40,389 bases of DNA from Lutispora sp. (GTDB lineage: Bacteria > Bacillota > Clostridia > Lutisporales > Lutisporaceae). Numbering within the stretch: the stretch's first letter is position 1; every line of letters starts with the position of its first letter. This document shows, piece after piece, positions 1-40,389 of this stretch. Where the stretch lies: contig JAQUTA010000009.1 in the NCBI GenBank assembly GCA_028709965.1, positions 1 through 40,389 on the forward strand, given 5' to 3'. A program made the position numbers and the translations under genes. Under the pieces are notes generated by a model. The model ran no database searches and had not been told where the DNA came from. It saw only the letters and a program-made list of their open reading frames with translations.

Positions 1-648
1 TGGAAGAGGTATTTTGCTCAAAAAGAGATAACTGTAATATTAGCAAATTCCAATAAAGGCACAGGACTTAAAGATATATTAGCAGAGAGCAAGAAGCTTA
101 TGAAAGAAGAGCTTGATAAGCTGAAAAAGAAGGGCTTGCTGCATAAAACTATAAGAGCGCTTGTTATAGGTATACCTAATGTTGGTAAATCTACATTTAT
201 AAATAAGCTAGCTAACAGGAGCGTTGCTCAAACTGGAGATAAACCAGGAGTAACTAAGTCAAAACAATGGATAAGAGTTAATGATGATTTTGAGCTTTTA
301 GATACACCGGGAATATTATGGCCAAAGTTTGATGATGATACAGTTGGTTTGCATCTAGCATTTACTGGCGCAATAAAGGATGAGATATTAGATATTGAAG
401 AGTTGTCAAGGAAACTTATATTAAAGGCATTAGAAGATTTTCCCGATAAATTAAATAAGAGATATAGTATAGAATACGATGACGATGTCAGCGTAGATCA
501 AATAATGAATAATATTGGAAGGAAAAGGGGATGCATTCTACACGGCGATGAGGTTGATATGCTTAGAGTTGCTTCATTAGTATTAGATGATTTCAGAAGC
601 GGTAAGATAGGCTTAATAACCTTGGAAAAACCGGAAGATGACCTCTAG
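1..648 (+). CDS. rbgA: Ribosome biogenesis GTPase RbgA (YlqF), 5' end outside the window
   Basis: This is the C-terminal 215 codons of a circularly permuted GTPase that helps late assembly of the 50S ribosomal subunit. The frame is open from base 1, so the gene begins upstream; the Met codon at 100 is internal, and the codons before it read as ordinary YlqF sequence ending in a SNKGTGLKDI-like stretch. The P-loop GIPNVGKST lies at about 168-194 and the G3 motif DTPG at about 302-313. In this permuted family G4 and G5 come before G1, so they lie largely outside the window. An ANTAR-like C-terminal helical region follows. The gene ends 9 bases before rnhB, the order seen in Bacillus (ylqF-rnhB). 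Identification rests on the permuted motif order, the C-terminal region and synteny. Confidence 0.93.
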   Translation, partial: WKRYFAQKEITVILANSNKGTGLKDILAESKKLMKEELDKLKKKGLLHKTIRALVIGIPNVGKSTFINKLANRSVAQTGDKPGVTKSKQWIRVNDDFELLDTPGILWPKFDDDTVGLHLAFTGAIKDEILDIEELSRKLILKALEDFPDKLNKRYSIEYDDDVSVDQIMNNIGRKRGCILHGDEVDMLRVASLVLDDFRSGKIGLITLEKPEDDL

Positions 649-657
649 AGAAAACAT

Positions 658-1296
658 ATGGCTATAAATATAAAATACGATGAAAAAGAAAAAACAAGAC
701 TATGTAAAATGTGGGAATATGAACATAGATGCTATGACAATGGTTTCAAAAACGTAGCAGGCGTAGATGAAGCTGGCCGGGGGCCATTGGCAGGGCCTGT
801 GGTAGCAGCTGCTGTTATTCTAAATAAAGATATGGTGATCCCCGGGATAAATGACTCAAAAAAACTTTCTGAGGCTAAGAGGGAATATCTTTATGATGAA
901 ATAAGAGCCAAAGCAATATCAATTGGAGTGGGCATAGTGGATGAAAAAGTAATTGATGAAATAAACATTTTGCAGGCTACTCTTCTTGCTATGAAAAGAG
1001 CAATAGAGACTCTATCAGTAACGCCTGATTATCTTCTGATTGATGCAGAAAAAATAAATAGCATAGCAATACCTCAATTCTCCATAATTAGAGGGGATAG
1101 CTTAAGCATTTCTATCGGAGCGGCTTCGATTATTGCCAAGGTAGAAAGAGATAGAATCCTTATTGATTATGATAAAAAGTATCCTGAATATGGATTTGGA
1201 AAGCATAAAGGATATGGTACAAAACAGCATATAGATTGTATAAGAAAATTTGGTCTGTTACCAATACATAGAAAGAGTTTTACCAAAAATTTTTAG
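658..1296 (+). CDS. rnhB: Ribonuclease HII
   Basis: RNase HII cleaves the RNA strand of RNA-DNA hybrids and starts removal of ribonucleotides misincorporated in DNA. The 212-residue protein has the diagnostic [20 protein letters not shown] block with catalytic Asp37 and Glu38, then NDSKKLS, DYLLIDA with the third acidic residue, [11 protein letters not shown], and the C-terminal [14 protein letters not shown] motif. These features separate it from RNase HIII, which carries an extra N-terminal domain. The ATG at 658 has only a weak ribosome site and lies 9 bases after the rbgA stop, so translational coupling is plausible. The length is slightly below that of Bacillus RNase HII. Confidence 0.95.
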
Positions 1297-1307
1297 TCGG
1301 TGATAAA

Positions 1308-2756
1308 ATGCGTATTATGTCTGTAAATAATAATTTAAAAGAATTTAACGGAGAACAATTGGTCAAATCTTTAAAAATTGGTGATGTTCTCAGGGGCAAT
1401 GTTGTCAATATAAGCGAAGGTAGGCTGAGCTTAAAAATTTCTGATGAACAAGTTTTAAATGCTGCAATTTTAACAGATGAGCATATTGAAAAGGGTTCAA
1501 TAATCGAAATTATTATTACTCATATGGATGATGATAAAATTTATGCTCAGATTCAAAAATCAAATTCGGGTGAAGAAGTATCTAAAGATGAAATACCAAA
1601 TATATTGAAAAAACTTGGAGTTGATGCGACGCAATTTAATAAAGATGTGTTTAAAACCCTCATCAAATATAGGCAGCCAATAAATAAGGAAATCATAGAT
1701 TATATAAACTTTTTAAGTAAAGCTGCGGAACCATTTAAGAAATGCAGCGTAGAAAAAATTCTAAATCTAATATTTGCTGAAAACGATATATTAAACACTC
1801 CTTTACATAAATTGCTTGAAATGCCTTCTTTAATTGATATGAATGAAATAATTAATGTTGAGTCATTAGAAGCTGAGCTCAAATCAGATGAAAATAGTAA
1901 AGGCATAAAAGAAAACTATGGATTGGATGAAAAAGCTTTGATAAAGTTTGAGCAGTTTTTCTCTGAAGCGGTAAAAGTAGGAGATGCCATAACAAAGGCG
2001 GATATAGAAGCTTTTGTATTTATGCTATCAAAAAATATTGAGATAACTCCGAAAAACTTATTTATTTTTGATAGCATAAATGAGAAGGTTGCAATTTTAT
2101 CCGGTTACATAGAGAATTTGTTGGTAAATCTTTTGGAATATGAGGATTCAGAAATTAAGTTAACTATTACCAAGCTTAAAGAAGCCTTCTTACAGCCTGA
2201 AGAATTCAACAGGGATAATATAAATACAAAAATTAAAGACCTTATTTCTCTTTTAGTTCGATTGGAATCTTATTTAGAGGCTAAAGGAGAAAATAGTTAT
2301 GAAATTAGGGATAACTTTATGAATTTGCGAAACACTCTTGATTTTATAAAATCTATAAATAACAATATGAATTATATACATATTCCAATAATCCTTAATA
2401 ATCAGCAAACTGATGTAGAGATTTTTGTATATGAGAGGGGTAAAAGAAATAAGAAGATTGATTTATCTAATGCTAGCATATTAATATGCTTGAATTTGAC
2501 CAATATTGGCTATATAGAAAGCCATATAGGTATAAATAATAAAAATGTCAATATTGTGTTTAAATCAAAGGATAGAATTATTGCAAATTTTATAAATTAT
2601 CATAGTAGGGAATTAAAAGAGGCTTTGAAACTAAAAGGATATAACATAAATATCAGCTCAAGTGAAAATAAGGAAGAAAAAATCAGCATTACTTCCATAG
2701 AAGAACTTTTAAACCCCCAAGATATTTCGAGATATAGTATTGATGTGAGGGTATAA
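1308..2756 (+). CDS. FliK C-terminal-like protein of the YlqG position
   Basis: This 482-residue protein of uncertain function lies between rnhB and the FlhB-like gene, the place of ylqG in Bacillus. The first 85 residues look like a small beta-barrel (KIGDVLRGNVVNISEGRLSL). A long, Lys/Glu-rich, mostly helical middle follows. The region from about residue 355 (HIPIILNNQQTDVEIFVYE, then ICLNLTNIGYIESHIG and ELKEALKLKGYNI) has the pattern of the Flg_hook domain at the C terminus of FliK hook-length proteins. There is no signal peptide or membrane segment. A GGTGAT site precedes ATG 1308; a second ATG at 1317 is also possible. The next gene starts 4 bases downstream, suggesting coupled synthesis with its FlhB-like partner. 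The FliK resemblance is read from pattern only and has not been tested by search. Confidence 0.6.
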   Translation: MRIMSVNNNLKEFNGEQLVKSLKIGDVLRGNVVNISEGRLSLKISDEQVLNAAILTDEHIEKGSIIEIIITHMDDDKIYAQIQKSNSGEEVSKDEIPNILKKLGVDATQFNKDVFKTLIKYRQPINKEIIDYINFLSKAAEPFKKCSVEKILNLIFAENDILNTPLHKLLEMPSLIDMNEIINVESLEAELKSDENSKGIKENYGLDEKALIKFEQFFSEAVKVGDAITKADIEAFVFMLSKNIEITPKNLFIFDSINEKVAILSGYIENLLVNLLEYEDSEIKLTITKLKEAFLQPEEFNRDNINTKIKDLISLLVRLESYLEAKGENSYEIRDNFMNLRNTLDFIKSINNNMNYIHIPIILNNQQTDVEIFVYERGKRNKKIDLSNASILICLNLTNIGYIESHIGINNKNVNIVFKSKDRIIANFINYHSRELKEALKLKGYNINISSSENKEEKISITSIEELLNPQDISRYSIDVRV

Positions 2757-2760
2757 AGAT

Positions 2761-3045
2761 ATGAAAGAAAGTAAAAATTGTATAAAGAAGGCCGCTGCTC
2801 TAACCTATGAAAAAGGATATACAGCTCCTAAAATAAGTGCTGCAGGGAAAGGAATAATTGCTGAGAATATAATAAAAGCAGCTAAAAAAAATAATGTACC
2901 CGTATTTGAAAACAAGGACTTAGTGGATAATTTGCTAAATTTTGAATTGGGAAGCGAAATACCACCCGAGTTATATGTTGTAGTAGCGGAAGTGCTTGCA
3001 TTTGTATCCCATATTGATAGAATGAAGGGAGAAAAAAATGTATAA
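2761..3045 (+). CDS. ylqH: Stand-alone FlhB C-terminal domain protein (YlqH/FlhX type)
   Basis: This 94-residue protein matches only the cytoplasmic C-terminal subdomain of the export-gate protein FlhB. Compared with the full FlhB at 30944-32038, about half of roughly 60 aligned residues are identical, including APxxxAxGK, VPxxENK, IPxExY and VAExLAFV. It has no transmembrane part. It lacks the NPTH/NPSH autocleavage motif, because the segment where that motif would end reads GYTAPKISA. In FlhB this subdomain binds export substrates and takes part in the switch controlled by FliK. A stand-alone copy could act as an accessory or decoy for that step, but this is inference. It overlaps the start of yraN by 8 bases. 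Confidence 0.85.
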   Translation: MKESKNCIKKAAALTYEKGYTAPKISAAGKGIIAENIIKAAKKNNVPVFENKDLVDNLLNFELGSEIPPELYVVVAEVLAFVSHIDRMKGEKNV

Positions 3046-3421
3046 TAAGAAGGTGTTAGGCAGCATTGGTGAGAAAGCAGCAATAGAATATCTTGAGGGT
3101 CGAGGTTATACAATAGTTGAGAAAAACTTTAGGTGCAAGCTGGGTGAAATAGATATCATTGCTGCAGATAATGATGTAATTGCATTTATTGAAGTTAAAA
3201 CTAGAAGCTCAGATATATTCGGCACGCCTGGAGAAGCAGTTAATTTTTATAAACAGAGAAAGATTGTTCAAACAGCTTTAGCATTTATTAAACAAAAAAA
3301 ACTATACGATTGGATGAGCCGTTTTGATGTAGTAGAAGTTATCGCAGATGATTATGATAATATAATCGATATAAACTTAATTAAGAATGCTTTTGAGTAT
3401 AGTGGAAAATATGGCTATTGA
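3038..3421 (+). CDS. yraN: YraN / UPF0102 family nuclease-like protein
   Basis: The 127-residue protein has the UPF0102 pattern: GSIGEKAAIEYLEGRGY near the N terminus, NFRCKLGEIDIIAAD, then FIEVKTRSSDIFGTPGEAV. The Glu/Asp of GEIDII and the ExK of FIEVKTR form a restriction-endonuclease-like (PD-(D/E)xK-type) active-site arrangement. The family is widespread and its substrate is not well defined; a role in DNA processing is often assumed. The ATG at 3038 has the site AAGGGAGA 8 bases upstream, inside the end of the previous gene. It is the last gene of the leftward housekeeping cluster and converges on comM. Confidence 0.93.
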   Translation: MYNKKVLGSIGEKAAIEYLEGRGYTIVEKNFRCKLGEIDIIAADNDVIAFIEVKTRSSDIFGTPGEAVNFYKQRKIVQTALAFIKQKKLYDWMSRFDVVEVIADDYDNIIDINLIKNAFEYSGKYGY

Positions 3422-3430
3422 GAAGACCCG

Positions 3431-3453
3431 AAAAAAGCTCATCAGTGCTAATG
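3431..3453 (-). terminator. Weak candidate intrinsic terminator for comM
   Basis: On the minus strand, downstream of the comM stop, a 6-bp stem (TCATTA/TGATGA with one G-T pair, loop GCAC) is followed closely by six T residues. The stem is short and AT-rich, so this is only a candidate. The 125-base convergent gap between yraN and comM shows nothing stronger. Confidence 0.3.
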
Positions 3454-3546
3454 AAGATAAAGCTGTAATGCTGGTTCACTAATTTGCAAATCAGATAAAC
3501 TGTCCTCCTATAGCAGTATGTATTGAAAAATATATTTGATTATTTA

Positions 3547-5076
3547 TTAAAGCATGTACTTTTTGTCTAGGCTTCTATGTTGAATTGCTTCAGCAATATG
3601 ATTAATATAAATGTTATCAGAGCCTTCCAAATCTGCTATAGTCCTTGCTACCTTAAGTATCCTAGTAAAGGCTCTTGCGCTTAGATTAAATTTTTCGAAA
3701 GCATTCTTTAATAATGCTTTTTCTTTTAGTCCAATCTTACAATATTGATTAATCTGCTTTGGCTTTAACTGAGAATTAAAATAGATTCCATCTTTAGAGT
3801 ATCTATTCAATTGAATATCTCGCGCTCTATTAATCCTAGCTTTGATTGATGAGGAACTCTCACTTCTGGCTTCGCTACTTAAGTCATTAAATTTTACAGG
3901 TTTAACTTCTACGTGAAGGTCAATTCTGTCCATCAAAGGACCCGAAATTTTACCTATGTAGTTTTTTATTTGAGAAGGGGTACAACTGCACCTGTTAGAT
4001 TCATCCCCATAAAAACCGCATGGACAGGGATTTACAGAAGAAATTAACATGAAATTTGCTGGATAAGTTATTGTTCCATTTACCCTAGATATAGTGACAC
4101 ACTCATCTTCTAATGGCTGTCTTAATACTTCCAAAACATGTTTAGGGAATTCAGGCATTTCATCAAGGAATAGAACTCCAAAATGAGATAAGGATACTTC
4201 ACCGGGTTTTGGAATTCTCCCACCTCCTACAAGTGAAGCGGCTGAAATTGTATGATGAGGAGAGCGAAAAGGTCTTTTTAGAATTAAGTTTTCATCTTCT
4301 TTTAGGAGTCCTGCCACACTATAAATTTTTGTCACTTCAAGGCTTTCTTCAAAACTCATATCCGGCAATATGGATGGTATCCTTCTAGCAAGCATAGTTT
4401 TTCCTGAGCCAGGAGGACCAATCATTATCACATTATGAGAGCCAGCCGCTGCTATCTCCAACGCTCTCTTAACAGTATGCTGCCCACTAACATCCTTAAA
4501 GTCCCAATCATCCAAATCATTGCAGTTTAGTTTTTCTGCAGAGAAAATGGTTGGTTCGATGATGAGAGATCCATCTAGGAAGCCTAGCATTTCCCTCAAA
4601 TTATTTACTCCAATGACATCTAAACCGCATACTAATGCAGCTTCTTGAGCGTTTTCATTTGAAGTAATAATTCTGTTAAAGCCTTGTTTTTTTGCTTCTA
4701 TGCACATTGGGAGAATTCCCTTGATACCTTTTACTGTTCCATCAAGCGAAAGCTCACCAAGAAATATTGTCTTTCTAACTTCTTCTTCTAAGAAATACAT
4801 GGAAGAAACTAATAACCCTGCAGCGATAGCTAAATCAAATACAGAGCCTTCTTTTTTAATATTAGCAGGCGCAAGGTTAATGGTAATTCTTTTTTGTGGA
4901 AATTGTAATTCTGAATTTTTAATTGCGGCTTTTACCCTTTCTTTAGATTCTTTGACGGTGGCATCAGGTAATCCAACTATATCAAAGCCGGGAAGACCAT
5001 TTGAAAGGTCTACTTCTACATCTACAATGTAACCATTAATGCCATAAATTGAACAGGAGTTAACTTTATAGATCAT
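3547..5076 (-). CDS. comM: ComM/YifB family Mg-chelatase-like AAA+ ATPase
   Basis: The 509-residue protein has an N-terminal Lon S16-like domain (SCSIYGINGYIVDVEVDL, then GLPGFDIVGLPDATVKESKE), a central AAA+ module with Walker A GPPGSGKTM and Walker B VLFLDEMPEF, a Cys cluster (NPCPCGFYGD with RCSC) and a C-terminal helical domain containing RAFTRILKVARTIADLEGS. ComM is a hexameric helicase that extends branch migration during natural transformation. I place the start at the ATG complementary to 5074-5076. It has GGAG 7 bases upstream (5084-5087, complement) and gives the usual family N terminus MIYKVNS, whereas the longer frame from 5118 adds 14 atypical residues. It is divergent from dprA, another transformation gene. 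Confidence 0.94.
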   Translation of the reverse strand: MIYKVNSCSIYGINGYIVDVEVDLSNGLPGFDIVGLPDATVKESKERVKAAIKNSELQFPQKRITINLAPANIKKEGSVFDLAIAAGLLVSSMYFLEEEVRKTIFLGELSLDGTVKGIKGILPMCIEAKKQGFNRIITSNENAQEAALVCGLDVIGVNNLREMLGFLDGSLIIEPTIFSAEKLNCNDLDDWDFKDVSGQHTVKRALEIAAAGSHNVIMIGPPGSGKTMLARRIPSILPDMSFEESLEVTKIYSVAGLLKEDENLILKRPFRSPHHTISAASLVGGGRIPKPGEVSLSHFGVLFLDEMPEFPKHVLEVLRQPLEDECVTISRVNGTITYPANFMLISSVNPCPCGFYGDESNRCSCTPSQIKNYIGKISGPLMDRIDLHVEVKPVKFNDLSSEARSESSSSIKARINRARDIQLNRYSKDGIYFNSQLKPKQINQYCKIGLKEKALLKNAFEKFNLSARAFTRILKVARTIADLEGSDNIYINHIAEAIQHRSLDKKYML

Positions 5077-5183
5077 CAAATCGCTCCAATCTAGTCTATT
5101 TCTTCTTAATATATTCAATAAAAAAACTATATTACCTTCATAAAGATTATTGATTTAAAAAGAATATTTGGACATTTGTGAAA

Positions 5184-5212
5184 TTTACAGTATTATTAAG
5201 GTAATGTAATAT
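5184..5212 (+). promoter_or_regulatory. Candidate sigma-A promoter of dprA
   Basis: TTTACA at 5184-5189 and TAATAT at 5207-5212 are separated by exactly 17 bases, about 40-50 bases before the dprA ribosome site. It lies in the divergent gap between comM and dprA. Confidence 0.45.
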
Positions 5213-5265
5213 TTCACTTTGGGATATAGTTTATATATAGACTAATATATTTATTGGAGGTTCAA

Positions 5266-6342
5266 ATGGAAGAAAAGAAGTATAGCCTTTGGTTATCAGG
5301 ATTGCCGCAAATAGGTTCTAGGAGATATTTGTCTCTTATTGAGTATTTTGGCAACCCTAGAAGAGTCTTTGAATGCAGTAGAAAAGAACTGATTGAATCA
5401 GGAATATTAAATTTGAAGCTAGTTGATTTGATAGTTTCTAAAAGAGATTTGGACAAAATCGATAGATATTTGAAAAAAGTGAAAGAAAATGATATAAAGG
5501 TTTATACTATAGACGAAGAGAATTATCCCCAAAACTTGAAAAATATTTATGATCCACCCCCTGTATTATATGTAAAAGGAAATATTAAAGATAGGGATGC
5601 AGATGCAATAGCTATAGTAGGCTCAAGAAAAGCATCAGAGTATGGTCTTAGAACTGGAGAAAAGTTGGGAATGGAACTGGCTGAAGCAGGGATAACAGTG
5701 GTAAGTGGTATGGCTTTAGGAATCGATTCTGCTGCTCATAAAGGTGCATTAAAGGGCAGAGGAAGAACAATAGCAGTATTTGCATGTGGATTGAATTATA
5801 TATATCCCAGAAGCGGTATAAGTTTAGCAAGGGAAATAGTAAAACATGGAGCAATTATTTCCGAATACCCTCTTGGCATAGATGCCATTCCACAGAATTT
5901 TCCAGCTAGAAACAGAATAATCAGCGGTATGTCAAAAGGGGTTGTGGTGATTGAAGCCAATGAAAGAAGTGGCTCATTAATAACAGCTGATTTTGCTCTT
6001 GAGCAGGGTAGGGAGGTATTTGCAGTACCAGGCAATATCAGTGCCCCAAATAGTAAAGGAACTAATGAACTAATCAAAAATGGTGCAAAATTAGTTGCTT
6101 CTATCAATGACATATTAGAGGAATATGGAATTCAACATTCTGAGAGAGAAAATTCAGCAGAAGTAGAAGATTTAGATGAACTCGAGAGAAGTATACTAAC
6201 TTACATAAATGGTTCAGGTAAAAGTATGGACGAAATTGTTGAATTAATTAGGATAGAAACGGGAGTTGTGTTATCTAAGATGATTCAGTTGGAGATTAAA
6301 GGAAAGATTAAACAAACAGATGGAATCTATTATAGTAATTAA
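5266..6342 (+). CDS. dprA: DNA-processing protein DprA (Smf)
   Basis: DprA binds incoming single-stranded DNA and loads RecA during transformation. Close homologs are also kept in species not known to transform. The 358-residue protein has an N-terminal helical region (LSGLPQIGSRRYLSLIEYFG), then a Rossmann-like DprA domain with AIVGSRKASEYG, GITVVSGMALGIDSAAH, FPARNRIISGMS and SGSLITADFALEQGREVFAVPG, followed by SKGTNELIKNGAKLV. The C terminus reads as a winged-helix domain (SMDEIVELIRIETGVVLSKM). GGAGG at 5256-5260 supports ATG 5266; the upstream in-frame TTG at 5254 overlaps that site and is unlikely. topA follows, as in Bacillus smf-topA. Confidence 0.96.
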   Translation: MEEKKYSLWLSGLPQIGSRRYLSLIEYFGNPRRVFECSRKELIESGILNLKLVDLIVSKRDLDKIDRYLKKVKENDIKVYTIDEENYPQNLKNIYDPPPVLYVKGNIKDRDADAIAIVGSRKASEYGLRTGEKLGMELAEAGITVVSGMALGIDSAAHKGALKGRGRTIAVFACGLNYIYPRSGISLAREIVKHGAIISEYPLGIDAIPQNFPARNRIISGMSKGVVVIEANERSGSLITADFALEQGREVFAVPGNISAPNSKGTNELIKNGAKLVASINDILEEYGIQHSERENSAEVEDLDELERSILTYINGSGKSMDEIVELIRIETGVVLSKMIQLEIKGKIKQTDGIYYSN

Positions 6343-6360
6343 TATATAATCATGTAGACT

Positions 6361-6389
6361 TTGATTATGCAGATTAGTTCTGATATAAT
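6361..6389 (+). promoter_or_regulatory. Strong sigma-A promoter of topA
   Basis: TTGATT (6361-6366), a 17-base spacer and a perfect TATAAT (6384-6389) preceded by an extended -10 TG at 6381-6382. It lies 33 bases before the TTG start of topA. Confidence 0.75.
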
Positions 6390-6421
6390 CAATATTGATT
6401 TTTGAAATTGGAGTGAAAAGT

Positions 6422-8512
6422 TTGAAAACATCGCTAGTTATTGTGGAATCACCTGCAAAAGTTAAAACTATAAAGAAGTTTTTGAGTTCAGGCTATAAAG
6501 TTGAGGCTACCATGGGTCATATACGAGATTTACCTAAAAGTCAGCTCGGTATAGACGTGGACAATGATTTTGAACCTAAATATATAACTATAAGAGGAAA
6601 AGGCCAAACTCTTGATAAGTTGAAAAAAGAAGCTAAAGGCTGCGATAAGATATATTTAGCAACAGACCCTGATAGAGAAGGTGAAGCTATATCATGGCAT
6701 TTATCTAAGATTCTTGGTATAAATCCTAAGGAAAATTGCAGAATAGAATTTAACGAAATTACAAAGTCAGCTGTCCAAAGTGCAATAAAAAAACCTAGAA
6801 GTATTAATATGGATTTGGTTGATGCACAGCAAGCTAGAAGAGTACTAGATAGGCTAGTAGGATATAAGATTAGTCCTTTGCTTTGGAAGAAGGTGAAAAA
6901 AGGTTTAAGCGCTGGTAGAGTTCAATCGGTAGCGGTTAGGCTTATATATGATAGAGAAGAAGAAATAAGAGCTTTTATTACAAAAGAGTATTGGAATTTG
7001 AATGCAAAACTTTTGGATAATAAGTCTAAAAAAATTATAGATGCGAAATTCTATGGTAATAGTGAAAGAAAAATTGAGATAAACTCAGAAACTGAAATGG
7101 AGAAACTGTTAAAAGATTTAGAGGGTAAAGATTATAAGGTTTCCAAGATAAAAAAGGGGGAAAAGAAACGAAATGCACCATTACCTTTTACTACAAGCAG
7201 CATGCAGCAAGAAGCATATAGAAGGTTAGGCTTTTCAACAAAAAAAACTATGATTATTGCTCAGCAATTGTATGAGGGAATTGATATTAAAGGCGAGGGC
7301 ACAATCGGTTTAGTAAGTTATATAAGAACAGATTCTACGAGATTGTCTGAGGAAGCTAAAAAAGATGCTAAAGATTTCATACTTGGCAAATATGGGGAAC
7401 AGTATTATAGAAAAAATAATGTCCAGGCAAAATCCGATAAAAAAGTTCAGGATGCTCATGAAGGAATAAGGCCAACTTCAGCATATAAAGAACCACAATT
7501 GATAAAAGATTCTTTGGAAAAAGATCAGTATAAATTATATAATTTGATATGGAATAGATTTATTGCAAGTCAAATGGAACCCGCTGTATATGACACTGTT
7601 ACAATAGATATTACTGCAGGAGATTATTTATTTAAGGCTGCAGGCAGTACTATTAGATTTTCGGGTTTTATGTTGGTTTACACTGAAGGCAAAGATAGTA
7701 AGGAAGAAGATAAAGATGTTATATTACCTGAATTGTCTGAAGGGAAAGTTCTGAAACTTAAGAAATTGGAACCTAAGCAGCATTTTACAGAGCCACCTCT
7801 TAGATATACCGAAGCAACTTTAGTAAAGGTTTTGGAGGAAAAAGGAATAGGAAGACCAAGTACTTATGCGCCGACAATATCTACAATACTAGCTAGGGGT
7901 TATGTTGTTAAGGATAAGAAGTTTTTTGTAATCACTGAACTAGGAGAAACTGTCACTAAGCTATTAATAGAAAATTTTAAAGATATTGTTAATGTTGAGT
8001 TTACAGCAAATATGGAAAAGGATTTGGACAACATAGCAGAAGGAGAACAAAAGTGGATAGGTGTCATTAGGGATTTCTATGTGCCTTTTAACAAAGTACT
8101 GGAAATAGCAGAAGAGACTATTGGTAAGATTGAAATCCCAGATGAGGTTAGTGATGAAGTATGTGAGTTTTGCGGGAAAAATTTAGTATTTAAAATGGGA
8201 AGATATGGTAAATTCCTGGCATGCCCTGGATTTCCTGAATGCAGAAACACGAAACCTATTGTTGAAAGCACAGGAGTTGGCTGCCCTAAATGCGATGGGC
8301 AGCTAATAGGGAGGAAAACAAAAAAAGGCAGAAAATTTTTTGGCTGCAGCAATTATCCCAAATGTGACTTCACTACTTGGGATGAACCTACTATGGAAAT
8401 TTGCCCTAATTGTAAAAGTAATTTGCTGAAGAAATTTAGCAATAAACAGACAATATTAAAATGCATTAATGAAAACTGCGATTACGAGAATAAAATAGAT
8501 AAAAAGGTGTGA
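6422..8512 (+). CDS. topA: DNA topoisomerase I (type IA)
   Basis: TopA relaxes negative supercoils by single-strand passage. The 696-residue protein starts with the TOPRIM domain ([44 protein letters not shown]), followed by the topoisomerase core with [34 protein letters not shown] and the active-site tyrosine in [13 protein letters not shown] (about residue 300). Three C-terminal four-cysteine zinc ribbons begin CEFCGKN, CPKCDGQ and CPNCKSN. TTG 6422 fits best: GGAGTG is 6 bases upstream, and the protein then begins [11 protein letters not shown], as usual in the family. The longer frame from TTG 6395 has no ribosome site. The last codons run into trmFO. Confidence 0.97.
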
Positions 8513-8517
8513 CTATT

Positions 8518-9822
8518 TTGACAAAAGTTAAAGTTATAGGCGGCGGATTAGCCGGTTGCGAAGCTGCATGGCAGATTGCAAATGCAGGATATAAGGTACG
8601 ACTCTATGAAATGAGACCAAAAAAAATGACTCCCGCTCACCATACTGGTGATTTTGCAGAATTGGTATGTAGTAATTCTTTAAGATCAAATCAGCTTGAA
8701 AATGCTGTTGGACTTTTAAAAGAAGAACTGAGGATGTTGAATTCTCTTATTATTGAAAGTGCAGATAAGCATGCAGTGCCTGCTGGAGGCGCTCTTGCAG
8801 TAGATAGAGAAAAGTTTTCAATTTATATTAGCAATAAAATTAAATCTCATCCAAATATTGAAGTAATCAATGATGAAGTAACGTTAATAGAAGAAGATGA
8901 ATATATTATAATTGCTACGGGTCCTTTAACCTCTGATAGTTTTTCTCTAAATATAAAAGAATATTTAGGTGAAGACTATTTATACTTTTATGATGCAGCA
9001 GCACCAATTGTGACTTATGATTCTATAAATATGGATATTGCTTATAAAGCTTCCCGCTATGGAAAAGGAGAAAATGATTATATAAACTGTCCAATGAATA
9101 AGGATGAATATGAGCTCTTTTATAAAGAGCTAGTTGGCGCTGAAACTGCGGAGCTTAAACATTTTGAAAAAGAAACAGTTTTTGAAGGTTGCGTACCTAT
9201 AGAGATAATGGCGTCTAGAGGACCTATGACACTACTTTTTGGACCTTTGAAACCTGTAGGATTATTGAATCCAAAAACAAATGAACAGCCTTATGCAGTA
9301 GTTCAATTAAGGCAAGATAACCAAGAAGGTACCTTATATAATATTGTTGGATTTCAAACTCATCTTAAGTGGTCGGAACAGAAAAGAGTATTTTCGATGA
9401 TTCCTGGACTTGAAAGTGCTGAATTTGCTCGATATGGGGTAATGCATAGAAATACTTTTATCAATTCACCTAAAGTATTGAAAGGCACTTTGCAAACTAT
9501 AACAAATTCAAAACTTTTGTTTGCAGGTCAGATAACCGGTGTAGAAGGTTATGTGGAATCTACATCATCAGGAATGGTAGCTGGAATTAATATGAGCAGA
9601 ATTTTACAAGGTATGGAGCCTATAGAGTTTCCCAAGACAACGGCTCACGGAAGTCTATGCAGTTATATAACCGATAGAACAATAAAAAATTTTCAACCTA
9701 TGAATGTGAATTTTGGAATATTTGAACCACTTAAAGCTAAGTACAAAAATAAACAAGAAAAAAACAGGGAATATTCTAGAATAGCTTTGGAAAGCCTTGA
9801 TGACATCAGGAAAATGTTATAA
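8518..9822 (+). CDS. trmFO: Folate-dependent tRNA (uracil-54-C5)-methyltransferase TrmFO
   Basis: TrmFO makes the m5U54 modification of the tRNA T-loop, using methylenetetrahydrofolate and FAD. It is the Gram-positive alternative to SAM-dependent TrmA. The N-terminal FAD motif [16 protein letters not shown] is followed by [14 protein letters not shown] and [13 protein letters not shown] with its conserved cysteine, then [35 protein letters not shown] and [19 protein letters not shown]. Length from TTG 8518 is 434 residues, almost that of the Bacillus enzyme. AAGGTG about 8 bases upstream favours this start over the in-frame GTG at 8509, which overlaps the topA stop. In Bacillus the next gene is codV/xerC; here it is hslV. 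Confidence 0.96.
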
Positions 9823-9827
9823 AAACA

Positions 9828-9856
9828 TTGATTATAGAATTTAATTATGCTAATAT
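9828..9856 (+). promoter_or_regulatory. Candidate extended -10 promoter of hslV-hslU-codY
   Basis: TTGATT (9828-9833), a 17-base spacer and TAATAT (9851-9856) with an upstream TG at 9848-9849, giving an extended -10. The leader before the hslV ATG is about 65 bases. It would let the protease genes and codY be expressed separately from topA-trmFO. Confidence 0.6.
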
Positions 9857-9927
9857 TTACTTTGACGAAGATTTAGACTTTTGGGAATATTTGAAATATT
9901 CATCAAACTATCAACTGGAGGAATTTT

Positions 9928-10458
9928 ATGTTTAACGGGACAACTATCGCTGGGATTTTAAAAGATGGAAAATGCGCAATAGCTGGTGATGGTCAAGTAA
10001 CTTTTGGACAAAATACAATTATTAAATCTACTGCAAAAAAAATTCGCAGATTATATAATGGAAAGGTTTTAGTTGGCTTTGCAGGATCTGTGTCTGATGC
10101 ATTTACATTATCTGAAAAATTTGAAGAGAAGTTAGAGCAATATAGCGGAAATTTAAAAAGATCAGCAGTAGAACTGGCAAGAGAATGGAGAAAAGATAAA
10201 GTGCTGAAAAATCTAGAAGCCATGCTGATAGTTGCTGATAATGAGACTCTTTTGGTTGTCTCCGGAGGAGGCGAGGTAATTGAACCTGATGAAGGTGTTA
10301 TTGCCATAGGATCAGGTGGAAACTATGCATTAGCTGCGGCGAAAGCATTATATCACAATACAAATTTGAGTGCTGAGCAAATAGCTCGAAAATCTCTTGA
10401 GATAGCTGCATCTATATGTGTTTATACTAATAACAATATAATTGTTGAAGTCATCTAG
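9928..10458 (+). CDS. hslV: ATP-dependent protease subunit HslV (ClpQ)
   Basis: HslV is the proteolytic ring that works with the HslU unfoldase. The 176-residue protein carries [20 protein letters not shown] near the start. The N-terminal nucleophile is expected to be Thr5, exposed after removal of MFNG, unlike the serine reported for Bacillus ClpQ. Further family blocks are [56 protein letters not shown] and [21 protein letters not shown] sits about 7 bases before ATG 9928. hslU follows after 11 bases. Confidence 0.97.
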
Positions 10459-10469
10459 GAGGTTTTTTT

Positions 10470-11864
10470 ATGATTGAATTAACTCCAAAACAGATAACAG
10501 AAGAATTAGATAAATATATTATTGGTCAAGAAAGTGCAAAAAAATCTGTCGCTGTAGCATTGAGAAATAGATATAGAAGAGACTTGCTTTGTGATGAATT
10601 GAAAAATGAAATTACACCTAAAAATATTTTAATGATAGGTCCTACGGGTGTTGGCAAAACTGAGATTGCCAGAAGATTAGCGAAGTTGGTAAACGCACCC
10701 TTTATAAAGGTTGAAGCAACCAAGTTTACCGAAGTAGGATATGTAGGGCGTGATGTGGATTCTATTGTTAGAGACATTATCGAAACCTCAGTTCGTATGG
10801 TGAAAGCAGAAAAGACCCAAGAGGTCAATCATAGGGCTTATGAGCGTGCTATAGACTATATCGGAGAAGTTCTAGTTCCTTCGTTAAGAAAAAGCAACAA
10901 GGTAAACAATCCTTTTGAGGTCTTGTTTAGTTATGGATCAAAGGATAATGAAGACTCAGTGGAGGAAAAAGACGATGAAAATACAATAATGAATAGATTT
11001 TATTTAAAGGAAAAAATAAGAAGAGGAGAATTGAATGAGGAGAGTATTGAGATAGAAGTTGAAGACAACGCTTCTTCTACCATTGATATGCTCTCAGGTA
11101 TGGGCGTTGAACAAATGAATATAAACTTTCAGGATATGTTTGGTAACATATTTCCTAAAAAAATCAAGAAGAAAAAGATGCCTATAAAAGATGCATTGAA
11201 GATATTAACTCAGGTAGAAGCTCAAAAGCTTATTGATATGGATAACGTAATTCATGAAGCTATAAAAAGAGCTGAAGAGAGAGGGATAATATTTATTGAT
11301 GAGATTGATAAAATTGCAGGAAAAGGATATTCCGGCGGTCCCGATGTTTCAAGGGAAGGGGTTCAAAGAGATATATTACCTATTGTAGAAGGCAGTACAG
11401 TAATGACGAAGTATGGACCGGTAAAAACCGATTTTATGCTATTTATTGCAGCCGGTGCTTTTCATGTCACTAAAGTTTCTGACTTAATTCCTGAATTACA
11501 GGGACGATTTCCAGTTAGAGTCGAATTAACTAGTTTAACCGAAGGAAATTTTAAGGAAATATTAACTAAACCTAACAATGCTCTAATCAAGCAATATAAA
11601 GCTTTATTATCAACTGAAGGAATGAAAATTTCCTTTGAAGAGGAAGCAGTAAATGAAATAGCAAAAATTGCGGCTTTCATGAATGAAGAATCGGAAGATA
11701 TCGGAGCTAGGCGTTTATATACAGTAATGGAAAAACTTTTCGAAGAATTATCCTTTAATGCTTCAGAAATGAACGAAGAGGAATTCAATATAACTAAAGA
11801 TTATGTAGTAAGAATACTGTCACATAACATGAAAGAAAAAGATACTAGCAAATACATCATATAA
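10470..11864 (+). CDS. hslU: HslUV protease ATPase subunit HslU (ClpY)
   Basis: HslU is the AAA+ ring that unfolds substrates and feeds them to HslV. The 464-residue protein begins [18 protein letters not shown], has Walker [10 protein letters not shown], the pore motif GYVGRDV, an intermediate I-domain rich in charged residues (about 110-240), Walker [13 protein letters not shown], sensor region [12 protein letters not shown] and the C-terminal [16 protein letters not shown] block. AGGAGG lies just upstream of ATG 10470. The gene is followed after 19 bases by codY, the order found in Bacillus clpQ-clpY-codY. Confidence 0.97.
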
Positions 11865-11883
11865 CTAAGGAGGGAATCTATAC

Positions 11884-12660
11884 ATGACATTATTAGAAAA
11901 AGTAAGAAAAGTAAACAAGGTATTGCAAATGTCAGGTCATCAACCTGTGGCCTTCAATGAACTATGCAGCATTATAAGTGAGGTTCTTAATGCTAATGTA
12001 TATATTATTAGCAGAAAGGGTAGAGTCTTAGGCTATGGCTTATGCAGATCTATGGAATGCAGTATAATTAATAAGGAAGTTTTGGTAGATAAAAGATTTC
12101 CAGATGATTATAATAATTCTTTATTAAGCATTACAGAAACTCAAGCTAATATTGAAAAAAATGACAACCTTTGTGTAGTCGATAATAGCAAAACTTGTAC
12201 AATGGATTTTAAATATTCTACAATTGTGCCTGTCCACGGGAGTGGTGAAAGACTTGGCACAATGATGCTTGGAAAATTTGATGATGAGTTTAAAGAGGAA
12301 GATCAGGTATTGCTAGAGTACTCAGCAACTGTAGTTGGTATGGAAATTCTACGTTCAAAGCAAGAAGAAATTGAAGATGAAGCAAGAAAAAAAGCTGTTG
12401 TTCAGATGGCAATAGGAACTTTATCTTATTCTGAATTAGAAGCAGTTAATCATATATTCAAAGAATTAAATGGCAGCGAGGGGTTGCTTGTAGCTAGCAA
12501 AATCGCAGATAAAGTTGGAATTACCAGATCGGTGATTGTAAATGCATTAAGAAAGTTTGAAAGTGCAGGAATTATTGAGTCAAGATCTCTTGGAATGAAA
12601 GGTACCCATATAAAAATTTTGAATGAAAAGCTTATTGATGAGCTAAAGAAGCTAGGATAA
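11884..12660 (+). CDS. codY: GTP- and branched-chain amino acid-sensing global repressor CodY
   Basis: CodY senses GTP and isoleucine/leucine/valine and represses stationary-phase genes, including motility genes in several Firmicutes. The 258-residue protein has an N-terminal GAF-like ligand domain ([54 protein letters not shown]) and a C-terminal winged helix-turn-helix ([20 protein letters not shown], then [19 protein letters not shown]). AAGGAGGG at about 11868-11875 supports ATG 11884. A terminator follows it. The flagellar operon begins 302 bases downstream, so direct control of motility is plausible, but I saw no convincing CodY box in the leader. Confidence 0.97.
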
Positions 12661-12694
12661 ACTTTACCAACAATAAAAAATTATTAACTTTTAA

Positions 12695-12726
12695 AATAAG
12701 AAAGTGAAAGACTTTCTTATTTTTTT
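12695..12726 (+). terminator. Intrinsic terminator after codY
   Basis: A perfect 11-bp inverted repeat, AATAAGAAAGT (12695-12705) and ACTTTCTTATT (12711-12721), loop GAAAG, runs into a stretch of seven T residues ending at 12726. It separates the hslVU-codY unit from the flagellar operon. Confidence 0.85.
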
Positions 12727-12743
12727 AGATTAATAAATAGAAC

Positions 12744-12878
12744 TTTGTAACCATTTACTGAAGGATATAATAATTATAATATAAAATAGATTGTATAATA
12801 TCTAAAAAGATAATATTTTGTTATTAAATAAAGTATTATTTACAAAATTTAATAGCGCAGGAAGATTTATATTATAAT
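12744..12878 (+). promoter_or_regulatory. AT-rich leader with candidate promoters of the fla/che operon
   Basis: The 302-base gap before flgB (12661-12962) holds the codY terminator and then about 230 bases of extremely AT-rich DNA. TTTGTA (12744-12749) with TATAAT (12766-12771) at a 16-base spacing is the best sigma-A candidate. Further TATAAT boxes lie at 12775-12780 and 12873-12878, without good -35 partners. No clear sigma-D sequence (TAAA, about 15 bases, GCCGATAT) was seen, nor a recognisable c-di-GMP riboswitch. The exact start point cannot be chosen by eye. Confidence 0.4.
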
Positions 12879-12962
12879 ATGTCAATATATATATGAATAA
12901 AAAGGAAATACATGATTTGTGTCGAAGTAATTATTTTAAAGAAATTAAGGGAGAAGATTTTT

Positions 12963-13370
12963 ATGATTAATATGATAAGCAAAAAGATAAATTTTATGGA
13001 AAGAGCACTTGATGCTTATTGGGTTAAAAACGAAGTTATTTCCAATAATATTGCAAACGTGAATACCCCGGGTTACAAGAAATATAAAGTAAACTTTGAG
13101 GAAGTGCTTAGTGAGAAGAGGGAACAATTTTCCATTGCTGCGAATTATAAGAATCCTAAGTTTCTTCCTATAGGCAGAGATAAAGCAAGAATAGGTGAAG
13201 TAATGGTTATAAGAGATTTTGCTACTTCCATGAGAAAAGACGGCAATAATATAGATATTGATGAAGAGGATGCTGAGCTTGCCAAGAATTCGTTGAAATA
13301 TAATATAGTTTCAAGTCAACTTGCAAAAGAGCTAAGCTTAATAAAACAAGCAATTAATGGAGGGAGGTAA
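12963..13370 (+). CDS. flgB: Flagellar proximal rod protein FlgB
   Basis: FlgB is the first rod protein above the MS ring. The 135-residue protein has the rod/hook signature VISNNIANVNTPGYKKYKVNFEEVL near the N terminus (split here as NNIANVNTPGYKK plus FEEVL) and a C-terminal helix with LAKNSLKYNIVSSQLAKELS typical of axial proteins. I choose ATG 12963 because AAGGGAG lies 9 bases upstream and the protein then begins MINMISKKINFMERALDAYW, as in the family. An in-frame ATG at 12912 with its own AAAGGAA site would add 17 atypical residues. It is the first gene of the operon, 5 bases before flgC. Confidence 0.93.
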   Translation: MINMISKKINFMERALDAYWVKNEVISNNIANVNTPGYKKYKVNFEEVLSEKREQFSIAANYKNPKFLPIGRDKARIGEVMVIRDFATSMRKDGNNIDIDEEDAELAKNSLKYNIVSSQLAKELSLIKQAINGGR

Positions 13371-13375
13371 ATGTT

Positions 13376-13819
13376 ATGGGCTTCTTAGATTCAATTAATA
13401 TCAGCGCCTCTGGTATGACTGCTGAAAGGCTTAGAATGGACGTAATATCAAAAAATATTTCTAATGCTAATACTACTAGAACCTCTAATGGAACTCCTTA
13501 TAGGAGACAGGTAGTCATATTCGAAGAAGCAGATATAAGTCAACCCTTTAGCAGCTTTTTGTCTAAAGCTCAAAATAATTTAAATAAATCCGGTGTTAGG
13601 GTCAGCTCAATCGTAGAGGATAAATCCGAATATAAGCTAGTTTATAATCCAGGACATCCAGATGCAGATGAGAAAGGATATATAAAAATGCCTAATGTGG
13701 ATATTATGGTAGAAATGGTCAATATGATATCAGCTACAAGAGCATATGAAGCAAATGTAACATCTATAAATTCAACAAAAAATATGATAATGAAGGCTCT
13801 TGATATAGGTAGGATATAG
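13376..13819 (+). CDS. flgC: Flagellar rod protein FlgC
   Basis: FlgC is a proximal rod subunit exported through the flagellar type III apparatus. The 147-residue protein begins MGFLDSINISASGMTAERLR, has DVISKNISNANTTRT in place of the usual NIANANTT rod motif, then TPYRRQVVIFEE, YNPGHPDADEKGYIKMPNVD and the C-terminal VEMVNMISATRAYEANVT block. These are the standard FlgC landmarks at the standard length. A GGAGGGAGG site is contributed by the end of flgB. Export relies on the N-terminal helix; there is no cleaved signal peptide. Confidence 0.97.
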   Translation: MGFLDSINISASGMTAERLRMDVISKNISNANTTRTSNGTPYRRQVVIFEEADISQPFSSFLSKAQNNLNKSGVRVSSIVEDKSEYKLVYNPGHPDADEKGYIKMPNVDIMVEMVNMISATRAYEANVTSINSTKNMIMKALDIGRI

Positions 13820-13834
13820 TGGGAGGAGAAAACA

Positions 13835-14128
13835 TTGAAGATTGACTTTAACAACAATAATATTTCCAAAATACCTGATATTTTTCCCCAGAATAATAAA
13901 AAAAATAATACATCCTTTAGCGAAATGTTGAACAATAGCTTAAGCCAGGTTAATCAGCTTCAATTAGAATCTGAAAATTTAAATAATCAATTAATAACAG
14001 GCGGAATTGCTAATGCTCATCAGGTTGTTATTGCTACCCAGAAAGCAGAAATGGCTCTTCAGTTTACTATTCAAATTCGAAATAAATTTTTGGACGCATA
14101 TAATGAAATTATGCGAATGCCTATTTAA
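13835..14128 (+). CDS. fliE: Flagellar hook-basal body protein FliE
   Basis: FliE joins the MS ring (FliF) to the rod. The 97-residue protein has a disordered Asn-rich N terminus and the family core SFSEMLNNSLSQVNQLQ, then the C-terminal NAHQVVIATQKAEMALQFTI and IRNKFLDAYNEIMRMPI. The start is TTG 13835, with GGAGGAG about 7 bases upstream; no in-frame ATG would keep the N terminus. Its place between flgC and fliF is the standard Firmicute order. Confidence 0.95.
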   Translation: MKIDFNNNNISKIPDIFPQNNKKNNTSFSEMLNNSLSQVNQLQLESENLNNQLITGGIANAHQVVIATQKAEMALQFTIQIRNKFLDAYNEIMRMPI

Positions 14129-14147
14129 TTGAGAGGTGAATGATTAA

Positions 14148-15719
14148 ATGGGTGAAGCAATCAAGAAAATGAGAGATAACCTGAATGAATTTTGGCAAGG
14201 CTTAGATAAAGGCCAGAGAATAAGAATAATTATTATATCAGCATTATCAGCAATATTGATAATTAGTATAGGCGTATTTTCTGCTATGCCAAGGTATCAG
14301 GTATTATATCCAAATCTTGATGCTAAGGATGCAGGTGAAATTAGAAATAAGCTGAAGGAAATGAATATTCCAGTAAAGGTGGATGGTACTACTTTAATGG
14401 TGCCTAAAGACAAGGTTGATGAAGCCAGAATATCTCTGGCAATGGAAGGATTACCTCAAAATGATTTCGTATTTCCGGACATGCTTAAATCATCTTTTAA
14501 TGATACTTCAGAAGATAAAAAGCAGAAATATGTTATATATATGCAAAATCTAATTAGTAACGGAATAAAATCATTGAATGGGGTTGAATGGTCTCAGGTA
14601 AATATTTTTATTCCAGAGGATAGTGTATTTGTTTTAGAAAGCAATAGATTAGATTCCAGCGCCAGTGTTATTGTAAAAATGAAACCGGGATTTCAAAGTC
14701 TGGATCAGACACAGGTAAATGGTATAGTTCAATATATATCCAAAAGTGTTAAAGGTCTAAAGGCAGAAAATATATCCATTATTGACGATACGGGGAGATC
14801 TTTAAAATCTGAAGGTGGAGGTTTCAATGCTCAGGTAAATACACAAATGGAAATGCAAGAAGCAACAAGACTGAGCATTCAAAACAGTGTCAGAAAATTT
14901 CTTGAATCGGTTTTCGGAATACATAATGTGAATGTTATGACTACCGTTAAACTCAATTTCAATAATGAGGTAGAAAATCAAAAAGTATTTGAACCCGTGG
15001 GTGGAGAAAATAATACCGGTATTATAAGAAATATGGAAGATATTAAAAAGGAATGGGTGAATGGAGGAACTGGTGGAATACCAGGTACTGATAGTAATAT
15101 AGAGATAAACACTTATCCACAAGTAGATGCATCGAAATCAAATTACAATGAAGCAAGCAGTATTGTTAACTATGAGATAAATGAGACTCAAAAACAGATT
15201 ATTAGGGAACAAGGTAATATTGATACTTTTTCAATATCTGTTTTAATCAATAAAAGCGCTTTGAAAGAAGAGGTACTAGCTAATATTGATGATTTAAAAG
15301 GCGATGTAAAAGACTTGGTAAAGTTTGCAACACAGGGGCTTAGTTTAGAAAATCCTTCCTCAGATGGGAACATATACATACAAGTAATGGACTTTGATAC
15401 AACATTTAAAGATCAAATAGAAAGCACAATGGCAGAAGAAGCAAAACAAAAAAGAAACCAAATGCTTGTTATGCTTGGCGCTGCTATAGTAGCTGTACTT
15501 GTTTTTGCTGCTTCAATGATTGTTCTTCTTAAAAGGCGTAAAGCTTATAGCAATGAAGAGGATATTGAAGTGGCTTTAAGTAAAATAGAGGAAGCTGCGG
15601 AGCTGGATGATATTGAAACAGAGGACAAAAATGAAGTAAAGAAAAAGGTAGAGAAATTTATAGCACAGAAACCTGAACAAGTAGCCCAGTTGCTAAAAAC
15701 ATGGCTAAACGAAGAATAG
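14148..15719 (+). CDS. fliF: Flagellar MS-ring protein FliF
   Basis: FliF forms the membrane MS ring on which rod, switch and export gate are built. The 523-residue protein has an N-terminal cytoplasmic tail, a first transmembrane helix at about residues 25-46 (IIIISALSAILIISIGVFSA), ring-building domains with YPNLDAKDAGEIRNKLKEMN and the SVFVLESNRLDSSASVIVKM block, a low-complexity Gly/Asn-rich loop around residues 280-325, a second transmembrane helix at about 440-463, and an acidic C-terminal tail (FIAQKPEQVAQLLKTWLNEE) that binds FliG. Start ATG 14148 has GAGAGGTGA upstream. fliG follows after 10 bases. Confidence 0.97.
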   Translation: MGEAIKKMRDNLNEFWQGLDKGQRIRIIIISALSAILIISIGVFSAMPRYQVLYPNLDAKDAGEIRNKLKEMNIPVKVDGTTLMVPKDKVDEARISLAMEGLPQNDFVFPDMLKSSFNDTSEDKKQKYVIYMQNLISNGIKSLNGVEWSQVNIFIPEDSVFVLESNRLDSSASVIVKMKPGFQSLDQTQVNGIVQYISKSVKGLKAENISIIDDTGRSLKSEGGGFNAQVNTQMEMQEATRLSIQNSVRKFLESVFGIHNVNVMTTVKLNFNNEVENQKVFEPVGGENNTGIIRNMEDIKKEWVNGGTGGIPGTDSNIEINTYPQVDASKSNYNEASSIVNYEINETQKQIIREQGNIDTFSISVLINKSALKEEVLANIDDLKGDVKDLVKFATQGLSLENPSSDGNIYIQVMDFDTTFKDQIESTMAEEAKQKRNQMLVMLGAAIVAVLVFAASMIVLLKRRKAYSNEEDIEVALSKIEEAAELDDIETEDKNEVKKKVEKFIAQKPEQVAQLLKTWLNEE

Positions 15720-15729
15720 GAGTGATGGT

Positions 15730-16746
15730 ATGAGCAGAACAAGCAAGGATCAATTTAGCGGGTTGCAGAAAGCAGCTATTTTGCTCATAGCAATAGGACC
15801 TGATAAATCTGCCCAAGTGTTTAAGCATTTAAAAGAAGAAGAAATTGAACAATTAACTCTAGAAATTGCCAATATGAGAACTGTTGCTCCAGATGATAAA
15901 GAAGCTATTTTAGAAGAATTTTATCAAATATGCTTAGCACAAGAGTATATTTCAGAGGGCGGAATATCCTATGCGAAAGAAATCCTTGAGAGAGCATTGG
16001 GAAATCAAAAGGCATTAGATGTAATAAATAGATTGACAGCCTCCTTGCAGGTGAGGCCTTTTGATTTTGTAAGAAAAGCAGATCCTTCTCAGCTTTTAAA
16101 TTTTATTCAAGGCGAACATCCTCAAACGATTGCACTGATTTTATCATATTTAAAACCTCAACAAGCGTCTGTCATATTATCTGCTTTGCCTCAGGAAAAG
16201 CAGGCAGATGTAACAAGAAGGATTGCTATAATGGATAGGACATCACCAGAAATAATCAAGGAAATAGAAAGGGTCTTGGAAAGAAAGTTATCTTCTATGA
16301 TCAGTCAGGATTACACCATGGCAGGTGGTTTACAGGCTATTGTTGATATATTAAATTCGGTTGATAGAGGAACTGAAAAGTATATCATGGAAACATTGGA
16401 ACTTCAGGATGTAGATTTAGCAGAACAAATTAAGAAGAGAATGTTTGTATTTGAGGATATTATTACATTAGACAACAGATCTATTCAAAGAATAATAAGA
16501 GAAGTTGAAAATGGCGATTGGGCACTTGCATTAAAGAGCTCAAGTGAAGACCTGTCAAAAACGGTTTTCTCAAATATGTCAAAACGATTAGCAGAGATGA
16601 TAAAAGAAGATATGGAGTTTATGGGCCCTGTAAGATTAAGAGATGTAGAGGAATCACAGCAAAAAATTGTAAACATTATTAGGAAGCTTGAGGATGCCGG
16701 AGAAATTGTAATATCAAGGGGTGGAGGCGATGAAATAATTGTATAG
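15730..16746 (+). CDS. fliG: Flagellar motor switch protein FliG
   Basis: FliG is the rotor protein that contacts MotA and converts stator movement to torque. The 338-residue protein starts with LQKAAILLIAIGPDKSAQVF, has the middle-domain FliM-binding EHPQTIALILSYLKPQQASV block (the EHPQTIA form of the usual EHPQ motif), and a C-terminal charged torque helix with IIREVENGDWALALKSSSED and GPVRLRDVEESQQKIVNIIR. Length is standard. GGAGTGATGGT precedes ATG 15730. Its end overlaps the start of fliH by 8 bases. Confidence 0.97.
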   Translation: MSRTSKDQFSGLQKAAILLIAIGPDKSAQVFKHLKEEEIEQLTLEIANMRTVAPDDKEAILEEFYQICLAQEYISEGGISYAKEILERALGNQKALDVINRLTASLQVRPFDFVRKADPSQLLNFIQGEHPQTIALILSYLKPQQASVILSALPQEKQADVTRRIAIMDRTSPEIIKEIERVLERKLSSMISQDYTMAGGLQAIVDILNSVDRGTEKYIMETLELQDVDLAEQIKKRMFVFEDIITLDNRSIQRIIREVENGDWALALKSSSEDLSKTVFSNMSKRLAEMIKEDMEFMGPVRLRDVEESQQKIVNIIRKLEDAGEIVISRGGGDEIIV

Positions 16747-17485
16747 ATTATTCAAATCCGAAAAAGTCAGTATAGGTTTGCCAAAGCCTTTAAAAATACA
16801 AAATAAAACCCCATTACTTAATTCAATTAAAAAAAGCAAAGAAGAATCAGAAAAAGAGTCAAACTTCGACTATGATAATCTTATTAAGGATGCTCATCAA
16901 ATGTATGCAAACATAATTGAAGATGCAAATAATGAGGCCAAAAGGATTATTGAGGAGAGCTATGAGACAATAGAAAAGCTTAAAAAGCAAGAAATAAAAG
17001 ATGCTTATGAATATGGATTTGGCAAAGGGTATGAGGAAGCAAGAAGTGAAACTAAAGCAATTATTGAAGAAGCAAAAAATATAAGAGATTCTCTTGAATC
17101 AAGAAAAAATTATCTTTTAAAAGAAGCAGAAGATGAAGTAGTTCAAATAATATTAAATATTTCAAGAAAAGTTATTGGTGATGAATTACAACAAAATAGA
17201 GATATAATCATATCTCAAATAAAGTTAGCACTAGAAAAATGTACATATAAAAATAAAGTAACTATAAAAGTGAGCAGCGAAGACTACCCGAATGTACTGG
17301 TCAACAAAGGAGTTATTGAGTCTCTGGTAGAAGGCATTTCTGAAATTGAAATAATAGAGGACAAGTTTTTATCAAAAGGCGATTGCATAGTTGATACACC
17401 AGCTGGAGAAGTCAATTCAAGCATAGAGTTGCAGCTTAAACAATTGGAAGATGCCTTTGATTTTGCATTGAGGAATGAGTGGTAA
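16739..17485 (+). CDS. fliH: Flagellar export ATPase regulator FliH
   Basis: FliH is the peripheral stator of the export ATPase and holds FliI near the gate. The 248-residue protein is helical and charged: a central coiled coil at about residues 50-135 (DAHQMYANIIEDANNEAKRI, with GFGKGYEEARSETKAI) and a C-terminal domain like V/F-ATPase stalk subunits (VVQIILNISRKVIGDELQQN, LSKGDCIVDTPAGEVNSSIE). The start is TTG 16739 inside the end of fliG, with GGAGG 11 bases upstream. The only nearby ATG (16730) is in frame but is followed at once by a stop codon. It overlaps fliI by 7 bases. Confidence 0.9.
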   Translation: MYRLFKSEKVSIGLPKPLKIQNKTPLLNSIKKSKEESEKESNFDYDNLIKDAHQMYANIIEDANNEAKRIIEESYETIEKLKKQEIKDAYEYGFGKGYEEARSETKAIIEEAKNIRDSLESRKNYLLKEAEDEVVQIILNISRKVIGDELQQNRDIIISQIKLALEKCTYKNKVTIKVSSEDYPNVLVNKGVIESLVEGISEIEIIEDKFLSKGDCIVDTPAGEVNSSIELQLKQLEDAFDFALRNEW

Positions 17486-18801
17486 ATTTGACTAAGCTTG
17501 ATTTGTCTAAATACCAAAAGATAATTAAAACAAAAGATTTTGTAAGGTATAGCGGAAGAGTATCCCAAGTTATAGGTTTAACTATTCAGTCAATAGGACC
17601 TGCTGTTAACTTGAATGAACTTTGCCAAATAATAAATGTTAAGGATAATATCCCGGTTCTTGCAGAGGTTGTTGGGTTTAAGGATAATACAGTGAGCTTA
17701 ATGCCTCTGGGATCTTTAGATGGCATCGGACCTGGAAGCCAAGTAGTGGCAACAGGCAAAAGCATGCATGTTTCTGTAAACAATAATTTATTAGGACGAG
17801 TTCTTGATGGTTTGGGGCAACCTATGGATGGCAAAGGCACTATTGGAACCAGTATTTTGTATCCTATATACAATGACCCACCTGATCCTTTACAAAGAAA
17901 AATGATTGATACTCCACTGTCTTGTGGAATTAAAGCTATTGATGGCTTATTGACCATAGGAAAGGGTCAAAGAATTGGAATATTTGCTGGCAGCGGTGTA
18001 GGTAAGAGCACTATGTTGGGTATGATTGCAAGAAATACATCTGCTGATATTAATGTTATCTGTCTCATCGGAGAAAGAGGAAGAGAAGTAAATGAATTTA
18101 TTGAAAAAGATCTTCAAAAAGATGGACTAGAAAGATCTGTAGTTGTTGTAGCCACATCTGATCAGCCTGCTTTGGTTAGATTAAAAGCAGCTTATGTTGC
18201 AACAACAATAGCTGAGTTTTTCAGGGATCAGGGCAAAGATGTGTTGTTTATGATGGACTCTTTAACAAGATTTGCTATGGCGCAAAGAGAAATTGGCTTG
18301 TCCATCGGAGAACCGCCTGTATCAAGAGGTTTTACTCCTTCAGTGTTTTCAATACTGCCAAAGATATTAGAAAGAGCGGGGACTTCAAATAAAGGTTCAA
18401 TTACGGCTTTTTATACAGTATTAGTGGATGGAGATGACATGAACGAGCCAATAACAGACGCAGTAAGAGGCATTTTAGATGGACATATAGTTTTGTCAAG
18501 AATACTTGCAAATAGAAATCACTACCCACCTATTGATGTTTTAGGCAGTATAAGCAGACTGATGCCAAACATTGTATCGGATTACCATAAGGATTTGGCT
18601 AACGAAATAAAAAAAATATTATCTATATATAAAGATTCGGAAGACCTAATAAATATAGGGGCATATCAGAAAGGCAGTAACAATAAAGTTGATTATGCCA
18701 TTGAAAAGATTGATAACATAAATGAATTTTTGATGCAAGCTACTCAGGAAAATGTGGATTTTGAAACTTCTATTAGTATTATGAAAAGTATTATAGGTTA
18801 G
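17479..18801 (+). CDS. fliI: Flagellum-specific export ATPase FliI
   Basis: FliI is the hexameric ATPase that powers and times export of flagellar subunits. The 440-residue protein resembles F1 beta: an N-terminal barrel (YSGRVSQVIGLTIQSIGPAV), GRVLDGLGQPMDGKG, Walker A GIFAGSGVGKSTML at about residues 164-177, INVICLIGERGREVNEFI, Walker B DVLFMMDSLTRFAMAQREIG, and GEPPVSRGFTPSVFSILPKI, which is diagnostic for type III ATPases. GTG 17479 lies in the end of fliH with GAGG 5 bases upstream; TTG 17488 is an alternative. fliJ follows immediately. Confidence 0.97.
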   Translation: MVNLTKLDLSKYQKIIKTKDFVRYSGRVSQVIGLTIQSIGPAVNLNELCQIINVKDNIPVLAEVVGFKDNTVSLMPLGSLDGIGPGSQVVATGKSMHVSVNNNLLGRVLDGLGQPMDGKGTIGTSILYPIYNDPPDPLQRKMIDTPLSCGIKAIDGLLTIGKGQRIGIFAGSGVGKSTMLGMIARNTSADINVICLIGERGREVNEFIEKDLQKDGLERSVVVVATSDQPALVRLKAAYVATTIAEFFRDQGKDVLFMMDSLTRFAMAQREIGLSIGEPPVSRGFTPSVFSILPKILERAGTSNKGSITAFYTVLVDGDDMNEPITDAVRGILDGHIVLSRILANRNHYPPIDVLGSISRLMPNIVSDYHKDLANEIKKILSIYKDSEDLINIGAYQKGSNNKVDYAIEKIDNINEFLMQATQENVDFETSISIMKSIIG

Positions 18802-18810
18802 GTGATTGCA

Positions 18811-19251
18811 TTGTCAATATATAAATTCAAATTTCAAAAGGTTTTGGAATATAGAAAAAGCATGGAAAATCAGAAAAAATATATATTAAGCATGCATACA
18901 AAAAAATATTTAAATGAAAAAGAGGATTTGGATAAGCTAAGTCACAACCTACAATCCAGCAACGATGTTCTTATTGAAAAAGTAAACAATGGTATTACTA
19001 TTGATAAATTGAGAAATATGTCTGAGGAACAAGAGTTTTATAGAGAAGGCATCAAGAAAAAAACTTATACATTAATGAAAGCAAAAGAAGATGTAAAACA
19101 GGGCAGATATGAACTGATGAAAGCGATGCAAAATAAAAAGATAATGGAGAGATTAAAAGAAATACATTATGATGAATTTCAATATGATGAAAAACGCAAA
19201 GACGAAAAACATTTAGAAGAAATAGTATCTTTTAAGGTGAGCGAAAAATAA
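18811..19251 (+). CDS. fliJ: Flagellar export chaperone FliJ
   Basis: FliJ is a two-helix coiled-coil protein that sits in the FliI ring and activates the gate. The 146-residue product is nearly all charged coiled coil and carries the family start YKFKFQKVLEYRKSMENQKK. I prefer TTG 18811, 5 bases after AGGTGA; the in-frame GTG at 18802 directly abuts the fliI stop and overlaps that site. Assignment rests on this N-terminal pattern, size, coiled-coil nature and position between fliI and motE. Confidence 0.87.
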   Translation: MSIYKFKFQKVLEYRKSMENQKKYILSMHTKKYLNEKEDLDKLSHNLQSSNDVLIEKVNNGITIDKLRNMSEEQEFYREGIKKKTYTLMKAKEDVKQGRYELMKAMQNKKIMERLKEIHYDEFQYDEKRKDEKHLEEIVSFKVSEK

Positions 19252-19265
19252 CGGGGGGTAGAGGT

Positions 19266-19895
19266 ATGCAGCAAGTTGAGACAAAACAAAATACAAAAAA
19301 AACTAAAGGAAAAATAAAGCTGCAGAATTTATTCCTAATATTAGCAATAATCCTATTAACAGCAGTAATCGTTATTGGCGGTATACTTTTTTTCAATATT
19401 GGAGGTGCCAAACCGGTTTTATTAAAACAACTTTCAAATTTGCCTTTATTAGGGAGCATTATTAAGCCAATATCTGAGAATAAAACTCCGCAACAAATTG
19501 AACTAGAACTATTAGATTCTCAGAGAAAAGATATTGATATTAGAATGAAGCAACTAGAAGAAAAGCAAAAAGAACTTGAAACTAAAGAAAAAGCTGTATC
19601 AAATAAAGAGGAATTGCTAAATACAAAAGAGGCTGAGATAGATGAAAAGCTTGATAAGCTAAACAGCAGCTTAAGTAGTATTATGGAACAAGTAGAGTAT
19701 CTAGAAAAGATGGAATCATCAAAAGCTATGCAGATTTTATCTAATATGGAAAGCAAAAATACAGTGGTTCAAATACTTAGAAACATGAAAAAGGAAAAAA
19801 GCAGTTCTATATTGATGCTTATGGATCCACTGCAGGCAGCTCAGATACTTGAAGATATAGCCCAACCAGAGAATGTACATAAGACGAATAATTAA
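19266..19895 (+). CDS. motE: MotE-like MgtE-N domain motility chaperone
   Basis: The 209-residue protein has a Lys-rich N terminus, one transmembrane helix at about residues 24-45 (LFLILAIILLTAVIVIGGIL), a long coiled coil (DIDIRMKQLEEKQKELETKE and onward) and a C-terminal MgtE intracellular N-type domain (MQILSNMESKNTVVQILRNM and KSSSILMLMDPLQAAQILED). This layout matches MotE/YlxF proteins, which help MotB fold or insert in Firmicutes. It occupies the ylxF position between fliJ and fliK. A GGGGGTAGAGGT site precedes ATG 19266. The chaperone role comes from the family and is not visible here. Confidence 0.85.
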   Translation: MQQVETKQNTKKTKGKIKLQNLFLILAIILLTAVIVIGGILFFNIGGAKPVLLKQLSNLPLLGSIIKPISENKTPQQIELELLDSQRKDIDIRMKQLEEKQKELETKEKAVSNKEELLNTKEAEIDEKLDKLNSSLSSIMEQVEYLEKMESSKAMQILSNMESKNTVVQILRNMKKEKSSSILMLMDPLQAAQILEDIAQPENVHKTNN

Positions 19896-19923
19896 TAGGA
19901 TGATATGAAAGGAGGTGATAATA

Positions 19924-21336
19924 ATGGAATCATTAGAATTGATAAACTTAAGCCGTGGGAATTCTGTAGGCGCTAAGATTGGTTTAAAGCCTAAACCTGA
20001 TTTGAATAGTTTTGCCTATTCCAATATTATGGAGAAAGCCCTAGTGTATAGAGAAAACCGTGAAACAGCAAGAAATATAGATAAGAAGAAAAATGTACTT
20101 GACTTTAATTCTCTAAGCAGAACATTAGCAGGAAATCAGCAAATATGCAGCAACAAAGATAATGATAATAAAGCTTGCAAAGATTCTGCCCCATTAGAGG
20201 ATATAGCAGATGAAGATATTACAAAAGAAGAAAAAAACCTAATAGACTCTATCATGACCATGCTTTCAGGGTTATTAAACCTTAGCAGACAAGAGATAGA
20301 TGGAATCAGAGATATACTTAGTAATCAAATAGAGCCCAATATGGAAAATGAATCAATTAAGACTTCCATAATGAATGAAATTTATACAATTGTTCAAATC
20401 GATGAGCTGCCAAATATAAAAGACTTTGAGAATGCAATTAATCTGCTTGCAACTTTGAAACAAAACCTTACCATAGCAAAGAATAGCACTGACGAATTGG
20501 ATTTAGATGATAACGATTTCAAAGAAGCTAGTGGATTAAATGAAGACAAAAATACTCATAAACCAGACTTAATTGACGGTCATATACCGGATCCTAGGGG
20601 TGAGGAAAAGGGGAAAATAGAAATTAAAAGACCTGCGCTAATAAATACTGTAATAAATAATGAAGTCGCAAACAATGAAACAGAGAATTTTGAGCAATCT
20701 GATTCAGACAATAATATTGAAAATAAATATAGTATGGAGAATCAGATTAAAAAAGTAGATTCAGCTGAAAAACGCAGTGCAATAGACAAGGCAATTGAAC
20801 CTATACGTACTGAGTATATTACAACTGATGGAAAAAACTTTACTGTTAATAACGACTCAAAGCCTATTGAGAAGAGCTTGGAATATTTAGATAAAACTCA
20901 AAGCATAAACAAAGAAGAATTGTTTAGCCAGATTATTGAAAACAGTAAAGTTATTGAAAATCATGACTTTTCAGAAATAAGAATTCAATTAAAGCCAGAT
21001 TCTTTAGGGAAGCTAACCATACGTCTTATAATGGAAAAAGGAGAAATGACGGCAAAATTTATCGCAGAGAATCATAGAGTGAAAGAAGCAATTGAATCAA
21101 ATTTTTCTGAACTAAAGGATTCTCTAAGTCAAAAGGGGATTAATATTCAAAGTTTAAGCGTATCTGTAGGGCAGCAAGGAAAGTGGCAATATGAGAATAA
21201 AAATCTTAGAGCTTGGAAGAACAATATTAAAAGATCCAGCTATATTGGAGATGCTGATTTGGAATTAGAAGGAGAGACTTCGGCTTACAGAAACCCATAT
21301 AGTCTGAATCAAGGATCTGTGGATATAAAAGTATAG
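19924..21336 (+). CDS. fliK: Flagellar hook-length control protein FliK
   Basis: FliK measures hook length and triggers the FlhB substrate switch. The 470-residue protein has a long, polar, low-complexity ruler region (Asn, Asp, Glu and Lys rich) over residues 1-330, and a C-terminal Flg_hook domain with FSEIRIQLKPDSLGKLTIRL, EKGEMTAKFIAENHRVKEAI and LKDSLSQKGINIQSLSVSVG. The near-perfect site AAAGGAGGTGAT lies just before ATG 19924; the frame can be extended to GTG 19915, but that codon lies within the site. The hook protein FlgE that it controls is three genes downstream. Confidence 0.92.
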   Translation: MESLELINLSRGNSVGAKIGLKPKPDLNSFAYSNIMEKALVYRENRETARNIDKKKNVLDFNSLSRTLAGNQQICSNKDNDNKACKDSAPLEDIADEDITKEEKNLIDSIMTMLSGLLNLSRQEIDGIRDILSNQIEPNMENESIKTSIMNEIYTIVQIDELPNIKDFENAINLLATLKQNLTIAKNSTDELDLDDNDFKEASGLNEDKNTHKPDLIDGHIPDPRGEEKGKIEIKRPALINTVINNEVANNETENFEQSDSDNNIENKYSMENQIKKVDSAEKRSAIDKAIEPIRTEYITTDGKNFTVNNDSKPIEKSLEYLDKTQSINKEELFSQIIENSKVIENHDFSEIRIQLKPDSLGKLTIRLIMEKGEMTAKFIAENHRVKEAIESNFSELKDSLSQKGINIQSLSVSVGQQGKWQYENKNLRAWKNNIKRSSYIGDADLELEGETSAYRNPYSLNQGSVDIKV

Positions 21337-21349
21337 GAGGTGAAAATAG

Positions 21350-21952
21350 TTGAGTGTAAATGGTGTTACAAATACATCTGGTATAACAAATAGTAATACA
21401 AAAGAATTTAATAATTCGCTAGATAAAGATGCTTTTTTAAATCTTTTGGTGACTCAGCTTAGATACCAAAATCCTTTAGAACCAATGGATGATAAAGAGT
21501 TTATATCTCAGATGGCTCAATTTTCCAGTCTTGAGCAGTCTCAAAATACTAATAAAATTGCAAAGTTTAATTCAGCGTATGGAATGATTGGGAAAATGAT
21601 TAGCGCAACTACAAGTGGAGAGACTGGTAAACTAGAGGATACTGTAGGAATTGTTGAAAGCGTTAAGGTTAGTGGCGATAAAGCTTATTTGATAGTAGAT
21701 TCAAAAGAAATACCTTATGAATCTATAAATGAGGTTACTGATGTTATCGGCTCTATTGAGCAGAATCAAATAATGCTCCAAAATATCAGATTCAACATGG
21801 CATATAGTATGCTTGGAAGAGAGATTAAAGCAAAGAAGGATAATGTTGAAATCTCCGGTACAGTAGAGGGTATAAGGAGTGTAAATGGCAGCATTAAATT
21901 GATTGTGGGCGAAAATCAGTTATCTTTAGATGAAATATACGAAATAAAATAA
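21350..21952 (+). CDS. flgD: Flagellar hook capping protein FlgD with a duplicated C-terminal module
   Basis: FlgD caps the growing hook and guides FlgE polymerisation. The 200-residue protein has the standard N-terminal cap block DAFLNLLVTQLRYQNPLEPM followed by DKEFISQMAQFSSLEQ. The C-terminal part contains two similar copies of a small beta module, at about residues 72-124 (FNSAYGMIGKMISA, GIVESVKV, AYLIVDS) and 147-199 (FNMAYSMLGREIKA, GTVEGIRSV, IKLIVGE). This gives more sequence than the roughly 140-residue Bacillus FlgD. The start is TTG 21350, with AGGAGGTGA upstream. Confidence 0.93.
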   Translation: MSVNGVTNTSGITNSNTKEFNNSLDKDAFLNLLVTQLRYQNPLEPMDDKEFISQMAQFSSLEQSQNTNKIAKFNSAYGMIGKMISATTSGETGKLEDTVGIVESVKVSGDKAYLIVDSKEIPYESINEVTDVIGSIEQNQIMLQNIRFNMAYSMLGREIKAKKDNVEISGTVEGIRSVNGSIKLIVGENQLSLDEIYEIK

Positions 21953-21972
21953 AAACCTATTGAGGTGGTACC

Positions 21973-22365
21973 ATGAATGATTTTAGGATAAACATAAATA
22001 AAAATATTATGCCTATTGGAAACAGTAATAAAACTGAGATTCAGGACAAGCCAAAGATTCAGGGAGATTACAGCTTTGAAAAAATTCTAAAAGAACAAAT
22101 TCAGCAGCAAGGACAAACTAAATTTTCAAAGCATGCTCAAGAAAGACTTATTTCAAGGAATGTGGAACTTACCCAAGAGGATTTAGCAAAAATCGATAAT
22201 GCAGTAGAAAGAGCCTCGAAAAAGGGCATAAAGGATACCCTGATACTTATTGGAAGTACTGCGCTGATTGCAAATGTCAAGAGCAAAACAATAATTACTG
22301 CAGCAACAGAAGATACTTTGAAGGATAATATTTTTACTCATATCGATGGAGCAATAATTTTATAA
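21973..22365 (+). CDS. Flagellar operon protein of TIGR02530 type
   Basis: The 130-residue protein sits between flgD and flgE, where Firmicutes often carry a small conserved gene of unclear role. The conserved part is FSKHAQERLISRNVELTQED, then VERASKKGIKDTLILIGSTA and NVKSKTIITAATEDTLKDNI, which I recognise as the TIGR02530 flagellar-operon family. The first 45 residues are polar and probably flexible. There is no signal peptide or membrane helix. A GAGGTGG site precedes ATG 21973. A role in hook assembly is inferred only from position. Confidence 0.82.
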   Translation: MNDFRININKNIMPIGNSNKTEIQDKPKIQGDYSFEKILKEQIQQQGQTKFSKHAQERLISRNVELTQEDLAKIDNAVERASKKGIKDTLILIGSTALIANVKSKTIITAATEDTLKDNIFTHIDGAIIL

Positions 22366-22414
22366 GCCGGACCTTTTTAAGGAGGCTTAACCCTTCTGAA
22401 CGACAGATGAAGGG
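22366..22414 (+). promoter_or_regulatory. Pair of hairpins in the gap before flgE
   Basis: Right after the stop codon, GCC..CCTT (22366-22375) pairs with AAGG..GGC (22379-22386). A second stem, CCCTT-CTG (22391-22398) with CAG (22404-22406) and AAGGG (22410-22414), follows. There is no T-run, so this is not a normal terminator. It is a candidate mRNA processing or stability structure ahead of flgE. A distant likeness to the c-di-GMP-I riboswitch core was not convincing. Confidence 0.4.
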
Positions 22415-22447
22415 ATATAAAAGCATAAATAGGAGGTCGATTATACT

Positions 22448-23911
22448 ATGATGAGATCTATGTTTTCAGGTGTATCAGGGCTTAGAGCCCATCAACTAAA
22501 AATGGATGTTATAGGAAATAATATTGCAAATGTTAATACCGTTGGTTTTAAAGGTCAGAGAGCTACATTCCAGGAAGTTTTCAGCCAAACGATCAAAGGT
22601 GCAGGCTCTCCCCAATTAGGAAGAGGAGGTACAAATCCTCAACAGATTGGGTTAGGAATATCTCTGTCATCTATTGACACATTCCATGTAAGGGGAGCTG
22701 TACAAAGAACAGATAACAATACTGACCTGGCGATAAATGGTGATGGATTCTTTATATTGTCAAATAGCAATGACTTTTTAAGCAGAAGTTTTACAAGAGC
22801 AGGAAATTTTACCTTAGATGAGGTTGGTAATCTGGTGGCTTCAAATGGATATAGAGTCTTAGGCTATATGGAAGATGAGGCAAGAAACCCAGCTCCAGAT
22901 GGTTCTACGGTATTGAAGGGAGTATTAGAAGGTTTGACCATTTCTAAGTCCAAATCATTTCCGGCAATGTCAACAGATAGAGCAACCATGGAAGGTAATT
23001 TAGATAATAATTTGGCTAGGGTACCGATATATAAATCTGATGGTATTACTGATGCTGTTCCTGCTGATTATATTAGCTATAATTCAACAGACAAAACGTT
23101 GGAGTATGCTGGTGGAATAAAGCCTAGAGAGACCACCTCTGTTTTTTATGACAGTCTAGGCGGCCAACACAAGGTTAAATTTATGTTTGTACGCGGAGTA
23201 GCTGATGCTGGAGCTTTAGGAAAAGATAGTGAATGGGCTGTAATAGTTCAAAATTTAGAAGATATGAGTTATTTTAAAGCGGATGGCAGCATTGTATCTA
23301 CTGATTCAACAAATGCAGAATATTTAGATCTGACAGATCCAACAAATCTAACAAATATTTTGATACCAATTAAATTTGACTCAGATGGGAACATGATTAC
23401 CGATGGATCTGACAATACAATTAGCAAGCTTGACTTACAAATGAAAGGTAAAAATGGCTCAGGTGATTTTAAAGTAGAAGTAAACTTCCAAGGAATAAAC
23501 CAGTTTGCAAATGATTCAACTGCTTCGGTAACAAATAAAAGTGGATATCCTCAGGGATACCTAGATACATTTAGCATAGGACCTACCGGTGAAATCAATG
23601 CAATCTTCACTAATGGTCAAAGCAGAATAATTGGACAAGTTGCTCTTGCAGCATTCAAAAACCCAGCTGGTTTGGAAAAAACTTCAGAGAATATGTATCA
23701 GAATACCCCAAACTCAGGTGAAGCCATATATGGACTTCCAGGGAGCAGTGGGCTAGGAGCTTTGAATCCAGGAACATTGGAAATGTCAAACGTCGACATC
23801 TCAAGGGAATTTACAGAGATGATTAGTACTCAAAGAGGTTTCCAAGCAAACTCCAGAATTATTACTACATCCGATGAAATGCTTCAAGAATTAGTAAATA
23901 TGAAAAGATAG
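22448..23911 (+). CDS. flgE: Flagellar hook protein FlgE
   Basis: FlgE polymerises to form the hook. The 487-residue protein has the N-terminal axial block MFSGVSGLRAHQLKMDVIGN with NNIANVNTVGFKGQRATFQE, the hook-family segments DNNTDLAINGDGFFIL and FTRAGNFTLDEVGNLVASNG, a variable central region that is probably surface exposed, and the C-terminal ALNPGTLEMSNVDISREFTE and QRGFQANSRIITTSDEML, which ends with the axial helix. Two ATG codons lie together (22448 and 22451) behind AGGAGGT. Hairpins stand on both sides of the gene, as might suit a highly translated structural gene in a long transcript. Confidence 0.96.
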   Translation: MMRSMFSGVSGLRAHQLKMDVIGNNIANVNTVGFKGQRATFQEVFSQTIKGAGSPQLGRGGTNPQQIGLGISLSSIDTFHVRGAVQRTDNNTDLAINGDGFFILSNSNDFLSRSFTRAGNFTLDEVGNLVASNGYRVLGYMEDEARNPAPDGSTVLKGVLEGLTISKSKSFPAMSTDRATMEGNLDNNLARVPIYKSDGITDAVPADYISYNSTDKTLEYAGGIKPRETTSVFYDSLGGQHKVKFMFVRGVADAGALGKDSEWAVIVQNLEDMSYFKADGSIVSTDSTNAEYLDLTDPTNLTNILIPIKFDSDGNMITDGSDNTISKLDLQMKGKNGSGDFKVEVNFQGINQFANDSTASVTNKSGYPQGYLDTFSIGPTGEINAIFTNGQSRIIGQVALAAFKNPAGLEKTSENMYQNTPNSGEAIYGLPGSSGLGALNPGTLEMSNVDISREFTEMISTQRGFQANSRIITTSDEMLQELVNMKR

Positions 23912-23921
23912 TAAGGTATAA

Positions 23922-23942
23922 TCCCCGGGCTTTGCCCGGGGA
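23922..23942 (+). promoter_or_regulatory. GC-rich hairpin after flgE
   Basis: A perfect 9-bp inverted repeat, TCCCCGGGC (23922-23930), loop TTT, GCCCGGGGA (23934-23942), begins 10 bases after the flgE stop. It stands out from the AT-rich surroundings. No T-run follows (CTACACAAAA), so it is more likely to protect the flgE mRNA 3' end or to reduce read-through than to be a full terminator. Confidence 0.6.
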
Positions 23943-23964
23943 CTACACAAAAGGATGGGATTAA

Positions 23965-24171
23965 ATGATTAAAGTGACAAGACTAAATGGTAAAGAATAT
24001 TATATCAATTTCGATCTCATTGAAACTATAGAAGAAACGCCTGATACAGTACTTACTTTGCGAGATGGGAAAAAATATGTAGTAACTGAAACCACTGATG
24101 AAATACTCAATAGGATAATTGATTTTAAAAGGAAAATATTTACAAATGAAAATTTGTTAATAAAAGATTAA
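23965..24171 (+). CDS. flbD: FlbD/SwrD family motility protein
   Basis: The 68-residue protein matches the small FlbD family: MIKVTRLNGKEYYINFDLIE, then ETPDTVLTLRDGKKYVVTET. The Bacillus counterpart SwrD increases stator power and is needed for swarming. Here it is followed directly by motA and motB, which fits a role with the stator. AAGGATGGGA lies before ATG 23965. The acting partner is not known from the sequence. Confidence 0.9.
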   Translation: MIKVTRLNGKEYYINFDLIETIEETPDTVLTLRDGKKYVVTETTDEILNRIIDFKRKIFTNENLLIKD

Positions 24172-24193
24172 GCTAGAAAAGAGGTGCAGATTA

Positions 24194-24985
24194 TTGGACA
24201 TAGCATCATTTGCCGGTCTAGGGGTTGGATTATTTTGTATTATATTTACTATAATGGGCAGTGGCAATCTAATGGGATATATAGATTTCTACTCTGTAGT
24301 TGTTACTTTCGGTGGCACTTTTGCAGCCGTAGTATTTGCATTTCCTTTCGACAGTCTGAAGGAAGCCCTTCAATCAGTTAAATATGTATTTTTTTATAAG
24401 AAATATGATTCTGATAGTATTATAAAATCTATAATAGACTTGGCAAATACAGCTAGAAAAGAAGGTCTTCTTGCATTAGAAGAAGCAGCCTTACAACTTA
24501 AGGATGATTTTTTACAAAAAGGTATTATGCTTATTGTCGATGGAACAGATCCGGAATTGGTAAGAAATATATTAGAAACCGAGTTGGTATTTATTGAAGA
24601 CAGACATAAAGGCAATCAAGGCGTTTTTGAAACTATGGGAGCTTTGGGACCTGGTTTTGGTATGATTGGAACTTTGATTGGCTTGATTAATATGCTGGCG
24701 AATCTAAAAGATCCTTCTTCTGTTGGTCCTAATATGGCTGTGGCTATTGTAACGACTTTCTATGGTTCAATGATAGCGAATTTGTTTTGTACCCCAGTTG
24801 TAAATAAATTAAAAATCAGAAGTTCTCAGGAAATACTATTGAAGGAAGTAATGCTTGAAGGTATGCTCTCCATACAGGCTGGCGAAAACCCTAGGATTAT
24901 AGAAGAAAAATTAAAAGCATTTTTATCGCCTAGAATAAGAAATAATCTAAAGAATCCCAAAGAGCAAAATGAAGGAGTAGAATAG
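24194..24985 (+). CDS. motA: Flagellar stator protein MotA
   Basis: MotA is the membrane stator subunit that pushes FliG as ions pass. The 263-residue protein begins with a transmembrane segment (SFAGLGVGLFCIIFTIMGSG), then a second (FYSVVVTFGGTFAAVVFAFP). A cytoplasmic loop follows with the conserved charged helix (GIMLIVDGTDPELVRNILET), and then the last two membrane helices with the MotA signature around ETMGALGPGFGMIGTLIGLI. TTG 24194 is the start, with GAGGTG upstream. A second frame over its first 200 bases is only a shadow. motB follows after 3 bases. Confidence 0.96.
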   Translation: MDIASFAGLGVGLFCIIFTIMGSGNLMGYIDFYSVVVTFGGTFAAVVFAFPFDSLKEALQSVKYVFFYKKYDSDSIIKSIIDLANTARKEGLLALEEAALQLKDDFLQKGIMLIVDGTDPELVRNILETELVFIEDRHKGNQGVFETMGALGPGFGMIGTLIGLINMLANLKDPSSVGPNMAVAIVTTFYGSMIANLFCTPVVNKLKIRSSQEILLKEVMLEGMLSIQAGENPRIIEEKLKAFLSPRIRNNLKNPKEQNEGVE

Positions 24986-24988
24986 AAT

Positions 24989-25699
24989 ATGGCAAGGAAA
25001 AAATCAGAGGAAGTAAAACAAGGTGCTCCCGAATGGATGGCTACCTATGGTGATTTAGTAACTTTATTGCTTTGTTTTTTTGTACTTTTATTTTCTTTCT
25101 CAACCATTGATAATAATAAGTTTAAGGCTATTATTCAATCCATGCAGGGCTCTTTGGGGGTTTTGGATTCTGGTGTTATAGTTCAGATAGATCCATTAAT
25201 CAGTACTTTTCCGGGAGATACAGACGCAGAAGAAGAGGAATTTGTAAAAATAAATGAGCAAGTGAATAATTTTATTGAAGAGAATGATCTAGAGAATAGT
25301 GTTACTCTTATTCTAGACGAAAGAGGACTTCTTATAAGGTTATTAGATGCCACTCTTTTTGATTCTGGTAAAGCAGAAATTAGAAATGAAGCTAAATTTA
25401 TCATTGAACGACTATCCGATATAATCAAACAGAGCGGTAAGAGTATTAGGATTGAAGGACATACAGATAATATGCCGATTAATACATATAAATTCCCTTC
25501 AAACTGGGAGCTCTCTACAACAAGAGCAGTAAATGTCTTGAAATATTTGATTGAATTAAAGAGTATTGAGCCATATAGATTGTCTGCTGTAGGATATGGA
25601 GAGTACCATCCTATAGATACAAATGATACATCAGAGGGAAGACAAAAAAATAGAAGGGTAGATATGATGATATTAAGGACTGAGAAAGATGGTGAATGA
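24989..25699 (+). CDS. motB: Flagellar stator protein MotB
   Basis: MotB carries the ion-binding aspartate and anchors the stator to peptidoglycan. The 236-residue protein has one transmembrane helix, PEWMATYGDLVTLLLCFFVL, with Asp22 as the expected ion-binding residue, a plug/linker, and a C-terminal OmpA-like domain (IRIEGHTDNMPINTYKFPSN, WELSTTRAVNVLKYL, YGEYHPIDTNDTSEGRQKNR, RRVDMMI). The ion, H+ or Na+, cannot be decided safely from these residues. AAGGAG lies upstream of ATG 24989 within the motA end. Confidence 0.96.
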   Translation: MARKKSEEVKQGAPEWMATYGDLVTLLLCFFVLLFSFSTIDNNKFKAIIQSMQGSLGVLDSGVIVQIDPLISTFPGDTDAEEEEFVKINEQVNNFIEENDLENSVTLILDERGLLIRLLDATLFDSGKAEIRNEAKFIIERLSDIIKQSGKSIRIEGHTDNMPINTYKFPSNWELSTTRAVNVLKYLIELKSIEPYRLSAVGYGEYHPIDTNDTSEGRQKNRRVDMMILRTEKDGE

Positions 25700-25731
25700 C
25701 CTCAGTAATTTTATAACTGGAGGGTTTGAAG

Positions 25732-26163
25732 TTGGAAAATAAAAAAATGATATTGATTATTGTTATAATATTATTAGTTTTTGTTATCATTGCTACTGGA
25801 TTTATTTTATACTTTATAAAATCCAACGATACAGCAAAGGAAGAATTGCTTAAAGTTGATAAAAATATTATTATGTACTCTTTTGATGATTCATTTATTA
25901 GCAATGTAAAAGATAGCAAAAAAATATTAAAAATTACTATAAAACTAGAGCTGCCAAATTCTAAAATTGAAAAGTTAATCGATGCGAGAAATCCAGAGAT
26001 TAGGAATGAAGTAAATTTAATACTAAGGGGTAAAACCGAAGAAGATTTAAATGGATCCGAAGGACAAGTAAAGCTTCAAGAAGAAATACTAGGAGTAGTA
26101 AAGAAAATTTTAAAGACAGATAAAATATTGAATGTATTTTTTGATGAATTTATAATTCAGTGA
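25732..26163 (+). CDS. fliL: Flagellar basal body-associated protein FliL
   Basis: FliL is a single-pass membrane protein that surrounds the stator and helps it work under load. The 143-residue protein begins MENKKMILIIVIILL, has one transmembrane helix at about residues 6-27, and an external domain with FDDSFISNVKDSKKILKITI and DARNPEIRNEVNLILRGKTE, typical of FliL. I place the start at TTG 25732, 7 bases after GGAGGG; TTG 25726 lies too near that site. It links the inserted motAB pair to the switch genes fliM and fliY. Confidence 0.88.
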   Translation: MENKKMILIIVIILLVFVIIATGFILYFIKSNDTAKEELLKVDKNIIMYSFDDSFISNVKDSKKILKITIKLELPNSKIEKLIDARNPEIRNEVNLILRGKTEEDLNGSEGQVKLQEEILGVVKKILKTDKILNVFFDEFIIQ

Positions 26164-26178
26164 AGGGGGTGACGAAAT

Positions 26179-27174
26179 TTGACCGAAGTATTATCTCAAG
26201 GTGAAATTGATGCTTTGCTAAATGCACTGAATACTGGGGAATTAGATGTACAGGAAATTGAAGGTGAGAAAGAAGAAAGAAAAGTAAAGGTATACGACTT
26301 TAAGATACCTAATAAATTTGCAAAAGATCAATTGAGAACCTTACAGATGATACATGATAATTTCTCAAGACTTTTGCAAACTTATTTGTCTGGATATTTA
26401 AGATCTTTAGTTCAGATAGAAGTTGCATCGGTGGATCAGCTTACTTATTATGAATTTAGTAATTCAATGCCAAATCCTTCAACATTAGGTATAGTTGATT
26501 TGTTGCCTCTAAATGGTTCGATATTAATGGAGATCAACCCAAGCATTACTTTTGCTATGATTGAAAGAATACTAGGAGGGGCTGGACAAGCCTATGAAAA
26601 AAATCGTGTTTTTACTGAGATAGAGATTACTCTAATGGAGAAGATTATTAACCAAATATTAAATTTATATAAGGAACCGTGGAAAAACGTTGCTGAATTT
26701 AAGCCGAAGTTGAAGAAGATTGAAACAAATACTCAGTTTGCCCAGATAATGTCACCAAATGAAACGATAGCTTTGATTACATTAAATGTAATCATTGGCA
26801 GTATTGAAGGAACTATGCATATATGTATACCACATATAGTTATTGAACCAATCATAACCAAGCTTAATACAAAGTTTTGGTTTTCTGGTGTAACAAAGGA
26901 AATTTCAGTTAATGAAATTAAAAATCTAGAGAGAAGAATTGAGAGTACGTTTCTACCATTAAGTGTAATTCTTGGAAGATCATTTTTGAATGTGGCAGAT
27001 ATTTTAAACTTACAAAAGGGTGATGTTATTTTGCTAGATAAGTCTGTTAATGAAGATTTAGAAATTTTTATAGGAAACAGAGTAAAATTTCATTGTCATC
27101 CTGGTCTAAGAAAGAACAAAATTGCTGTTAAGATTACACGAGTTGAAAAGAAGGGGGATGAGTCAGATGAGTGA
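26179..27174 (+). CDS. fliM: Flagellar motor switch protein FliM
   Basis: FliM joins FliG to the C-ring and binds phosphorylated CheY. The 331-residue protein has the N-terminal CheY-binding helix LSQGEIDALLNAL, then the CheC-like middle domain (KIPNKFAKDQLRTLQMIHDN region, NPSITFAMIERILGGAGQAY) and a C-terminal SpoA domain. The start is TTG 26179 behind AAGGGGGTGA. The 3' end overlaps fliY by 8 bases. Confidence 0.96.
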   Translation: MTEVLSQGEIDALLNALNTGELDVQEIEGEKEERKVKVYDFKIPNKFAKDQLRTLQMIHDNFSRLLQTYLSGYLRSLVQIEVASVDQLTYYEFSNSMPNPSTLGIVDLLPLNGSILMEINPSITFAMIERILGGAGQAYEKNRVFTEIEITLMEKIINQILNLYKEPWKNVAEFKPKLKKIETNTQFAQIMSPNETIALITLNVIIGSIEGTMHICIPHIVIEPIITKLNTKFWFSGVTKEISVNEIKNLERRIESTFLPLSVILGRSFLNVADILNLQKGDVILLDKSVNEDLEIFIGNRVKFHCHPGLRKNKIAVKITRVEKKGDESDE

Positions 27175-28279
27175 GATGCTTTCACAAGAAGAGATTGATG
27201 CCTTATTAAAGGGAAATAGCTCATCTAATGATGAAGATAGACATATATCAGAAGGCAATTCTCTTCTTACACCGGAAGAAATTGATGCCTTAGGTGAAAT
27301 CGGTAATATAAGCATGGGCACTTCAGCAACAACTTTATTTACGTTATTAAACAATAAAGTGACTATAACAACTCCAAAGGTAAGTGTTATGACATGGGAA
27401 GATTTAATAAGACAGTACCCTCTACCATATGTAGGAGTCGAGGTAAAATATACTAAAGGTTTTGAAGGAACTAATCTGCTTATATTGAAAGAAGAAGACG
27501 TGAAAGCTATTACGGATCTTATGATGGGCGGCGATGGTCGCAACATCGCTGGAGACATTAATGATTTGCATTTGAGTGCTATAGGTGAGGCGATGAATCA
27601 AATGATAGGATCTTCATCCACTTCTTTGTCCAGCATGTTTGATATGAGTATTAATATTTCACCACCTAAAGCATTTTTAATGAAGTTCGAGGAATCAAAG
27701 CCAATGAATCTTGGCATTAATGATTCTGTGGTTAGGGTCGCTTTTAAAATGGTTGTGGAAGATATTATTGATAGCGAAATAATGCAATTAATTCCTTTAG
27801 AATTTGCAAAGCAAATGGTTGAAAATTTATTAAATCCATCTATAGAATTCATGAACAAAAAGGATAAAAAGAAGGAAATATCTGAAAAAGGTCGAATAGA
27901 AGATAAAAGTGATTTACAAAACGATAAGACAGAAGCACCCGGCAATAAAATTGACACAAATGCCATACATGTTCAACCAGTTGAATTTGAGGCTTTTGAC
28001 AAAAATATTGGAACTGGAGAGAAGGAAAATATTGATTTAATAATGGATGTTCCTCTGGAGATTACTGTCGAATTAGGGCGTACAAAAAAAATAATTAAAG
28101 AAATTCTAGAATTTGGACCTGGGACAGTAGTGGAGCTAGACAGATTAGCAGGAGAACCAGTAGATGTTATAGTAAATGGAAAATTTATAGCTAAGGCAGA
28201 AGTGGTTGTAATTGATGAAAGCTTTGGTGTGCGAATAACTGATATTGTAAGTCCAAATAAAAGACTTAAGAAAGTTTAA
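27167..28279 (+). CDS. fliY: Flagellar motor switch phosphatase FliY
   Basis: FliY replaces FliN in many Firmicutes and removes phosphate from CheY-P at the motor. The 370-residue protein begins with a CheY-binding helix (MLSQEEIDALLKG), has two CheC-type active-site helices (EIDALGEIGNISMGTSATTL and LSAIGEAMNQMIGSSSTSLS), a charged linker, and a C-terminal SpoA/FliN domain (DVPLEITVELGRTKKIIKEI, ELDRLAGEPVDVIVNGKFIA). GGGGG 9 bases upstream supports ATG 27167 inside the end of fliM; in-frame ATG codons at 27158 and 27176 are less likely. cheY follows after 33 bases. Confidence 0.95.
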   Translation: MSEMLSQEEIDALLKGNSSSNDEDRHISEGNSLLTPEEIDALGEIGNISMGTSATTLFTLLNNKVTITTPKVSVMTWEDLIRQYPLPYVGVEVKYTKGFEGTNLLILKEEDVKAITDLMMGGDGRNIAGDINDLHLSAIGEAMNQMIGSSSTSLSSMFDMSINISPPKAFLMKFEESKPMNLGINDSVVRVAFKMVVEDIIDSEIMQLIPLEFAKQMVENLLNPSIEFMNKKDKKKEISEKGRIEDKSDLQNDKTEAPGNKIDTNAIHVQPVEFEAFDKNIGTGEKENIDLIMDVPLEITVELGRTKKIIKEILEFGPGTVVELDRLAGEPVDVIVNGKFIAKAEVVVIDESFGVRITDIVSPNKRLKKV

Positions 28280-28312
28280 ATTATATATTAGCATTTACTA
28301 GGAGGATTAAAA

Positions 28313-28675
28313 ATGGCAAATAGTATTTTAATTGTTGATGATGCTGCTTTTATGAGAATGATGATAAAAGATGTTTTATCTAAGAACGGATTTACCATAG
28401 TCGGAGAAGCTGAAAATGGTGCAAAAGCAGTAGAAAAATATAAAGAACTCAACCCAGAGCTCGTAATCATGGATATTACAATGCCTGAAGTTGATGGAAT
28501 CCAAGCTGTAAAAGAAATAAAAAAGATAAATCCCTTAGCAAAAATTATTATGTGCTCAGCAATGGGTCAGCAAGCCATGGTTATAGAGGCTATACAAGCA
28601 GGAGCAAAAGATTTTATTGTTAAACCCTTTCAAGCAGAAAGGATAATTGAAGCTGTTAAGAAGGTATTGGGTTAG
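28313..28675 (+). CDS. cheY: Chemotaxis response regulator CheY
   Basis: CheY carries the signal from CheA to the switch. The 120-residue single receiver domain has the acidic pair Asp9-Asp10 (ILIVDDAAFMRMM), phosphorylation site Asp54 (LVIMDITMPEVDG), Ser82 in MCSAMGQ at the Thr/Ser position, and Lys104 in VKPF. It has no output domain. AGGAGG lies before ATG 28313. It is placed next to fliY, its phosphatase, as in Bacillus. Confidence 0.97.
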   Translation: MANSILIVDDAAFMRMMIKDVLSKNGFTIVGEAENGAKAVEKYKELNPELVIMDITMPEVDGIQAVKEIKKINPLAKIIMCSAMGQQAMVIEAIQAGAKDFIVKPFQAERIIEAVKKVLG

Positions 28676-28679
28676 AATT

Positions 28680-29120
28680 ATGGATGAAACATATAAACCC
28701 GATGCTTTTATGGGTTTTTTCAAACTGATTTACGCTCTTATTATTTTTCTAATAATTTTAGGTGCTAGTTACTATTTTTCTAGATTTATTGGCAGAAAGG
28801 CCACTAGAAAAAATAAATTAATGAAACATATTGAAGCATTATCTTTTGGAAATGACAAGAGTGTACATATAGTTAAGATATGCGATGAATTCTATTTAAT
28901 ATCATGTTCACAAAAAGATATATGTTTATTGGACAAACTCTCAAAGGATACGTTTAAAGATGATATTTATGATATTGAAAGTAAGCTAGAAGATGTCAAT
29001 TTTCAAGATTACTTAGATAATACCTATGACAATGAAAACTTGGAAGGTAATAAATATAGTATAAAGCATAACATTGAGAAATTAAAAAAAATTGTCAAAG
29101 GGAATAGAACTAATGAGTAA
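28680..29120 (+). CDS. fliO: Flagellar export protein FliO (FliZ in Bacillus)
   Basis: FliO is a scaffold that helps the FliP ring form. The 146-residue protein has one transmembrane helix at about residues 11-30 (FKLIYALIIFLIILGASYYF) and the cytoplasmic FliO block RKNKLMKHIEALSFGNDKSV, then VKICDEFYLISCSQKDICLL. The start is ATG 28680, 4 bases after the cheY stop, with a poor ribosome site, so coupling is likely. It overlaps fliP by 8 bases. Confidence 0.86.
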   Translation: MDETYKPDAFMGFFKLIYALIIFLIILGASYYFSRFIGRKATRKNKLMKHIEALSFGNDKSVHIVKICDEFYLISCSQKDICLLDKLSKDTFKDDIYDIESKLEDVNFQDYLDNTYDNENLEGNKYSIKHNIEKLKKIVKGNRTNE

Positions 29121-29871
29121 AAGAAGTTTAAGGAAAGTGTTTGTTTTAATAGTATTTATATTTATTATTATTGGGAATGTTTACGCTGAGCCAACTTTTC
29201 CTATACCCAATATTGATTTTAATATAAAGGCAGCAGAATCGCCAAAGGAAGTAGCTTTAAGTTTGCAAATATTGTTTATTCTTACAATTTTGTCTTTAGC
29301 TCCTTCCTTACTTATAATGGTTACTTCATTTACTAGAATAATTATAGTGTTATCCTTTACAAGAAGCGCTATAGGAACTCAACAAATGCCTCCAAATCAA
29401 GTTCTGATAGGGCTTGCATTATTTCTAACCTTCTTTATTATGTCTCCTGTTATTACTCAGATTAATGAAACAGCAATTAAACCATATACTGAAGAAAAGA
29501 TTAATCAAGAAGAGGCTATGAAGAATGCTATAGAGCCCGTGAGAAATTTTATGTTAAAGTATACCAGAGAAAAAGACCTAGCTTTGTTTTTAAAATTAGG
29601 ACAGCTTGATAACTTAGTAAATCTCGAAGACGTTCCTACAAAAGCTTTAATTCCTTCTTTTATTATAAGTGAGTTAAAAACAGCTTTCCAGATTGGTTTT
29701 TTTCTTTACATACCTTTTCTTATTATTGATATGGTTGTAGCAAGCACCCTTATGTCTATGGGCATGATGATGCTACCCCCTGTTATGATTTCCATGCCAT
29801 TTAAGATCTTGCTATTTGTTATGGTAGACGGATGGAATTTGATAATAAGATCTCTGTTATTAGGTTTTTAA
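29113..29871 (+). CDS. fliP: Flagellar export gate protein FliP
   Basis: FliP forms the core export pore with FliQ and FliR. The 252-residue protein has an N-terminal signal peptide (KVFVLIVFIFIIIGNVYAEP), then LQILFILTILSLAPSLLIMV, TSFTRIIIVLSFTRSAIGTQ, PPNQVLIGLALFLTFFIMSP, ALIPSFIISELKTAFQIGFF and MGMMMLPPVMISMPFKILLF, all strong FliP blocks. ATG 29113 has AAAGGGA 9 bases upstream; an in-frame TTG at 29092 is not needed. Confidence 0.97.
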   Translation: MSKRSLRKVFVLIVFIFIIIGNVYAEPTFPIPNIDFNIKAAESPKEVALSLQILFILTILSLAPSLLIMVTSFTRIIIVLSFTRSAIGTQQMPPNQVLIGLALFLTFFIMSPVITQINETAIKPYTEEKINQEEAMKNAIEPVRNFMLKYTREKDLALFLKLGQLDNLVNLEDVPTKALIPSFIISELKTAFQIGFFLYIPFLIIDMVVASTLMSMGMMMLPPVMISMPFKILLFVMVDGWNLIIRSLLLGF

Positions 29872-29887
29872 GTAAAGAGGTGGTTTT

Positions 29888-30157
29888 ATGGAGCAAAGCA
29901 TTGTAATGGATATAGCACAAAGAGCAATTACTGTTGCTATTATGATTTCTGCACCAATTTTAGGCTTTGGTCTATTAGTCGGATTGCTTATTAGTATTAT
30001 ACAAGCTACAACACAAATACAAGAACCAACATTATCATTTATACCTAAACTAATAACGATTTTCCTCACCCTAATAATTTTTGGACCTTGGATGGGTAAT
30101 ATGATAACAGATTTTACTATAAATCTATTTGAAAATATTCATACTTTAATACGATAG
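29888..30157 (+). CDS. fliQ: Flagellar export gate protein FliQ
   Basis: FliQ is an 89-residue two-helix membrane subunit of the export gate. The first helix spans about residues 14-36 (AISMISAPILGFG-type stretch, LLVGLLISIIQATTQIQEPT) and the second includes FIPKLITIFLTLIIFGPWMG. The length and the QATTQIQEPTLSFIPK block are diagnostic. GAGGTGG lies before ATG 29888. Confidence 0.96.
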   Translation: MEQSIVMDIAQRAITVAIMISAPILGFGLLVGLLISIIQATTQIQEPTLSFIPKLITIFLTLIIFGPWMGNMITDFTINLFENIHTLIR

Positions 30158-30161
30158 AAAA

Positions 30162-30947
30162 ATGTATGAATTAACTGATGTATTTATCAATCAATTTATT
30201 GTATTTCTTCTTGTATTTGTGAGGATGACGTCGTTATTTATAATAAGCCCAGTATTTGGAAGGCAAAACATGCCTTCTTATTTAAAAATAGGATTAGCTG
30301 TGTTTTCCACTTTTATTATTGCACCCTTACTAGTAAATGTTTCTATTAGTTACACGAATTTTATAGATTTCAGTATTATTATTTTTAAAGAATTGCTTGT
30401 AGGAATTATAATTGGGTATGTTAGTTTTGTGTTATTTTCAGCTATGTTTGTGGCAGGTCAAATAATCGACGCGCAGATTGGTTTTGGAATGGTCAATGTG
30501 CTTGATCCGCAAAGCAATATTCAAGTCCCCCTCATAGGAAACTTTTTGTACATATTTGCGATTTTAGTTTTTTTGCTTGTGGATGGCCATCATGTTTTGT
30601 TTTCTGCTCTTGTTAAAAGTTATAATATTGTGCCTATAAACAGCTTCTTTTTTACAAAAAATCTTATTAACAATATTATAGGAATATTTGCTGAAACATT
30701 TATGATAGCATTAAAAATTGGGTTTCCAATTATTGGGGCAGTGTTAATATCAGAGGCTGCTTTAGGTATATTATCTAGAACTATTCCGCAAATGAATGTT
30801 TTTATTGTAGGCATGCCAATGAAAATTGGATTGGGTCTTTTGACATTATTATTGATACTACCAGGTTTTTCTAATACTTTAGATTATTTGTTTGATATTT
30901 TATACGCTTATATAAGCATTGCTATTCAGAGCATGACCAAAGGATGA
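30162..30947 (+). CDS. fliR: Flagellar export gate protein FliR
   Basis: FliR completes the FliPQR pore. The 261-residue, strongly hydrophobic protein contains FVRMTSLFIISPVFGRQNMP near the start, then GFGMVNVLDPQSN and ALGILSRTIPQMNVFIVGMP, the standard FliR landmarks. The start at ATG 30162 is 4 bases after the fliQ stop and has almost no ribosome site, so it is probably translated by coupling. It overlaps flhB in an ATGA arrangement. Confidence 0.96.
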   Translation: MYELTDVFINQFIVFLLVFVRMTSLFIISPVFGRQNMPSYLKIGLAVFSTFIIAPLLVNVSISYTNFIDFSIIIFKELLVGIIIGYVSFVLFSAMFVAGQIIDAQIGFGMVNVLDPQSNIQVPLIGNFLYIFAILVFLLVDGHHVLFSALVKSYNIVPINSFFFTKNLINNIIGIFAETFMIALKIGFPIIGAVLISEAALGILSRTIPQMNVFIVGMPMKIGLGLLTLLLILPGFSNTLDYLFDILYAYISIAIQSMTKG

Positions 30948-32038
30948 TTGTTTTGTATGATTTCAATATAAATCTTTCTCTTTTTTCAGAAGAAAAGACT
31001 GAGAGGGCGACTCCTAAAAGAAGAAGAGAAGCAAGAGAAAAAGGACAAGTAGCTAAAAGTAGAGAAATAATATCTGCAGTATTGTTATTGCTAATATTTT
31101 GGTGTCTTAAGGTACTATCAGGATTTATTTATGACAGCTTGACTTTTATTATTACTAAATTTTTAACTATATTTAGTAATGCAGAAGAATTATATAAAGC
31201 TCCTAATATATATGGAATCTTCATACAAAGCATTTGGATTTTTATGACAATTATGTTTCCTATTTTGGGAGTAGCTTTATTAGCTTCTATTTTAGCGAAT
31301 TATTTGCAAGTTGGATTTATCTTCTCTCTTAAACCTTTAACACCAAATTTTAATAAATTAAACCCTATAGAAGGGATTAAAAGACTTTTTTCCAAAAACT
31401 CATTGGTTGAGTTGGTAAAGGCATTCTTAAAAATGTTTTTAATTGGATATTTTATTTATGATTTTTTAAAAGATAATTACCTTGTGATATCTGAATTAAT
31501 CTATATGGAACTTAATTCTTCTGTCAGCTTTATAGGCAACTCCATAATTACCATAGGAATTAGGTCGTCAATTGTTCTATTTATTTTAGCAGTATTCGAC
31601 TATGGTTATCAACTATGGGAATTTGAAAAGAATATTAAAATGTCTAAGCAGGAGATTAAAGAAGAGTATAAGCAAGTGGAAGGCAATCCTCAAATTAAAT
31701 CAAAAATAAGAGAAAAACAGAGACAATTGTCTTTGCGAAGAATGATGGCAGAGGTTCCTAAGGCAGATGTGATAATTACTAATCCAAGCCATTATGCAAT
31801 AGCAATTAAATATGATCTGAATATTTCAGAAGCCCCTATGGTTATAGCCAAAGGAAAGGATTTAATTGCTAACAGGATTAAAGATTGTGCTAAGCAATCA
31901 AGTGTACCGATAATTGAAAATAAGCCTTTAGCTCAAGCTTTATATAAAACTACAGAAATAGGACAACAGATACCTGTTGAGATGTATCAGGCTGTAGCGG
32001 AATTATTAGCTTTTGTTTATAGCTTAAAAAATAAGTAG
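30944..32038 (+). CDS. flhB: Flagellar export switch protein FlhB
   Basis: FlhB controls the change from hook to filament export. The 364-residue protein has [20 protein letters not shown] near the start, four transmembrane helices to about residue 215, a linker, and a cytoplasmic domain with NPSH at residues 280-283 ([16 protein letters not shown]), the autocleavage site between Asn and Pro; most family members have NPTH. ATG 30944 overlaps the fliR stop; TTG 30953, 9 bases after AAAGG, could be the real start. Confidence 0.95.
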
Positions 32039-32051
32039 GGGGAAAGTAATT

Positions 32052-34082
32052 GTGTTTAAATTTGGAGACATAATCGTTGCCATAGCAGTAATTGCAATTG
32101 TATTATTGATTATTATTCCTATACCTACTTTTTTGATGGATTTATTATTGACTATTAATATTTCATTGTCACTGATTATACTTATTATTGCAATGTACAT
32201 AAATGAACCCTTGCAGTTTTCTATTTTTCCATCATTGCTATTGATAGCAACTTTATTCCGGTTATCGTTGAATATTTCTTCAACTAGATTGATTCTTGGA
32301 AATGCAGATGCTGGAAATGTTATTGAAGCTTTTGGCAATTTTGTTATTGGTAGTAATTCTATTGTTGGTATTATAATATTTCTTATTATTGTAGTAATTC
32401 AGTTTATGGTAATAACCAAAGGAGCTGAAAGAGTAGCCGAAGTAGCTGCAAGATTTACCTTAGATGCAATGCCTGGAAAACAAATGGCAATAGATGCAGA
32501 TTTAAACTCAGGATTGATCAGCGAAGGAGAAGCGAAAGATAGAAGAAAAAAGATACAAAGAGAAGCGGATTTTTATGGCGCAATGGATGGAGCAAGTAAA
32601 TTTGTAAAGGGAGATGCAATTGCAAGTATAATTATTACAATAATTAATATTACAGCAGGCTTTGCAATAGGCATGCTTCAAAAAGGAATGGAAATGTCAG
32701 AAGCTGCATCAATTTATACTAATTTGACTGTTGGCGATGGTTTGGTCAGTCAGATACCAGCTCTTTTGATTTCTACCGCAACAGGTATAATAGTCACTAG
32801 AGCAGCATCTGAATCAAATCTAGGAACTGATATGATCAAGCAATTATTTTCCCAACCCAAGGCATTATATATTGCAAGTGGAGTATTAGGCTTATTGGCT
32901 TTTACAGGCTTGCCACCTTTGCCTAATATTATATTATCTGGATTATTATCTTTTATGGGATATACTCTTCAAAAAACCATAAAGGAAGCAGAACTGGATC
33001 AGGAAGCCAAAGCACAGGATCATGAAGTGGATGAGATTAGAAAGCCAGAAAATGTAATGTCTTTATTGCAGGTGGATCCTATCGAATTAGAATTTGGATA
33101 TGGCATATTACCTTTAGTTGATGCAAACCAAGGTGGTGACTTGCTAGATAGGCTAGTTATGATAAGAAGGCAATGCGCTTTAGATTTAGGGATAGTAGTT
33201 CCAATTATCAGACTTAGAGATAATATACAGCTTAAGCCAAATGAATATGTAATCAAAATAAAAGGCACAGATGTAGCAAGTGGGGAGATTATGTTTGACA
33301 ATTATTTAGCTATGAATCCTGGTACTGCAGAAGGGGATTTAGAAGGTATAAAAACTATTGAACCAGCTTTTGGGTTACCTGCAGTGTGGATTAATGAGAG
33401 TCAAAAGGAAAAGGCTGAAATGATGGGTTTTACAGTGGTAGATCCTCCATCAATAATTGCTACCCATTTAACTGAAATTATTAAAAATCATTCTTCGGAG
33501 CTTCTTGGAAGGCAAGATGTCCAAAAATTATTAGATAATATTAAAGATACTTATCCTGCCTTGGTGGATGAAGTGCTGCCTAAAATACTAAGCCTAGGGG
33601 AAATACACAAAGTATTGACCAATCTACTAAAGGAAAATATATCCATAAGGGATTTGGTAACAATCATGGAGTCCTTAGCAGACTATGGAGTTATTACAAA
33701 GGATACCGATATGCTAACAGAATACGTAAGACAAGCCATGAGCAGGGCAATAACAAAACGATTTATTAACGGCAAGAAAGCAAAAGTAATTACATTAAAT
33801 CAGGAATTGGAACAGACTATTATCGATTCGGTGCAGCAAACTGATTATGGTTCATATATATCAATTGATCCTGGAATAACACAGAGAATTGCTGCTAATC
33901 TAATGAAAGAGGTACAAAAACTAATGTCAATTGGCGAGCAACCTCTAATCTTAACATCACCGATGGTTAGAATGTATTTTAGACGTATAGCCGAAGGGGT
34001 AGCGCCTGGTTTGATAGTACTATCATATAATGAGCTGGATCCTTCAATCGAAGTTCAGTCTATTGGGATGGTGAATATTTGA
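32052..34082 (+). CDS. flhA: Flagellar export gate protein FlhA
   Basis: FlhA forms the nonameric export ring and docks chaperone-substrate complexes. The 676-residue protein has a membrane domain of about eight helices over residues 1-320, including [20 protein letters not shown], then [40 protein letters not shown] and [20 protein letters not shown], and a C-terminal cytoplasmic domain with [20 protein letters not shown]. The start is GTG 32052 with GGGGGAAAG upstream. Its stop and the flhF start share one base. Confidence 0.97.
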
Positions 34083-35410
34083 TGAAAGTTAAGAGATATA
34101 TTGGTGAAACAGTGCAAGATGCACTTCAAAAAGTAAGAACTGAATTAGGTAGAGATGCAATAATTATTAATACAAGAAAAATGAGAAAGAGGGGATTGAA
34201 GGGTTTATTTTCTAGACCGATTATAGAAGTTGTTGCAGCTATTGATACTTATGAAAGTATTGATCGGAATCAAAAACAGAACTTTAATGAATCTATTACT
34301 AGTATTAATAAAAGTGAATCTATTAATAAATCTAAAGATTTTAACACTGAACTAACCCGCCCTAAGTCCCCCGCCTCTATAGCTGGCGGGTGTCAAAGGA
34401 CGGTTAAGTCCAGTATGGACTCGACTAACATTCAATGGGGGTTGAATCCCCCATTGAATGAAGGCTCGTTCAAAGAGAACATGAATTATTCTAAGAATTC
34501 TTATATAGAACAAACCATTGAATCAAATAAAATTGAACAAGAAGTTAATGAAATAAAAAACATGTTGAATAAAGTATATAAGGTAATAAATATTGATGAA
34601 GATAATTTATCAAATATCGTTAAGGAATATCTTCTAAGATTGAGAAATAGAGAAGTTGATGAAGAAATTATCGAAAAGATAAAGGACAGAATTGAAAAGC
34701 TTACTATGGACTTGCAAAACAATGAAGATTTTATTAGAGATTTTATACATAACACTTTATTAGAATTTACAACGTGTGATAATGAAGATATAGATATCGA
34801 TCCAAAGAAAGTAACGGTTTTTGTAGGGCCTACAGGTGTGGGAAAAACCACAACAATAGCAAAGCTTGCTGCATTATATACATTATCAAAGAAATTGAAA
34901 GTTGGATTTATTACTTCTGACACTTATAGGATTGCAGCAGTTGAACAGTTGAGAACCTATAGCGAAATAATTGATATTCCATTAAAAGTGATATATTCAC
35001 CAATAGAGTTTATATCAGCTGTAGAAGACTTTGATGATAAAGATGTTATAATGGTAGATACAGCTGGAAGAAGTCATAAAGATGAATATCATCTAGCGGA
35101 GCTAAAGCGCTTGCTAAATTCAGGCATAAGCTGTCAGATATATTTAGTGATAAGCGCTACTACTAAAATGTCGGATTGCAGAGATATTATTAATAGCTAT
35201 AGCTTTCTAGAGGATTATAAATTATTGTTTACTAAACTTGATGAAACTTCATCTTATGGAATAATAATTAATGCTTCTTATGCCACGAAAAAAACATTGT
35301 CATATTTTACATATGGTCAAAGCGTACCCGATGATATAAAAGTTGCAGATAAAAGTAAAATAATAATTTCTTTGTTAGGTGATAAAATTTATGAAGGATC
35401 AAGCAGGTAA
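34082..35410 (+). CDS. flhF: Flagellar SRP-like GTPase FlhF carrying an inserted segment
   Basis: FlhF is an SRP-type GTPase that sets the place and number of flagella together with FlhG. The 442-residue protein has the N-terminal B region (RYIGETVQDALQKVRTELGR, DAIIINTRKM), a variable linker, a helical N domain, and a G domain with P-loop GPTGVGKTT at about residues 249-257, SDTYRIAAVEQLRTYSEIID, MVDTAGRSHKDE and FTKLDETSSYG. Residues 91-130 are unlike the rest: they are rich in Pro, Gly, Ser and Trp, are coded by GC-rich codons, and correspond to the palindromic element listed separately. The reading frame stays open. ATG 34082 has GGATGGTGA upstream. Confidence 0.95.
   Translation: MKVKRYIGETVQDALQKVRTELGRDAIIINTRKMRKRGLKGLFSRPIIEVVAAIDTYESIDRNQKQNFNESITSINKSESINKSKDFNTELTRPKSPASIAGGCQRTVKSSMDSTNIQWGLNPPLNEGSFKENMNYSKNSYIEQTIESNKIEQEVNEIKNMLNKVYKVINIDEDNLSNIVKEYLLRLRNREVDEEIIEKIKDRIEKLTMDLQNNEDFIRDFIHNTLLEFTTCDNEDIDIDPKKVTVFVGPTGVGKTTTIAKLAALYTLSKKLKVGFITSDTYRIAAVEQLRTYSEIIDIPLKVIYSPIEFISAVEDFDDKDVIMVDTAGRSHKDEYHLAELKRLLNSGISCQIYLVISATTKMSDCRDIINSYSFLEDYKLLFTKLDETSSYGIIINASYATKKTLSYFTYGQSVPDDIKVADKSKIIISLLGDKIYEGSSR
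34352..34471 (+). repeat. GC-rich palindromic element embedded in flhF
   Basis: About 120 bases, roughly half G+C against about 30% around them, form three hairpins. CCCGCC (34370-34375) pairs with GGCGGG (34385-34390). AGTCCA (34407-34412) pairs with TGGACT (34416-34421), loop GTA. ATTCAATGGGGG (34430-34441) pairs perfectly with CCCCCATTGAAT (34448-34459), loop TTGAAT. CTAACCCGCCC and AGGACGGTTA may form an imperfect outer stem around the first hairpin. The length is compatible with an in-frame insertion, and no stop is introduced. The boundaries are estimated from base composition, and no target-site duplication was clear. It could be a MITE-like element, a translated palindromic element as described in Rickettsia, or the remnant right end or guide-RNA part of a TnpB-type insertion sequence. 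Confidence 0.7.
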
Positions 35411-36317
35411 TTTAAGAGATATAGTAGATAAAATTAATAATAAAAATAGAATTCTTTATTCCTACGAAGATAGCGATTTACACAAGAATTTTGTTAAACC
35501 GACTAGTAAAAATGCTAGAGTTATTACAGTTACTAGTGGCAAAGGCGGAGTTGGGAAAACTAATATTACAATAAATCTTGCGATTAAACTAGCTAAACAA
35601 GGGTTAAAAGTCATTATAATAGATGCGGACTTAGGTCTATCCAATATTGATATTGTATTTGGAGTAATCCCTAAGTATAACCTTTCAGATGTTATTAATT
35701 ATAGAAAAGGGATTTTAGATATTTTAGAAGAAGGTCCAAGTGGGGTTAGATTTATATCGGGAGGTTCTGGGCTTCAGGATTTGGTAAAATTGGACAAAAA
35801 CCAATTAGCCCGTCTTCTTATTGAACTTGGGAAGCTTGATGAAGAAGCTGATATAATACTTATAGATACTGGGGCAGGACTATCCGATCAAGTGCTGAGT
35901 TTTATTTATGCAGCTAAAGAAGTTATTCTTGTAACGACTGCAGAACCTACAGCAATAACAGATGCTTATGCCCTCATAAAAATAATTGCTAAAAAGGATA
36001 AATCAAAAGAAATAAAATTGTTAGTTAATAAAGCAGAAAATTCTATAGAGGCTGATAATATTCTTAATAAATTGCATGATGCGTGCTTGAAGTTTCTAGG
36101 GGTATCAATAAGGAAGTTAGGCTATGTATCCAATGATTCCAATATACCCAAAGCTGTAAAAATACAGCAACCTTTTGTTATCTCTTTTGAAAAAACAGAG
36201 GCGGCTAATGATATTTCTGTAATAGCCGCAGCTCTTATCGATAATACGGATTACAAGCAAGACAATGGATATGGCATAAGATTATTTGTTAACAAGCTTA
36301 AGTGGTTTTTTAATTAA
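35391..36317 (+). CDS. flhG: Flagellar number regulator FlhG (MinD-like ATPase)
   Basis: FlhG (YlxH) is a MinD/ParA-type ATPase that limits flagellar number and works with FlhF. The 308-residue protein has a short basic N-terminal part that may contact FlhF, deviant Walker A TSGKGGVGKTNITINLAIKL, then IIIDADLGLSNIDIVFGV, ILIDTGAGLSDQVLSFIYAA, and TTAEPTAITDAYALIKII. AGGTGAT lies 8 bases before ATG 35391, inside the end of flhF (20-base overlap); the in-frame GTG at 35379 overlaps that site. A C-terminal amphipathic helix (VNKLKWFFN) fits membrane binding. Confidence 0.95.
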   Translation: MKDQAGNLRDIVDKINNKNRILYSYEDSDLHKNFVKPTSKNARVITVTSGKGGVGKTNITINLAIKLAKQGLKVIIIDADLGLSNIDIVFGVIPKYNLSDVINYRKGILDILEEGPSGVRFISGGSGLQDLVKLDKNQLARLLIELGKLDEEADIILIDTGAGLSDQVLSFIYAAKEVILVTTAEPTAITDAYALIKIIAKKDKSKEIKLLVNKAENSIEADNILNKLHDACLKFLGVSIRKLGYVSNDSNIPKAVKIQQPFVISFEKTEAANDISVIAAALIDNTDYKQDNGYGIRLFVNKLKWFFN

Positions 36318-36338
36318 AAGGAGGGTGTAATTATTCCA

Positions 36339-37007
36339 ATGATACCATTGAATAAATTCATCAATATTGGGGACAAGTTGCAGTTGAAAGCCATTGACAA
36401 GCGGAATAATAATTTATATGTAAGTCAAATATCTGATATTCATGATGATAATATTATAGAGATATTATTTCCAATATATAAAAATAAAATTGTATATTTT
36501 TTAAAAGGTGAAAGATTAGAATTGATTCTATGTAAACAGGACGCTATATTTGAATTATTGACTATGGTTGAAGAAAAGACATTAGGAAATATTCCTACAT
36601 TAAGATTAAAAGTAATATCTGAGTTAAAAAGGATTCAAAGGAGAAATTTTTATAGACTGAAGATAGTTAAACCTATTAAGTATAGAATTATTGATATTTT
36701 GGACAACTCTGAAGAAACAACCAAATATCATGAAGGAATTCTTCTGGATGTTAGCGAAGGTGGTATCATGTTTTATTCAAAAAAAGAAATGGAAATAAAA
36801 GATTTGCTAGAATTGGAAATTAAGCTTGATACAAACAGCAAAATGATGCTTAAGGGTATAATAGTAAGAAAACAATATAATACAGAAAAATCTTTTTTAT
36901 ATGAATATGGTGTTAGATTTGAAGACATAAGTAAAGCTGATAAGGAGATACTGACGAAGTTTATCTTTCAAGAACAGAGAAAGCAGCTACAAAAAGGGTT
37001 TATATAA
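36339..37007 (+). CDS. ycgR: PilZ-domain c-di-GMP flagellar brake protein (YcgR/MotI type)
   Basis: The 222-residue protein has a YcgR N-terminal barrel (NIGDKLQLKAIDKRNNNLYV, IIEILFPIYKNKIVYFLKGE) and a C-terminal PilZ domain with both c-di-GMP motifs: RxxxR in RRNFYRLK and DxSxxG in LDVSEGGIMF. Bacillus MotI/YpfA of this type binds MotA when c-di-GMP is high and stops rotation. Here the gene lies between flhG and cheA, where Bacillus has cheB. AGGAGG is 13 bases before ATG 36339, rather far; two in-frame ATT codons lie between, so the true start could be slightly upstream. Confidence 0.9.
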   Translation: MIPLNKFINIGDKLQLKAIDKRNNNLYVSQISDIHDDNIIEILFPIYKNKIVYFLKGERLELILCKQDAIFELLTMVEEKTLGNIPTLRLKVISELKRIQRRNFYRLKIVKPIKYRIIDILDNSEETTKYHEGILLDVSEGGIMFYSKKEMEIKDLLELEIKLDTNSKMMLKGIIVRKQYNTEKSFLYEYGVRFEDISKADKEILTKFIFQEQRKQLQKGFI

Positions 37008-37038
37008 TTAAATTTTGTTTTATATGGGGGTATGATGA

Positions 37039-39033
37039 ATGGATGTTAATCAGTATTTAGAGATTTTTATTGAAGAAGCTCAGGAACATTTACAGAATTT
37101 AAATCAAAATCTATTAGGACTCGAAGTCAATCCAAATGATAGTAACCTTCTAAATGAGATTTTTAGATCAGCTCATACTTTGAAGGGGATGTCTGGAACG
37201 ATGGGATTTAGTTCTTTAATGGGTCTTACCCATGAAATGGAAAACGTTCTTGATGCAATTAGGAATGGAAAACTGGTTGTTTATAGCGAAATTATAGATA
37301 TATTATTTGAATGTTTAGACTTTCTCGAAGTTTCTGTTGGTCACATTTCTGAGAAAGGAAAGGAAATCGACAAAGATATTGAGCCATTAAAAAAGAAATT
37401 AGTTGATATAATTAATAAAAAGGATGTTACAGAAATTACATATCACAACTCAAGTACTGATAAACGTATAATGGATCTTACATTTAATCAATACGACGAA
37501 AACATTACAATTCAAGCAATAGCTCAGGGAATGAGGGTTTTTAAAGTTGAAGTTATTTTATCAAAAGATTGTATGTTAAAATCAGCAAGGGCTTTTATTG
37601 TTTTTAAAACTTTGGAAAAGTATGCTGAAATATTTAAGTCTTCACCAAGAATAGAAGATATAGAAGATGAGAAGTTTGATGAAGGATTTAAATTGGCCAT
37701 TATAACGAATGAAAACTCAGATACAATAAAATCTGATATTGAGGGTATATCCGAAATAGAAGAAGTACTTATTGAAGAGATTAACCAAACTTTTGAAGGG
37801 GATAAGGCTCATTCTAATGAAGTTGCGGCTGATAAAGTTGAAGAAGACAAGGCTGACCATGAAGAAACCCATGCAAAAAAGAATAAAATTGGTAAAACTG
37901 TCAGAGTTGATATTGATAGATTAGATAATCTTATGAATTTAGTGAGCGAACTAATAATAATAAAAACTAGGCTTGAAGGCATTGACTCAGATTCAACAGA
38001 CCAGAATATGACTGAGGCTTTAGAATATTTGGAGAGAATTACAACAAATTTGCATGATGCTGTAATGAAGGTAAGGATGGTACCTATTGAGAGAGTGTTT
38101 AGTAGATTTCCTAGGATGGTTAGGGACTTGTCAAGAGAGCTTGAAAAAGATATAAACCTTCAAATAAGTGGAGAAGAAACTGAATTGGATAGGACGGTGA
38201 TTGATGAAATTGGTGATCCTCTTATCCATTTAATCAGAAATGCTATTGATCATGGTATCGAAGACAAGCATGAAAGGAGTAATAGTAAAAAAGCTCCTGT
38301 TGGCAAAGTTGATTTACGAGCATTTCAGGATGGTAATAGCGTAGTTATCGAAGTAGAAGATGACGGTAAAGGAATAAATGTAGATAAAGTTAAGAGAAAA
38401 GCCATTAAAAATGGAATAATTAATCAGGTAGAATCTGATGCGTTAAGTGAAAAGGATGCTGTTGAACTTTTGTTTAAACCAGGTTTTAGCACTGCAGAAG
38501 TTATTTCTGATGTTTCTGGAAGAGGCGTAGGATTAGATGTAGTCAAAACAAAGATTGAATCATTAGGAGGAACTGTTGAAGTAGAGACTTCTACTAATAA
38601 TGGCAGTAAATTTATCATTAGATTACCATTGACTTTGGCAATAATTCAAGCGCTTTTAGTAAACGTAGGTAATGAAAAATATGCTATACCTTTGAATTCA
38701 ATAAAGGAGATAACTTCAATCAAAACAAATAGCATAAGAAATGTTCAAGGACAAGAGGTAATAGTATATAGAAATGGTGTGCTGCCTATAGTTCGATTAA
38801 CAAATGTACTTGATATAAAAGATTATAAAGAAGATGAAGAGGAACTAACAATAGTTATAGTTAAAAAAGGAGAAAAGAACTCTGGTTTTATAGTAGACAG
38901 TCTCATTGGTCAGCAGGAAATAGTAATTAAGTCTTTAGGTAAGTACTTAGCAAGTATTAAAAATATTGCTGGAGCTACTATATTAGGGGATGGGCAAGTA
39001 GCGCTTATAATTGATTCTAATTCTATGATTTAG
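37039..39033 (+). CDS. cheA: Chemotaxis histidine kinase CheA
   Basis: CheA autophosphorylates and passes phosphate to CheY in the receptor array. The 664-residue protein has the Hpt/P1 domain with His46 (FRSAHTLKGMSGTMGF), a P2-like region around residues 150-250 and an acidic linker, the P3 dimerisation helix (RVDIDRLDNLMNLVSELIII), the P4 ATPase domain (DPLIHLIRNAIDHGIED, EDDGKGINVDKVKRKA, GRGVGLDVVKTKIESLGGTV) and a C-terminal CheW-like P5 domain (ALLVNVGNEKYAIPLNSIKE). GGGGGTATG lies upstream of ATG 37039. cheW follows after 11 bases. Confidence 0.97.
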   Translation: MDVNQYLEIFIEEAQEHLQNLNQNLLGLEVNPNDSNLLNEIFRSAHTLKGMSGTMGFSSLMGLTHEMENVLDAIRNGKLVVYSEIIDILFECLDFLEVSVGHISEKGKEIDKDIEPLKKKLVDIINKKDVTEITYHNSSTDKRIMDLTFNQYDENITIQAIAQGMRVFKVEVILSKDCMLKSARAFIVFKTLEKYAEIFKSSPRIEDIEDEKFDEGFKLAIITNENSDTIKSDIEGISEIEEVLIEEINQTFEGDKAHSNEVAADKVEEDKADHEETHAKKNKIGKTVRVDIDRLDNLMNLVSELIIIKTRLEGIDSDSTDQNMTEALEYLERITTNLHDAVMKVRMVPIERVFSRFPRMVRDLSRELEKDINLQISGEETELDRTVIDEIGDPLIHLIRNAIDHGIEDKHERSNSKKAPVGKVDLRAFQDGNSVVIEVEDDGKGINVDKVKRKAIKNGIINQVESDALSEKDAVELLFKPGFSTAEVISDVSGRGVGLDVVKTKIESLGGTVEVETSTNNGSKFIIRLPLTLAIIQALLVNVGNEKYAIPLNSIKEITSIKTNSIRNVQGQEVIVYRNGVLPIVRLTNVLDIKDYKEDEEELTIVIVKKGEKNSGFIVDSLIGQQEIVIKSLGKYLASIKNIAGATILGDGQVALIIDSNSMI

Positions 39034-39044
39034 GGGGGAGCCAA

Positions 39045-39479
39045 ATGAACAACTCTAGCACAAATAGACAATTTGTTGTATTTGAATTAGATAATGAAGA
39101 ATATGGAATCGATATACTACGTGTGAAAACTATTGAAAAAGTCGCAAGAATAACAAGAATTCCTAAAAGCGCCTCTTATATTAAGGGTGTAATAAATCTT
39201 AGGGGTGAAATTGTACCTATAGTTGATTTGCGTGAGAAATTTAAATTGGAGAGTAAAGAAGAAAGCGACAATACAAGAATTATAATTGTATATATTGATG
39301 ATATAAATGTGGGATTAATTGTGGATTCAGCTTCAACAGTAATGGAGATCAATAATGATATGATTGAAGCTCCACCAGAGTCTTTGGGGAATATAGAGCA
39401 AAACAATATATATGGTATAGGGAAGTTAGACAATAGAATAATTATTCTATTGGATGTTTTTAAAATGCTTAATATTTAG
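39045..39479 (+). CDS. cheW: Chemotaxis adaptor CheW
   Basis: CheW links CheA to chemoreceptors. The 144-residue protein is a single CheW domain: QFVVFELDNEEYGIDILRVK, IPKSASYIKGVINLRGEIVP, VDLREKFKLESKEESDNTRI and VGLIVDSASTVMEINNDMIE. The NLRGEIVPIVDLR block is diagnostic. GGGGGGAG lies before ATG 39045. No CheV-like receiver is attached. Confidence 0.97.
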   Translation: MNNSSTNRQFVVFELDNEEYGIDILRVKTIEKVARITRIPKSASYIKGVINLRGEIVPIVDLREKFKLESKEESDNTRIIIVYIDDINVGLIVDSASTVMEINNDMIEAPPESLGNIEQNNIYGIGKLDNRIIILLDVFKMLNI

Positions 39480-39501
39480 GTTTTATTAAGGAGGTAGGTT
39501 T

Positions 39502-40116
39502 ATGTCTATTAGCATAGTTGATTTGAACAGCCAACAAATTGATGTTTTAAAAGAGATAGGTAACATTGGAGCTGGAAACGCAATTACAGCATTGTCTAAG
39601 ATGGTTTCAAAACGCATAGACATGAAAGTGCCTATAGTAAATGTGATTGAATTTAAAGATGTGGCTGAACTGGTGGGGGGACCGGAGGTACTGGTTTCCG
39701 GTATTTATTTCAAGGTTTCAGGTGACATAACAGGCAGTATAATGTTCTTAATCGATAATAATTCCTCACGTATCCTTATTAACTGGCTCATGAATAAGAA
39801 TGAAACTAGTATGGAGCTAGATGAAATAGAGCTTTCTGCATTAAAAGAAATTGGTAATATATTAGCGGGGTCTTATCTTTCCTCTTTAGCTACCTTAACT
39901 GGATTATCTATGTCGGTTTCTGTTCCTTCTCTTGCTATAGATATGGCAGGAGCCATTATTAGCGTACCAGTTATTATGTTTGGACAGGTTGGAGATCATG
40001 TTCTTTTGATTGAGACAGATTTCATCGAAGGTCTGAATCATGTCAAAGGGAATTTTTTTCTCATTCCGGATGAACAGTCTTTTGAAATTCTACTAAAGAG
40101 CTTAGGAGTAATGTAA
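39502..40116 (+). CDS. cheC: CheY-P phosphatase CheC
   Basis: CheC removes phosphate from CheY-P and, with CheD, forms an adaptation circuit. The 204-residue protein has two active-site helices of the Glu/Asn type: QIDVLKEIGNIGAGNAITAL and LSALKEIGNILAGSYLSSLA, plus VLVSGIYFKVSGDITGSIMF and the C-terminal LLIETDFIEG region. Both sites look intact. AGGAGG lies before ATG 39502. cheD begins 1 base after its stop. Confidence 0.96.
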   Translation: MSISIVDLNSQQIDVLKEIGNIGAGNAITALSKMVSKRIDMKVPIVNVIEFKDVAELVGGPEVLVSGIYFKVSGDITGSIMFLIDNNSSRILINWLMNKNETSMELDEIELSALKEIGNILAGSYLSSLATLTGLSMSVSVPSLAIDMAGAIISVPVIMFGQVGDHVLLIETDFIEGLNHVKGNFFLIPDEQSFEILLKSLGVM

Positions 40117-40117
40117 A

Positions 40118-40389
40118 ATGGCAGAGATAATAAAGGTTGGCATGGCTGACTTGAATTGCGTTTATGCACCAAATATTCTAACGACTCTAGGACTGGGATC
40201 TTGCGTAGGCATATGCCTACATGATAGGGAGACAAAGATATCTGGTATGGTGCATATCATGCTTCCATATAGCTTTCAGATAAAGAATAATAGCAATCCT
40301 GCTAAGTTTGCTGATACGGGTATTTCTAAACTATTAGAAGATATGTTGAAAATGGGCGCTAAAAAAACAAAATTAGTATCAAAAATTGC
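40118..40389 (+). CDS. cheD: Chemoreceptor deamidase CheD, 3' end outside the window
   Basis: The first 90 codons of CheD are present and the gene runs off the right edge. CheD deamidates glutamines on chemoreceptors and is held by CheC when CheY-P is high. Catalytic Cys29 lies in TLGLGSCVGICLHD and the catalytic His46 in GMVHIMLPYS, both matching the family spacing. ATG 40118 follows the cheC stop with a single base between them, and CTTAGGAG lies about 10 bases upstream. In Bacillus sigD follows cheD; whether it does here cannot be seen. Confidence 0.94.
   Translation, partial: MAEIIKVGMADLNCVYAPNILTTLGLGSCVGICLHDRETKISGMVHIMLPYSFQIKNNSNPAKFADTGISKLLEDMLKMGAKKTKLVSKI

What the first reader, a model, noticed from the sequence alone, without database searches (positions are those of the whole stretch)
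1308..3045. FliK-like and FlhB-C-like genes side by side, far from the flagellar operon
FliK and the cytoplasmic domain of FlhB are known partners in the flagellar export switch. Here a protein with a FliK-type C-terminal domain and a stand-alone FlhB C-terminal domain without the NPTH motif are encoded 4 bases apart in a housekeeping cluster. The pair is conserved in position with Bacillus ylqG-ylqH. They may form a complex that tunes hook length or export, or may have taken another role near ribosome assembly and RNase H genes.
Basis: partly seen in the sequence, partly recalled or inferred. Interest (0 to 1): 0.5.

Follow-up and report, generated by a model that had tools for sequence, protein, structure and literature searches.

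The report
Spare FliK–FlhB switch gene pair
Two neighbouring genes encode a second copy of the two parts that tell a growing bacterial flagellum to stop making its hook and start its filament; the pair was seen in flagellated bacteria of several phyla, and its exact job is untested.

Summary
Window 1308-2756 encodes a FliK-type protein (YlqG-like) and 2761-3045 a free-standing FlhB C-terminal domain (FlhX/YlqH-like) without TM part or NPTH, 4 bases apart. "Far from the flagellar operon" is wrong: it starts 9.9 kb downstream, same strand, and holds canonical fliK and flhB.

The pair is conserved: 65 of 76 ORFs upstream of FlhX (window included) match Pfam Flg_hook, some from other phyla. It tracks flagella: of 348 phylum-mates, 59 lack FlhA and only 2 of these have an FlhB/FlhX hit, one a contig break, one not inspected. 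FliK and FlhB-C copy numbers rise together. Six relatives carry a second such pair, beside flagellin in four.

In Firmicutes the partner ends in a pentapeptide shared with canonical FliK; in Salmonella FliK's last five residues are proposed to eject FlhB-CC. Its N-terminus is an OB/S1-like domain absent from 24 of 24 canonical FliKs. The four proteobacterial partners examined lack the strict tail and any significant OB match.

Most likely: an accessory export-switch module, FlhX an exchangeable FlhB-CC and YlqG its dedicated FliK. Function is inferred; an AlphaFold2 fusion showed no docking of the tail.

The parts
1308..2756 (+). YlqG-like FliK-type protein, 482 aa, upstream partner of FlhX
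   Evidence: Flg_hook E=0.0018 (below cut-off) and DUF6240 E=2.5e-7; 65 of 76 members of the upstream-ORF set, window included, match Flg_hook; AF2 model
1365..1568 (+). N-terminal OB/S1-like beta barrel (residues about 20-87)
   Evidence: AF2 strands 27-82; VIA Z about 6 to S1, eIF5A and NusA chains; its profile is found in 0 of 24 canonical FliK
1584..2360 (+). helical middle region (residues 93-351)
   Evidence: AF2 secondary structure; DUF6240 matches residues 95-176
2373..2666 (+). FliK-C / T3S4-type switch domain (residues 356-453)
   Evidence: the same domain in a homologue
2739..2753 (+). C-terminal pentapeptide IDVRV
   Evidence: strict tail motif in 50 of 76 database upstream ORFs, 0 of 238 control ORFs; canonical FliK of the window ends VDIKV, E. 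coli FliK VDIFA
2761..3045 (+). FlhX (YlqH-like), free-standing FlhB C-terminal (CC) domain, 94 aa, no TM, no NPTH
   Evidence: Bac_export_2 E=3.2e-17 over profile 260-335 only; TIGR00789 E=6.6e-27; a homologue's model fits FlhB-CC 3b1s_D Z 9.8, rmsd 1.2, 60 aligned
658..1296 (+). rnhB (RNase HII), upstream neighbour
   Evidence: PF01351 E=1.1e-40
3038..3421 (+). yraN (UPF0102), downstream neighbour, overlaps flhX by 8 bp
   Evidence: PF02021 E=9e-29
19915..21336 (+). canonical FliK in the fla operon (paralogue of the YlqG-like protein)
   Evidence: Flg_hook E=9.5e-21
30944..32038 (+). canonical FlhB (full length, NPSH at the cleavage site; paralogue of FlhX)
   Evidence: TIGR00328 E=5.5e-124; translation

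Best explanation
ylqG-flhX is an accessory flagellar type III export-switch module: a free-standing FlhB-CC domain (FlhX) with its own FliK-type protein. Shown here: domain identities, tight gene pairing, near-restriction to genomes with flagellar genes, linked FliK/FlhB-C copy numbers, the shared C-terminal pentapeptide in the Firmicutes form, and a second such pair beside flagellin in relatives. Inferred: FlhX sits in, or exchanges with, the place of FlhB-CC at the export gate, and YlqG's switch domain plus C-terminal pentapeptide engages FlhX (or FlhB-CC) as FliK engages FlhB-CC, adjusting when or whether the apparatus leaves hook mode. Which direction it pushes (ejecting, restoring or titrating CC) is not known.
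For: Flg_hook upstream of FlhX in 65 of 76 ORFs, also in several other phyla, and in 27 of 28 genomes of the relatives set, window's included. Of 348 genomes, FlhB/FlhX in 290 and FlhA in 289; FlhB/FlhX without FlhA only in G083 and G379, G083 being a contig break inside a fla operon. Copy numbers: of 82 genomes with one FlhB/FlhX match, 74 have one Flg_hook; of 201 with two, 132 have two. With a YlqG profile, a match reaching beyond the FliK-C part in 0 of 25 single-copy flagellates. Second pair beside flagellin in 4 of 6 relatives that have one. Strict tail motif in 50 of 76 against 0 of 238 controls. Salmonella: the last five FliK residues are proposed to act on FlhB-CCD and eject it (PMC13344023: abstract, section 14 and passages). 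FlhX fold = FlhB-CC. An 'flhX-fliK' locus outside the main cluster is mentioned for Nitratiruptor (PMC9321776, passages).
Against: AF2 fusion shows no docking of the tail (pLDDT<50, no strand). 82 of 290 genomes with FlhB/FlhX have a single match, so most of these flagellates seem to do without the pair. 65 of 201 two-copy genomes show only one Flg_hook at E<=0.01; a YlqG profile found a match beyond FliK-C in 15 of 25 of those tested and not in 10. The four proteobacterial partners (L154, L165, L167, L171) and the Nitrospirae one (L151) lack the strict tail, and L154, L165, L171 gave no OB match (L167 only E=0.011), so tail and OB domain are not general. Some FlhX genes have no FliK-type ORF directly upstream (L134, L140, L144, L155, L157 and others). 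Fold matches of the switch domain are modest (Z 5.0 and 4.0). No mutant, expression or interaction data were found.
Confidence: 0.6

Rival explanations
1. Decoy or buffer: FlhX does not enter the gate but binds the switch domain/tail of canonical FliK (or of YlqG) in the cytosol, setting the threshold for switching and so hook length.
For: Same domains and related tails; FlhX lacks TM and NPTH; not every flagellate has it.
Against: Does not by itself explain why FlhX keeps a partner with a distinct N-terminus that was not found where FlhX is absent.
Confidence: 0.2
2. Role outside flagella: the OB/S1-like N-terminus binds RNA and the pair serves the ribosome-assembly/RNase H neighbourhood.
For: Operon position beside rbgA-rnhB; OB/S1-like fold, Z about 6.
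Against: Nearly restricted to genomes with flagellar genes; the second pair lies beside flagellin and gave no OB match; OB folds are not specific to RNA, and Z 6 is middling.
Confidence: 0.07
3. Inert leftover of a gene duplication, kept by linkage in a conserved operon.
For: Absent from many flagellates; YlqG evolves fast (mean column identity 20% in A5).
Against: No YlqG-type N-terminus in 25 of 25 single-copy flagellates tested, conserved tail in otherwise divergent Firmicutes proteins, pairing in several phyla and second copies in another setting.
Confidence: 0.08

Closest known systems
Helicobacter pylori HP1575 (FlhX), 'spare part' for FlhB-CC (Wand et al. 2006; only the title seen, in the reference list of PMC3040844; paper not held)
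   Same: free-standing FlhB C-terminal domain
   Different: a dedicated FliK-type partner beside it is not something I could check there; complementation not tested here
FliK - FlhB-CC switch of Salmonella (PMC13344023)
   Same: FliK-type switch domain with a C-terminal pentapeptide, and an FlhB-CC domain
   Different: here the CC is a separate gene without TM or NPTH, and the FliK-like protein has an OB-like N-terminus and lies outside the fla operon
TIGR00789 flhB_rel, 'FlhB-like flagellar biosynthesis protein' (NCBIfam)
   Same: nearly full-length profile match (2-81 of 84), E=6.6e-27
   Different: 93.5 bits is under the curated cut-off of 117.35
flhX-fliK locus of Nitratiruptor (PMC9321776, passages)
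   Same: flhX named together with fliK outside the main flagellar cluster
   Different: Campylobacterota; only named in the passages I read, no function given there

Membership tests
FliK (hook-length control) | Flg_hook / T3S4-type C-terminal domain | tested here: met
   window protein alone E=0.0018, below the Pfam cut-off; met at family level: 65 of 76, 2rrl top hit E=5.9e-5; fold match to 5cuk is modest
FliK (hook-length control) | C-terminal pentapeptide of the canonical type | tested here: met
   IDVRV here; canonical FliK ends VDIKV in the window and VDIFA in E. coli; of 25 canonical tails 21 fit the loose and 14 the strict motif
FliK (hook-length control) | encoded in the fla operon as the only FliK | tested here: not met
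   the canonical FliK is a separate gene at 19915-21336
FliK (hook-length control) | is exported and sets hook length | not testable with these tools
   needs export assays and hook measurement
FlhB | N-terminal TM domain | tested here: not met
   94 aa; matches profile positions 260-335 only
FlhB | autocleaved NPTH motif | tested here: not met
   no NP[TS]H in the window protein (sequence) nor in 80 of 80 FlhX frames
FlhB | CC-domain fold | tested here: met
   homologue model against 3b1s_D Z 9.8, rmsd 1.2, 60 aligned; sequence profile E=1.1e-20 to 3b1s_B
TIGR00789 flhB_rel | score over the curated cut-off | tested here: not met
   93.5 bits against 117.35
FlhX 'spare part' (HP1575) | rescues export when FlhB-CC is deleted | not testable with these tools
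   needs genetics

The most novel reading that the evidence does not exclude
The pair makes the export switch resettable. Canonical FliK ejects FlhB-CC once, a step described as irreversible in Salmonella; here FlhX reloads an emptied gate (back to hook mode, or onto replacement flagella) and YlqG, an OB-domain FliK, is the dedicated ejector of FlhX, so these bacteria would run a two-key, reversible hook/filament switch.
Probability: 0.15. Interest if true: 0.8.

Novelty: new variant of a known kind. Interest (0 to 1): 0.52.

Why it matters
How FliK flips FlhB is a long-standing question, and a 2026 Salmonella study proposes that the last FliK residues eject FlhB-CC. This pair is a natural separation of those two parts into two genes, present in Bacilli and Clostridia. 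It gives soluble partners to test FliK tail-CC binding, and suggests that many flagellated bacteria carry a second layer of switch control that Salmonella-based models do not include.

Tried and rejected
Donor-strand idea (YlqG's tail I-D-V-R-V replaces the strand before NPTH that FlhX lacks, compare A-D-V-I-I-T in the window's FlhB): tested with an AF2 fusion of a homologous pair, L126; residues 133-158, tail and linker, have pLDDT<50 and no strand, so it is not supported. The tool returned no PAE or coordinates and most alignment rows were unpaired, so it is not excluded either. PDB matches of that model to FlhB-CC start at residue 171 or later, after the tail.

Mirror tree on 39 loci: partial rank correlation YlqG-FlhX 0.525, the highest of six pairs, but YlqG-RnhB is 0.431, so this is weak evidence.

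An FlhX-type match in a genome without FlhA (G083) looked like a counter-example; its contig L175 holds fliG to fliY and is 16 kb long. G379 was not inspected, nor is it known whether its match is FlhX or FlhB. No natural FliK-FlhX fusion was noticed in the sampled loci, but this was not searched for; L164 is a 277-aa frame with only Bac_export_2 found.

Literature searches for ylqG/ylqH, FlhX, FliK paralogues and FlhB-like proteins listed no study of YlqG as partner of FlhX, going by titles and starts of abstracts. PMC11523185 lists ylqG P457Q among several mutations of evolved clones (passage): no inference drawn. 'FlhB2' in PMC3708937 is part of chimera names. PMC7771051 and PMC7911332 hold none of the terms I looked for (FlhX, spare). 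PMC4894983, PMC4758666 and PMC9235176 were seen in listings only.

Rows dropped: three of 28 canonical FliK loci (L049, L055, L057) gave a wrong frame and were left out of the 25 tails; G043, with a 196-aa FlhX frame, was not among the 28 relatives' loci; one FlhX row (L128) of the 117 prepared was left out. The genomes of the relatives search and the 80 database loci overlap: at least six contigs look the same by length (L094, L095, L096, L097, L099, L109), so the two sets are not independent.

Full report
What is there. The window runs rbgA - rnhB - ylqG-like - flhX - yraN - comM(-) - dprA - topA - trmFO - hslV - hslU - codY - flgB ... and on into a large fla operon (ORFs; Pfam for rbgA, rnhB, yraN, codY, the rod proteins, fliF and fliK; NCBIfam for fliJ, flgD, flgE, flhB; FlhA; the names comM, dprA, topA, trmFO, hslV, hslU and flgB rest on gene order and reading the sequence). 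The claimed genes are at 1308-2756 (482 aa) and 2761-3045 (94 aa), separated by 4 bases. The first flagellar gene begins at 12912, 9.9 kb downstream on the same strand, and the operon holds canonical FliK (19915-21336, Flg_hook E=9.5e-21) and full-length FlhB (30944-32038; TIGR00328 E=5.5e-124). So the pair is upstream of the flagellar operon, not remote from it.

Identity of the small protein. It matches only the last part of the FlhB profile (positions 260-335 of 335, E=3.2e-17) and the FlhB-like model TIGR00789 (E=6.6e-27, below its curated cut-off). It has no room for the TM domain and no NPTH; none of 80 database FlhX frames has NP[TS]H. A profile of 20 relatives finds FlhB-C crystal structures first (3b1s_B E=1.1e-20). 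In an AF2 model of a homologue the domain fits FlhB/EscU/SpaS CC chains (3b1s_D Z 9.8, rmsd 1.2, 60 aligned).

Identity of the large protein. Alone it scores below the Pfam cut-off for Flg_hook (18.5 against 29.8 bits), but the family carries it: 65 of 76 ORFs upstream of FlhX match at E<=0.01 (75 database loci plus the window; of the 80 loci, 4 had no upstream ORF of 60 aa or more and L168's was left out). Its profile finds FliK-C 2rrl first (E=5.9e-5). The AF2 model of the window protein (mean pLDDT 80) shows an N-terminal beta barrel (27-82), a helical middle (93-351) and a C-terminal alpha/beta domain (356-453). Foldseek puts the PscP switch domain 5cuk sixth for it, behind S1/eIF2alpha-type matches (E=0.032, rmsd 2.0); for the homologous domain in the fusion model 5cuk is the best match outside the FlhB family (E=0.0033; Z 5.0, rmsd 3.5, 78 aligned), with FliK-C 2rrl at Z 4.0, rmsd 3.8, 76 aligned; such Z values alone prove little. 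The N-terminal barrel resembles S1/OB domains (Z about 6; Pfam TOBE in 6 and S1 in 1 of 76 members). A profile of it hits 47 of 76 database upstream ORFs at E<1e-3, including ones not used for training from Nitrospirae (L151) and Methylomirabilis (L137), and none of 24 canonical FliKs nor E. coli FliK; most of the 47 were in the training set, and L154, L165 and L171 (Proteobacteria) gave no match, L167 only E=0.011.

The tail. The 28 FlhX loci of the relatives set (window's included) all have an upstream ORF, and in 27 the fourth residue from its end is D. In the database set the strict motif [FILV]D[VIMLFY][RKT][AVI] at the very end occurs in 50 of 76 upstream ORFs and in 0 of 238 rbgA/rnhB/yraN/other housekeeping/FlhX ORFs; among 2635 complete ORFs only one hit lay outside the upstream set, an adenylosuccinate lyase. 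The 26 without it include upstream ORFs that are not FliK-type, near misses, and the four proteobacterial partners L154, L165, L167, L171 and the Nitrospirae one L151. Canonical FliKs share the looser form (21 of 25 tails; the strict form 14 of 25), the window's FliK ending VDIKV and E. coli's VDIFA. In Salmonella the last five FliK residues are proposed to act on FlhB-CCD and eject it (PMC13344023: abstract, section 14 and passages). In Firmicutes the partner of FlhX therefore keeps the part of FliK that is thought to act on FlhB-CC.

Pairing and phyletic spread. Of 61 genomes (60 relatives and the window's), 28 gave a short, free-standing FlhX locus, and in 27 of these Flg_hook lies directly upstream at E<=0.01; in the 28th (G060) the YlqG profile matches there. 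A database scan returned the best 80 of 306 confirmed places, all with a free-standing FlhX frame (77-277 aa), including Domibacillus, Heyndrickxia, Shewanella, Marichromatium (beside motAB), a Pseudomonadaceae MAG, Nitrobacter, Nitrospirae and Methylomirabilis by record title. The upstream ORF matches Flg_hook at E<=0.013 in 9 of the 10 proteins checked one by one, the tenth (L155) being a seryl-tRNA synthetase. Exceptions exist: rnhB directly upstream (L134, L157), a class I tRNA synthetase (L140, L144) and others.

Flagellar link. In 348 genomes of the phylum (drawn at 90% completeness or more, the window's own at 88% included), FlhB/FlhX occurs in 290, FlhA in 289 and Flg_hook in 289. FlhB/FlhX without FlhA: G083 and G379, both with Flg_hook; FlhA without FlhB/FlhX: G277. 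G083 has fla genes on a 16-kb contig; G379 was not inspected. Of the 82 genomes with one FlhB/FlhX match, 74 have one Flg_hook, 6 none, 2 two; of 201 with two, 132 have two, 65 one, 2 none, 2 three; of 7 with three or more, 4 have two and 3 three (from hand-copied counts; two or more against one: odds ratio 84). Seven genomes have Flg_hook but no FlhB/FlhX. I then tested 25 of the 82 single-copy genomes and 25 of the 65 two-copy, one-Flg_hook genomes with the YlqG profile: a match reaching beyond the FliK-C part was found in 0 of 25 and 15 of 25; 10 of the latter stayed without one.

A second pair. G001, G002, G003, G005, G008 and G041 carry a second FliK-like + FlhX pair, in five of six overlapping by 4 bases. 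Flagellin lies beside it in 4 of 6 (L031 by Pfam; L032, L033, L035 by reading the N-terminus), fliS by Pfam in L031, DUF327 by Pfam in L031, L034 and L035; L036 is only 1.5 kb. These partners gave no OB match. This places the module in a flagellar context independent of the rnhB operon.

Mechanism. Shown: the parts, their linkage, the flagellar restriction and the conserved tail in Firmicutes. Inferred: FlhX can stand in for FlhB-CC (the title of a 2006 H. pylori paper calls HP1575 a 'spare part'; paper not held), and YlqG acts on it as FliK acts on FlhB-CC. A read-through fusion model gave two confident domains and a disordered tail; it neither shows nor excludes an interface. Known so far: FlhX is listed as an export component in PMC10746217 and appears as flhX-fliK in PMC9321776 (passages). 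What I did not find in the searches named under Tried and rejected is a description of the dedicated partner with its OB-like N-terminus and shared tail.

Noticed in passing
window 30944-32038: The window's canonical FlhB has NPSH instead of NPTH at the autocleavage site.
   Followed up: no
L031, L032, L033, L034, L035, L036: Second FliK-like/FlhX pair, beside flagellin in four and a DUF327 gene in three of the six stretches.
   Followed up: partly
L035:4631-7522: 964-aa FliK-like protein with four DUF6240 stretches: DUF6240 may be a repeat of ruler-type proteins.
   Followed up: no
L140, L144, L134, L157: FlhX genes without a FliK-type gene directly upstream (class I tRNA synthetase or rnhB instead).
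   Followed up: no
L154, L165, L167, L171: Proteobacterial FliK-type partners of FlhX lack the strict tail motif and a significant OB match: a different form of the pair.
   Followed up: partly
G102:C38:6262-7126, G139:C17: A 335-348 aa frame with a YlqG-type N-terminus seems to lie downstream of FlhX, reversed order.
   Followed up: no
window 19266-19895: Gene between fliJ and fliK with a weak match to the flagellar collar protein FlbB, E=3.4e-10, below cut-off.
   Followed up: no
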